A stretch of 64,000 nt of DNA from Planoprotostelium fungivorum (taxonomy: Eukaryota; Evosea; Variosea; Cavosteliida; Cavosteliaceae). Made by a program: the position numbers and the translations under genes. The DNA lies in assembly GCA_003024175.1 (NCBI GenBank), contig MDYQ01000063.1, positions 51,498 through 115,497 on the forward strand. The letters run 5' to 3'. Under the pieces are notes generated by a model, which saw only the letters and a program-made list of their open reading frames with translations, was not told where the DNA came from and did no database searches. Of the stretch, positions 1-64,000 are shown piece after piece; within the stretch, counting starts at the first letter, position 1; each line of letters opens with the position of its first letter.

Positions 1-261
1 TTCAGATGGGAACAGATCTTCCAGACTTCTTCTTTCGCCGCAGGAGAAGACTTCAGCGTCGCCGATGCCGTCTTGATTCCCTCTCTCTTGTCCTTCGATC
101 GCTCTGGAGTCAAGTTTGACGCTCACGGTCTGCCCAAGCTCCAAGAGTACGTCGAGAGAATCCGCACGAGAAAGAGTGTCGCCGACAGCGTTCCCCCTCA
201 CTGGAAGGAGACTGCAGGAAACACCAAGATCGCCGACTTCCTCGCTGAAGTGGCCAAGTAA
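1..261 (+). CDS. Glutathione S-transferase, C-terminal part (partial)
   Basis: The window opens inside an exon in frame 1 and stays open to TAA at 259-261. The 86 visible residues are helical and carry the GST C-terminal signature FSVADAVLIP near residue 18, followed by a PKLQEYVERIRTRKSV helix and a VPPHWKET tail. Cytosolic GSTs of this type conjugate glutathione to electrophiles. The N-terminal thioredoxin-like glutathione-binding domain lies upstream of the window, so the GST class cannot be assigned. The next gene starts 154 bp downstream on the same strand. Family confidence is good, class is unknown. Confidence 0.75.
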   Translation, partial: FRWEQIFQTSSFAAGEDFSVADAVLIPSLLSFDRSGVKFDAHGLPKLQEYVERIRTRKSVADSVPPHWKETAGNTKIADFLAEVAK

Positions 262-414
262 ACAATGAATCGATCGTAGACGGAAGCTCATCTGTTCGTC
301 GTGATAGATGGACACTTGCGGTTGTGCATGTAATGATGTTCGTGGTGTGTGAGATGAACGTTAAAAATCGAATTTAAACTTGGGGTTTGTCCACGTGACT
401 TGAACAGATTAGAG

Positions 415-2179
415 ATGCGATTCCTCTTGCCATGCATTGCGATCTGTCTGTCCTTCTATCTGACGTATAAGGGAGACGCGGGTCTCAGATACTTTCGTAA
501 TCTCTTTTCCACTCGTGAAGCTCATCACATCGAAGGTGATCGATCATCTGAGCTCCCCCTAATTATTTTCAGTTCAGAGGGAATTATCTGATATACCTTC
601 CAAATATCTGCCGTGTGATGGAAATCATCTATACACCGAATCGAGCTGTCGTCAGATGTGAGGAGATAGACACACAGATCGACAGACTGAACCTCTTTTA
701 GGTGTCTCTCTTCTGCTTTGAAAACACTTCAGGCAGAGAAACCATTGGATTGGCTGGTCGACGAGATATCATGTCACTCTTGTCCCCATCACAATCGGTT
801 GAGAGATCCTCTATTCAGTTTCGTGAAGAGCCAGCATGAGATGTGGATGTCAGTCCACAGCGAAGAGGTAAATATACATAATGTCTATTCAGAACACCGC
901 CACTCACCTTATCCATCAGCGATCAGAGGACAAAACTGCTGTGCAAGTGGGTGAGTTGTGTCATCCCCGGGGCCGATCTCAATGTTGATGTGATCATTTA
1001 GACAAAAAGTCGATCAATTGGGGAAAGATATTAGACGCAGGGACTGGTGTCTACTCTTTCAAATGGTTGAGGTGACCCGATCTCTTTGGTTCATGACGAT
1101 CTGTGGTGGCTGATGCAGATTCACAGGTGGTTCTCATCCGAGATGGTAGTTGGAATAACGGCCAGCTCAGCCATGAGAGAGTCTATCGAACAGAATGCGT
1201 TGGAATACATCAGGTGATCTACATCATCATTGCATCATGGACCATCACTGATCTGCCTTCTGTAGACCGCAAGACAAACTCGTAGTCGGCAATTGGATGA
1301 ACGGAAAGAAGATGGAAGAGTTGAATGGCATCCAATTCGATTTCGTCCTCGCTGATTACCTCATCGGTGCAATGGAAGCTTTCTCTCCATTCGGTCAAGA
1401 CGATTTCTTTGAAAAGGTGACGATCTACAACGTTGTAGACGGAGAAAATCCGATGATTTCTACAGGTCAAGCCGTACGTCAAGTCGAGGTTGTACGTTGT
1501 GGGTATGGAGCCATATGGTGTCCCAAATGATTGGGCCGCGGGAGAGAGTGTATATCACGCGAGAGAAGGTAGAGATGGAGAGACGATGGCCATGGAGATC
1601 GCGATGAACATCATGCGATTGAGAGATGTCATCATCATGCTGGTCGGGGAGAGATACTACAGGTGACTCCAAAGACAATCTCAATTCGGCGCATCTTCAC
1701 CCAAGATCTTCTCGCCCATCGATCGCGATCGTCATCCATCATCCATCGTCATCACTCCATCGTCATCTGACGCACTTTAAGAGAGTATCCATCCGAATGG
1801 ATCGTCAAGAGTCTCCAACGACACGGCTACATCGTCGATGAAGTGAGGCTCTTCCCCATCAACTGGGGCAAGAAAGCCCTATTGGGTCAGCTCGAACTGT
1901 CTCTCAACAAACTGCGGACGTATGCAAAGTCAAAGTTCATGGTCACCGAAGGCGCCACGATGAGTTTGATCGAGAGCATGGAGAGGCAGATAGAAGAGAT
2001 GAGGATACTTTTAGAGGTGGTTTCTGCTTCATCGGTTGTAGCTGAAGCGTGGGCAGGCAAGTGCGGTGGTGGAGAACCACGGAGTCTGTTTCGGCATGGA
2101 CTGGGTGAGGGATGTGGAATGATGTGGAATGACATCATGAAAGGTGGTGGTAGCACATCTGAACGGGACGAAGAGTTAG
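415..2179 (+). CDS. Membrane-anchored SAM-dependent methyltransferase-like protein
   Basis: At least nine exons join in frame. The first (ATG 415) encodes a signal anchor (MRFLLPCIAICLSFYL). A Cys-rich stretch follows (LPCDGNH, SSCRQMCLSSAL, EISCHSCPHH), then a Rossmann-type SAM motif, WGKILDAGTGVYSFKWL, at about 966-1070. Further on are a strand-IV motif FDFVLADYLIGAMEAF (1338-1385), YVVGMEPYGVP (1493-1527) and a C-terminal CFGMDWVVVAHLNG ending at TAG 2177-2179. The motif order fits a class I methyltransferase with a luminal or extracellular N-terminal anchor. The substrate is unknown. The intron at about 1415-1470 holds a 16-bp palindrome. Methyltransferase fold is likely; the exact family was not recognised. 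Confidence 0.65.
1424..1439. repeat. 16-bp perfect palindrome in an intron
   Basis: TCTACAACGTTGTAGA lies inside the intron after the exon ending FFEK of the methyltransferase gene. The same 16-mer recurs at 26339-26354 inside an intron of the ankyrin gene. It is one member of the dispersed TTGTAGA family described in the findings. Confidence 0.9.
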
Positions 2180-2414
2180 GCGCTCGAATAAAGAAGAGAG
2201 TAACGAGATGGATGCTTCCGTTGGTCTTTGGAAGCCTGCGACTTACACATGTCTCCGTTTGTAACTTGTAGGAGGAACAAACCGAAATTTCGTGATAATT
2301 TCGAGCAATTCTAGTCACTGTGACAGCTGTAGACGACAGAGATAGGATGACCCAGTCACATAAGTCGTAAATGATTGATTCAAGCCAAAATCCATTTTCA
2401 ACCAACACCAACAC

Positions 2415-4468
2415 ATGGACGTCCTACCGCAACCCTACATCTTCATCACTTCCATACTCATCCTCTTTGTGGCCTTCATTCTTAACGCAAGCAGGCTCAA
2501 ACACAATGTGAGTATAAGCTCTTTCAGCATGTGATGCGACGCTGACGTGCGCTAGGCTAAAATACCATTTGTAGGAGCGACCGGACCATTTACCGCATGG
2601 CTAGCGCCTTACCTCTTTCTCACAAGAGCTAGAGAAACTGTTCTATCTGCATACAAGAAGGTGGTGGTTGATGGTGTCTCGCAAGCCTCACACCTCTCCA
2701 GCACAAAACCTTTCAAGTCCCTGATATGAAGAGGCGCTATGTCATTCTGACCGATCAGAAGATGATCGAGGAGTACAGAAGGTTCCCCGACGAAGTTGCC
2801 AACTTCATGCCAGCCATGGAGGAGGCATTCGAATTCCGATTCACGATTGGGGACGATGTGCTGAACAACATGTGGCACACTGAAGTCATCCGAGGGAAGC
2901 TCACTCGTTCGATACCGGGTACATGAGGATTCTCTATGCTTTAACTTTCTCCATGTGATCTGATATCATCATCATATCGGCACCTCTTTCGTGCGTCATG
3001 TCTGAAACAGAGCAGCCCTCTTTGGTGAAGTCACGGACGAGATTCGGGTCAGTTTCGCGTCTCACATCCCCGCCGAAACCGGTGGCGATTGGGTAGCCGT
3101 ACCCGCCCTCGATACCATGATGCAGATCGTGTCTCAAATATCGAATCGTATCTTCGTAGGTGTTCCATTGTGTGAGTCCATCGTTCGTTCGGTCCATCAC
3201 ATCAGATTGCCACCGTCACCGATTGACATTGTCAGGTCGAAATGAAGAATGGAAGAAACTCAACATCGAATACACGACCGAGATCGGAATGGGAGCTCTC
3301 TTTCTAGGATTCTTTCCTGCTTTTCTTCGCCCGTGAGTCCTCCCATCACGATCGCATGATGTGTTCCCGTCCATCATCTCGTTCTGAATTTCGATCAGTT
3401 ATGCCGTCAGACTACTCCCCGCCCTGAAGAACAGTGAGATGCTGGGTCAGAAACTGTTGCAACCGCTGGTAGAACAGCGAATGAGAGATCTGGAGGAAGG
3501 GTCGGGTGAGAGACCGAACGACCTTCTCCAATGGCTGTTGGAGCACGCACGGGAACACGCACCGGAAGACTACAACTTGAGAATGATCACACTGAGGATG
3601 TTGTCCGTCAATTTCGGGGCGATCCACACCTCCAGCATGGTGAGTCTCTGTCATCATCATCTATCGTCATCATCATCAACTTTCATCACCGCACGTTTTT
3701 TAAGACATCGTGTCATCATCACAAAGACTCAACCTCTCGTCAGAGTTTCACTCAAGCTCTCTACACTTTGGGAACCCGTCCCGATTGGGCAGAAGCCATG
3801 AGACAAGAAGTCCTGCAAGTTACCTCTGAACACGGCTGGTCGAAACAGTCGATGAGTCGCATGAGGAAGCTGGATTCTTTTCTGAAGGAATCACAACGCG
3901 TGAACGGAATCATCGCCCTCACCATGGACAGGAAGGTGATGAGAGAAGAGGGCGTCACCTTCTCTGATGGAACGCACGTGCCTCACGGACATCACATTGG
4001 TGAGATCGTCACAAGATCGGATGTTGATGATGTGAAGGTGTCGCGAGTGCGGCGATTCACATGGATCCAGAGATATACGAAAACCCCGAAGAGTTCAAAC
4101 CCTTCCGTTTCGCAGACTTACGCGATGAAGAAGGTGATCCAAGTCACACGATGGTGCATGAGCTGAAGAACAACAGGAGAGGGAGCGAAGCATCAGATGG
4201 TCGCCACGAGCACGGAATACTTCCCCTTTGGACACGGAAAACACGCATGGTGAGACATCATGTCTTCTCGCACGTCTGATCGACTCGCAGCCCCGGCCGT
4301 TTCTTCGCTGCGAACGAGTTGAAGGCCATGTTGGCTCACGTTCTATTGACTTACGACGTGAAGACAGAAGGAGGAGTGAGGCCAGATAACCTGTGGTTCT
4401 CTATTCATTGTATTCCCAATCGATCTGCCAAGATTATGTTCAAGAGAAAGAAGGAAGAGGCGCGATGA
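2415..4468 (+). CDS. Cytochrome P450 monooxygenase
   Basis: Start ATG 2415 gives an N-terminal membrane anchor (YIFITSILILFVAFIL). The body contains an I-helix equivalent FGAIHTSS (about 3615-3640), the K-helix ExxR in KESQRVNG (about 3887), the EEFKPFRF meander, and the heme-binding loop FPFGHGKHACPGRFFAA (4223-4305), whose Cys would ligate the iron. The frame ends at TGA 4466-4468. About eight introns are needed. The heme-loop style resembles fungal class II P450s of the ent-kaurene-oxidase-like group, which act in the ER with a reductase partner. Substrate is not predictable. It lies between a methyltransferase and a short-chain dehydrogenase, which suggests small-molecule metabolism. Confidence 0.9.
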
Positions 4469-4663
4469 TGACGTGTGTCACTGTAAACCACTTATAAAAT
4501 ATACGAAGGTTTAAAATGTACCTCTTGTCGATGCACGAGGCGTGAAACTGAAAAGTGTCTGACGATCTAAAGTGTACAAGAAAGACACCGACGCCAAACA
4601 ACCTGCACTCTGAATCGTATCCGTCACATCCTCTCAACGATTCTACTTATTTTATCACATGGA

Positions 4664-5825
4664 TCATGCCTTATAGAAGGACAAGATGTAGTCCCTCAGT
4701 CCAACCGAATTCGACGGTTTCCACCCCAATTTCCTCGCGTTCTTTCCTCTCACGCGCGAGTTGCTGCCCAGCGCATGAGTCACCATTCCATCTCCCTCCT
4801 CGGCCACGGCTTCAACAGGGTCCCACGGCGTGATGCCCTGTACGTACGTAAGTACGCACGGAGATCTCGACGAAATGTGTCACCTTGAGTCCCTGGGCCT
4901 CCGCGATGTGTTGTGCGATGTCTTTAAAGTTGCTCTCGCCCGATTCTGCAAAGAGGAAGATGGAGCTGTCAATGTCAGACTGTATAGCGGTTGCGTAGAG
5001 TTCGGCCACATCTTCTACGTGCACGGTGGACCACACGTTGAGTCCATCACCCACGTGAACGCCAGCCCCCCGCCTGCGATGATGGTGAGAGGTGGAGACG
5101 ATGATGCAGATGCAGATGCAGATGGATGTCGTTTGATATGAACGCACTTTTTGGATTGGCGGACGAGAACTGGGAGTTGAACAGACTCTTTCGCGAGGCC
5201 GGTGCCGACGCCGTAAATGAGACAAGGGCAGATGACGATGGCCTTGACGTTCTTCTTATCTGCCTCGCTCAAGACGAATCTGTCGATGCCAACACGGGCT
5301 TCCTTGTCTGTCGCACCGTTTAGACATACACGTCGATGTGATTCGTCATTCACCTGAATGAACTTTGAAACCCTCCGTATCGTCATCAGAATAGATGGCT
5401 TCGGAGTACTTTCCGTTGGCTGCGTCTGATATGATGCTGCTCCCACTCGTGTGGATCAACTTCTTTCCAGTTCCTTGTAGAGATTCGATCAGCAACTCGG
5501 CCACCTTCCTGTTGTCCGCGTCGGCCGTGTTGATGACGGCATCCACCTGGTGAAAATCAGTGTCAATGTGTTACGTTGAAAACACCACACACCTTCTTTG
5601 CCGTTGAGATGATGAGGTCGTGGTCTTCCAAAGAGCCCAATACGGGCTCGACTCCGAGTTTAGACAGTGCATCGGCTTTGTCTTGTGTTCTGACTAGTCC
5701 TAAAATCTATTACAGAGGTCAGTGCATGGTGTTCAGGTGGACGGTACCTGATGTCCGTCTTTGAGAAGACGGTTGACGACACTTCCTCCAATGTAACCCG
5801 TAGCTCCTGTGACAAAGATTCTCAT
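4664..5825 (-). CDS. NAD(P)-dependent epimerase/dehydratase-like (atypical SDR)
   Basis: Translation starts at the ATG complementary to 5823-5825. It opens with the Rossmann motif MRIFVTGATGYIGGSVV (TGxxGxxG, NAD(P)-binding), followed by GLVRTQDKADAL, DAVINTADADN, the strand LIHTSGSSIISD, ICPCLIYGVG, and a C-terminal NSRVRGKNARKLGWKPS typical of extended or atypical SDRs (NmrA/flavonol-reductase-like). The classic YxxxK is not obvious; SGSS occupies the usual Ser position. Stop TGA is complementary to 4664-4666. Expected to be a soluble oxidoreductase. Its 3' end converges on the P450 gene with about 195 bp between stops. Confidence 0.85.
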
Positions 5826-6102
5826 TGTGTTTGTTATTAGCGTTGTTCGATCTTTGTTGTGGTCTGCTTCTGCTTTGTATTGTGTGTTGTTGGCACTGAT
5901 GTCGTGGGTGATGACGAGTGTAAACGGGTTCGCGACATCTTGCGACTCAAATATTTTCTACAGCTCTCCTCTTGTAGGCTCATCTATGAGAATGATGGAG
6001 AACGAATAATGTCTATGTCTGTGATGGTTTGGAGGTGAATCCGAAGAAAAGGTTGGCGCATCTCTTCCAGGTAAAAGCGTTGTAGATGTACACGTTCAGC
6101 GA

Positions 6103-7815
6103 ATGACGAAAATGAAGGCGGGAGAACGAACAAATAACATCATCATGCCAAAGAGGAAAGAAGATGACATCAGCAAGCTCACAGTGGCTGCTCTGAAAGA
6201 ACTGCTGACAGAGAAGGGTCTCTCAACGAAGGGAAAGAAAGACGAACTCGTTGCTCGATTGAAGAACGGAAAGGAGGAAGAGGTGGACTCAGAAGAGAAC
6301 GAATCGAAAGAGGAAGAGGATGATGAAGAAGAAGAGGAAGAGGAGCCGAAAGCGAAGAAGGTGTGATGTATGTTGTCTTCGACGTCATCTGATTTCACAT
6401 CTTCAGGCCAAAGTAGAGAAACCAAACAAAGAGACTACCTATCCTCCTACTGATTTCACCAAACCAGCGAAGAGAAGGTACATACATTACACATCTATTC
6501 ACGATCTGATCCAATCAGCACCGACATCAAGATCGTCAGTTGGAACGTTGCCGGTTGGGCCTCTGTCATGAAGAAGGGATTCTCTGATTACCTCGACAAT
6601 GAAGATCCAGACATCATTTGTGTTCAAGAGACAAAGATCAAACCTTCAGCGGTAGCAGTTCATTATAAAAATTCGTGTCTCTGACATAATTCAGGTGAAA
6701 GAATTTGCAAATTATCCTCACTCTCATTTCATCGATGGTGAGACGCCGGGATATGCAGGAGTGGGGTGAGACTTTTAAAAGAAAATTTGACTGATTCTTC
6801 ATAGCATCATCAGCAAACACAAGCCCATTCGATGGATCGATGGCATCAACCATAAGACACACGATAAAGAAGGTGGGTGAATTATGTCACAACGATATCA
6901 CAAAGTCATACCTCCTCTCACATCATCACATCGTCTCATCTGCCATCAGGTAGATGCATCACAGCCGAATTTGAAAAATTCTATCTCGTCAACACTTACA
7001 TTCCAAACTCGGGGAGGAAATTAGTTCGCTTGTCCGCCAGAGAAGACTGGGACGTTGAGTTCATGAGATTTATTTCAGATTTAGAGAAGGAGAAACCTGT
7101 CGTGTGGACGGGAGATTTGAACGTGAGTCGGCTCGTTGTAGATGGATGGTAATGTAGAGGCAGGTGGCTCACTTGGAGATTGATCTCAAAAATCCAAAAC
7201 CGAACGTGAGTGTGATGGATAAACCTTCATCTCATCGGACATCATCTCATCGTCCACATCCGACATCGCAGACGTCATGAAAAACGAATGCCGCCATCAT
7301 CGTGACGACATCATCATCACGATTCTGAAACACGGCAGAAAAACAAGACTGCCGGTTTCACCGATGCCGAGAGAGCAGGAATGACAAAGATGCTCGATTC
7401 TGGTTTCGTCGATGCCTTCAGACACTTTTATCCGGAACAAAAGGAGGCGTACACCTTCTGGAGCTTCATGGGAGGTGCGAGGAAGAAGAATGTCGGATGG
7501 TGAGTCGTTCGATATTCCAATCTAATCGTGTATTTTATTTATTTTATTCTACTCTGGCACGTGATGATCGGTCGTGATGACATGGCTGATCGTTACTCAG
7601 GAGATTGGATTACTTCATCGTGTCTAAAAAGTTGGTGTCTCATCTGGGTGACTGTTACATGAGAACTCACATCCACGGTTCTGAGTGAGAAGATCATCAT
7701 CGCGCGACGTCTCCATCTAATGACGCTCAGTCACTGTCCTCTGGTCCTCCATTTTGACTTTGAAAAAGAGTCCTCTGCTCAAACGAAGACAACTACCATT
7801 GTCACTCAGAACTAG
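6103..7815 (+). CDS. AP endonuclease (ExoIII/APE1 family) with N-terminal SAP domain
   Basis: Exon 1 (6103-6366) encodes a SAP DNA-binding motif, LTVAALKELLTEKGLSTKGK with KDELVARL, and an acidic EED-rich linker. Later exons give the ExoIII/APE1 catalytic fold: VSWNVAGW, IICVQETKIK (metal-binding Glu), a TYIPNSG loop, WTGDLNVAH (Asp/Asn catalytic pair), GWRLDYFIVS and SDHCPLVLHF (catalytic His, split by an intron at about 7686-7729). Stop TAG is 7813-7815. The enzyme cleaves DNA 5' of abasic sites in nuclear base-excision repair. An N-terminal SAP domain is also known in plant ARP. Stops of this gene and the next, opposite-strand gene are only 3 nt apart. Confidence 0.93.
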
Positions 7816-7818
7816 ACT

Positions 7819-8777
7819 TTATTTTTCCCCCAATAAAAAGGAGCTCTCGTTGGCATCATGATTCGCCATCTGTGAATGTCTATACTTTGACGGTGGAGGT
7901 TGGCTGTAACCCGTGTCTCTCTGGACCGATGGATTGGCTACAGACGGAAGAGGAGCTGAATACGCGTAGTGATGGCGAGGTCGACCTGCGATGAAGGCAA
8001 AGATGGAACACCCGCAGAAACAGAAGGTGAGGACGGTGAACATGAAACCGACGAGTCCGGCTCCCATGTAACTGGTGAAGGATGAGAATGTGATTCTACA
8101 TTGTGATGATGATTACCTCAGAACACTGGTCTTCTGTCCTGCAAAATCACAGAAAGATAATCGAGAAGAGTCGTCTGTGTCTTCTCTCGTCATGCTGAAG
8201 TGAAGATCGAGGGTATCATTATCGTGTGTGGCAAAGTTGAAGAAGAGGGAGCCACGACACACGGGCCGCGAGAAAGTCTTCACCGTTGAATTGAACGTCT
8301 TTACAGTCACATCAGAGAGGTGTCTAAGGTCATCTGTGAGTGATGGTCGATGCTGATTAACATACGTTTTGGTTTTGTTCGTGTCGCTTAACCGTAGATC
8401 TAGAGGAGAGGACAAATTATTTAGGATGTGAAAAGACATGATGGTACCGAGGGACTCCCTGCTGAGATCGATGCGGTACCAGCCATTCCATGCAGATGTC
8501 ACATTCTTCAGATCGTAAATGTTTTCACCATCATGAGAAGGTAGTAGTGTGTAAACTGATTCGAATCAGGATCCGAAAGACCGTTCGACTCACGATCGGA
8601 ATATCTCTCATTGATCAGTTCAGATGTGTGAATGATGGCTCTTGATATCTGGATGGGAACTATGATGGTCGTCAATGCAAAGGCGAAGGCCAAAATGAAG
8701 AAGACGATTCCGATGATTCTCAGAGGCGTGAGCCACGTTTTGAGCCTAATGGTGTCAATGTCTATCGCAATCCTCAT
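7819..8777 (-). CDS. Two-transmembrane protein with small luminal domain, unrecognised
   Basis: Three exons. Exon 1 starts with ATG at 8775-8777 and has a short basic N-terminus and a helix, LRIIGIVFFILAFAFALTTI. An intron at about 8553-8590 leads to a roughly 130-residue domain (YDLKNVTSAWNGWYRIDL, PVCRGSLFFNFATHDNDTLD, RLSFCDFAGQ) with three Cys and several N-x-S/T sites. The last exon has a second helix, GAGLVGFMFTVLTFCFCGCS, and a Pro/Ser/Tyr-rich tail ending FLLGEK. The topology suggests cytosolic termini and a luminal or extracellular loop. No family was recognised. TAA ends at 7819, directly against the AP endonuclease stop. Confidence 0.7.
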
Positions 8778-9196
8778 TCATTCACTCTGCCGAGACCATC
8801 AAGTCGATTGATTCGGTTTCGCGATCTTCTGCTGACATCGGAAGAACTTGTCATCTCATCTTCTACACAGACGGGTGACCCACACAGACACGAATGTAAA
8901 TGCCCTTTGAAGACGTTAAAAACGAAGATCTTTCGTAAATGAAACACCCACCTCAAGTCGCACCGCGAAAAGCCTGGAGACACCGGTAGAAATAAGACAT
9001 GGCGTCCTACATGATGAGCCTCAATTTGTCTATAACTCACGGTATGAATCACGGGGAGGTTCATCGAATCGTGTATTCAGCCTGATCAAAATATTGTCTA
9101 CACAAATCGGCGATGATAACACCCGAGGGATTTCCGAAATCGCATCCCGCTTCCTGGCCGCAATTTCGCTCCGCAGCGCAAACGAAGAGAGGCAAC
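8778..9196. other. Intergenic region between divergent genes
   Basis: This 419-bp stretch separates the start of the two-TM protein gene (minus) from the EthD gene (plus). Short reading frames on the minus strand (for example 8774-9064) have no protein-like motif or domain. It presumably holds both promoters; no specific element was identified. Confidence 0.5.
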
Positions 9197-9663
9197 ATGA
9201 GCGAGACCACTGAGAAGATCCTCAAGCTGACCATCTTTCACACCGAAACAAAGACCTGACCGAAGAGGAATATCAAGAACATTGGAGCAAAGTGCATGCC
9301 AAGTTGGCGGCACCGTGGTTGGCTCCCAATGGCATTCTAAAGTACATTATTGTGAGTATTCACCGCAGGATCATCACCAGAATGACAATGAGAAAGTATC
9401 ACACACCATCATCCGAGAGAGACAAGATCAAAGAGATGGCGGAGAAGGCAAAGTGGGACGTGTTAGACCACGATGGACACGTGGAGCTGTGGATAAAGAG
9501 CCTCGATGATGTTAAGAGAGCAGTCCAGGATGCTGGCTACCTGACAGACATCTTTCCCGACGAGCACAAGATGTTAGACAAGAGTCGAACGCAGGTCACC
9601 ATCGGCTGGCAAGAGGTCAAGATGATCGACGGGAAGATCGTCGATCAGATCAACACGTATTGA
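9197..9663 (+). CDS. EthD/dimeric alpha-beta-barrel domain protein with apparent frameshift
   Basis: ATG 9197 opens ILKLTIFH, the usual first strand of EthD-type ferredoxin-like proteins, but the frame stops at TGA 9257-9259. The expected continuation NKDLTEEEYQEHWSKVHA is present one frame over, starting within CACACC at 9239-9244. A 45-nt GT-AG intron fits at about 9352-9396, and the rest (YHTPSSERDKIKEM, HVELWIKSLDDVKRAV, YLTDIFPDEHKML) is intact to TGA 9661-9663. EthD-like proteins are small dimeric barrels found in degradation and polyketide pathways. One missing base, or two extra, would explain the break. It may be a pseudogene or a base-calling error. Confidence 0.7.
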
Positions 9664-9734
9664 TGCGCTCACAATGTCGTTGTGTGACGATGATAAAAAA
9701 CGAGTCTATGTCTAAAACACAATCTATTGCTTCC

Positions 9735-10200
9735 TCACGGCCCGGATATGGTTGTCGTTACATTCGAGACTAACAGAAGAGATCCGTTGATTGAGATTGG
9801 AACTCCACCAGCATTGGAAGGGTGAATAGAATAGGGATTGTAACACTGTCCGACGGTGGGAGTTTGGAGCGAAGGTGATTCACTGATATCGATCGATGGT
9901 CCACACAAACCACGCGCTGCAGCGAGATCAATCATGAACGGTGATGGTAGTATTCACTGTAGAATGATCGATACGTCAGGTTCGGTAGAACGATCGACGT
10001 CGAACTAGTGCTCCAAAGCTATGTTGTTGAGAGTTACACTCTGAAGCCACGTTATGTTGTTCAAAGCGATGGGATACGTCGCCAAATTGTTGTGTGACAG
10101 ATCATTGGTGGTCAAAACTCGTCAAGTTCAAAGTCGTGATTGTCGAGGGGAATATCCACTGTAAGTTCAGCTTTGTGAGCTGAGTAAATTGAATATCTGC
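9735..10200 (-). pseudogene. Leucine-rich-repeat gene remnant
   Basis: Minus-strand reading shows LRR-like pieces in different frames: FTQLTKLNLQ and TTLNLTSFDH (about 10110-10185), then DLSHNNLATYPIALNNITWL (about 10045-10110), then a stop after LNNIALEH. A separate open piece, 9735-9935, encodes a Cys-containing, N-glycosylation-rich tail (GLCGPSIDIS, SINGSLLLVSN). A frame change between the first two pieces and an in-frame stop argue for decay. The repeats resemble those of the two large LRR receptors in this window, so it may be a dead fragment of that family. No kinase remnant is adjacent. Confidence 0.5.
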
Positions 10201-10318
10201 GGACGTGAACAAAGTACTCCGATCAAATGAACGTGGCGTATCGTATCAAAGTGAATCGTCTCGTTGTACATTCGATTGCATTTATCTTCGTGGTGTTACG
10301 TCGCGTTCAGCTCCTTCC

Positions 10319-13300
10319 TCATCGATCGGCTCTCTTGTTGCTTCTCTCCTTGGCTGCCTTTCTGATCTCGGCTTCCTTCTTCATCCTCTCGACCTCAGCT
10401 TGCTGGACCTCTTCCACTCTGTTGAAGGCTTCACCCCTGTCGTCCTTGTAGAGTCGATAGAATCGCATGGGCAGTACCCAATCATACCAGTCTGGAGGAA
10501 CTTGGAATCCATCAGATGGAAAGATGAAGAGGTGAAGCTCACCTTGTTTGTCTGTGCCATGATAGACCCACGAGCAGAGAGTGCTTGACTGTTTGAACAG
10601 GAGGAGAAGGATCGAACCGTCTTGAAGATCTTCGACTTCAGCAGAGAATGGATCTTGAGCTTCTGTTGGAATATGAACCACGAGCCTCCGTGTCTGTGGA
10701 AAGATCAGCGGAGGGGAAGGAAGAGTCTCTCACGTCGGTCTTCGGCTCGTTCTCAATAGCTACACTCAGCGATGGAACGTCCGTCTTGAATACAGCAGTT
10801 GGGTCGCTCTTCTTGAGAAAGTCTCTCAGCTTTAGTATGGTGTCGTTCAAGATCCGATTCCGTTGGAGACGTCTCTCTCTGTCGTTATCGTTCATGTTCT
10901 TCTCCTCAATTGCGGACATGGTTCTCGATTCGATTTTAGAATACTTGCCCATCTCGAGTGTTGATGATGTTGGTGTGTCTGTCTCTTCCTCTTCTTCCAA
11001 ATGCGAATTCGCCGAACCAATTTTCACTGAACGGTCGAAAATGGAAGACACTGGACTATTACGAAATTCGCCATCATTCTATCTCATCGTCTAAAGATGA
11101 CCTCTCAGACGTGTCATCCCATCAACACACGACGGCACATCCACCTTCATCGCGATGAGAGAAACACTTATGTCTTTATCGGGCTGAACGTCTTCACTTT
11201 GACGTCTAATTCTCTCTTGGCTTTTCGTATGGCCTTGAGCCAGTCTTTCTTCTCCTTGTCCCCTCCAGTGCTGATGGTCCAGTTCTTCATGCAGCGGGCG
11301 TAGTGCCCCCGTGAATTCACTTTCTTCTCTTCCAAGACGGGGAGACGCATGGCCACCATCTGGAAGCAATTTGTGATGGACAGGACGGGCTGCAGGCTCT
11401 TTTGGTCTGGTCTTGGAGTTGGGATGATGATGAAAAGATGATGGATGTCGTGATGTCGATGTGGGATGATGTTCTTCTCGATGATGTTGATGGTGTCCAC
11501 ACTGATGTTCGGGGATGATGATGTTCATGATGTTCATGTTCGTGATGTGGTTTCTGATGATAACGATGATCGGAATCGAATCCATGAAGAGAAGAAGGAA
11601 TGGCAGGTTGTAGAATCTCACCGTAAACCGTTTCCTCCAGATCTGGATTATCGAACACAAACAGATTCGACAGATCGAAAATGAATGCCGCCTTCTTCCT
11701 GGGTGTCTGATCGATCATCACCAACAGATCGTTGAACAAGTACGCGAAGAATTCTACGAAATTTCAGTACGAAGCATCACTGGATGTACGTAGAGTACGT
11801 ATGATATCTCTCGTGATATCTCTTCTTCACCTGTCGAGCCCTCCTCGGTGTGTCTTACAATTTTTCCTTCGCGAATAAATGTTCGATGTGCCTGAACGAA
11901 ATTGCTCTCCGGAACCTGTCACGTCGTCAGCCTCGTTGTAGATGAATAACTGTCTCATTGTAGATGGATAAACTTTTCGTTGTAGATGGGCAAATATTTT
12001 CTAGATAAACGTGGATTTCTCGTTGTATATCGATAAATAACCATCTTCGATATATGCGTAGATGTCTCGTTGTAGATGGATCATTCTTCTCACCTGACCG
12101 GTTGGTATGGGAGACACTGGAAAATTCGCCAGATTTTCCACGAAATCCGGCAGTAATTGTGTGGCCGTTGTAGATACCTGAAGCTCAGGCAGCATCGACG
12201 CGATCTCGATCACCTGTCGACGTCAGATTTTCGCGGAAAATTCCATCTACAATACCTTCTGTCTCGCTTCGGCCTCGATTTTCGATTGGTTGATGGAGCC
12301 GACCAAGCCGATGAACTCTTGACAAAAGTTCATGAGAGGGTTCGTGTTGCTGTCCTGTCTGGCTCTCTGCGTTGCTGTTGTTGACTATAAAATGTCAGAA
12401 AAATTCATTTCTATTTCGGTCTTTTTGTAGAAGACATGTAAATCTTCATTTTTTTGAAGAGAGGATGATTATGGAATGATGAACGTGAAGGATATGAGAT
12501 GGACTTGAAAATCGATCTACATCGTTGTAGAATGATCTCACCTTGGGTAACTGTAGTGCGGAGGTGATGGTGGGAGGAGTCAATTTGGCCAGCCTCTCGA
12601 ACAACATGCTGTACCTCGTGATCTTCTGAAAAGGCATGATCAACAGATCTTGAATGTCTAAATGACTCGGTGTATTCATCGCCGTTTCCTGTTCTATCTT
12701 TAGCCCCAGAAAATTCCCAGAATATTTTCAGAAGATTCTCGGAACGTTATGACTCACTCTACAGTAGTTGGCAAACTTTTCGTTGCTGCTCATACACTTG
12801 TGAACGGCCTGCATGGCCAAGTGCATGTTGTTGACGTAGTCTCCGTAGATCTTAAAGTGTGGTAGGAAACTAGAAAAGGTAGACACCACGATGGGAAGTA
12901 AGGTGCGGAACTCTTCGTCAGAGATGACGGCTTCTGTCCATGAAGTTCTGGCGTCTGAGATATCGATGGATCCTGGTGAAATTTCAGTGACCGTCTACAA
13001 CCTGCCGAGAAAAATGGCGGGAGATTTTGGCGGGAAAGGGACTTACCGAGGAGAGAAGAGGTGGGTAAGACGAGCACCAACTGCTGATGCAGATTGAAAA
13101 CGGACTGGAAATGTTTGAATACGAGATTGTGTGTCTCCCTTCCAATCATATCCGCCACGACATCCATGTACAACTACTCCCGTCAATCTACATCGTTGTA
13201 GATGGACCTCACATCCTTCAACGTGTTGAGATGCTGTACGTAAGACGCTTCCTTGTCCACGATCTCGGTCAGCACTTGCTTCGGCTCTCTCAACGCGGGG

Positions 13301-16300
13301 TCCACTTTTTTCCTGTCGGCCAGAGACTATCTCACGTCAATCTACAACCTGCCGTCTCAAATATTCGGTCCCACCGCCGTAGTCGGCTCGATCGTCAATG
13401 CCGTCTTCTTTGATAATTCGGCCCCCAGCGTCATCGCTTTGAACTCCTTCTCTAACCCCTTGAGTATACTGTGCTTGATCATGATACTTCTCCTCTGTTG
13501 ACTGGCGGCCGTCTTGTTGCTGCCGATCGCATTGTCCAATACTTCCTGTGGTGGGGTGAGTTCGCGGGTTCGATTCCCGTTCCCGGCGTTTTTTTCTCGC
13601 GGGTCACCTGGACGTGCTTGGGCTGGCGGTTGACCCACTCTTGGAATGATTCGTCGACGGAATTGTCGACATAGTCGGAGCTAGAGGATGAAGTCCCGCG
13701 GGAGCGCCTCAGATCGTTCTCGGTGAAACTACGGGTGGATCAATATTTCGTGCCGCCACAGTGTGGAGGGGTGACGTCACCTGGAACTACTGCTGTTGTC
13801 GGGTAGAGCTCTCAATTTCGTGTTGGCGCCTCTTTCTAGCATGAATGCGAGGAGGTCTAACATCAAGAAGTAAGAATCACCGTGTTCGAATTCAACCTCC
13901 TGTTGTCGTACGTCAACACGGTGCGATATGATCTCAAAAATCGTTTTGAATGGTCGATCTACAACGGTGTAGATGAAGAATAAAAGGAGGGTATCGTCAC
14001 CTCGGCAGGTATGGCGGGTGCAGTGTTCTTGTTGAACTTGATGACTCTCTTGTTACTCGATTTCTTTGTGTTTCCCAATCGAGAAATAATTCCAGAATAT
14101 TCAGATATCAACTCCTCCGTTGTAAACATGGCGAAGTGTAGAGGTGTGAAATTGACCCTATTTCCCGTCAGTACATCGAGTGATGACGTCACGATGATGG
14201 ATGATGACGTCATGATGATGGATGATGACGTCATGACAGACTCACTTTGTTGTGGCGTTGATGTTGGCTCCGTTCAATATCAGCCACTTTGAGATGTAGT
14301 AAGCTTTTCCTTTGCACGCGTAGTGGACTGATCGTGTGAGGTGGAAATTCCGATGAAAACTCACGTGGTGTCTCTCCCTGGCTGTTCCTGACGTCGATGA
14401 AGGAGCCGTGGGCTAAGAGAGCGGATAAGAGACGTACGGTACGTAAGTAAGTAGATAGAGAACTGTGTTCATCGGCCGCAGATGCGAGATCAGGTGCAGA
14501 CATCAACTGTAGAAAAGTCATCAGATATGATATCATAACGACGATCACGACGATACCATACAATTCTCGATCATCAATTTAATTTTTTCGAAATCGAAAA
14601 AAAATTGAAAAGTGAGAACCATCTCGAACGTGACCGATTCTGCATCGAAGACAATCGAAACAAATTTCCTCACTTTGAAGTCGAAGAATTGGCTGATGGG
14701 ACCAGAAGGAGAAGACAAGAGAGTCTTCTTCGGGGCTGGTGACGTCGGTGTGGGGTCTTTCGATTTTGCCAGCGATTGTAGAGTGAGAAAAACGCTCGAA
14801 TTCGCCTTCGTGAAGCAGTGAAGGGGCGTCAGTCCCTCGAAACTGCCCATTCTGGGATCGGCACCTGGCGGGAAATTTGAATTTCGAAGGATGGCGGGAA
14901 AACGTACCGAAATCGAGGAGTCTCTCGCAGAGGGGTTCGTCGTTGCTCATCGCGGCGAGTTGTAGTGGCGTCCAGCCTTGAGAATTGGACACGTTGGTCG
15001 GAAGCTCTGAACGGGAGGCAGGGGGGGTGGGCATGTTTTCCTGGAATATTCTTCAGATCTTCTATGAATTGTAGATCTCACCAGCAGCAGTCTCTCCATG
15101 GTGGCTGAGTCAGAGTGCAATATGGCTGAATCAATTCGATCAGAAGAAAATAGTATACACTACATCATTCTACATCGATTTCTACTATCGACTATGTTAT
15201 GATATAAAATATATGTTATTTCTATTACCATTCATATGATACGTAGAAGATATGAATTTCGTAACTCACAGTCGATGATATTCTGCATGACTTTAGGAGC
15301 AAAGTAATTATTCAGCGAGCTCTCCACCACTTCATGCTGCCACTTGACCGATTTCGCCTTCCACGATGGATTCGTCCTCAAGAAATTATTCTCTGAATTC
15401 GAATTCTCGGAAATGAAGATGTTGATGCGTGAATTCTTCGGTTCGGTCAGATCAAAGTCCATCACATCCGTGAGAAATGTTCGCAGGGACTCTGCATCGG
15501 AATCGGTGCTGTAGTTGGGGGGTTGTAGATTGAGGTAGACCAAGTGCTCGCACAGCTGGGGACGTCAGGCGGGATGACTTCATGAAGTTGTGTGGAGGTA
15601 GATGAATAGGATGACTTATTGTCTGAGAGGAAACACGATATATCGTAGTGTGATAGATGAAAGGAATATCTTATAGAAGTCATCGGATGATGATGATGGT
15701 GAAATGATGATGTACCTTTTGTGTGACGGTGGTGTAATTGAAGCGATCACCAAATTGTATCTCGACAGAACCCATGGGTCTGCCCTCACAATAACTCATC
15801 TTGGTGGGGATCTGAAGATTGTGTGAGAAGATGTCCATCGACGAACCATATCCCTCTTCGATCACGTCGATCGAAGGACAAGGTGATGATCGATCGTTTG
15901 AAACGGAATGTAACAGGAATGTGATTTCCGTATGATACAGACGGAACGGGATGATATTGTCGTGAGGAATTCGACTCACGTATAGACTCAAACTGGGGCT
16001 CCATCTGACAGCTACTTCTCCCAGCTGCGATGTTCTCAGATCGATGGGAATGCATTTTCATCGGATCACCTTTGAATACAAAAAAAGGTTTCCATTTTCT
16101 CTCCTGAGAGCGACCAACTGCAATGAAGTGGGTAGCTCAGACTTTGGCTCGATGAAGAAGGAAGATTGAAACTTTTGTGCACTGGTGAGAACTGATGACA
16201 GATCGAGTGCACCCGGAAGAGGAATACCGAAGATGATCCTCTCCAGCTCCAGCTTTTCCTTCAAGATGTTCGAAGACATCTGCAAAAAATGGTTGGTGAT

Positions 16301-16552
16301 CGGGTGAGCCGACATCGTTTTAACAGGCATATCAACCGTATCATCGATAATTCCAATCTCGTAACAAGCTCACCTCTATCGGCTCTCGATGATGTCCGTC
16401 GTGCGTGATATGAACTGTTCCGTTACCAGAAAAAAAACGTCAGAGACTTGTCTGTCTAAAGAGGCCGAATTCGAGCCTTTCACACACGAACTAAAGATGA
16501 TCTCTCCTTCGTTAAGCTCCACACTAGGCGATGGTGATGATGCAGTGAACTC
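10319..16552 (-). CDS. Ankyrin-repeat Dbl-family RhoGEF (DH-PH), large N-terminal extension
   Basis: The 5' end is not resolved; the first supported exon begins at 16552. A roughly 400-residue N-terminal region with no recognised domain (EGEIIFSSCVKG, LERIIFGIPLPGALDLSSV) runs through QNIIDSILHSDSATMERLLL into ankyrin repeats (GWTPLQLAAMSNDEPLCERL, GLTPLHC, HGSFIDVRNSQGETP, NFTPLHFAMF; 15040-13960). The DH domain follows (EIVDKEASYVQHLNTLKD at about 13210-13260; LDIQDLLIMPFQKITRYSML at about 12600-12660), then a PH domain (FNDLLVMIDQTP, WTISTGGDKEKKDWLKAI; 11740-11190) and a coiled-coil/beta tail ending at TGA 10319. DH-PH proteins exchange GDP for GTP on Rho/Rac GTPases at the plasma membrane. 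An intron joins the PH exon to the tail in phase. Its introns are rich in the TTGTAGA motif. Confidence 0.8.
11932..12080. repeat. Cluster of five degenerate TTGTAGAT units in one intron
   Basis: Inside a RhoGEF intron the segment repeats CTCGTTGTAGATGGATAAA-like units at about 11933, 11956, 11979, 12019 and 12067, with spacers of 22-48 nt that are also related (GATAAA). One unit is mutated to TTGTATAT. It looks like local tandem amplification of the dispersed motif. Confidence 0.8.
13553..13590 (+). other. tRNA 3'-half-like sequence inside a RhoGEF intron
   Basis: The plus strand reads GCGGGTTCGATTCCCGT, a canonical T-arm with B-box GGTTCGATTCC and a 5-bp stem, followed by CCCGGCG and seven T residues like a Pol III terminator. 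No matching 5' acceptor strand (CGCCGGG) or A box was found within 75 nt upstream, so it is not a complete tRNA gene. It sits antisense inside the roughly 60-nt intron between exons ending KHVQ and starting EVLDNAIG. Confidence 0.55.
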
Positions 16553-17033
16553 CTGAGCGGAGTTGATGTCAAAAAATACGTTGTAGATCAATCCAAGCTA
16601 TTTCTCAGGTTTTATCGAGGACCAGGAGAACAGAAACAGATCAGGCGACAAGCGATCAGCTGCAAGAGGTGAGGCGATCTTCCATCCATCTTCACGAAAG
16701 CATACAAGAGGATGACATAAACATTCAAACAAATAAGATAGGAAAAGCCGTCTGAACACCTGACGAAGCAAAACATAACTGACAGAATGATATCGATCGA
16801 ATAGAAGGAGTATGAATCAAACGACTCATCTATTCATAGGTACTCTCTTCAGCTACTCTTGTGCTCGAATAAATTGTATCATATCATAGACGTCTCGATC
16901 TCCTCCTTCCTCCTTTGCTCTATCACATCTCACCTGATTCACTGTGTGTCACCTACATGATTGTACAGGATGAGACCGTTCACATGAAAGAGTGATGTAC
17001 AGATCAGAGGTTTTGCAGTGAAACTATATATTA
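16553..17033. other. Intergenic/5' region of the RhoGEF gene
   Basis: This 481-bp stretch lies between the first supported RhoGEF exon and the stop of the receptor gene. A short minus-strand ATG frame (MDGRSPHLLQL, about 16693) could be a first exon, but no in-phase splice to the next exon was found. AT-rich segments near 16870 may hold the promoter. No other gene is supported. Confidence 0.45.
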
Positions 17034-20000
17034 TCAAACTTGAGCTGAGTTGTACTTTTGCATGGGTGAATAGACCAGACCGTTCAACGGATCCTCCGCA
17101 TCATCCTCCACTTCGGGGTCCTTCGCATCATCTTCCAATTCGGGATCTTTGAGAAGATCGGTTGTTTCATCTGCTGTAGGTGATAACATCCTCACGATCA
17201 GCGCGAAATTGGGTCGATCTTGGGGTAACTGCGACCAACAGACTGCATGATGTCAGCTGGATGGCGCACATCTTCTTAATCACTTCTCATCAGAGTTTGC
17301 AGTTGAGGATCTGTGTCTGGGATGTCTAATCGCTTGCCATCACGAACGACTGCCACGGCCACCTCCACTGGGTTGACTCCAGGGAAGGGATCAGATTCGG
17401 TGATGATCTCCCTGATGGACCAATGAGCTCGATGTTGGTGATCTTCACGATGGTAAAGATCTCACCAGATGACGACACCAAAAGACCAAACGTCTGATTT
17501 GGCGGAGTAGTGTCTTTCCTTCAACGCTAAAGAGGATGAGAGGGTGAAGATGATGATCATGCAACGCACCTTCTGGACTCATCCACTTGATCGGTCCTAT
17601 GTTCGTTGCCGTTCTGTTCGCTCTCGTCAGCTGATCATCATCGATGTCTTCGTCTGATGATCAGATGAGAGACTCACTGAGATCCTTCGTTTTCAGCGGC
17701 TTCTGTCACTCTGCTCATGCCAAAGTCAGACACCTTTGGCTCCAGATACTTGGTCAGAAGTATGTTACGAACAGCCAGCTGTCACATCTCGTCAGTCTCT
17801 ACCAACACAAGTGACGACTCACATCTCTGTGGACCACCTTCTCCTTGTGCAGATGGAGCATTCCGAGAGCTAAACGACGTCAGTGCTTCTCATGATGTCG
17901 ATCATGAGGTCGACAGTGGAGTTGATGTCATGGTCAGAGAAAGAGAAATTACCGATTCCATTGATCCACTTCATCTTCAAGCTGAGATCCGTTGGGTTCT
18001 TCCTGATGTAATCGTACATACTGCCTCCATCACAGAACTCGCTGTACTCATCGTCATCATCCATGATCAGATGACGTCATCCAAGACATCTTAACTCACG
18101 TGATCATAGTCAGTGGCTGAGGTGGGATGGTCATACCAATGAACATGACCAAGTTCTGTCTTCGTCAGTCACAGAAACGAGAGAAGAGAGAGGAGAAGAG
18201 AAGGAAGAGAAAAGAGACACACGGGATGAGGTCTCAGATTCTGCAGGATGGCAACTTCTTTCAGGAAGGACTCCACTTGCTCTCTCGTCACGTGTTCTGA
18301 TTTGATCTGCGCTCCATCACACCGTGGAGAAAAGTGGATGACAATACGATGAAACACACCTGCTTTACCGCAACAGAGAGCTCACGCCACGCGGCCTTGA
18401 AGACGATACCGAAGGCACCCGATCCAATTTCCTGCACACCTTCAGTCTCTCTCTCCTACCTCGATCGATCACCTTCATGTCTGTGATCTCGTGGTAATCG
18501 ATCTACAATGACGAATCAGACTCGTTCACAAACAGATATCTCACGATCGATTTCTTCGCAGCACCCAGGTCAACGTTCGTCAAGTCTATGGTCTGATACA
18601 TCACTTGTGTGATCATTCTACAACGTTTCAATAGACGAACGTCCATCCCTTCACCTCTTCCTGAAGGCGAGGGCCAGAATGACTCCCAACAAGATCAGGA
18701 AGACGACTCCACCGATGACTGCTCCCACGATGATCGGTACATTGTTCGTCTTCTGTGGGGCGGGCGTCACGGTGCCTGCTATGATGAACGGTTCGTTTCT
18801 CGTGGGATTTCTCACTGTCGGTTGGAATGGAATCCGTGTAGTTCAACACGACGATTCCACGGTCGGCGAGGGCCTGCAGGATGGAAGCTTGTCCCAGCAA
18901 CTGAACGATGCGTGGAGCTGATCCTTCTGTGGATCTATCGTGGAGACGTCAGATGACGAGTGTGTCACTTGTCATGTCTCACCCGGCAGGTGGTGGATCC
19001 ACGGATGCATCAACGATGACGCTTCCTGCAGTTGTGGAGAGAATGTGGAATCGAGACAGACTAGCGTTGACGACCTGTCAGAGTGTCAGTCGACGTTTGT
19101 GGCATTTACGTGATAGATGCGTACGATACGTAATATACGTATGGGTTCGTACGTCACAAACGATGGAGTTCAAAAAGAAATTTCGTGGAGTGATTCACCT
19201 CAGATACGGCATTCAAGTAGAGTGAAGAATTAAAAGTAGAGATGGAACCCTCGATTCTCATTCTGAACTCTCCCTTGGTGGTCGTATCGCTCACGATGCA
19301 CGTACCACCGCACTGCCTTCGACTCCATTCAGCTACCGGGCATTCGAACAAATTGTCACGCATGTCACACAGACTGACGTTGCTGAGAGGACTCAGCATG
19401 CTGACGTCTTGCAGTCGATTGTGAGATAGATCAAGAGACTGAATGGGTGAGTGGAGGTGTCGTAGGAGACATCATACCTGAAGGGAGGCCGGAAAATCAG
19501 GGACGGTGCCGGATAAATGGTTACCGCTGAGGTTCAAACTGACGAGTGAGGTCATGGTGATGACGCTGGAAGGTATGATTCCATCGATCTGATTTCCCGC
19601 CAGATTCAAAGTTTGAATCATCTTCATGGAGAGTGTGGGGAGACTACCGTTGAAATCGTTGTCCACGAGATTGAGATTCTTCACGGACGATAATTGTCCC
19701 AACCAAGTTACGGGGCCGTAAAACGAATTTCCGCTGAGATCTATCATCGAAGGATCCGACTGTACGTGTGCGATCAGTTTCCCGCCAAAATGTACAATCT
19801 CACCGCGATGCTAGGAATGGATCCAGTGAATGAATTATTTCCCAGCGAGATCTGTTGCAGAGATCTTATGTTCCAAAACCCTTGAGGCATATTACCGTAC
19901 ATGCGACAATCGGTCATGTCGATGGATTTAAGGTTTACGAGGTTGGCGATACCCTCATCCACCGTCGATCCGATGGGATTTCTCGACAGATCCAAGATCT

Positions 20001-23000
20001 ATCAATAGATTCAGCACGAACGAAATGCAGATCTACAACGATCTCACACTCACCGTGAGAGATCTCAGATTCGACAGTTGCGTCAGATTCGTCAACTGAT
20101 TGTTTCCCAAGGATAATTCCTTCACCGAATGAATCGACTGCACCAGACTGAACCTCTCACCTGCAGGTTGACCAGACTGTCCATGGAAGGTAAAGTGCCG
20201 GTGAACGAGTTGTTGAAGAGACGAAGTGTTTGGAGGGAAGAGAGGGCCGTGAGCGCCGCGGGAATCGAGCCGTACAATCGATTATTGGAAGCATCCAGAT
20301 ACTGATGACGTCACGATGACGTCACGTGACTTCGTTCACCTGTAGGAAGGTGCAGATGGAGAGTTGGGAGGACAGGTAAGAGGTGAAGTAGTTGTTGTTG
20401 AATTTGAGTGTGACAAGAGATTGACCTGCGACGTATAGATTGTACGTAGATCCGCTGAATCTGTTGTACGATACGTCTACGTACGATAATTGCGGCGAAT
20501 TATAAGAAGGAAAACTTCCCGTGAAAGAGTTGTTGCGTAGCACGAGCCTACGTACGTCAGTGATTGGTTTTAGGGTTTAATTCTGACCTGTACAATACGT
20601 TCATGCCGTTCAAGTTGGGTATCGATCCGGAGAATAGATTGCTCGACAGATCTAACAGCTGCATGTAAGGTAGATTCGTCAACCAGCTCCACTGCGATCC
20701 CGTGAACAAATTGTCGTTGACAATGAACGCTGCCAGGGCGTACGTGCTGTTGACCGTGGGAAAATCTCCGGAAAATTGATTGTGTTGTAGATCGAGCAAG
20801 AGTAGACCCCTCGAATCTGGAAATCGAGTGAAATTTCCGGTGAATTGGTTGTAGCCGAGAGACAAGACGGAGAGTGATGTCAGGTTGTAGATGGAAGGAG
20901 GTAGAGATCCGACAAAGTGATTGTTCGTTGCAACGAAGCCCCACATGCTCTTCAAGTTGAGGAAGATATCGGGGAGCTAAAAATGTCAAGGGTGGTCGTA
21001 CGTACAGTACGCACGGGACCGGATAATTGGTTGTTGGGAATTCGAAAGTTCTGGATGTTGATGAGGCTTCCCAGGGAGAGAGGAAGTGTTCCGTTGAACT
21101 GATTGTTATCCTGTGTAGAGTGAGTGACCATTCGAATACATCGCATGCATCGTAGAGGTAGGACTGATTGAATCTCACCAATACAAGATAGTTCAGTCGA
21201 GTTAGATTACCCAACCACTCTGGAATGCCGCCTGAGAGGAAGAATAAATGTCCTAAATCCGTCTACAACGCTGATCTCACCACTGAAGGAATTGTAAGAC
21301 AGTCCCAATTGTACCAACCCCAGGCAGTTGGATAGATCCGGGAAATTTCCAGACATACGGTTCTGACCCACGTCCAACACTTGCATGTAGATCGAAGTCA
21401 GGGCGGGAATCTGTGATGACGTCATCACACGTCATCACACGTCTCCCTCACCGTTCCAGTCATTCGATTGTTGTTCAAGATGAGTTGTTGTAGGAGAGGC
21501 ATGTTGGCCATACAGTCTGGTAGGCTCCCCGTCATGAGATTTAGATCGAATTGGAGGACGAATAGATAAGTTGCGCCACAGATGGAGGGGGGAAGGGGTC
21601 TGGTGGAGGTCAGGAGTGGCGGGTTGTAGATGGACTCACTGGTCGAGGATATTACTGGAAGCGTAGAGGTAACCTAGAGATGTGCAGTGAGTTAAAGGGG
21701 GTAGACTTCCTTGCAGCTGATTCTGTGCGATGTTGAGCACCTGAAGATGTTAGACACGCGTTTCCGTGATGCTTGCTGATATCAGTCGGCTCACCAGTAG
21801 TTTCGTCATATTGCTGACAAAGTCGGGAACGATTCCAGATAAGAGATTATTCTGGATGTTCAACTGTTCACACTGCACGAGTCGAGATAGACTGATGGGA
21901 ATCGAACCTGAGTGTGTCATTCGTGAACGCTTCGCGGATGATTTTACCGGTCATAAAATTATCGTTGAGGTACAGATTCCTCATGTAAGTCAGATTCCCC
22001 AGGAAATCAGGGAGATTTCCATCCAATCTACAACGATCAGTCTCAAGGTGTGACCGTGGACTCGATGATGTCACAGATGATATCTTCACCCGTTGTGGGA
22101 GAGATCCAGCGTGGTCAACTGGGTCAACTGGCTGATTGTAGATGGGATGTCACCAGTGACCTGCAGGTTGTACCGGATAGTCAGTGAGTCCAGATGGGTC
22201 ATCTTCCCAATGGATTCTGGAATATTTCCTGAAAAGTTGAGATGACTTGTGATGACATCATCACCACTCACCCACTAGATTATTACCGGTAAATTCTATC
22301 AGGAAGACTCTACCATCACGGTCGCAGGCAATATTATCGAAATGACAATATTGAGAGCTGTTGTAGATGGGCAGAGACCAACCGAAAGAAGAAGTCCAAC
22401 CGGAACCTGTCCGCGTCATTCACCTCTCCATGATTTTCCTGGAATTTTACCTCCCATTTTCACGTAAAAGTCAGACAGAGCATCACAGTCTGGACAGCCG
22501 GTGACCGGTGGTACAACGATGCTGATGACGTCACACATGGGCACATTCGTTTGAGACGGTGTCATGAACCCGTAATCGTACATGGACTGCAGACTCTTCG
22601 TCACGTCGGAGACATAACTCCAACCGGAGTAGGACCAGCCTCCCTTAGCCAAGGAGATAGCCTGATGACGTCAGATGACGTCATCATTCGTCACGCTCAC
22701 TTGCAACTGAGCGGCGAGCATGTCTCCCGTTCGATCGAAGGATACGGCGTTGCAAGTGTACCATGGGTCCACAAAGAGGGATTTAGGGTTTACCGAATTG
22801 TAGTTGGTGATGAATTGAGAAATGCTCGAGGAAAATTGTTGGATCTTTTGGTCGTCCGTAAATCCCGTTGTAGTCTGACAGATATCAGAACGTAATTACA
22901 CTTTCGCGAAAGTGTAATTACGTACGATGCAGGCCGGCTGATGGTATTTCAACCACAAGTTGGTGAATGTGGGAGTCAAATTGATCCAATCTGCACTCGT

Positions 23001-25660
23001 GATGTCTTGTCCATCCGGTGCGTCGAGGATGTAGATCGCATCAGCAGATGCCCCCCTCAAAGCTTCATAGCTGTGCAAGTAATAACTGTCGTGATTCAGA
23101 CGAAATCTACGTGAAATCTCGACTCACTCGCCCAGGCCATTAAAATCAGTATTGGCTCCGGGGCGGTTCAACACGGAAATTCCGATGAAATTTGGATGGT
23201 CTCCGTATCGATTGACGATCAAGTCCATCGTATCTTTCATGCATTGAACGTTCACAGCGTACTGCGTGAAATAATAATTGCCCGGTGAATTTCCCGAAGA
23301 TGTGGAGTCGGTGTTCTGAGCTCCCGGAGCAGCGTAGACGTCTAAGATGATGCCCAGGTCCCATTCTGAAGCCCAGCGGAAAGCTAAGTCGAGGTAGTGG
23401 AGGGAGCCGTAGGTGAAGTCCTTCGGCTGAACGTTGCTACACGCATTGAGCGGACCGCTCTGAAGAGGTGAGATCGGTTCATCGTCATCTCCTCATCACG
23501 ATCATTCTATCGTTATCTTCTTATCATCATCTTATCATGATTGTCGTCTGATCGTTATCGTTTGAATATTGCACTCACGAATATATCCCACGATGACCAC
23601 CAACCGATTGGTATCTTCATCGCGTTGAGCCCCAGCCTGGCCATCTTCTCGAAGTCGTATTCGTTCACGAACGACGCCCAGTGTTTCTGCATCACGGTGT
23701 AGCCCTTATTACCCAGACACTGCTGCAAGAGATAGGTACCGGGGTACTGCGTTGCAGAGCAGCCATACGATGTCCACAGAGAAGGTGTGACGCGAGAGTC
23801 TAAGACCAACCAGCCGTCGAGCGAAGCGGCGCGGACGGGTGTGGAAGAGTTTCTGACTGATTGTAGACGAGACTGACCGCAAGATGTCACGGGTTCGTAT
23901 CGAATGGAAGGGGAAGTGGTGGGGGTGACGGCTGACGTGGCTGCGCTGATGAAAGAGTGAGTTGCGAGGGAGGAAATGTAGAGCATGACTCACGCTGTAG
24001 TTCTTGTAGAGGAGGAGACGCTGAATGCACTACCACCACTGACGGCGAGACAAGAGGAGATTCCAGTGAAATTTTGGGGGAACCAACCCTGGGACAGGGC
24101 GTGCATCATGGATGTTGCGGTATCGTTTGATTTCCAACTCCAGAAGGCCCAACCCTGGGCTCTGGCGAAAACCTGTTGAAATATCGATGAGATTCTACAC
24201 TCACACTCGAACAGATCATGATGATGATGTGATGACGATGATGCGATCAGTGTGATGTGATGACGATGATGCGATCAGTGTGATGTTGTCAACACGACGG
24301 AATTTACAACACACCTGCAATTGTGCCTTGGCCAATTGGCCTCTGTTCTCTTCCGAAACGCCACCGTTCGACCAAGAGCCGATGAACAAAGGTTTCGGAT
24401 TGACCTTTCACGTTTGAGCCCTCGATTCAGTGTGGGACTCACCATAAAGTATCCACTGATGTCTTCGTTGTCTTCAGTGTAAACATTCTGAATCCGCGTG
24501 TTGTCATCGACGATCGGACCCTGATGATCTCATCAGATGATCTCTCCATCAGATGATGGTGAAGAAGAGAGGTGTATACCCTGCTCTGATTGTAGTGGAC
24601 ATCAGTATAGACGCTCTTGAAGCTGTTGGGATCGCTCATGTATGCTACTGATGCGGAATCGTTTCCAGTCTGAAAGGGTACGTTGAGAGGGCTGATGATG
24701 AAGATTCCGTCGGTACTACGCTGTCTGTAGGAACTGTATGCATTCGAGTAGTACCTGTGATGTCAGGTCACTCCATCTACAATTGTCGCTCACGGTGACA
24801 GATAATCGGTTGAGAAATTGCGTACAGAGTTTCCGGGCTCGTCCAGCAAGCTGATACCCAAGAAGGCTGTCTGATTGCAATAGCGGTCGACATAGCCTTC
24901 GAAAGAGTAATAGGATTGGAGGACATCTTGGCTGCTCAAGTCCCAGCTGTAAGAGCCGATGAACGGTGGTGCACTTCCTTCCTGATCGGGATGAGACTTT
25001 ATAAAGGGAGAGGGGATCACCTGACCGTTCTGCGATCCAGGATGAGCGTGCATGTCAAGCAAGATGCCGATCCCGTGTCGATCCCCCCAGATGAAGGCGG
25101 CGTCTATGTATTTGAGAGTCCCCACGTGGAAATCTGTGGGGCTGACGGATAAACTGGCATTCGGGGCTCCTCCCTCCCGGGGTCAGGGATGATGGGATGG
25201 TGATTGGAATGATGGTCTCACCTGAAGATCATAGATGGACCACCAACCGATGGGAAGACGGACTGCATTCAATCCCTGGGCGGCCATCGCGATGAAGTCC
25301 GTTTCGTTGATCCAATTACTCCAATGTTGTTCGAGGGTTGCATTCAGTAGCTGCAATCATCAATCACTCTAAGAGAGATTCTCTAGTTGACGGTGTCACC
25401 TCTGGTGATTGATTGCTCAGACATTTCTCAAGGAGATACTGCCCGAATGCAACAGAGGGATCACAATTGTTCTGTGTCCACAAGTGGGGTGCCATATAAT
25501 ATTCTGCCAACAGCCAAGAGCCTAGATTGACTGCTCTGATCGGGCTGCTACCATTCTTCACAGCATCCAATCGATCTCGAAGACATGTTGCATCGAGTTG
25601 AGCCTCCGCGAGTGAAAGAAGCAAAACCACAAGAGTGGCAAGCCTGATGAGCTGCTGCAT
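17034..25660 (-). CDS. GH5-GH5-LRR receptor tyrosine-kinase-like protein (copy 1)
   Basis: ATG complementary to 25658-25660 opens a signal peptide (LIRLATLVVLLLSLAEAQ). Domains in order: GH5 exo-glucanase-like domain 1 (AVNLGSWLLAEYYMAPHLW; GISLLDEPGN; LFIGSWSNGG; 25560-24000), GH5-like domain 2 ([35 protein letters not shown]; 23900-22560), a plant-like LRRNT (CDALSDFYVKMGGSGW), many LRRs (22270-19480), a Cys-rich cap ([20 protein letters not shown]), a transmembrane helix (PIIVGAVIGGVVFLILL, about 18720) and a kinase domain: [13 protein letters not shown] lysine, VHRD|LAVRN catalytic loop, [16 protein letters not shown]. It ends at TGA 17034. HRDLAxRN and PIKWMSPE favour tyrosine-kinase-like specificity. 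Both GH5 folds lack the nucleophile Glu, so they probably bind rather than cleave glucan. Roughly 2,000 residues and about 40 introns. Confidence 0.88.
22891..22922. repeat. 32-bp perfect palindrome in receptor copy 1 intron
   Basis: The half-site CGTAATTACACTTTCG is followed immediately by its exact reverse complement, giving a 32-bp palindrome without a spacer. It occupies most of the intron between the exon beginning TTTGFTDDQ and the exon ending KYHQPACIV (minus strand). The transcript would form a very stable hairpin. Confidence 0.95.
24229..24284. repeat. Exact 28-nt tandem duplication in receptor intron
   Basis: Two identical 28-nt units beginning GTGATGACGATGATGCGATC lie head to tail within an intron of receptor copy 1. 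The unit is itself rich in GATGA. Likely replication slippage. Confidence 0.9.
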
Positions 25661-26137
25661 TGCCCTTCTTCAGAAGTTTTCTCTATCGGGCGAATTGGTT
25701 CTCTGCTCAGAAATATCTTGTCAAGCCTCCTGTCTCGACCAATCATGCGGTGTTGGGGCAACTCCTTAAGAATATAGCGAGAAGAGTTAACCAGCGATGC
25801 CTTCAGAGGTTTATCAAATACGTGTTACTGTGTGGACGTCTGAAGGCTTCCATCAAATTTCCACCGTTCAGAACCGCATGCGGGTGCACCCCGTCGTGCG
25901 ATCTGAGTACAGAAAATCATCAGTACTCAGAGGAGAAGTGAACAAGGAACATTGACTATTTTAAGATGTTGTGTTGTATGTGAAGCAACCTATTCGAGTA
26001 AACGATGCAGATCGTGACGTTCAATATGTGATAAACACAATTCGATGGAAACCCATCCACATGAGATCATTACAGACGATCGTTTATTCGAAATTCGACT
26101 CGAGACTCTCTGCGCCCTGCGGTGCCTCCTCTCCTTC
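25661..26137. other. Intergenic, upstream of receptor copy 1
   Basis: This 477-bp gap lies between the receptor start and the 3' end of the ankyrin gene. Short open frames on both strands show no motif. It should contain the receptor promoter; no specific site was identified. Confidence 0.5.
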
Positions 26138-28300
26138 CTATTTGATCGACGACGTTGATTTTCGTGGCTTGTAGATCGGAGTCGGCCTCGGGGTCGGAAC
26201 CCCGGTTGGCGACGCCATCAGGCTGTTGAAATTGAGGCTGGGAAGGCTGGGACTCGCGTGTGGCTTTATCTTTGGTGACTTTGAAAAGATTCGGCTCAAA
26301 AAGGTAGGTGGTGAATTCATCTGGTGGGGTCAATCGTGTCTACAACGTTGTAGATGGACATTACCCGTCGGCTGTTCGGTGAACGCTCTGGTGATCCTGG
26401 CGGGAAACGGGGGGAGCTCAAATTGGCCGCGCTGATGAAGGAGGGGGTGTGGGAGACGCTGGGACGTCTCTCAAAGAAGGAGGGTGGAAGCTGTCCGGCT
26501 TCTGTTTCTCCTCCTTCCAATTGGAGGGCCAAACTGGGGGGATGAGAATTGTGCGATGTGTCGATGGTGAGATGATGTGACGTTGATGTGATGATTAGAT
26601 GATGTGATGATGTGAGATGTGATGATTAGATGATGTGATGATTAGATGATGTGAAGCCGGTTAGATGTTGATGAAATAACATTTGATGAGATGCAAAGTG
26701 ATGTGACGGTGTGATACAAAGATACGATGGTGTGATGATGAACGACAACGTCTTCATCGATGATGTTCATGATGTTCTCACTCTTCTATGGAAGAATCGC
26801 TCGTCCTTCGTATGACCTTCAGATCGACCGAACTCGTCGGTGAGAATTCCAGTGAATCTAATATGGACTTGTCTATCCTCATTTCATTATCTACACAAGC
26901 ACCTGCACCACACGTCAACCACGACATCCACCTCTTACCACTCACTCCTGAAATAATCCAATATCTTACGCCCGAATCTGACGAATGAAATGAGGGAACG
27001 ACGTTTCATGTTTTTCATCTCACCTCTTCCTGGATAATTCGAGGGCCGTGGTGCCGCTCGCGTTGACGGAATTCAGATTGGCCCCGGCTCCCAATAAGAC
27101 GATGACTCCGTCAACGTGGCCAGCAGCGGCGGCGAGGTGTAAGCTTCTTTCATTCAGCATCGATGGTGTTGAATCCGTTGTAAATAAAACGAAATAAAAT
27201 ATTTTCTCACCTCGTGTTTCCGTCATTGTCCGTCGCATCGATAGGATACCTTCGATTGGCCAACAGGATCATAGAAGCCACACAACCTCTATACGTGGCG
27301 AGGTGCAAGGCATTATATCCTTTAGAAGTAGTCCACAGATAATCACCCTCGGTCTTCTCCAAGATGAGACGTAAGATGTCTGTGTGGATGACCGAACAGT
27401 GGAGTGGTGTCTCTCCTTCTGTATCTATGTATCAACGAGAGGTGTTCACCATCAGATCATGGTGATAACATCAAGATGGAGGTGGGTGATGTGATAATCA
27501 CCATTATCTCGGATGGAGGCATCGGACCCTGAATCTAACAGAGCTTGGCAGATCTTCAAGTGACCTTGTGTTGCCGCCAGATGAAGAGGCGTCCGACCAT
27601 GAGAATTTCTCACATTTACGGAAGCGCCCAGCATCAGGAGAGAATTAACGACCGAAGTTCTTCCCCAATCTGATTCCACGTTAGAAAGATCCGAGTGAAT
27701 CGCATTTGACGTCGACATCGTGAATCACCTGCTGCAATGTGTAACGGTGATTCACCATCTTTGCAGAGTGCATCGATATACTCTACAGAATTCGTCGCTC
27801 GTAATAGTTCCGCCAGTAATTCATGATCTCCACTCTGCGCGACTTCTGCTATGGCAGCGAGCAAGTTCTCGTGATGGTTATTGAATACAGGAGGTGCGGA
27901 TAGAGGAGGTGATGTGTGTGTGCCTCTCGGGGACAATGCGAGCGCGTTGGTGTCTCTCCTCTCTCTGGGTGGGGAGATCATGTTGATCAGACCTCTCGAC
28001 GCACCTGTTGGTGATAGAGTCAAAAACCGCCCGCTACTTGTCTTTTCTCTCCCTTCTGATTGTGAATCAGAATCAAACGCGATGATTCACCGGATCGACG
28101 ACATGTGACATCGTCGACGGTTCCAGCCCGCTACTATATAATATCTCACCCGTGTTGGAATCTCTCTCGAGGAAATTGAGAGTAGCATGCTTCGCCGCAG
28201 CTATGGACTTGCCCTTCGACTTTGGCCTCTTCGGTGCATCGCTTCCATCTGCAGAGTCCGGTGAGAGATTCGAAGCCTTTGGAGGACTCTCCTCTGGCAT
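26138..28300 (-). CDS. Ankyrin-repeat protein with Pro/Ser-rich C-terminal tail
   Basis: ATG complementary to 28298-28300 opens a charged, low-complexity N-terminus (PEESPPKASNLSPDSADG, KRPKSKGKS). At least five ankyrin repeats follow: GDHELLAELLRAT, GESPLHIAAG, GRTPLHLAATQGHLKICQAL, GETPLHCSVIHTDILRLIL, GYNALHLATYRGCVASMILL, RSLHLAAAAGHVDGVIVLLG (27900-27040). The frame continues through LELSRKRFGRKILDYFRS into an acidic piece (NEMRIDKSILDSLEF, 26790-26890). It then crosses a long repeat-filled intron into a Pro/Ser-rich tail (RRPSVSHTPSF, TPRPTPIYKPRKS) ending at TAG 26138. Probably a cytosolic scaffold. No catalytic domain seen. Confidence 0.8.
26339..26354. repeat. Second copy of the 16-bp TCTACAAC/GTTGTAGA palindrome
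   Basis: Identical to 1424-1439 and again fully inside a 44-nt intron, here of the ankyrin gene (minus-strand donor GTAATG, acceptor CCACCAG). Confidence 0.9.
26565..26655. repeat. GATGTGATGATTA minisatellite-like tract
   Basis: Imperfect repetition of GATGATGTGATGATTA fills much of the roughly 250-nt intron of the ankyrin gene, with about five units. It lengthens an otherwise short intron. Confidence 0.8.
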
Positions 28301-28769
28301 GACCCTGTAGGTCTCGTGTGATGAGCTTGAGATTTTTTATATTTTTGGAAGGTGTCAGCTAACTGGATGAATTGCCTATGGTGACCGGCTCAACTTCCTT
28401 TTTGCAAGAAGAGCTTCCAGTTCTTCTTTTGCCGTGACGTATCAGCTTCGTATGGCTCGATAGAACCTGACTGTACGAGCATTTAGGGTTTATTGAGATT
28501 CACAGCTTGAAGGGTGAGAATCAGGGCTATTTTTGACGATAAGAATGGAGGTGGTTGAGTGCTGTGTGCGTGAACGTGAACCACATCATCTAACACTGAT
28601 GTCCATCATCTCACCCAACCCTCTAAAAAGTGTAGACAACAATATTCACACGAACATCTCTCCTCTACCATTACAACACAATTAACAAGGCACATCATGA
28701 TGTCGATGATGAAAGAAGAAGAGTCTGTGGAAACGCGGGAACATCGTATATTGGCCTGTCAGGGGAAAT
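28301..28769. other. Intergenic, no gene supported
   Basis: This 469-bp gap lies between the ankyrin gene start and the L37 stop, both on the minus strand. A plus-strand frame at 28697-28894 overlaps the L37 coding strand and is its shadow. Nothing else is recognisable. Confidence 0.55.
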
Positions 28770-29239
28770 TTAGGCGGTGGAGGCAGCAGCGGGCTTCTTT
28801 CCGGCAGTCTGCTCACGGAATCCGTTCTTGGCTCTGGCGGCAACAGTCTTCAGGTATCTGGTTCTGCCTGTTCCGGTTGTCTTCCTGCGGATAGCCTTAA
28901 CGCTCCACTGGTCTGTAGACATCGTCAACTCCATGATGTTGGGAGAGAAAATGGTGATGGAGGTCGGATGGCATCGTGATGCATCTTGGTTCGAATCGAG
29001 ACATCGTGAAGAAGTTGACGATGGTTTCGAAATGATGGGGGGAGAAAGGAAGATGGGACTCACAAGTTCTCTTCTTGGTGGCGGGGAATCCGCAAGAGGC
29101 ACAGGTGGCCTTCTTGATGTGGAAGGAACCACGTCCACATCTTCTGCACAGGGTGTGGGACTTGTGAGTACCGCGCTTTCCAAAGCTAGATGTTCCCTTG
29201 GTCTATACACACCGTCAGACTCCCTCTCAATAGAACCAT
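28770..29239 (-). CDS. rpl37: 60S ribosomal protein L37 (eL37)
   Basis: The main exon encodes [19 protein letters not shown] and the zinc-ribbon [19 protein letters not shown] (two CxxC pairs). An intron follows at about 28917-29064. The last exon encodes [20 protein letters not shown] and ends [20 protein letters not shown]...TA at TAA 28770. These match eL37, a small zinc-binding protein of the large ribosomal subunit near the exit tunnel. The initiator ATG must be on a tiny first exon: an ATG complementary to 29237-29239 followed by GT and the acceptor TATAG fits, but that intron would be only 34 nt, so the start is provisional. Confidence 0.95.
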
Positions 29240-29713
29240 TATCATTCATCGCTATCGATAAAACTCCACATGAGATCCGATCTCATTTGATTCCAATCAT
29301 CTCATCCATCACGTCCGCACGAAAATAACGATCGATGCATGTGGATGGATATAGAGGAGGATGGAATGTGTGAAGATTCACCATTTCGGAGGATTAAGTT
29401 GCCAGATGATGACCTGCTTTCGTCTCAAAAGAACATCACGTCCATCTTTCACGCCTGAAAGGATGACATCTCATGCGATATCTTATAAAATTTTTCGCGA
29501 AACATCAACGACAGCATCTGCTCATACTACACGTGACATCTCTGAGAGGAGAAGAGTCGAGAAAGAAGAGAACACGAGTAGAAGTATTTCGAGGTGGGAG
29601 AGTTTGACTTTGATTTGATGATATGCGTACGTGTTGTCTACGGAAAGGACGATCATTTGTTTGGAGGTCGAGTCAGTATTCGACCTGAACGATTGCAGGA
29701 AAAAACGTCGAGA
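29240..29713. other. Divergent promoter region between L37 and Arl8
   Basis: This 474-bp stretch lies between two housekeeping genes transcribed away from each other. The plus-strand frame at 29361-29618 is Ser/Thr/Arg-rich with no motif and is probably chance. No element was assigned. Confidence 0.5.
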
Positions 29714-30514
29714 TGTTCAAGTCCATGTATGATTCGGTCCTCAACTGGTTCCGTAGCTTGTTCTGGAAGCAAGAGATGGAGCTCACTCTCGTGGGTTTAC
29801 AGAATTCAGGAAAGACTACACTGGTCAACGTACTTGCCGTGAGTTGTTTTCACATCCAATCGTCATACGTCTGACATGACAAGTCTGGCTCCTTCCAAGA
29901 GGACATGTTACCCACGATCGGTTTCAACATGAAGAAGATCACAAAGGGAAACGTCACCATTAAACTGTGGGATATTGGAGGTCAGCCCAGATTCAGAAGC
30001 ATGTGGGAGAGATACTGCAGAGGAGTGAACGCCATCGTGTGAGTCCATCTCGTCCGCGATGACGGTATCATCCTCCATATGAGGCATGCCCTCTTTCAAG
30101 TCTCACACGAACGTTCCTCATATCGTCCAATTCAACTGAAATTAGACAGATACGTCGTCGATGCCTCAGACAATGAGAAATTCGAGACGGCAGCCAAGGT
30201 TCTCCAAGAGCTCCTCAGCAAGCCACCCCTCGCAGGTGGGCCCAATCATTCGGTCCTCCCGCCTCTCCCTGACTCCCCACAGGTATCCCCCTCCTCGTTC
30301 TGGCCAACAAGAACGATTTACCCAACGCCGCATCTTCCGATGAGATCATCGCCGCCATGTGATGTGACCATCTACAGAGTTGTAGACTGACGTAATCAGG
30401 GAGCTGAAGGGTATCACCGGCAGAGAGGTCTGCTGTTACAGCATCTCCGCGAAGAACCAAGTCAACATCGATGTGACTCTGGATTGGCTGATCAAACACT
30501 CTACGAATGTGTAA
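29714..30514 (+). CDS. arl8: Arl8-type small GTPase
   Basis: Five or more exons from ATG 29714 encode a roughly 186-residue Arf-like GTPase. Features: an amphipathic N-terminus without Gly2 ([18 protein letters not shown]), a P-loop [13 protein letters not shown], switch I LPTIGFNM, switch [29 protein letters not shown] and the [10 protein letters not shown]5 motif, ending TLDWLIKH at TAA 30514. The absence of a myristoylation Gly and the [18 protein letters not shown] block are diagnostic of Arl8. Arl8 recruits kinesin adaptors and HOPS to lysosomes. The intron at 30359-30399 carries a TCTACA/TGTAGA hairpin. Confidence 0.95.
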
Positions 30515-31083
30515 GCTCGAGTTTGTGATAAAAGATGTAAAAGAAAGTTGTTCTGTGAAGGTGTTTCGTTGTAGAGCAAGTGCAGACGATGAAGGAGATC
30601 GTGGGGTGATGAGAAATCGGATGATCTATGTGCAGCCACGTAGGGTTCAAGTGTTTCTCTCTACGAGTCCTCTATGTGAATTCTAGACACAGAGCCTGCT
30701 GTGAAGTTGCAATCGTCTCCGTCGTTCTGAAATCGAATTTTAATAACCCAAAAAAATTGAGACGGGGAGCTCTCCATAGGAAGCATCGAAGTGTCTTTTG
30801 GCTCTGACAACCACCTCGATAGCACCTGGTATAGAAGTCCCCCAATATCTACTATTTCTACTGCAGGGGTGATGTGTTGACAGCAACCGACACGGATAAA
30901 ACGAGGAAACAGAGGGATGCACACTTCTGTTTGTATACGCAGCAGCATATGCATCATAGGAAGGAGATCTATCTCACTGAACCCCTTCTGTTCCTGCTCG
31001 AGCTCACAACCACAGGAAAGAAATAAAAGAAATAAAAGAGAAGTAAGATATTTCGTATCATTTCAACTCGGACCATCATCTCG
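30515..31083. other. Intergenic, no gene supported
   Basis: This 569-bp gap lies between Arl8 and the kinase. A minus-strand 98-codon frame (30661-30957) has no motif or plausible splice partners, so it was not called. The 3' half should carry the kinase promoter. Confidence 0.5.
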
Positions 31084-33071
31084 ATGTCGGAGCAGCTCAT
31101 CCTGGCCGTGCAGGAGGGGGAGAGTCAACAGAAGGATCTCACACAAGAGTTCGAGTTGGTCGAGAAGTTGGGGTCAGGGTGAGAATAAACTCTGGCCGAT
31201 ACACAGTTGACGTGCTTTCAGGTCCTACGGAGTCGTTTGGAGGGCTATTCATCAGAAGACAAAGACGGTGTCTGCGATCAAGATCGTGCCCGTCGAAAAT
31301 GACCTCGAGGACCTCTTTCACGAGATCTCCATGATGAAAGCTTGCAAGAGTCCATATATCATCAACTATTTCGGATCTTATTTCAGACCTGGAGAGAATG
31401 AACTTTGGGTGAATAATCTCACGAATGTCTACGAATCGTGACTGACTCTTCTCAGATCGTCATGGAGATGTGTGGAGCTGGCTCCGTTTCCGATCTGATG
31501 AAAGTCACCGATAAGACATTGACCGAAGAGCAGATCGCAGTCGTTCTGCGAGATGCTTTGAAGGGATTGGCCTACCTTCACGATTTGAGAAAGATTCACA
31601 GAGACATCAAGGCTGGAAACATTCTTCTCAATAACAAGGGACAAGGGAAATTGGGTGAGTGCATCTTTCATCTCTCACACATCGACATAAGTCTTCAATT
31701 CTTCACCAATGAACGGTGCCTGATCAGATCTGCAGCCGACTTCGGAGTCTCAGGTCAACTGAGTGATACGATGGCAAAGAGGAACACAGTCATCGGCACT
31801 CCCTTCTGGATGGTGAGTCTTCCTCGCACAACGTCTCAGATGTTCATGCACATCAGGCCCCCGAGGTCATCCAAGAGATCGGCTACGACGTCAAGGTGAG
31901 TGGAAATAAAATAAAACGAAATAAAACCATTTACCATCCCAGGCCGACATCTGGTCCCTCGGCATCACCGGCATAGAGGTGACCCCTCCCCCTCATCCAA
32001 ACTGACTCGTTGTAGATGGCCGACGGCAAGCCGCCCCACGCCAACATCCATCCAATGAGGGTCATCTTCATGATCCCATCGAAACCACCTCCAAAGTTGG
32101 CAGAGCCCGACAAATGGTCGAAAGACTTCAACGACTTCTTGTCTCTGTGTCTCATGAAAAACCCAGACCAACGCCCGACGGCGAACGAGCTATTGCAGGT
32201 GAGGATGGAGAGGGAGCGTTGTAGATGACCGGGGCAGTCGACCTTCTTGGTCAACGCGAAGGCGAGCAGCACCATGTTGCCCATGATCGAAGAAGCAGAA
32301 GAGATCATTCAGAAGATCGGTAGAGGTGAAGCGTTGGGTTTAGAATCAGAGGTGAGATGTCACATCATGATCGTCATCCGTCTCATTGAGAAATAAAATC
32401 ATTTTCATGCGGATTTATTCTCAATCTACAATCAGTCCGGATCGGAAGAAGAAGATGGCGGAGAGACACGCAGCGCCAGGCCGATGGCAGAAGACAATGG
32501 AACCATGAACACGAACACGTGTCACTCTTTCTCCACCATGATCATCACCGATGACAATGCAGACAGCGGTACGATGAAATGTGAGAGAACCTTCATAGAA
32601 TGTTCACAGAATATTCTCCGAACATCGAGAGAAATTTCCTCGAACTTTCTCTCACTCTTCTCAGACGCTGGCACCGTCAAAGTGACCGGCAACGATGAAT
32701 TTGTCCCTCAGTTCATGTCTTTCCTCGACAAAGACAAGAAAGAAGAGGCAGCACTAACCACTTCCACACCCCCTATCCCCAACACAAAGGTAAAGACATC
32801 ACCATCCTCCATCACATCACCTTCCATCATCATCATGGCGGGTCCCGGGGTCGTGTCTGATTGCCACAGTTCAGCCAAGTTCGCAACTTTTGGCGCGGAA
32901 AATAGAAGCTAATGCTGTTTCCAGTACGCTGAGATGACCACTCAAGAGTTGAAGGAGAGGCTGGCACACGTCATGGACACAGCGGACGAGGAAGTAGACA
33001 GGATAAGAAACAAATACGAGAAACAAAAGAGAGACATTGATGCAGCTCTGAAGATGAGAGCGAAGAAATAG
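31084..33071 (+). CDS. MST/Hippo (KrsA-like) Ste20-family protein kinase
   Basis: ATG 31084 begins [14 protein letters not shown] and leads into a GC-II Ste20 kinase. Motifs: [22 protein letters not shown] (ATP-binding Lys), a [13 protein letters not shown] hinge, [63 protein letters not shown]. After an acidic linker ([14 protein letters not shown]) comes a SARAH-like helix: [13 protein letters not shown] then [20 protein letters not shown] and a coiled coil ending KMRAKK at TAG 33071. This order matches MST1/2, Hippo and Dictyostelium KrsA, which act in growth and cytoskeletal control through SARAH dimerisation. About a dozen introns; one acceptor at 32016 is exactly the motif GTTGTAG. Confidence 0.93.
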
Positions 33072-34082
33072 AGTTGTGTAGATGGTGTGTCTTCTTTATC
33101 GAGTGTGGATGATGGATGTGATGGGGTCATGTGGTTGTGATGTGAAAATGTCATTAGAAAGGTGTGATCATTAGAAGATGGAATGGTGGAGGAATGAAAT
33201 GGGTACAAGTCCTGTGAGATTCTTGTGTCGATGAGCATCCACGTCATGTCTGCACGAGTTGCTGTGCACAACTTGAAGCCAGAGAGTCCTTCTGCCGTCG
33301 CTCAGCCCCCTGTTATCCACAACGAGTGCTTATCATATTATGATGCTGCTCCTTATCGTTTCCAGGTTGGATCTCCTGCTGAGGCAGGGGCGCAATTGAC
33401 TTGCCGTGCATCGTGGCATAGAACGTTTGGAGGACTTTTCTGATGTCGATCGTCAAGAGATGGATAGACTAGGAGCTCTTATCGATGCAACCTCGTCGTG
33501 AGCCGTCCAATTTGCCTCTTCTGCAGTCTAACTCGACTCAGTTCTCAGGCGTGAGGCGAAACAAGGACACGACCACAAAAAATAAAATGAATGGAGGTCT
33601 CCTTCTGTTTAGATGAGCCTGAGTGTGTCTTTCACTTGTCATCCCTCCACCGAATTCTCTTCATTGTTCACTTTCCTGTCTGTTCGTATGGATCCGATTC
33701 TCCCAATCAAGCTCAATGTACTTCTGACCCCGTCGCCACCTCATTCGTGTTGTTCATCTTATTCTTCATGTGTTGCTCGTCTTGCTGTGAGGGTTCAAAA
33801 TCGTTCGTCAGTTATTTCACATCAGAATCCACCTTCTACATCTTTCAGAGGGAAGTCTTCTTTTCAAAGGCCTCTCAGATCAGCGACACCACATGGTGGC
33901 TGAATTAGAATTAGAATCAAAATTTCTTTTTCTACCGACGTAGTTACCATTGAGACTGAAGCTGTATCCATAGGTGCCGCATTAGTAGTGGTGTTTACGG
34001 TCGCATTGTTCGTGATGATCGTCGATCCGATGGGTTGAAAATGAATTTATTTCAATCATCCCAATTTCCAGCATGATGAGCC
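33072..34082. other. Roughly 1-kb stretch without a supported gene
   Basis: Between the kinase stop and the next coding signal there are several overlapping short frames on the plus strand (33225-33443, 33591-33908). They are Ser/His-rich and lack motifs, conserved-looking helices or coherent splicing. Base composition (CTCC/TCTT-rich) differs somewhat from the neighbouring introns. I see nothing I can name. Confidence 0.4.
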
Positions 34083-34494
34083 TCAATTTCTCATCGTCAA
34101 GAAGAGGAGACAGAAGAGGAAGAGGTAAAACACGGCTGCCGCTTCTACGGCTGTGTTAGGCGTGGCGATTGAGTTACGTTCAGAGGAGCAGAGAGACGTA
34201 GCCTGAGAAGGCGATGCGTCGATCATTGTTGTGACACACTTATGATGACCATCCGATGGAAGTGTATGAGATGCCGCCCTCTTTAAATATCGGTACGCAC
34301 ATGACAAACATCGGGCGATTGGCCTCCACATAAAGACGTTTGACCTCCAGAGCACCCTTTTCTCCGCATTCTGCCGTGGAACGACCTCCAAACCTCCGTC
34401 CTCTACCTTCCAAGGAAAGGAGGGTGACAGTGCGAGACCTCTCATCACAAAGTAAACAGCACCACTCAAGACGACACACACAACGCACGCGCAC
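34083..34494 (-). pseudogene. Possible broken gene for a small membrane or GPI-anchored protein
   Basis: Two protein-like pieces lie in different minus-strand frames: ALEVKRLYVEANRPMFVMCV (about 34285-34350) and a Ser/Thr-rich segment ending in a hydrophobic C-terminus, VFYLFLFCLLFLTMRN (34083-34130), as in GPI-signal or tail-anchored proteins. No GT-AG splice joins them in frame. It could be a decayed gene, or only the second piece may be real. It sits immediately upstream of, and divergent from, the gene at 34530. Confidence 0.3.
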
Positions 34495-34529
34495 GACCTT
34501 TAGACTTTATATAATAACAAAACGATACA

Positions 34530-36577
34530 ATGGGTTGGTTTAACAAGAACAACAAGAAGAGAAACTCGAAGAAGATGGAGGCGCCTGCTCCTGTCCAAGT
34601 GGTGCGTGGAAACACATTGTGGATCATCATTTCCATGCTGACCTAACGATATAGAAGGAGACCGAAACAGCTGCCCCCGCTGAAACGACCAACTCTGCCA
34701 TTCCTGTCGCCGTCACAGCAGCCGTTCGACCAGGACCATGGTTGACTTTGCAGATGTCCACTTACACAGGCATCAGAGCCGATAGAGGAGGCTGGCACGT
34801 CAGCATCAACGCGAAAGGAAACGAGCCCCGAGTCAGAGACACCATGCTGGAGGGAGAGAGTGCAGAAGAGATGCTGGACTGGTGGCTGTCTGGCCCCTCT
34901 TACAGAGCCACAGCCTTGGGCAGGAGAGAAGTTGGAAAGACATTCGTTCTCAACCGACTCGACAAGGTAATGGCGTTTAGACATTAGAAAATGATGTCGC
35001 TGATCGATCAAAGGTCAGTCACAACCTCTCTGGCACTCCCAGATACCCTGTAGAAGACGACACCGTCATGATATCCAAACAGAAGAAGATCTTCAGGGGT
35101 CTCTCCATCTACTGTGACCAGTGGAGAAATGATGCCAACCCCTTCGTCTGGGTTGATGTTTCCGCAGATGATCTGCCCGTGTCAGGTGATGATTTCCATT
35201 TCTTCACATCCGTCTCACCACTCGAACAGACGAAGATGTCTTAGACTGGATGAGATTAGAAGGTTGCGATGAGATCGAATACGGTTTGTCTCGTGAAGCA
35301 TGGGAGTCCAGAATGTGCCACAAGCACAACCGCGACCTCCGCTCATGCTACACCTATTCCCTGGGTAGACTCAACCGTGAAGTCCCCGCATTAGAGAAGA
35401 TGATCAACAAGGTCGCAACGTCCACCGCCAAGTTTGTCTTCTTGGTGAGAAGACGAGCCCACTGTCATGTCTAACGACATCAGGTCGTTCACAAGATGAG
35501 CAGACAGGACGTCGCCTGGATCGATCGCGTCAACAAACAATTGGACCCCCTTCAAGAGGCAATCGTCATCCACAACCTCTTAGAGATCAACGAAGAAGAG
35601 GCCGTCTTCGCTTACCAGGTGATCCGACCCATCACGATCTCCCCTCTGACCTCGATAGAACCAACTCCACGTGCAGCTGCCGACCCCTCATGATCTCATC
35701 CAAGAGTCCGTGAGAAACAGCAAGGGAGAAAAATGTGCCATCAGCTGGATTCGAACCCGCGAATCCCGCCCCGTCTCCCACTTCTTCTTGGGCAGACAAG
35801 ACGGCCCCGCAGGAGAGACAGTCAACGACCCCACCTTCTGCAAGATCATCTCTATCCTCACGGCTCACCCTCAGATCTCGAGAGAGTTCAGACTCGTCCC
35901 CGCCATCGCATCTCAACTCAAAGTCGAAGCGTCCACGCTCAAGATCGCGGAAGGAAGGTTATACATCGAGACCGACAGGGCGAAGCATCTGACCGAGAGA
36001 TGCGCGAGGAAGTCTGGCATCTTCTGCCAAAAGCAAACTGCAGAAGACGAGAGCTCAGATGAAGAAGGGCAGGAGGACAAGACCCCGGCAGATGAGCAGG
36101 CCACCTCTCCCAGAGAAGAAGAAGACACGCACTCTGAGATATCGAGAGCCTTCCTCTCCCTCTTTCACGTTCCCACTGGATTTCCGGTGAGTTGGACGCA
36201 GCGGTCCCGAGCGTGACCACTTTCAGAAGCAGACACCAACTACCGAACCAGGTAAAGATGGACAACAGCCCGTTGAGACTGAGGACGACCACCCGATCGA
36301 GAAAATCGAGAGCGTCACCAAGGCCAGCCCCCCTCTCCCTGAGGCTGCCCCCAGCGTCAGCAGCGTCGGCAGCGTCAGAAGCAGTGCCAGCAAAACCGGT
36401 AGCGTCAGAGACAGCAGCAGCAACACCGGTAGCGTCAGAGACAGCGCCAGCCGCTCTCACAACAATAGCACAAACGCCATATCCCAGGTCAATGACGATG
36501 TCAGAGTACTACACGGCGAGGGAGTACCTACTGGCTCCATCAGCAAGCAATCTGAACCCATTCCTGTCGATGAATAA
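34530..36577 (+). CDS. Unrecognised protein with acidic, Ser-rich tail
   Basis: ATG 34530 gives a basic N-terminus (MGWFNKNNKKRNSKK; Gly2 could be myristoylated) and an Ala/Pro linker. A globular region follows (TYTGIRADRGGWHVSINAKG, EEMLDWWLSGPSYRATALG, FRGLSIYCDQWRND, IEYGLSREAWESRMCHKHNR, VVHKMSRQDVAWIDRVNKQL, ISWIRTRESRPVSHFFLGRQ). After about residue 430 the protein becomes acidic (AEDESSDEEGQEDK). The last exons, read after the intron at about 36187-36225, give KQTPTTEPGKDGQQ and short repeats GSVRDSSSNTGSVRDSAS, ending PIPVDE at TAA 36577. No family was recognised. The competing frame to 36632 is an Ala-rich shadow. Confidence 0.75.
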
Positions 36578-36776
36578 CGGGCCTTCGCCTACATTCGAGA
36601 CGATCAAGAAGTGGAATGAGAGACAGTTTTAAAACTTTGTAACCAATAGATAACTACAACCTCTCGTTTCTCTTCTCATGAGGTGTCATACGATGGATGA
36701 TCGATTGTACGAGCATTCCATTTTTATTCTATCTTTACATCGTCTTTTTTCTTTTTTCTTTTTTTCATGATGAAGA

Positions 36777-39700
36777 TCACTCGGGGGTCAGAGGTCCATA
36801 CACGATTCCGCTGAGATGAGCTGAAGAGATCTCCACCTTTGGTTCTTCCTCCTTCTTCATGTCTTCAACTTCGTCCGTGGACGGGTTCAGCGCCCTGACG
36901 ATCTGTGCAAAATTGGGACGATCTTGAGGGAGATCCGACCAACAGACTGCATGATGTTCAGATGATGTCGGACGGATGATGATGCAACTCACTTCGCATG
37001 AGCGTCTGGAGCTGTGGATCGGTGTCTGGGATGTCCAAACGTCTGCCTTGCGAGACGACAGCGACCGCCACCTCCACCGGGCTGATGCCCGGAAAGGGGT
37101 CAGATTCGGTGACGATCTCCCTGTGTGGATGAGTCACGCGTGATACGAAAGATGACTATCTCACCAGATGACGACACCGAAAGACCAAACGTCTGATTTG
37201 GCGGAGTAGTTCCTCTCGGTCAGAGCTGTTTGGTTGAGTCGTCGAACGATGAAAGGGATGAGACGCACCTTCTGGACTCATCCACTTGATCGGTCCTATG
37301 TTTGTTGCCGTTCTGTTGACTCTCGTCAGTACAGCGATACTGCATCAGAGGAGAAGAGAAAAACTCACTGGGCTCCTTCGTTTTCGGCGGCTTCTGTCAC
37401 TCTGCTCATGCCAAAGTCAGACACCTTTGGCTCCAGATACTTGGTTAAAAGTATGTTACGAACAGCCAGCTGTCACATCTCGTCAGTCTCTACCAACACA
37501 AGTGACGACAGAAGCCGCCAGAGCGAGGACTCACATCTCTGTGGACGACATTTTCCTTGTGTAGATGAAGCATTCCGAGAGCTGAATCACATCAGTACAT
37601 CGATGAGAATATCACTTACCGATTCCGTTGATCCACTTCATTTTGAGATCGAAATCGACTTTGTTTTTTCTGATGTAATCGTACAGACTACCTCCATCAC
37701 AGAACTCGCTGTACCCATCGTCATCATACTGTGATCAGATGACGTCATCCAAGACATCTTAACTCACGTGATCATGGTCAGTGGCTGAGGTGGGATGGTC
37801 ATACCAATGAACATGACCAAGTTCTATCATCGTCAAACACAGAAACGAGAGAAGAGAAAAGAGAAGAGAGAAGAGGAGAGAGAAGAGAGAAGAGAAGAGA
37901 GAAGAGAGAAGAGAAGAGAAGAGAGAAGAGAGAAGAGAGAAGAGAGAAGAGAGAACAGAGAAGAGAGAAGAGAAGAGAAGAGATGAGAAGAGAGAAGAGA
38001 GAAGAGAGGAGAGGACAGATGAAAGAAGGAAGAGAAAGAGAAGAGACACACGGGATGAGGTCTCAGATTCTGCAGGATGGCAACTTCCAACAGGAACGAC
38101 TCCACTTGCTCTTTCGATACGTGTTCTGACTTGATCTGTGCGATGTCAGCACTCCATCAGAGTGCATTTGAATTTTGACGCGACATGGAGAAGAAAGTGA
38201 TGAATACCTGTTTGACAGCAACAGAGAGTTCACGCCACGCGGCCTTGAAGACGATACCGAAGGCACCCGATCCAATTTCCTGCAGACTTTCAGACTTCTC
38301 CTCTGCTTTCACGATTCACCTTCATGTCTGTGATCCCATGATAATCGATCTACGTGGTCGTCAGACACTTTACGCTCAGATGACTCACGATCGATGTCTT
38401 TGCCGCTCCCAGGTCCACGTCGGTCAGATCGATCGTCTGGTGCAATATGTTTGTGATGAATCTACAACGTTTCCTCGGTGCGAAATCTCATCGCAATCTC
38501 CCACCTCTTTCTGAAAGCTAAAGCGATGATGACAGACAACAGAACGAGGACCAGTACAGTTCCTCCCACTACAACGCCGATGATGATGGGAAGATTATTT
38601 GAACTGGGAGCTGCAGGCGCGGCCGATCCAATGCCTGTCAAATCGTGATCAGAAATTTCGGTAAAATAAATTGAGATATACGATGATCTACAACGGTGTA
38701 GTCGACTCACTCGACTGCGTGAGAGTATCGACTGGAATGAATTGAGAGTAGTTCAAGATCTGAAATCCGCGATCTGCGAAGGATTGCTGGATGGAAGGTT
38801 GTCCTAACATCTGCACAACACGAGGCGCAGAACCTTCTGAAGATCTGTCGGAACACATCAGGTGTGAAATCTCGTCGTTCATCGTCTCACCCCTCGAAAG
38901 TGGGATCCACTGATGCATCTACAACGACGCTTCCTTCTTTAATGGATATGATGTGAATTCGAGACTCAGTGATGTTCAACACCTGTCTCCCATCAAAACA
39001 GTGTAACATATATAGTCCACGTCAATAATGCAGGATGAATGGACTATCTTGTATGTGATGAAGATAGAGAAACATCCACTCACATCAGCTATCGAAGAGA
39101 GATAGAGGGACTCATTGAAAGTGGACAGAGAACCAATCATCCTCATTCTGAACTCTCCCTTGGTAGTTGTATCGCTCACAATGCACGTACCACCGCACTG
39201 CCTTCGACTCCATTCAGCTACCGGGCATTCGAACAGATTGTCACGCATGTCACACAAACTGACGTTGCTGAGAGGACTCAGCATGCTGACGTCTTGCAGT
39301 CGATTGTGAGATAGATCAAGAGACTGAATGGGTGAGTGGAGGTGTCGTATGAGACATCATACCTGAAGGGAGGCGGGAAGATTAGGTACGACACCGGAGA
39401 AACTGTTATGACTGAGATCGACGGTAGACAGTGCGGTCATCCCTATGATGGATGGGATGCTACCGCTCAGATTATTTCCCGCCAAATTCAAATTTTGAAT
39501 GAGTCGAGGAAGATCTGGTAGGCCTCCGTCGAAGCTGTTCCCGCTCAAATCGATTCTCTTCGCAGATGACAGTCGACTCAGCCACATCAGCGACCCGTGG
39601 AAAGAATTCCCGCCAAGATCGATCACCAGAGGATCCGACTGTACGCCATCAGTTTCCCGCCAAAATGTACGTGACGTCATCACCGCTATGCTGAGGATGG

Positions 39701-42700
39701 AACCTGTGAGCGAATTTTCTCTCAGTATGACTTGTTGCAGAGATCGTAAATTCCAGAATTTATCTGGTAGGTCACCCCTCAATCTACAATTGGACATGTC
39801 TATCGTTCGCAGACTGGTCATCTTGGCCACACTACCGTCTACAACAGATTGAAGGGGATTATTGGACATATTGAGCGTCTACAACGAGTCAGATGGAGTA
39901 CATATAGAAGTTCTTTCACCGTGAGCGAGGGTAAATTGTACAGTTGGGTCAAATTGCTGACCAACCGATTCCCGCTCAAATCTAATTCCTGTTCTCGTCT
40001 CAATCGATTCGCTCCTCTCTTCTCCTGACCTGCAGTCTGACCAACTTGTCCATCAAGGGTATAGACCCTGATATCTGATTGCCTCCCAATCTCAAGGTCT
40101 GAAGATTCTCTAGAGATCCCAAGAAGGAGGGGATCTGCCCGTAGATACCCGAATTAGTACCATCCAAGATCTGTATGACGTCACGTGACGTCATTCCATG
40201 TCAGTTCTCACTTGTAGGTAAGTACAGACGGAGATCTGTGGGGGAATGGAAGAGGTGAAGAGGTTGTCGTTGAACAGAACAGTCTGGAGCGATGCACCGT
40301 TGGTGAAGATGCTAGCGAGTGAACCGGTGAACGCATTGAACGATATGTCGACGTAATACAGCTGAAACGAAGTACACAAGGGGAAATCGCCAGAGAAACG
40401 ATTGTTTCGTAGAATGATTCTGTACGTTTCAGATGGACGTCTTCCGGTGGTAAATTCTCACCTGCTGATGGTTCGCATGTTGGTCAATTGAGGTACCGTC
40501 CCTGCGAACTGATTATCAGACAGGTCTAAGACTTGTAAGTTGGGAACGTATCTCAACCAACTCCAATCGGATCTCGTGAATCTGTTCTTTGCCGCCAGAA
40601 GGGTAGACAGTGCCGGACTGTTACTGATGACCGGAAAATCTCCGGAGAATTGATTGTCTCTGACGTCCAAGAGGAGTAAGTTGGAGGCATTGGAGAAACC
40701 GGTGAAATTTCCGCTGAGAAGATTCGAATGGATGGAGAACAATTGGATGGCGGTCAAGCTGTAGAGAGAAGGAGGAAGAGCTCCGGATAATTGATTGACT
40801 GACAGATCGACGTCGATGATCGTTGTAGACGAGGCGTTCAGTACGTCTGGTATCTGTTCGGGTCAATGGAGAAAGTGTGGGAGTTGACTCACAGTGCCCG
40901 TCAGACGATTGCTCTGCATGTGCAGGTAGCTTAGGTAACGGAGATTTCCAAGAGAATCTGGGATACTACCGTTGAATTGGTTGTTGTCCTGTGATTTTCA
41001 ATTTCGATCCGAAATTTCAGGTAGAACTCACCAAAGCGAGGCGCGATGGGTAGGTAAGATCTCCCAGCCAGTCAGGGAGGGCATCTTGAAGTGAATCAGG
41101 TGACATATGTGAGTCACGTGACCCACTTGCGAATGAATTGAAGGAGAGGATGATACTCTGAAGATTCGTACAACGAGACAAGTCCGGGAAATCCGCAGAA
41201 AACAAGTTCTGTCCCAAATTGACGTATTGCAGAGACTTGCAATATAAAAGGGCGGGAAATTCTCCCACGAGTTGATTTTGGGATAATGATATGGACTGCA
41301 CGTCTCAATTTTGAACGAGACTATCATCCAAGTTCACCGTCAATCTCTTGCTGTTAAAGTATGGGATGCGGCCAGACAACAGATTGTTCTGCAGATCGAT
41401 TTCGGACAACTCTTCTAAAGCGGAGAGAGAAGAGGGGATCGTACCTGTTACGTGTCAGATGATATCACGTGAGATATCACCACCCGTCAGGAAGTTATCG
41501 TTCAGGTACAAACTCTTCACACGCGATCCGAAATTTCCGGGAAGGGGTCCGCTCAATCTACAACGCGTCATATTTAACACATCGTCTGCAACGTCTCACC
41601 CATTAAAAGATAGATCTAGAGTGGTCAATTGAGAGAGACTCGACAGAGTGGAAGGTATAGATCCACTGAGTTGTAGATGATGTGAGATGATCAGAGTGTC
41701 CAAGTGGGCGAGCTTCCCCATGGAGTCTGGGATGCTTCCTGGAACGATTCGATACGTACGTTACGTCTCGGACTCACCGATGAGATTGTTACTGACGAAC
41801 TGGAGCATCTGCACTCTCCCACTCTTATCACAGATGATATTTGTGAAATTACAATATTGAGAACTGTTGTAGATGGGCAGAGACCAACCCATCGAGTGAG
41901 TCCAAAGGGGTCCTGTACGTATCAACTGTACGCGATCGTGACATTTCATCGAGTTCCACCTCCCGTCATCTCGTACAGGTCGGTCAGTGCATCGCAGTCC
42001 AGACAACCATTGAGAGAAACGTTCGTGGCGATGACGTCACACAGCGTCACGTTTGTTTGTGAAGGGGTGAGGAGACCGTAATCGTAAACTGATTGTAGAT
42101 TGATCCTGGGATCTTGCGTATACACCCAACCACTGAATACCCAGCCACCCGTTGCCAGGGCGACCACCTGATGACGTCATAACACGTCACATCACGACAC
42201 TCACCGGTAATTGGGCCTGAATGACCTCGTAGTACCGACTGATCGATACACCGCAGCCGTTCCAAGCGTCGATGACGATCGGGCGAGTGGTGCTCGAGCG
42301 GTAGGCCAATAGCATGTCTCTCAATCGACCTGATATGTCGTTGATCTTGTCGTCATCTGTATAAGCTCGAGTGGACTGCATCGATCGATCAGATTCCATC
42401 TACAGATCTCAGCTCGAGCTCACTTGACAAGGAATGCTCTTGTAACCGAGCATGACATCGGTTGCGTTTAGAGGTAACGAGGCATCCAGGTACGTGGCAT
42501 TGATCGGTTGACCTACGGGGAGACCATAGATGATCCAAGCCGTGGTAGAATATTGTCTCATCTTTGCATACGTGTTTCTGTGCATCCTCGTGAGATCTCC
42601 ACGAAATTTCTACGAGTTTTCTCAATTCACCGTATGGACAATGATCCAGTGGAGGAGACCATGTCGATACCCAGAAAGTTCGGGTGGTCGCTGTATCGGG

Positions 42701-44924
42701 CTAAAAATAGCTCCATGGAGGAACTCATGCAGTCTGACGTCACTGATGCGGTGGGCCAATTTCTCATGTCAAGGATGACACCGAGTTCCCACTGAGAAGC
42801 CCAGTAAAACGCCAGATCTAAGTAATGGAGACTTCCCACGGGAAAATTCCCAGTGGAAATGGTGGGACATGTGTTCCCAGGCGGATCCTGATGTCAAAGT
42901 CAATTCTCTCACGATACTAAGAGGTGAATGTCCCATGAAACTCATTTGCGATCACCTGCTGGTCATAGATGCTCCACCAATCTACGGGAATGAAGACGGC
43001 ATTGAGACCACTCCTAGCCATCTTCTCGAAGTCGGATCGATCCACCACCGTCGCCCAGTGTTTCTGCATCACGGCGTAGCCGTTACTGCCCAGACACTGC
43101 TGCAAGAGATAGGTACCGGGGTACTGCGTTGTAGAGCAGCCATACGATGTCCACAGAGAAGGTGTGACGCGAGAGTCTAAGACCAACCAGCCGTCGAGCG
43201 AAGCGGCGCGGACGGGTGTGGAAGAGTTTCTGACTGATTGTAGACGAGACTGACCGCAAGATGTCACGGGTTCGTATTGTACGGTAGTTGACGTGATGGG
43301 AGGTGCAGCGGTGGAGAGAGATCTGCGAGACATCAGAGGAGAACAGACGATCATCCGGCAGGTTGTAGAATGGTGCCTCACGCTGAAGTCCACGGAGAGG
43401 AGTAGATGCTCGATATTCCACTACCGCTGGTGACACAGGTGGGGATTCCAGTGAAACCTGGCGGAAACCATCCCTGGGACAGACCATACATCATCGAAGT
43501 GGTGGGATCATTCGATTTCCAGCTCCAAAAGGTCCAACCTGCCTTGGCTTTACCAAAGACCTAGAGTCTCAGTTCACTTCATCATCATGATGTGGAATTC
43601 ACCTGCAGTTGTGCCTTGGTCAACTCCCACATTTTATTCTTGCTGACTCCACAATTGGTCCACATGCCAATGAATAGATCTTTGTTCGACGCCTGCGACG
43701 GACGTCAATTTATGACTCTAAACGGAACCCACCGAGTTGAAAGAGTTGATGATGTTTGCCTGCTGGTTGTAGACGTTCTGGATGCGTTCGTCATCTGATA
43801 AGCTGACAGCTCCCTGAATCTCATCAGAGAACACGATGGAGACATGGTCATGATGACGCTCGCGATGATCGTGAGACGTGATACGTCTTCTCACCCCACA
43901 CTGACTGAAATGCATGTCCACGTAAACCAGACGAAAACTGACAAAGATATTCATCCACAGCGTCTCCGTACCATTCTGCATGTACGCTGGGCTGATGACG
44001 AACTGTACGGTCGGATGCGTCACTCTCATCTGAGTGAACGTCGTGGAATAGTAACTGAGACAATGTCAGTCTCTTCCATGAATGTGTTTCAGGTCACCTT
44101 CTCAACACGTCTGGATAGATGAGACCCCCCGGCTCGTTCATGGCCGAAATCGCCAAGAAGGCGGAGGATGTGTTGTACCTCGCAGCGTAAGCTACGGTGG
44201 CTTCCGTGCTCTTCGCTCGGTTCGGGTCAGTGTACCAAGAGTAGGAGCCGTCGTTCGTCGTGGGAGCACTTCCTTCCTGAAGAGGATGAGTCATCGCCTT
44301 TTATCGGTGGTGTCACCTGTCCGTTCTGAGATCCAGGGAGGGCGTGGAGATCGATCATGATGGCGATTCCGTATTTGGATCCCCAGGCGAATGCCTTGTC
44401 CAAATATTTGAGAGCTCCTTTGGTATAATTTGGATATTGACTTCCGACGCCTCCCTGCCGTGCGGTGTGGGTGACAATCAATGATTATCATCTCACCACC
44501 GTATCATAGATGGACCACCAACCGATGGGGATGCGGACTGTATTCATTCCCTGCGCAGAGATGGCAATAAAGTCCGTCTCATTGATCCACGTGCTCCAAT
44601 GTTGTTCCAGAGTTGCATTGAGGATCTGATATGATTAAGGACAAAATTCTTCAGACTAGAACTCACCGCCTGAGATTGATTGCTGAGACACCTCTCTAAA
44701 AGATATTGACCGACGGACACTTTCGGATCGCAACCATTGTTGTCCCACAGATGAGGTACCATCGAATACTCAGCCAGAAACCAAGAGCCCAGATTGACTC
44801 CTCTGATGGGACTGCCTGTGGACCTCTTTATAACGCTACTGAGTCGATTCGACAGACACGTGTTATCGAACGTCTGTGGTGATACAAGATGGACGAGAAG
44901 GCAGAAGATGACGACCCCTCTCAT
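36777..44924 (-). CDS. GH5-GH5-LRR receptor tyrosine-kinase-like protein (copy 2)
   Basis: This is the paralogue of the gene at 17034-25660, with the same strand and order. Signal peptide [17 protein letters not shown]5-like domain 1 ([39 protein letters not shown]); GH5-like domain 2 (FLGIDMVSS at the acid/base site, [10 protein letters not shown] at the nucleophile site); LRRNT ([12 protein letters not shown]); LRRs (41640-39360); Cys cap; TM helix ([18 protein letters not shown], about 38580); kinase with [38 protein letters not shown], ending at TGA 36777. Domain 1 keeps the acid/base Glu but has Met at the nucleophile; domain 2 has lost both. Kinase catalytic residues are intact. Near-identical tracts shared with copy 1 suggest gene conversion. 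Confidence 0.88.
37847..38046. repeat. 200-nt polypurine (GAGAAGA)n tract
   Basis: The plus strand is almost pure purine, GAGAAGAGAGAAGAG-type repeats, within the kinase intron of copy 2 (between LQNLRPHP and NLVMFIG). The transcribed (minus) strand is thus a long pyrimidine run before the acceptor. The homologous intron in copy 1 (about 18172-18222) has only about 50 nt of it. Confidence 0.95.
40175..40194. repeat. 20-bp perfect palindrome in copy 2 LRR intron
   Basis: ATGACGTCACGTGACGTCAT is its own reverse complement and nests two TGACGTCA sites around CACGTG. The equivalent intron in copy 1 (about 20303-20340) carries related TGATGACGTCACGATGACGT. Confidence 0.95.
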
Positions 44925-45002
44925 GTTTCTAAAGAATACGAACCGCTCTTATCTGTGACACCGTTACGAGACGTCTGTTAACGACGCTGGGCGGATCACT
45001 TG

Positions 45003-46557
45003 TCAAACGGCACCGCGGGAAATGATTAAGGAGAGTCTTCTTCTGAAAGGCAAAACTAAAACTAGTCTGTAACATGTGACATGAGTTATATTCTTCCTCT
45101 CGTAGAGTTTCTCCATCGAATCTGGCCTTCCGTCTCTCTCCTTCCATCTATAGACATAGCGAGGCTCCTCGTTCCTCTCATCATAACACTTGACCGTGCG
45201 GAATGGGATGTAGAAGACGATCTTTTCGTAATCTACCTTGTCATCTAACAGATTGTGACAAATCTTGACCAGAGTGGGGTATTTTTGCGTCCAGAGAGGA
45301 ATGAGATCGGCCAGAAGATGGAAGATGTCTTTGTGATCTCGTCCATCATTTCGAATGAGGTGGCGGCGGTGTCGAAAGACAATCTTCGTAAGATGTTCGA
45401 GTTGAGGGAAGAATTCTGCCGTCTTTGTGCCTCCCCAGTGGCCGATGCACATTGTCTTAACCTTCATCCCGGGGAGGTGATCTCCATCCCGAACGTCGTC
45501 GTAGACGCTCTCTTCGGTCGTGTGTGGTCTAAAGGTGGTAAGAGGAGCTGAGTAGATGTATGATGCATTCACCCGTCTTCTGCATCATGTTGTATGGTGG
45601 GATGTTTCTGATGAAATTCTTGGATGGATTGCCTCTTACCAAAGCCAGGATAGATGTACTTTTTCAACTTGGGCCACCTTCATCAACATCAATCGGATGG
45701 ACGTCGATGTCAATCGCATCACCTCACGTCGTTCCTCAAAGAGTACATGGCAAAGATGGCAGAATGAGAATCGTGTAGCTCTTCTAATTGATCGCAGCGG
45801 CTGGCAGTTTCCAATAGAAGGTCAAAATCGAACATGGACCTCCTCCACGTGTATGACTTTAAAGATAATGACTTGAGTGATGTTGTGATGAGACCGGCTA
45901 TGATCCTGTATCGTCTTTCAGAACGATCATCTTGACGATGGTGATGATGGACCTGATGGAAGATGCTGAGACTCACCACGTGTCTTCGCTCTTCCAATAG
46001 TCGAACTCGATGTGTAATGTATCGAGTTGAAGTCCCTGGCAGCCAGATAGAACCATCTTGTTTGCAAACTTCCCGTAGACGTGTAGCTCTCTCAGTTTGG
46101 GGCATGACAAAGCGATGTCCTTTGGAAATTGATACACCGAGCCGGATGACACTCGATCATCCAATATCGTGTGGATGCATGGAGGTTGCCCCAGATGCAA
46201 AACTTGTATGAGCGAGGCACGAAAGGAATGGAAGAGGCTGTGATTGACGTCATGCTGATTGCGACAGCTGACTCGACTGAATTTGATTCGGACGTAATAC
46301 GGTTGGATCTTCTCGTATAGGGTGGAGTTGGCCACCATCTGTCCACATCAATCACGTCTTAGACTTTGATGGCAATCACTCACGAGGGGAATCATGTGAC
46401 GGAATCTGTCTTTGATGCTCCTCTTTAGAATGAGCCAGCCGCAAATGACACCCAATACATCACGGGGTAATGCATCCAAAGTTGGGCCTTCGATTTTAGC
46501 TCTCTTCACGTAGAACCAAGGAGGGTTTACGTGCCTCCTCTCTGGTAACGTCAGCAT
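45003..46557 (-). CDS. F-box-like/LRR-type protein
   Basis: ATG complementary to 46555-46557. After a short basic start, the F-box-like segment reads LDALPRDVLGVICGWLILKR followed by RFRHMIPLMVANSTLYEKI. Downstream exons contain hydrophobic LRR-like lines (LIQVLHLGQPPCIH, CPKLRELHVYGKFANKMVLS, SLKSLSLKSYTW, CDQLEELHD, FPQLEHLTKIVF). The last exon ends at TGA 45003. Splicing of the middle exons (about 45575-45720, RWPKLKKYIYPGFG) to the last one needs acceptor CCTTTAG at about 45523. F-box proteins recruit substrates to SCF ubiquitin ligases. The LRRs are too degenerate to count, so the call is by pattern. Confidence 0.6.
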
Positions 46558-46797
46558 GGGTGTGCGTGATGATGTCGTGTGTAGTTTTGTTCTCCTTTGG
46601 ATTCTTTTTCACCGCAGATTCCACACATTGTGACAAATACAAGCCACACTTCAAGTCTTCATTTTAAACCATGCGTAACCGCTTCGTATCGCCCATATCA
46701 TCTTCTCCATATCATCGTCACTTCTCTGCTTCGAATCGTTTCTCAAACTGCATGCGAATCAGCATCATCCAATGTTCGAATGACATGATGCAACGTC

Positions 46798-49422
46798 TCA
46801 CTTGTTAAAGAGACTGATGTTGCCTTGACCGGTGGCCACTATGAAGAGTGTGTTCTTTGGACACGCCTCGTAGATCATCTTCACACCCTCATCCATCTCT
46901 GACGTCATCTTCTGAAAGACCCCCTCTTCTGGCTCTTCACAGGTGTCGGCCCTCGCTGCAAGAATTGGCACGTTGTAGATCGTCACGAACAAATGAAACT
47001 CACTTCGAAGGTAGTTACCAAGGGTGGGAAATTGCGTAAAGTGAAATACCTTATCGACCGATTTGAGTGAGCTGATGGTCTTCTGTATGGCCTGGGGGGG
47101 TGAGGAGGGGGGAGTGGCTCGTTGTAGATCACCTCTCGGTCGGTCTCGATGGCGATACCGTCTGCAGACCCCGCTAGATAATTCTTCAACAGCCATGATG
47201 AGCCGATCATGACCGATTTGACTTTCTTTAGATGCTCGAGGATGCTCTGTCCCTCCGATTCTCCTCCAAAATTGGGACCTATTTTATTTCAATTTAATCA
47301 TTTCACGGACATTTCGACTCGAATCGACAAAGTGTGAAGATGTCTCGATGAACGTTACATCTTTGAATCCATTTTAAAGGAGAGAGAATGTCACCTTTCT
47401 CGATCTTCAATTGGGCCAATTCCATGGTGCAAGCTGCATCCACGACACTGTCGTGTGATCCCGTCTGTATTGTCTTCTTCAGTAACCTGCCTGACAGAGC
47501 CTTCAGGGAAGATTTCGTTCCTCTACTCAGGGGATAGAGGAGGGCCGTATCGATGATCCTGTCGTGAATCATCTACAACGAGTCAGAAAAAGATGGCGGG
47601 TTGTAGTGCGTTACCCTCAGGGCTCTCATGTCGTTCTCTAGAGAGTGACCGACCAGGATGGTGTTGGGATGGACAAGTTGTAGAATGCTCTCCTGCACGT
47701 CTTCCAGTGTGGTTGTAACATCCTTCAACGTTTCTTCATCTATGCCAGAGTACCTGAATCACGTAAACATAGATGAGATTTCAATCATTTTTTTCGTAAT
47801 TTTTCGAAGGAATTTATCATTTTTTTCAACAAAAATAAATTTCATTATAAAAAAATGTGATTTACCTTGTTACATAATCGGTGACGGGATGTCTAGGTTT
47901 GACGTAAGAGTCCAACATAATTTCTAAATTGGCGTTCACCAAACTGACTCGTGCTAATTCCAATCCAACGCTGGTGACGACCTACAAGCAGGGTGAGAGT
48001 GGCTCGTTGTAGATGCTCACCATCTCGCAGTCGAGAGCGATGAGGTGACAGCCTTCAGGTATGGGGGTCTCTGTATCACAACCTTCTCCGATTCTCTTCC
48101 ATTCTTCTTCTGGCTCGGCGGCGATCGTGATGGAAACTTCGTAGCTGGAAGAATAAATGAGTGGAAATGTATTTTATTTCGATTCGATGTCACGTGACAT
48201 CGTGAGATGAAGAGAGATGTGTCTTGATTTTTCGATTTCACTTGTATGAATGTCTGTCATCAGACTTGTATGCATGGGATGGTAGAAGGTATCGTATCTC
48301 AACGTTAAGACTCTCACCCAGCGACAGATCCCTTTCTCATCTGACTTTGCTATTCTTCGTCACCCATCGACTCGTTCTACAACGCGCCATCTCACCTCGG
48401 GTGCAGAGCAATTCCCGCTCTTTCTCAGACGATTGACGCCCGGATATTTGTGGTCTTCCATCTCTTTCAAAGAGAGGATGTACTCCTCCGCTGCAGGCTT
48501 GGGGGGCTCTGTCCTGCCCTCGTTTTCGACTTTGTAAATTTTCTGGCCGGTGAGAGCTTGTGCCATGGATTCGTCGTCGACATCTTGGTTCATGTTGCTC
48601 GTCGTGGATTGAGTCTGGAGGGTGTCAGATGATGATGGTGATGATCGTGATGATGGTGATGACTGATGATCCATGATGATGGGATACCTCGTTGGCCTTC
48701 TGTTGCTCTCTCTCCCGCCTTTTTCGTGATTTCGTGCTCGATCTATAGATGCCATCAATCGAAGCTGATCACTTCATCACGATCACGATCATCATGCGAT
48801 CTGTCGTCGTCGATGGATCACGAATTTTCTGTGGAAATTCTCACCTGCCCAACAGAGTCATCAGGGCTGGAGTAACATGGAAACGAGTACCCCCGCATCG
48901 GGTCAGAGTTTTCGGCAGTTCAGAGAGAAAGGGTGTTGAATTCGGATGAGCGGCCAGAGAGTACGTGTCCAGACCCTCTAATGTGACCATGACCAACTTT
49001 TTGATGAGAGGTTTGTTCTTGATGAAGACCCAAGGAGGATTGATTCCATCGCCGATGGTCCATAAGATGAGATCTTGGATGTCCTGTGATATGGATGAAT
49101 CATCACGGGGTGTGTGGAGATGGATTCACCTTCATCATGATGAAATCTCGCTCTCTACCCTTTTGGAGATTGGCTAATTGCAATTCGATAGAAGGTACCG
49201 CCTACGTGAAGATGTCAACATGTGATGTCAATCGCTCGTGAGACTGATGTATATTGAAATCCTCACCTGTTTTCCAAAGATGCTCCAATCTGCCCTTGTC
49301 GATTGATCGGATGATTCTGCACTCTCATCTGTCTTCGAACGCTTACTCTCGTGTATCTCTCCCTCTTCGACTGATTCCTCCTCCTTCTTTCGCTTTTGAT
49401 TGTATTGCTTCTTCTTCCCCAT
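46798..49422 (-). CDS. REXO/RNase-T-like DEDDh RNA exonuclease
   Basis: ATG complementary to 49420-49422 opens a Lys-rich nuclear-type N-terminus (MGKKKQYNQKRKKEEES). A roughly 350-residue N-terminal region follows (DIQDLILWTIGDGINPPWVF, SELPKTLTRCGGTRFHV). The DEDDh exonuclease has ALDCEMVV (motif I, DxE), YSGIDEETLKDV, VGHSLENDMRAL (motif II) and GSHDSVVDAACTMEL (motif III, H and D). An extra C-terminal domain of about 130 residues (SVMIGSSWLLKNYLAGS, TISSLKSVDKVFHFTQFP, MTSEMDEGVKMIYEA, NTLFIVATGQGN) ends at TGA 46798. The layout fits REXO1/REXO5-type enzymes trimming rRNA, snoRNA or tRNA 3' ends. It shares a 97-bp divergent promoter with the pyrophosphatase gene. Confidence 0.88.
48185..48202. 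repeat. 18-bp perfect palindrome in exonuclease intron
   Basis: CGATGTCACGTGACATCG is its own reverse complement, centred on an E-box CACGTG, inside an intron of the REXO gene. Confidence 0.9.
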
Positions 49423-49519
49423 CTTTTCCGGTGATGTGATGTGTGTGATGTGTGATCTCCTGGTTGTAGAACACTCATATGATCGTGGAAACTGGCACAT
49501 CTCTCTAACCCGAGAAACA

Positions 49520-50664
49520 TGCAAGGACTTCGTACGATCGCCCTTCACAGACAGCTGACTCGACCTATCACTTCTTTCCATCCGATCAGTCTCCGTCATT
49601 CATCTACAATTTCTGCAAAGGAGGTCGGACAAAGCGGTACACCAGAGTATCGTGTCTTCTTTGGTGAGTGTTGTCCATTTCATCTGTGATGACAAATCAT
49701 AAAATCTTTGTCTCATAATCTTCGTTAGCTCGCGGTGACACACCCATATCTCCACTTCACGACATTCCTCTCAGAATTGGATCTCTTTACAACATGGTGG
49801 TCGAGATCCCTCGAGGAACGAGAGCCAAATTGGAGATCTCTAAAGAAGAGAAGCTGAATCCTATCAAACAAGACGTCAAGGTATGGTTACGAGCTCACAT
49901 CGTATCCATCATCTCATTTTCCAAAGGATGTTTGATCACTAACTCTTGATGTAGAAAGGAAAACTGAGGTACGTCGCCTGGAATTATCCATTCAACTATG
50001 GAGCTCTCCCACAAACTTGGGAAGATCCTTCTCATGTCCACCCTGCCACGAAGGCGAAAGGTGACATCATCATCCATACGAGATGACCGATCGAAATGAC
50101 ACAGGGGACGATGATCCAGTGGATGTCGTCGATCTATCAGAAGCCACGGGGTCAACCGGTGAAGTGAAGACGGTGAAGGTGTTGGGCACCTACGCCATGA
50201 TCGACGATGGAGAAACTGATTGGAAGATGATCGTCATCGGTGCATCTGATCCGAAGGCTTCTGTCATCCACGGTGATCCGTCTGTGATTTTATTTTGGTT
50301 TTATTCTGTTTTCGAAGGTGTGCAAGAGTTGAGAATTGTCAGGTTTAGAAGATGTAGAGAAGCATCTACCGGGGAAATTGCAGGAGGTTTTCACTTTCTT
50401 GCGTGATTACAAGACACCCGATGGAAAACCACAGAACGAGTTTGCATTCGAGGGCCAACCACAGGACAAGGTGATGAGGACATGCAGCAACGTCATCACA
50501 TCATCATCACATCATCATCATCATCAGGGACACGATCACCATCATCAAGATGGTCGGCTGACGATGTTCGATAGGATTTTGCAGAGAGAATCATTCAAGA
50601 GACCCACGAAGACTGGAAGAAGTTGGCTTCAGACACAACATTCAGCAAGATCTGGAGGCGATAA
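49520..50664 (+). CDS. ppa: Soluble inorganic pyrophosphatase, probably mitochondrial
   Basis: ATG 49520 gives an N-terminus rich in Arg/Ser/His with no acids ([20 protein letters not shown]), typical of a mitochondrial transit peptide. Then come family I PPase motifs: [35 protein letters not shown], the signature [12 protein letters not shown] (metal-binding Asp cluster, split by an intron), [20 protein letters not shown] and [17 protein letters not shown]. The last exon ([17 protein letters not shown]) ends at TAA 50664. It hydrolyses PPi to phosphate, pulling biosynthesis forward. Size, about 280 residues, is normal for eukaryotic PPA enzymes. Confidence 0.95.
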
Positions 50665-50917
50665 TAAATCTCGCTTGGAGGTAAATTGATCTTCTTTCCA
50701 AGAGGCATCCGCTGAGCGAGCTGTCCTTCGTGTAACCCTGAGTGGATGACATCTGTCCTCTTGGTTTCGCAATAGACGTGCGACGGCAGTTGAGGTGATA
50801 CCACATTCAGTCGTCGGAAGCAAAAGAAAGACTCCACAGACCTCCCTCTGTCTCTCTCATCGACTCAGGAGATCACCTACCCATACCGAGATAACACATG
50901 TCTGTACCTCAAGCTGG

Positions 50918-51871
50918 ATGTTACAAATCAGGAATCGAAACGTCGTCTTTATTCTCCTTCTTCATCGACTGGAAGATGCTGTCACGGCATTCTTAACATG
51001 GTGTCGATCGCAACAGAAGAAAGTCTTATACCTCTGCCTGTGAGAATACAAAACACATCCGTTCGTTGAACTCTTCAGACACGAAGCTCGCATCATCATT
51101 GGAAAGAAACTTGGCTGGTCCACTCTACGATGCGTCCGAGAGGATCATCTGGACCCCACCTCTACGAGCGACACGTTCGCCTCTCGTGATGCGAAGAAGA
51201 ACATACAGAAGTGTTCTCAGTCAGGAACAACTGTGACGAAACATCATGTTCTGCCCGATGTGACAGACAGAGAGGAGATCGATCGGGGAATCAAGTCGTG
51301 GATGGCATCACGAAGAGGATGGCAAGTGGCGACGGATTCATTAAGACCGTGGCTTGATCATCGACACCGGATCTATTTTATAGCGAGACAACAAGGAAAG
51401 GTGATGATGCAAAAATCACCAACTACCTTCGTATTCTGCGTCATGCGATGCACATTGAAAAGTGTTGTCTTCAGATCGTCACATCTGATGACGTCTCAGA
51501 TCGTAGGACTCACCATCTTGTCCAAAATCAATAACGGTTTCGTCGTGAAGAATTGCATCACCTTCCCCTCCTCTCCAAAAGGATGTTCCGAGCTCATGCT
51601 GTCCACCACCATCACCGATGCCAGAGTCACCGGCGTTCGCCTCCTCACCTTCTCCGCCTCCGCAGCCGAACGATTAGAACCCATCGACAACCTATCTGGA
51701 TGGAAGGTCAATTTCTTATCCACCATCTTCCATCAGATCGCGTCGAAGGCAGGTCTGTCCAAGCGACACACGTTCAGAGCCAAATCCGGAGCGAGAGACG
51801 CACCACTGTATGTTGCCTTTTCATCGGAGGCACCACCGGGACTGAGCGCCATTTACAAGTTGATGAAATAG
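50918..51871 (+). CDS. Free-standing DUF2156 (LPG-synthase C-terminal-like) aminoacyl-transfer protein
   Basis: Exons read RLEDAVTAFLTWCRSQQKKV, LYLCLHEARIIIGKKLGWST, RDAKKNIQKC, HHVLPDVTDREEIDRGIKSW, SLRPWLDHRHRIYFIARQQG, then after an intron at about 51400-51510 IVGLTILSKINNGFVVKN, GCSELMLSTTITDARVTGV, LLTFSASAAERLEPIDNLSG and LYVAFSSEAPPGLSAIYKLM, to TAG 51871. This is the GNAT-like double fold of DUF2156, found in bacterial lysyl-phosphatidylglycerol synthases and fungal sterol aminoacyl-transferases (ErdS, ErgS), which move an amino acid from a tRNA onto a lipid. No aminoacyl-tRNA synthetase domain is fused. The start at ATG 50918 is in frame but the N-terminal fold may begin further upstream (50665-50917). 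Confidence 0.75.
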
Positions 51872-52181
51872 ATTCTTGTTCAACTCTTCTCCACTCGACT
51901 GTCACTGTATCGTCTGCGGCAGTTCATTGAGAGTTGATCTCCGTCTACTTTTCTGATCTCTCAATGACCTTCGTCTGTGATATGGCGCCAGCCTCAGTCT
52001 TTGCCGCCTCTGTGACAGTCCCTTTGGTGCTGTCCTCAGCTCTGATGTTCGCATCATCTGTTGTCACTGTCTTTGTACCGCCTGCGGCTGGTTGTCGATA
52101 GAGTCGTCACATGTAAGTCAGTCGAAGTCCTCTGGTAAAACAAGATGAAACGTTAATGCGCCCGCAGCCTCGTGGACTGAT
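51872..52181. other. Intergenic between convergent genes
   Basis: These 310 bp hold the 3' flanks of the DUF2156 and MRH-like genes. Pyrimidine-rich text with GTCTTTG repeats; no gene seen. Confidence 0.5.
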
Positions 52182-52863
52182 TTATTCATGGATCTGGTGG
52201 ACGACAGGTGAGTCAGTCATCTTGGTTGGCTTGTTACAGATCTGTCTCAGTTTCCAGCTGGCCTTGTAGACACCGTCTACTGTCTCCACTGGGGACACTT
52301 CACCGCCTTCGATTCCCACGGTAGGATCACAGAAGAGATCGACGATGGCACTATCGCCGTACAGTAGACCTCGCTGTCTGAAAGATGCGATGGCTCCAGG
52401 CACGGTAGCTGTGAGATGGGTCATTGTGAGGACGAAGAAATGAACGAACGACGATACGAGATGGTGGATGTAATTGACTCACGCTCATCGAAGACGGCGC
52501 TCTGATCGACGATGCTCGTGGGATATGCATAGTAGGGCCACCACCAGGAGTAACTTCTCTCCCTGCAGACAGATGTCTGATGGTTGCAGTGAACGAGACC
52601 GGGGACGATAGGCTGGCAGAGAGTAAATGCCCACTGGACCAGACCCTGTACGACATAAGTTCACATCATGACACCTCCGATTATATTTGTAGCTCACAGT
52701 CCAGTCTTTTCCTTGCCAACTTCCGTAGTGACCGTTGTTGGGGTCCGCAAAGTTTAGAAAAAAATATGTAGAGGAGGCCGTTCTTAGTGTCCTCCCAAGT
52801 ACAGTCCTTCCAGGATGAGGCAGCAAGGGCGATGAAGCACAAGAAGAAGAAAGCTGACTTCAT
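52182..52863 (-). CDS. Secreted MRH-like (mannose-6-phosphate-receptor homology) protein, frame break
   Basis: ATG complementary to 52861-52863 gives a signal peptide (MKSAFFFLCFIALAASS); an upstream in-frame ATG at 52890 is possible. The mature start KDCTWEDTKNGLLY resembles the first Cys strand of MRH domains. The continuation FLNFADPNNGHYGSWQGKDW is in the +1 frame, the two being separated by a run of seven T (about 52758-52764). After an intron follow VQWAFTLCQPIVPGLVHCN, VCRERSY, FRQRGLLYGDSAIVDLFCD and SWKLRQICNKP, to TAA 52182. MRH domains bind phosphomannose or glycans in the secretory pathway. The homopolymer frameshift may be a sequencing error or a real lesion. Confidence 0.6.
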
Positions 52864-53089
52864 TTTGTAAGCGGATCGAGAGAATGACATACAAATCTCA
52901 ATATCCTCGTTCGCGTTTTGAGGAGAATTTCAGATGATCCGATTACCCGATTATCCTGTGTCATGAGTGTGAGTGTGTACACAACATGGACGTAAAGTAC
53001 CGCGACCGTGCAGGAGACTAACCGTCGATAGAGTTCTTCCGGTTCGACGGTGCCGACGAGGCTCGGCATAATGACAAACCATCGTCAAT

Positions 53090-53470
53090 TTATGTGCTCT
53101 GAGTGGCTTCTGAGATGCTCTGTGTCGTCCCTGAAGTGCTCTGTAAGTCGACGTGGACTGATTGACTTCGGCAGTCTATGTTGTGATTTGGGTGCCGGTC
53201 GATGCTGCTTAGTCAGAAGAGGACGTACGAATAGATTGATGAAGAGCATATTGGGGTAGACACTGTTCGCCGCCTGGCCATAACTGATGAATGTATCGGT
53301 AGCCCGTAGCAGTGTTGTAGTCTTCGTTGAGAACATCATTGGGTGTCATCCGGCTTGACACAGCTCTAGAGTACAACTGGCGGAGAAAGTCTTAGACTTG
53401 GCGATCGTCGTGTCGGCATTGTCCCCTCGGGCATTTCAATCACCGTCTTACATTCGCAGTTCCAATCGAG
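53090..53470 (-). pseudogene. Possible broken secreted-protein gene
   Basis: Two protein-like minus-strand pieces lie in different frames: SKTFSASCTLELC (about 53360-53400) and NDVLNEDYNTATGYRYIHQL with WPGGEQCLPQYALHQ (about 53235-53345). No in-phase intron joins them, and the upstream part would overlap the 5' region of the UBA gene. Cys and aromatic content suggest a secreted protein. Evidence is weak; reported because both pieces look more coding than the surrounding text. Confidence 0.25.
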
Positions 53471-53551
53471 AACCATGCATCGCATCGAGAACGACGCGGA
53501 GGCCGTGAAGAAGTCCCCAGAGACATCGAGAGGAGAGGTGCCGTTGAAGAC

Positions 53552-55042
53552 ATGACTCAGAAGCTGCAATGCGCCCTCGTCGATCACGACAGGACCGTCA
53601 CGCTGGAGGAGATGCAAGATGAAGAAGACAAGGATGATCTCTTCCGCATCATCCAAGAGGAGATATGTTGGGACGAGTACGGCTGTGAAGTCGTGCTACC
53701 ATTCATCCAGGAAGCATCAGATGATGATGAAGACTTTCCCTTCACTGGACTAGATGATATAGAGGAAGAAGAGGAGAGAGAAGCAAGGAGAGAAGAAGAA
53801 GAGGTAGAGGAAGGAGAGAGGGAAGAAGAGAGGGAGAAGAAGAGGAGAGAGAAGAGGAAGAAGAGATAGACGAAGAAGAGGACAGAGAACTCGACACAGA
53901 CGAAGAAGAAGAAGAGTCTTACGATTCAGACGAGACCACCACCGAACTAGTGTCCTCCCTCCTCGATTCAGTCCACCCTCCCAACTGCCGAACTGCAGAA
54001 AGAGAAGACGAGCCAGAATACGAAGAAGATTATTCATCAGAGGACATCGATTGGGACAAGGTACCCTCTTTAAAGACCAACTCGTGGTCGGACGTCCACG
54101 AGAAGAACGTTGCCAATCTCATTCGCCTCGTCGGACAATTGGAGGTAGAAGATGACGAGAGGAGAGAAGAGAAGGACAGGAGTGATGATCGTGAAGATGC
54201 TCATCACGATGATCATGCGTCGGGTCAGCGCGTCGAGACTGCCTGGGTAGAGGTGAAGACGAGATTGACTTACGTACGCCTCATGCTTGAAAGGTACCTC
54301 GACCCGAAATCGAAAACGATTGTCAGCCACGAGACGATCGTGATGATGATCACGATGATGAATTATTTGTCAAGGGAGAGCTCGCGAGGGAGAAACTGAG
54401 ACTCTTGGCCGAAACAGTCGTCGCATCGAAGCCGATCACCATCAAGGTGATGATCGACATTAGACATCATGTGACGTCGCTGACAGATGCAGAGGGTAGA
54501 CGTGATGGAGTCGGTCGCTGCGAGAGTGGACCCAATCGGCCCGAAGATGGACCCACCCGCCCCCGCCTCGATGAGCCTCTTAGATCAGGCAGCCGCCACG
54601 CTCAACATGAACGATCATGAGTCACCAAAGAAGATGAACGTTCTCTCTTCTCTTCAGTTTCTTCTCTTCCATCCTACCGAAGAACAATAAGCCGTCCAGA
54701 CCTGAGGTGACATCATCACGATGGACACAATGTCGATGATTGTCTAATGGACATCAGATGAGCGTCAAGTTTGAGCCGAGAGTGGAGATCATCGAGAAGA
54801 GAGAGGAGAGAGAAGTAGAGCCACAAGTTCAAGTATCAGCTCCGCAGGCTCACATGCAAGATGATATGGAGGATGCAGCTCCCATCACGTATCAGATGCC
54901 ACAGCAGCAACCGCTATTCGCCTCTTCCATGCAGTTGTTGAGCGAGATGGGATGGTACGATGATGATAAGAATCGACAGCTGTTGGGTAAACATCAGGGA
55001 GATGTCTCTGAAGTCATCCGAGAGCTGTTAGACATGCATTGA
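53552..55042 (+). CDS. Acidic protein with C-terminal UBA domain
   Basis: From ATG 53552: MTQKLQCALVDHDRTVTLEE and IQEEICWDEYGCEVVLPFIQ, then a long Glu/Arg-rich charged stretch (53760-53900). There a 41-nt polypurine intron is needed to keep frame into LDTDEEEEESYDSDETTTEL, EDIDWDKVPSLKTNSWSD and HEKNVANLIRLVGQLE. Further exons (GELAREKLRLLAETVVA, VMESVAARVDPIGPKMDPPA, MSVKFEPRVEIIEKREER) lead to SSMQLLSEMGWYDDDKNRQL with DVSEVIRELLDMH, a UBA domain, ending at TGA 55042. The UBA is closest in pattern to NBR1/p62-type ubiquitin binders (MGW, NRQLL, DV..V..LL). No PB1 or ZZ domain is visible, so an autophagy-receptor role is only a guess. The true start may lie upstream. Confidence 0.7.
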
Positions 55043-55677
55043 TAAAATTCTTTATTTTATTCGTCTTTTCTCATCTCTTTCTCAACATATCATCGCTCGT
55101 GAGAATGATGTCGGACGATTGATTCTATCTGTGTCTGATGTTATGTAACACTCTCTGTCTCCATCTACTTCGATATTCTCTTCACCGTCTATATCCTATC
55201 GTCTTCCACCGGGTGTGAAGACGAACATTCATCCCATAATGTTTACATCTTCGATTTTTACACGGTCGACCCCCAAACTACTCTTCACAAATTCAGACCG
55301 TACTTTCAGGATCACTAATACTGAGGTCAGTCTATGAAGTTCAACTATGAACAAACGAATTCAAACAGAGTTGACGACAAATGCCAACATTCTCTGAGCG
55401 TGAGAGTGTGTCACTGGACTTTGATTCAGGGACAATCGATGATCGTCCGATTCATTCGTCTCATTGTGAATCGGAGGGGGATGTTGGTGTCTGATCTGTT
55501 CTTTTGTCTCCCCGCATGCATCGCGCACATCTCCTTACTGTTCTGCTTCTCCACGTTAGTCTATCGATGCGCTTGCTGGAGGGTGACGTGACTTTTTATT
55601 GGAGAAGAGTATTTACGCAATAAAACGTGTGAATTGTAGAGGTGTTCGAGTGACGCATGAGACGGGTTCGTTGTCTA
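55043..55677. other. Intergenic between convergent genes, one weak frame
   Basis: This 635-bp stretch has an 86-codon plus-strand frame (55334-55591) with a hydrophobic Cys-rich C-terminal segment (DLFFCLPACIAHISLLFCF). No splice partners or motifs support it, so it is not called as a gene. The rest is T/C-rich 3' flank. Confidence 0.45.
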
Positions 55678-58600
55678 TTACTTCTTGCCTTGGACGCCCT
55701 TCGTCTCTGACTGGACTTTCTTATCATACTTTTTCTTCTTCTGTGCAGGGACCACCTTCTCTCTCGTCTCTTCTATCTTTCCCGCTTGGATCTTCTGTTC
55801 TCGCTTCGCCGGTTTTTCCTTCTTCGTTTGCACTCGTTCTTTCTTCTCTTCCACTGGTATCTCTGCCCTCGTTTCCTTCACTTCGGCATGGACTTGTTCC
55901 TTCTTTGACGCCCCTCCCTTCTCTTCTTCTCTCCTTCCTATGATACGTAAGCACCTCCCTCGTCATCTCTCCATCACCTCGCATGAGCTCCTCCATGCGA
56001 GTGCCTCCCTTCTTAAAACCAGATATGAGCCATCCATCGGCCTCTCTTGTCACATCTTGACCACTGACGTTGACTAGTGTGTAGACGATCCTCGGCACTG
56101 GATGCACCACGACTCCCATGATGACGTGGACTTCATGAGATGTCTCTAGAGATGTCTCTGCTCTCCTCCATTCGTTCTTCGACATGCGGAAAGCGGTCAC
56201 GTGATCAGTCACGTGACCTTTGACCTGTCTCGATTCAGTCGGAGGTAAGTCGTGGTACTGACTTCGAAGAGAAATTTCGACGGTTTTCCGTTGAAAACTC
56301 CTTCCATGTCATCGATGAACAGATCGTAGCCCAACCCATCGTCGCAGGTTTCCCGCCTTTTTTCCGGGAAAAATCTCGTGGAATATCTCGAGACCCAGTT
56401 GTACTCGTCGAATTCCACCGATTTTCCCCTACACACTTGCAGGAGCGTACGGTACGCATAGCACTCCCCCATCTTCCCCAACAGATCGGCAAAGTCAGAT
56501 TCGATCTGTGGGAGTGCGGCTCCACGATCTGATGGAGCTGCAGACTCCACGGTGGTGGACGGAGGGGCAGCTACTGTCTTCAGAAGAGGTGAAGAGAAGG
56601 AACTCACCCTCGTTCGAAGGAGATAAAGAGTGGTACAGGTCATCGTGAGGCAGGCGTTCGAGTTGTTTCAGTCGGTGTCTCATACCTGCGTACGCTACGT
56701 ACGTCAGGGGTGATGAGACGTAACGATTCGACTCACATTTGAAAGAAGGTGTGTCGTCGTCCATCTGCACTGGATCTTCACCTTCATAATCCATCCATTC
56801 AGCCTGCATGTTGGAATCGTCCTCCCTTACGTAGCCTACGTACGTATCATTGGATAGGTCGTCCGTCTGTGATGAACGTAAGTTACGTAACGTTACGTCC
56901 GTATGATGCTTCACCTCCTGGATGTGTCTACCTCCTGAAGGTGTGTGCATGTCGGCTTCTTTTTCTCCGGAGTAGTGTACGTACTCATCTGGTGAGTCGT
57001 TCATCTGTATTAAACGTAAGTTACGCAACGTTACGTCCATACGATACTTCACCTTCTGGATGTGTCTACCTCCTGAAGAGATATAGTCTAAAGATGCAAT
57101 TCCAGTAGTCGACGATTTTGTCGACACGTAGATAGTCGACGTTGTCTCACCATCATCACGAGTTCCGTCTACCTTCACGGGGGCAGATGGATTCTTCCTC
57201 GTCGGCAGGGTGATGACGAGATCTCCCGCCTCTTTGAGTAGAGTGTACTGATCCTGATGACGTCAGATGACGTCATCACTTCCATGTGTACTACCTCGAT
57301 GACGGGCCGCCTCTCCTTCATCTTCTCTTGTTCCATGAACTCTCTCAATATTCCATCTGTGAAGCTGATACCTTCCTCCCCTCCCACGATCTATGACAGA
57401 GTCAGTCACGTGATACGTAAGACGAAATTTCGCGGAGATCTCGTGAGAATCTGACTCACTTCAGGTATCAACAGTCTGGCGAGGTCTTCTATCTTGGAGT
57501 TTTCTCTCTTCTTGTCGATCATCAGGACTCCTCTCTCTCCATCTACGTAATGATCCGCACGTACTCTACGTGTCAACCCCTCTCCCAGGGAATATTCCAC
57601 CTGCATCGCATCAGCTCAATCAAATTCAACCACCACTCGCCTCCATGTGCTGCGTCACCATCACTCTCGTTCTGTCTGCGATGTCTTCTAATCTCTCTTT
57701 CTCTTCCTTCGTCAGAACTCGGCCGGATACTTTCAAGATGAAACGAGCGGACGATCTCAATCGAAGGGTGAGAGAGGTGGACTCGTACGGCTTCGTAGAA
57801 GGTAGAGGGCGGGAGACGTTCCTCTCGGATATCCTGGGAATGTCGTGGAGCTGTGGTGGGTGAGTCTCATTCACATGCGACTCATCACCTTCAGTAGTTC
57901 GGGAAATTCGGACAGTAGAGGGTGGACCATGTTTAACGGAAAATATCTCTTGCCGTCTCTGCCGTAATAAATGTCGACCAGCTTATCGTCGACAGTGCCG
58001 GGCACGGCGTAGACTAATTTGTCCTTGCACAATCTCGGGCTGAAGAAGATGCATCGATAGGACAAGATCCACAGTGTAGATTTACCCTGATCATCCGATA
58101 TGTCGTTCAATATCCGATAGATCTATCTTCGAGTGAGATCTACTGGAAATCTCGCGGAGATTTCACCTTCTGTATGACGGGCAGCATGGGAGGTATTTCC
58201 TCTTTGGGTCTGAATATCCTCTCATCGTGATCTGACCAGACGATATTGAGGATGCCCATGTAACAAGTGTGAAAACTCGGTGTAGTCTTCACCTTCACCA
58301 CTTGAGTGAAGTAATTTTCCAACTTTGGATAACGATCCGCGAGCTTGGCTAGTTGTAGTGCCTTCATGACTTCATCGTCACCTGGAGACATGAGACGGAT
58401 CGTTCAAGTGAAGTTTCACCGTCCCAAATGACTTTGCTCAATCTGAGATGTGATCCGTCGATGTAGACATCTTCACACGGATGGTTGAATTGTTCACACA
58501 GAGTGTAATAATCGTTCCAGACCTATCCATCATCAACCTTCATCATCATGATCGCGATCGTCGCCAATGACACGGTGTGATCATCATCGTGATGTGATGA

Positions 58601-61600
58601 CAAAGACGTTCACCTCTTGTCTCTTGTCTTCCGGTACGTTTGATCTCTTCAATTGGTCGTTGATACGGTCCAAGACGTACCCATCGATCTCTCTCACTGG
58701 TGCGAGACCTTTCAAAAGAGAAGGATGAGTCAGTACTTCCAAATTCAAGCAGGGAAGGTAAGGAGAGAAAGATTGTAATTTAGGATGATCGTATGTGGCC
58801 GAGATGCACTGCGAGAAGTTGAAAATTCACGTAGATTTCGATGAGATTTCACCTCGTACACGTTCGAAGTGGTACGCAGGCGAACGTGTTCGTTTACGTG
58901 ACGAATGACTACGTTGGCCTCTGCCGCGTTGTAGTGCGAGAAATGCTTATCGATGTACTGATGAGGGTGAATTCGTTGTAGATCGAAGATTTCATCTCAC
59001 TTCCAAAGCACCAGAATCTTTGTCTGCGAGGCATGACACCAATTCGGGTGACACTTCGTATCCTCTGCCTGAAATATGTGAGAAATTTCACGTTACGTAC
59101 GACCCACCCGCTATGTGTTTGACTTTCGGTACGACCGACACACCCATCATGGTCATGAAATCCATCCATTCTCTATCTTCTCTCTTCTCTCCGTACAAGT
59201 ACTGTACTCTTTCCCCCTTGAATATCTGCCTCGATTGAGTCACATCATCGATGTGTACACCTCACCCTCTGCAGATCACGATCTGTATGGTACAACTCTT
59301 CTCCTCGGCACATCTTCCCCTCTTGACATGGCATCCACAGCGTATCTCTCAAGACTCTGACGTTCCCACCGATCTCCTTGATGTGATCGCAGATGAATCT
59401 GAGATGCTCCATCACCGTCTCAGCCTCGCACACTCGATCGAAATCTACATCGTGGAGGCTGTGACGTAACAAGATGATGTCGCTGATCTTCCTTGAATCG
59501 GCAGAGTGGACGTTGCATTTTTCGAGGAAAACTCGCGTTCTGTCGTTGACCAGGGTGGGATGCAAGATCTGAATGAAATCTCCCAGATGGTAACGGAGTA
59601 CGTCGGAAGGTACGTCTCGGAGAATTTCTCCCTCGGATAAACTCTTCAGCTGGTGACCGTCTGTTGCGTGTCATGATGATGCGATCACATGCATCGGTGA
59701 TGACATGTCACGGTGATCACCTCCTCTTCGGATGGGGAACATCTTGATGTGACTCAAGATCGCCTTATCCATCTTGTCTACTTCCACCATGTGATGTTGT
59801 AGGAAAGAGAATGCCTCCACGAACCAATCGATCGACTTGTCTTCTAGGGAGAAATTTTCGAGGAAAGAGAAAAAGTGTTCGGCTTGAAACGTCTGACAGT
59901 GCAGCAGCTGAGATAGGTACTCTCTGTCGTACATCTCTGGATAAGGAAATTCGTAGCCGGTCATCTGCCTCAGACTATCATTATCTACCAATCGAGGGTA
60001 AGCCTCCGATCGTAACAAGATCTATACGTAGATCAGCGTGAGATCTCATCTGTCATTCACCTGAGATGGTTTGCACCAGTTTCCAGATTCAGACTTGATG
60101 CACTCTAGATCCGAAGCCATCCGTCTCATCTGATTCGCCACGACGGACCAGAAGCCGTCCGTCACTTCCTGTGGTGTCGGCAGCAGGTCGGGCAGACGCG
60201 ATCGGACGTCTTCGTCCTCCTGCAACGCTCGCAAGAACAGCGGAGCTGCGGTATTCAGACGTCGTCCATTGACTGAACGCACCGATCTGATCTCTCAGCC
60301 ACTTGTTCCACGGATGACCCTTGTGGACTTCTTGTCTAGAGGTGACGAGCTCCATGTCGGTCTGTACGATCATCTTGAAGCCAACCGATTGAACGGGAAG
60401 GAAGGTGAAGGTTGGCCACGGGCGTGCGGGGCCGTCAGGGAAGGCCAGTACGATCTGCGTCTTATCGCCGCGGCGCCCGCCTGAGGGGATGTCGGTGAAA
60501 TTCCGTCGAAATTTCGTCTCACCTTCGTGACGCAGGGAGAGTGGTATGTCGACGTCGGCTGAGAAGATCTTGAAGGTGTGCTCTGTCTTTCCACTGCAGA
60601 CTGTCTCACCTGAAGTAGAACGTGTGAGCAGAAGATATCGCTGCACGTACAGGCCCACCTGAAGACACGTCGTATGTTTCCACGGTCAATCTCCTTCGAT
60701 TGTCTTCCAGCTGCTCGACTGTCACCACCTTGAGCCTCTCCCTCCCTTCTGCGTCTATAACGCTGACGCGGATTTCTCTCAATTTTCTCAAGAAGAGAGG
60801 AACAAAGTCCACGCCATCGATCAACTCTGCGGAATCGAAATCGTGATCTTCTTTCAGCGGCAAGTAGAAGGTCGTCACCTGCCATACATCAAGCCATCAT
60901 TCTAAACCTCTCTCACTCGTTCGTCCAGCGGGCGAGGTAAAGACATTCCATCGTCGATCCACTGTGGTACGATGTGTCCTATCTTCTTTCTCGCATCAAA
61001 CTTGAATCGATAACCCTTCGAGAAGATGTGAGGTCTGTCTGATACCTGGTCGATCTCATCAGAGAGGATCTCTCGTCACACTCTCTCGTGAAGCCATTCA
61101 CCTTGAAGACAGCTTTGAATCCGACACCCTTGTGGCCGATGAGCTGTGATCCCGTTTTGGTCGACCCACCGACGTCACAGATGGCACGGACGTTGTCCAT
61201 GGTGAAGCCTCTCTCGTTGTTCGTCACCCAGACGTACCCTGGAGTGCAAGCGATGTGAACGGAAGGAACCAGAGAGGGTTCGTACTGGTTGTCGTCTCCG
61301 TTTTGTATGAGCTCTGTGGAAAGAGTTGAGCGTGAACGCAAGCGGAAGATTCTTCACCCAGGGCGAATCGTGAATCGGAAGAATAAATGTCGACGGAAAG
61401 CTTCACGAGCATGGACTCGCAGGTCTTGTAGACGGAAGACAAGATGAGTTGTGTCGCTGGATCTGTCACGTCGATACCTTTCGAACTGATAAAAAGTGAG
61501 CGTTGTAGATGAACGAGATCGTATTCACTCTCGAATGTGTTGGATGACACCGCGGGGGTTTGCATCAGAAATCTCGTGGAAATCTCCCGGATGCCTTACG

Positions 61601-62954
61601 ACCGATGACGCAGTGGAGATGGATGCCGCTGAGACATTCTGACCATATCCCTGGCCTAGTCATGACTTGAAACAACATCAAACTTCACCTGAGTGCGTAA
61701 TTCGAAATTCTCCTTCTCTAATTCGGATCTCTGACACAATGGATCAATTCGGTGACGTCACACATTCTCTCACCTCGATACGTAACTTGGTCATCTCCTT
61801 CTCCATCTTTGACACGACTGCATTCAGCCTCTCTACGTCCTCTCTACTTCCATTGTCGCTCTCCTCTGGATGCTTCATGTCTGAAAGCTGTCGTCTCAAT
61901 TGAGCGATCGTCAGGTCCCTCTCTTCTACTGCCTCTCTCGACAGCTTGAGGTCGTTCTCTAACGCCGTTATCTTCTTCACGTTGAATTGGTGGACTCTGT
62001 CGTTCAGCTCTCCTTCTAAGAATCTCCTGTCTCTCACGGTTCGATCCTGTTCTCGTCAGGAGAATGGTTCAGAGGGATTTCACCTCGCTTCCACTCCTGA
62101 TGCATTCCATCAACTTTCGTCTCTCCTTTTCGACGACTCCGCAGACGCCAATCAGATCGATGCCTTCTAATTCTAGATCTTTCAAATCGAACCAGTCGGC
62201 CTTGTTCGCCAACCAGCCATCTCTGATCTTTACCGTCCGTCAATCACTCGACGATCGATCCATCATCTCTTTCACCTCGAAGCATCTCAGACCCTCTATG
62301 TAATCTTTCAAATTTCTCGAAATGGATTCTCGCAGCTCTGGACTGTCATTACCCCTCTCGAGGTATTGAACGACTTGATGGAAGGAAAGCCGGGCGACCA
62401 TCAGCTCTTCCATCAGTTCCACAGTGAATTTGTTGTTGAAAACAGGGAGGTTACAGAGAGGATCTCGGCTCTTGAGCACCCTCTCAGACGAGAAGACCCT
62501 GTTGTTGACTCCCTTTGGTTTCTTATCGGCCTTCACACGCTTCCAGAGGTTTCGATCTGCTTTGGTCATCCATGTCAACTGAATGGAGTGAGAAGATGAA
62601 ACGAGAGGATGTGACGGTGATCACATTGAGTTTGAGATCGAAAGTGGGGTAGGTGACTGAGTGCAGCCCGGTTGTGATCGTCTTGAGATATCCACAGCCA
62701 CTGAGATATTCGAAGCAATTAAATCCTTCCAAAAGGAAAGAAGGCACCGCTCCGTTTCTGATGAGGTAGCTCATAAACTCCGCACGGTCGTGCAGATCAT
62801 GAGGAATCCAGAGTTGCATTTGTTTCAAATCATCGTTGAAGTATGCCTGTCGATGGATTAGTCTATCGTTCGCAGCCTTGACTATCACCAGGTTGATACT
62901 ATTCATTTTAGAAGATAGGTGATCCTCATCATCTGAAGAGATTCGTTCTGTCAT
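55678..62954 (-). CDS. NO VEIN/sacsin-like giant: HSP90-type ATPase domain plus C-terminal DUF3883
   Basis: ATG complementary to 62952-62954. Order: an N-terminal alpha/beta region (NSINLVIVKAANDRLIH, GYLKTITTGLHSVTYP), a Lys-rich linker, coiled coil (LKLSREAVEERDLTIAQLRR, 61800-61970), then an HSP90-like ATPase domain (LSTELIQNGDDNQY, VWVTNNERGFTMDNVRAI, CDVGGSTKTGSQLIGHKGVG, FKAVF; 61330-61095). About 1,200 residues with no named domain follow, then DUF3883 (GECYAYRTLLQVCRGK, LGYDLFIDDMEGVFNGK, FLFEVSTTTYL, MSKNEWRRAETSLETS; 56480-56100) and a Lys/Glu-rich tail to TAA 55678. Plant NO VEIN and sacsin share the ATPase type; DUF3883 at the C-terminus is NO VEIN-like. Several introns here contain TACGTA palindromes. 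Confidence 0.8.
56195..56218. repeat. Inverted repeat with 10-bp arms in the DUF3883 region
   Basis: GGTCACGTGA and TCACGTGACC are separated by TCAG. The element falls at the exon/intron junction region upstream of the exon beginning HVTAFRMSKNEW on the minus strand. Confidence 0.85.
56866..57077 (-). repeat. Tandem duplication of an exon-plus-intron unit
   Basis: Two units about 133 nt apart share AACGTAAGTTACGnAACGTT and CTGGATGTGTCTACCTCCTG. On the minus strand each gives SGGRHIQ followed by an intron with the palindrome-like ACGTTACG core, then an exon with DDL/DSPDE..YV. It is an intragenic duplication in the linker of the NO VEIN-like gene. Confidence 0.85.
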
Positions 62955-63046
62955 GTTATTCTATTGTTGTCTGCAAAGTGAGCTCGTGATGGTCGGTCGT
63001 TTGGCGTCTGAAGTGTTTGGGACGGTGGAGTCTACAACGGCGTAAT

Positions 63047-63301
63047 TTATGGGTAAATTGAAGCTTGATTCACAATCGAACTTGGTGCACTCTGACTCTC
63101 TACTATCACTTCATCGAGTGTCTCGCGCGACTCGTCATCGTACTGGCATTGATCGGTGTTCATGATCTTTGGGAGCGGATCCTCTGTATCGGTTGTGTTG
63201 GTTGGTGATGTGTGAAGATGATCTCCCTCACAAATCAAGGTGTGAGAACGTGGTCTCTTGGCAACATCCACTTCAAATTGTGAAACAACCCGAAATTCCA
63301 A
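63047..63301 (-). CDS. Possible small acidic protein, 84 residues
   Basis: An uninterrupted frame from ATG (63299-63301) to a stop at 63047 encodes an acidic Ser/Thr-rich protein (MEFRVVSQFEVDVAKRP, DQCQYDDESRETLDEVIVES). It starts 48 bp from, and divergent to, the amidotransferase gene. No motif or homologue recognised; its length without introns is unusual here, and it may be chance. Confidence 0.3.
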   Translation of the reverse strand: MEFRVVSQFEVDVAKRPRSHTLICEGDHLHTSPTNTTDTEDPLPKIMNTDQCQYDDESRETLDEVIVESQSAPSSIVNQASIYP

Positions 63302-63349
63302 CCCGAACTGCTTTACAAAACGGGAACATCATTAAGAATCACCCTCAGC

Positions 63350-64000
63350 ATGTGTCGCTGGCTCGTTTATATCGGTGATGAATCGGTAGTTCTGGCCGAT
63401 CTAGTCACGAACCCGAAGCATTCCGTGAGTCAAGTGCAAGTCACATCACGTCTGACGATATCAGATGATACAGCAGAGCTTTGCCAATCCATACATGCCG
63501 TATATCTTAGAATCACACCCACTCCGTCTCAATCACAGGATCAATGGAGACGGTTTTGTATGTAACGTAAGACAAAATTCCCCTCTGATCAACTACAGGG
63601 TGTCGGTTGGTATCATTCCCAACAGGAGAATCCATGTGTTTTTGTGTCCGTCAAACCATCTTGGAACGATCTGAATCTCAAGAGATTATCAGAAGCCATC
63701 GAGTCCAAATGTGTCTTCGCTCATGTGAGAGCCGCTTCGCCTGGCTCGGCCATCGTCGAAAGCAACTGCCACCCGTTCCAGTTTGGTCGCATCCTCTTCA
63801 TGCACAACGGTTGCATCTTCAATTTTGAGAGGTAGATTCGAATTTGATGAATCATCGACCCTATCTCATCACAACAGCTGGAAACGAAAGTTGATCATCG
63901 ATCATCTCAGTGATAGGACCTTTCAGAACATCAACGGCAGCACGGACTCTGAATTTGTAGCCGCACTCTTCATGGAAAGATTGGGAACTGATCCAAATCC
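63350..64000 (+). CDS. Class II glutamine amidotransferase (DUG3/YafJ-like), partial
   Basis: ATG 63350 gives MCRWLVYIGDESVVLADLVT; after removal of the initiator Met, Cys becomes the N-terminal nucleophile of class II (Ntn) amidotransferases. Exons continue with QQSFANPYMPYILESHPLRL, NHRINGDGF, GVGWYH, SIECKxx-type KRLSEAIESKCVFAHVRAAS, NCHPFQFGRILFMHNGCIFN (GATase oxyanion/substrate loop) and FVAALFMERLGTDPN at the window edge. The MCRWL start and HNG block match yeast Dug3, which with Dug2 degrades glutathione in the cytosol. The 3' end lies outside the window. Confidence 0.92.

Follow-up and report, generated by a model that had tools for sequence, protein, structure and literature searches.

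The closest known system to the gene described here (W1, from the amoeba Planoprotostelium fungivorum) is the tobacco receptor kinase CHRK1, whose kinase is of the plant RLK type. The available part of one source describes CHRK1 as having a glycosidase-fold ectodomain and no chitinase activity, as a glutamic acid is missing (PMC10573068). In the excerpt available of another review, the GH18 ectodomains of receptor kinases are treated as predicted enzymes, with 91 plant sequences (PMC5485988). W1 resembles CHRK1 in carrying a glycosidase fold without a catalytic glutamate on a receptor kinase. The fold of CHRK1 is GH18, whereas that of W1 is GH5 (Pfam returned GH5 and no GH18), and LRRs are not mentioned for CHRK1 in the portion of its source that was available.

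Plant LRR receptor kinases consist of an LRR ectodomain, a single transmembrane helix, and a kinase; W1 differs from them in the tandem GH5 domains placed in front and in a kinase with TK-type motifs. The fungal exo-1,3-glucanases Candida Exg/XOG1 and Aspergillus ExgA are active enzymes of GH5 subfamily 9. They are the best PDB matches of both W1 GH5 domains, which in contrast have serine (GH5a) and proline (GH5b) at the nucleophile position. Insect bGRP/GNBP proteins, which are soluble, carry a GH16-type domain, and act via a protease cascade, differ from W1 with its transmembrane helix, kinase, and GH5 domains. In the available part of a source on these proteins, the glucanase-like domain was reported to take part in immune recognition without hydrolyzing glucan, and mostly not to bind insoluble glucan (PMC6272582). 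Receptor-like tyrosine kinases of the Amoebozoa Physarum and Acanthamoeba, found alongside SH2 proteins, share the single transmembrane helix and the tyrosine-kinase consensus with W1, while the excerpt available makes no mention of a GH5 ectodomain (PMC4758236). The accessible text of a further paper names macrophage Dectin-1 as a glucan receptor, and none of an amoeba (PMC5723301). No description of a GH5-LRR-kinase receptor was found in titles and abstract openings of the open-licence literature, which is weak evidence of absence.

Gene structure and domain order of W1

W1 lies within a stretch of 64,000 nucleotides (the window). The earlier note had proposed one gene here, and manual splicing of the genomic DNA bore out its coordinates, with the ATG at 25660 and the stop at 17034. 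All 43 introns (37-142 nt) are GT-AG, and the spliced frame contains no in-frame stops. A purpose-written spliced protein-to-genome aligner, queried with the hand-spliced protein, returned 43 of the 44 exons identically, the last differing by the stop codon only. Its score at W1 was 11040, compared to 271-397 on eight controls (two loci read on the wrong strand, five unrelated stretches or strands of the window, and one shuffled protein). Two junctions that had been flagged as weak, at about 23985 and 22400, correspond to the introns 23993-23946 and 22450-22407, which leave an open frame once spliced out and whose positions are present in 8/8 paralog models. W1 is a single open gene, with a structure predicted from genomic DNA. 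A pseudogene was ruled out by the open frame across 44 exons and by the kept kinase motifs.

Table 1. Features of W1 and its paralog W2 (window positions; aa, residues of the predicted protein)
Feature	Position	Strand	Basis
W1, whole gene, 44 exons, 2107 aa	17034..25660	-	manual splice and spliced aligner
Signal-peptide-like stretch, aa 1-20	25601..25660	-	hydropathy peak from aa 4
GH5a, exo-1,3-glucanase-like, aa 39-400	24047..25546	-	Pfam PF00150 E=8e-12; PDB 1eqp E=4e-28
GH5a acid/base Glu229 (DEP), kept	24838..24840	-	alignments
GH5a nucleophile position, Ser338 replaces Glu (GSWS)	24375..24377	-	paralog alignment; column set via L074 vs PDB 1eqp and 8z2w
Ser/Thr/Pro-rich linker, aa 401-439, crossed by intron 23993-23946	23882..24046	-	sequence
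GH5b, degenerate exo-1,3-glucanase-like, aa 440-800	22533..23881	-	PDB 8z2w E=2e-23, 1cz1 E=4e-21
GH5b acid/base position, Arg639 (NRP)	23163..23165	-	alignments
GH5b nucleophile position, Pro736 (VDPW)	22764..22766	-	alignments
LRR N-terminal cap, aa 813-872, crossed by intron 22450-22407	22273..22496	-	sequence; aligned in 9/9 models
LRR domain, aa 873-1608	19373..22272	-	Pfam LRR_1 and LRR_8
C-terminal LRR cap and membrane-proximal region (here termed JX), aa 1609-1748	18741..19372	-	matches many other genome loci
Transmembrane helix, aa 1749-1772	18669..18740	-	hydropathy 3.05
Kinase, aa 1811-2059; GSGAFG, VAVK (Lys1834), HRDLAVRN 1925-1932, DFG 1945-1947, WMSPE	17181..18475	-	Pfam PF07714 (PK_Tyr_Ser-Thr) E=1e-72; motifs
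Acidic C-terminal tail, aa 2060-2107, with VYSP and KYNS	17037..17180	-	sequence
W2, second full paralog, same architecture, 42 exons, 1980 aa modelled (3 aa before stop)	36789..44924	-	spliced model

The architecture put forward earlier also holds, with a start that resembles a signal peptide, a pair of exo-glucanase-like GH5 domains, LRRs, a single transmembrane helix, and a kinase bearing the motifs HRDLAVRN and PIKWMSPE (Table 1). The "plant-style LRRNT" is no more than a resemblance: Pfam gave LRR families and no LRRNT family there, LRRNT_2 being absent from the 10 families returned for the LRR part at E<=1. About 30 LRRs are present; a regular expression gave 34 raw matches over the whole protein, some overlapping and one inside the signal peptide. 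The layout of a receptor kinase (signal peptide, ectodomain, single transmembrane helix, and kinase in one predicted protein) is found in W1 as judged by hydropathy. Among the nine family models described below, the N-terminal hydropathy peak exceeds the cut-off in three and the transmembrane helix is present in all; several of these models have no Met start.

The W1 kinase looks active, as judged from its motifs. Kinase motifs are kept in 9/9 family models, each of which has HRDLAVRN or HRDLAARN and PIKW or PVKW; HRDLAxRN and P-I/V-K-W are motifs of TK type. When PDB chains with one kinase are compared, plant CTR1 (178 bits), a TKL, and ABL1 (169 bits), a TK, match the W1 kinase best, and their scores do not separate TK from TKL. 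The top PDB match overall was an EGFR chain that contains the kinase twice, at about 125 bits per copy. The genome also has 79 SH2 and 43 PTP matches. Tyrosine specificity and a downstream pathway are predicted for the W1 kinase.

Catalytic residues of the two GH5 domains

Exo-1,3-glucanases were the top PDB matches of both W1 GH5 domains and of GH5a of the paralog L074. For GH5b, Pfam returned no family at E<=1, and the similarity to exo-1,3-glucanases (PDB, 2e-23) falls mostly in the first half of the domain. The pair of catalytic glutamates is incomplete in both domains (E229/S338 in GH5a; R639/P736 in GH5b). Since phmmer paired the W1 GSWS with LDISQWS, which lies farther along 1eqp, and not with the nucleophile motif of that chain, the nucleophile column was fixed through L074, an intact paralog with a GEWS that aligns to GEWS in 1eqp and to GEW in 8z2w. 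The W1 GSW also aligns to GEW of 8z2w, but with a score no better than chance. We infer that the GH5 domains of W1 are catalytically dead. With both domains broken, the W1 ectodomain should bind but not cut. The possibility that both are working enzymes was rejected, as catalytic glutamates are lost.

Across the family, the acid/base glutamate of GH5b is found in 0/10 members. GH5a has both glutamates in 5/9 members, and all eight canonical residues in 4/9. One glutamate is lost in the remaining four, which belong to two tree groups: the nucleophile in W1 and W2 (the latter with NEP kept and Met at the nucleophile position, GMWT), and the acid/base in L069 and L072. All eight canonical residues were present in 13/13 other GH5 loci, which were modelled over the GH5 domain only, were taken as single-domain, and, like all modelled loci, were best matches only, so that intact genes may be favoured. 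The 25 GH5 loci entered represent 17 distinct places, namely these 13, L001-L003, and a family member at C90:112 kb. L001-L003 were left out as another GH5 type with poor scores (125-153). GH5a of the C90:112 kb member could not be scored, being either too degenerate or wrongly modelled, and GH5b of this member was counted, giving n=9 for GH5a and n=10 for GH5b. GH5 matches on C448, C412, C413, C459, C131, C60, C445 (1.6 kb), and C134 (221 kb) lie outside these counts.

The GH5b pocket is remodelled, with Arg changed to K/N/F in 7/10 members and the first His to Y/R/T in 5/10; the Trp column is altered in 6/10, and is less sure as it lies in a gapped stretch. By its residues, GH5b is a pseudo-enzyme in every scored member, while GH5a ranges from intact to broken. 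The dN/dS values of the closest pair, L072/L073, were 0.12 for GH5b, 0.10 for GH5a, 0.08 for the LRRs, and 0.09 for the kinase, and GH5b of this pair is under purifying selection. Constraint on GH5b is weaker in other pairs (0.45 for W1/W2 and 0.36 for L071/L074).

These residues bear on the possibility that most GH5a domains cut surface glucan as membrane-anchored enzymes, with GH5b or the LRRs sensing the product or site occupancy, and with W1 and W2 as degenerate members. The members with both glutamates or the full canonical set fit this arrangement, as does the alignment of L074 GH5a with the 1eqp nucleophile motif; the loss of one glutamate from four of the nine, W1 and W2 included, and in two tree groups, speaks against it, and we consider it unlikely. 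The retention of both glutamates in five of the nine GH5a domains counts against the glycan-sensor reading given below.

A family of about ten genes

The W1 family comprises about ten genes, of which W1 and W2 both lie inside the window. Seven further loci repeat the W1 architecture, giving nine colinear models, and a tenth fits by match coordinates. The queries for the paralog models were themselves family members, which makes unspliced matches the better guide to the order of parts. In these, GH5, then JX, then kinase follow one another on one strand at ten places (C118, C453, C142 at 304 kb and at 320 kb, C174, C434, two C90 loci, W1, and W2). In trees, GH5b forms one clade (100/99) and GH5a another (86/93), and the GH5a, GH5b, LRR, and JX trees yield identical groups, a result that joint inheritance of the parts would predict. 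The kinase tree, unlike those of the other parts, places L069 away from W1/W2.

Models drawn from genomic DNA alone could in principle have joined two or more adjoining genes, for a secreted GH5 protein and an LRR kinase. Such misjoining was ruled out by the colinear models, the open junction introns common to the paralogs, and the order and strand of the unspliced matches, and the shared groups in the trees of the parts also contradict it; we regard it as highly improbable. W1 is probably a receptor kinase of type-I transmembrane topology, and one member of a multi-gene family.

Matches of the JX-TM-kinase part extend to contigs that have no GH5 match among the matches listed (for example C362, C200, C194, and C99, and further C173, C182, C329, and C40). 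Such contigs would suit a GH5 pair that serves as a passive spacer or mask, with the ligand, a protein or peptide, bound by the LRRs in the manner of plant LRR receptor kinases. This seems rather improbable, as 9/9 models contain GH5a together with GH5b, the constraint on both domains in L072/L073 is similar to that on the LRRs, and 39 GH5b positions are invariant over the ten members.

Proposed function and significance

W1 probably detects cell-wall sugars, and a receptor kinase that uses an exo-1,3-glucanase fold as a glycan sensor is the reading we hold to be reasonably likely. A tandem GH5 fold would front an LRR-TM-kinase receptor, and the pair would bind a beta-glucan-type wall polysaccharide, of prey or of the amoeba's own wall. 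The LRRs would position or dimerize the receptor, the kinase would phosphorylate itself and partners, and SH2 proteins would read this phosphorylation. Glycan binding, the ligand, and dimerization are predictions from sequence, and glucan sensing with phosphorylation by W1 is plausible on the same grounds. With its remodelled pocket, GH5b may have a ligand that is not beta-glucan, or may act as a scaffold, and the ligand site might lie in the LRRs. The reported failure of the inactive insect glucanase-like domain to bind insoluble glucan (PMC6272582) also counts against the proposed reading.

The ligand might instead be a polysaccharide from the wall of the amoeba itself, that of the cyst or the stalk. 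Own-wall monitoring by receptor kinases is known in plants, and a GH5 glucan fold is equally suited to own-wall glucan, but the sequence evidence does not separate own wall from prey wall; we consider a monitor of the own wall to be a doubtful alternative to prey sensing. A bolder reading of the family as a whole, held at somewhat less than even confidence, is a class of surface receptors that combine enzyme and pseudo-enzyme, in which GH5b would be a pseudo-enzyme sensor in all ten scored members, GH5a would be catalytic in some members and broken in others, and sensed wall glucan would be signalled by tyrosine phosphorylation.

The lost catalytic glutamate in both W1 GH5 domains is new here; the earlier note also lacked the family of about ten genes, the second copy W2 in the window, and the JX-TM-kinase matches on contigs with no listed GH5 match. 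Within the family, one domain occurs naturally in intact as well as broken form, so that enzyme and sensor roles can be tested side by side. If the proposed reading is true, it would show a route from a digestive enzyme to an immune-type receptor in a single-celled eukaryote, one that parallels CHRK1 of plants and the bGRPs of insects but has LRRs and a TK-type kinase attached. If W1 senses prey, it would offer a molecular handle on fungal-wall recognition by amoebae.

Gene structure and domain organization of W1

The gene W1 was spliced manually from genomic DNA, and the limits proposed in an earlier note proved exact, with an ATG at 25660 and a stop at 17034 on the minus strand. The stop-free reading joins 44 exons across 43 GT-AG introns of 37-142 nt and encodes 2107 aa. 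A spliced protein-to-genome aligner, written for this analysis and queried with the W1 protein, reproduced 43 of the 44 exons, the sole difference being the stop codon in the last exon. The W1 locus scored 11040 with this query, versus 271-397 for eight controls (the two window loci read on the wrong strand, one shuffled protein, and five unrelated stretches or strands of the window). Eight paralog loci scored 4172-9513; for five of these, the query giving the top score was a closer paralog. The introns near 23985 and 22400, singled out earlier as the weak points of the model, hold up: W1 reads without stops, and both positions recur in all eight paralog models.

The first exo-1,3-glucanase-like domain (GH5a) matches Pfam PF00150 (8e-12) and, among PDB entries, best the exo-1,3-glucanase 1eqp (4e-28). 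The second (GH5b) matched no Pfam family at E<=1, and its best PDB match is the exo-1,3-glucanase 8z2w (2e-23), mainly over the first half of the domain. Pfam LRR families were matched in the LRR part, and PK_Tyr_Ser-Thr in the kinase (1e-72). Hydropathy revealed an N-terminal peak and one TM segment in W1; across the nine family models, the TM is present in all and the N-terminal peak exceeds the cut-off in three, while L069 has one additional weak peak within the LRRs. The kinase motifs of W1 (GSGAFG, VAVK, HRDLAVRN, DFG and WMSPE) have equivalents in 9/9 models.

A receptor family and its kinase relatives

Searches of the same genome with GH5a, GH5b, kinase and JX-TM queries (JX denoting the C-terminal LRR cap and membrane-proximal region before the TM) found matches in the order GH5, GH5, JX, kinase, on a single strand, at ten places; the kinase at C142 (320 kb) was detected by tblastn. 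W2 is a second full copy in the window, with 59% overall identity to W1, and all seven further loci (L069-L075) share the order GH5a-GH5b-LRR cap-LRR-JX-TM-kinase. Pairwise protein identity is 41-61%, except for L072/L073 (88%). The W1 intron positions recur in 6.5 of the eight paralogs on average, and the two junction introns in all, in models queried with family members, which favours the count. The W1 model reaches its stop and those of W2 and L069 fall 3 and 4 aa short of theirs; the others end earlier owing to the query or locus end, with C-lobe exons for L071, L074 and L075 among the tblastn matches listed, a listing that shows L072 and L073 incompletely.

Coordinates of loci and tracts (window positions unless a contig is named)
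Feature	Position	Strand	Remarks
W1	25660-17034	-	GH5a-GH5b-LRR-TM-kinase
W2	44924-36789	-	GH5-GH5-LRR-TM-kinase; 42 exons, 1980 aa modelled
Exact W1/W2 tract, 145 bp	23756-23900 = 43133-43277		
Exact W1/W2 tract, 92 bp	19373-19464 = 39258-39349		
Ankyrin-repeat-like open frames	27020-27724	-	Upstream of W1; judged by eye from ORF list
Tenth family place	C90:112301-119663		Known from match positions
GH5-like matches in a row	C448:25464-32271	+	No kinase among matches listed

The two exact W1/W2 tracts adjoin stretches of 40-70% identity and probably reflect gene conversion; the W1/W2 kinases are also close (mostly 80-96%). In a 32-row tree drawn with a midpoint root, GH5b and GH5a each form one clade (100/99 and 86/93, respectively). 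Nine-row trees, rooted by us on L075, were built for each part. Those of GH5a, GH5b, LRR and JX each give the groups W1+W2+L069 (no support value printed for GH5a and JX), L070+L071+L074 and L072+L073; the kinase tree retains the latter two, but separates L069 from W1/W2.

Among the matches listed, at least eight contigs without a GH5 match (C362, C200, C194, C99, C173, C182, C329 and C40) also carry loci similar to the JX-TM-kinase part, suggesting a larger receptor kinase family to which GH5 domains may have been added, or from which they may have been lost. A JX-TM-kinase match at C90:347 kb, likewise with no GH5 match nearby among those listed, scores identically to C194, and the two may be mutual copies. 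The C448 locus is a possible multi-GH5 protein or cluster.

Loss of catalytic residues and constraint

Catalytic residues were scored on a single alignment of 32 GH5 domains, the nucleophile column being set by L074, an intact paralog in which HSYQ and GEWS align to HHYQ and GEWS of 1eqp. The eight canonical residues (R, H, N, E, H, Y, E, W) are all present in 13/13 other GH5 loci modelled, some of them clustered (C445, four places; C134, two; C21, C458, C231, C240, C39, C388 and C434:230 kb); eight further GH5 places are known from matches. Within the receptor family, residues have been lost. GH5b retains the acid/base Glu in none of ten copies and the nucleophile Glu in four. GH5a of W1 keeps its acid/base (Glu229) and has Ser338 at the nucleophile position, with D in place of N and N in place of Y; W2 has Met at the nucleophile position and S for Y, L069 Lys at the acid/base position, Q for H and T for Y, and L072 Asp at the acid/base position and F for W. 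Both Glu are kept in five of nine GH5a domains (L070, L071, L073, L074 and L075) and all eight residues in four; a rival reading as a family of enzyme-sensors is considered rather unlikely. In the Candida enzyme, an engineered Glu292Ser variant reportedly binds glucan but does not cut it; the W1 serine would be the same change, arisen naturally.

Nei-Gojobori counting, without a significance test, gave dN/dS of 0.08-0.15 across all parts of the close, constrained pair L072/L073 (GH5b 0.12, GH5a 0.10, kinase 0.09). Ratios for W1/W2 (GH5b 0.45, linker 0.76) and L071/L074 (GH5b 0.36) carry a high dS, often >1, as in all pairs but L072/L073.

Known receptors and a possible mechanism

Glycosidase-fold ectodomains on receptor kinases are already known. 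Published accounts describe tobacco CHRK1 as a chitinase-related receptor kinase without chitinase activity, a glutamic acid being missing (PMC10573068), and 91 plant sequences combining GH18, treated as a predicted enzyme, with a kinase (PMC5485988). Also reported are glucanase-like domains without glucan hydrolysis in insect bGRPs (PMC6272582), and single-TM tyrosine kinases with SH2 proteins in Physarum and 21 tyrosine kinases in Acanthamoeba (PMC4758236). Tandem GH5 domains combined with LRRs and a TK-type kinase were not found in the open-licence literature searched, in part as excerpts.

The W1 ectodomain would bind a beta-glucan-type polysaccharide without cutting it; that the GH5 pair is a spacer and the LRRs the binding part seems improbable. 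Clustering of receptors on a wall surface may then activate the kinase, and we give little credence to a receptor monitoring the organism's own wall. The genome yields 79 SH2 and 43 PTP matches (one gene can give several), and SH2 proteins would read the kinase output.
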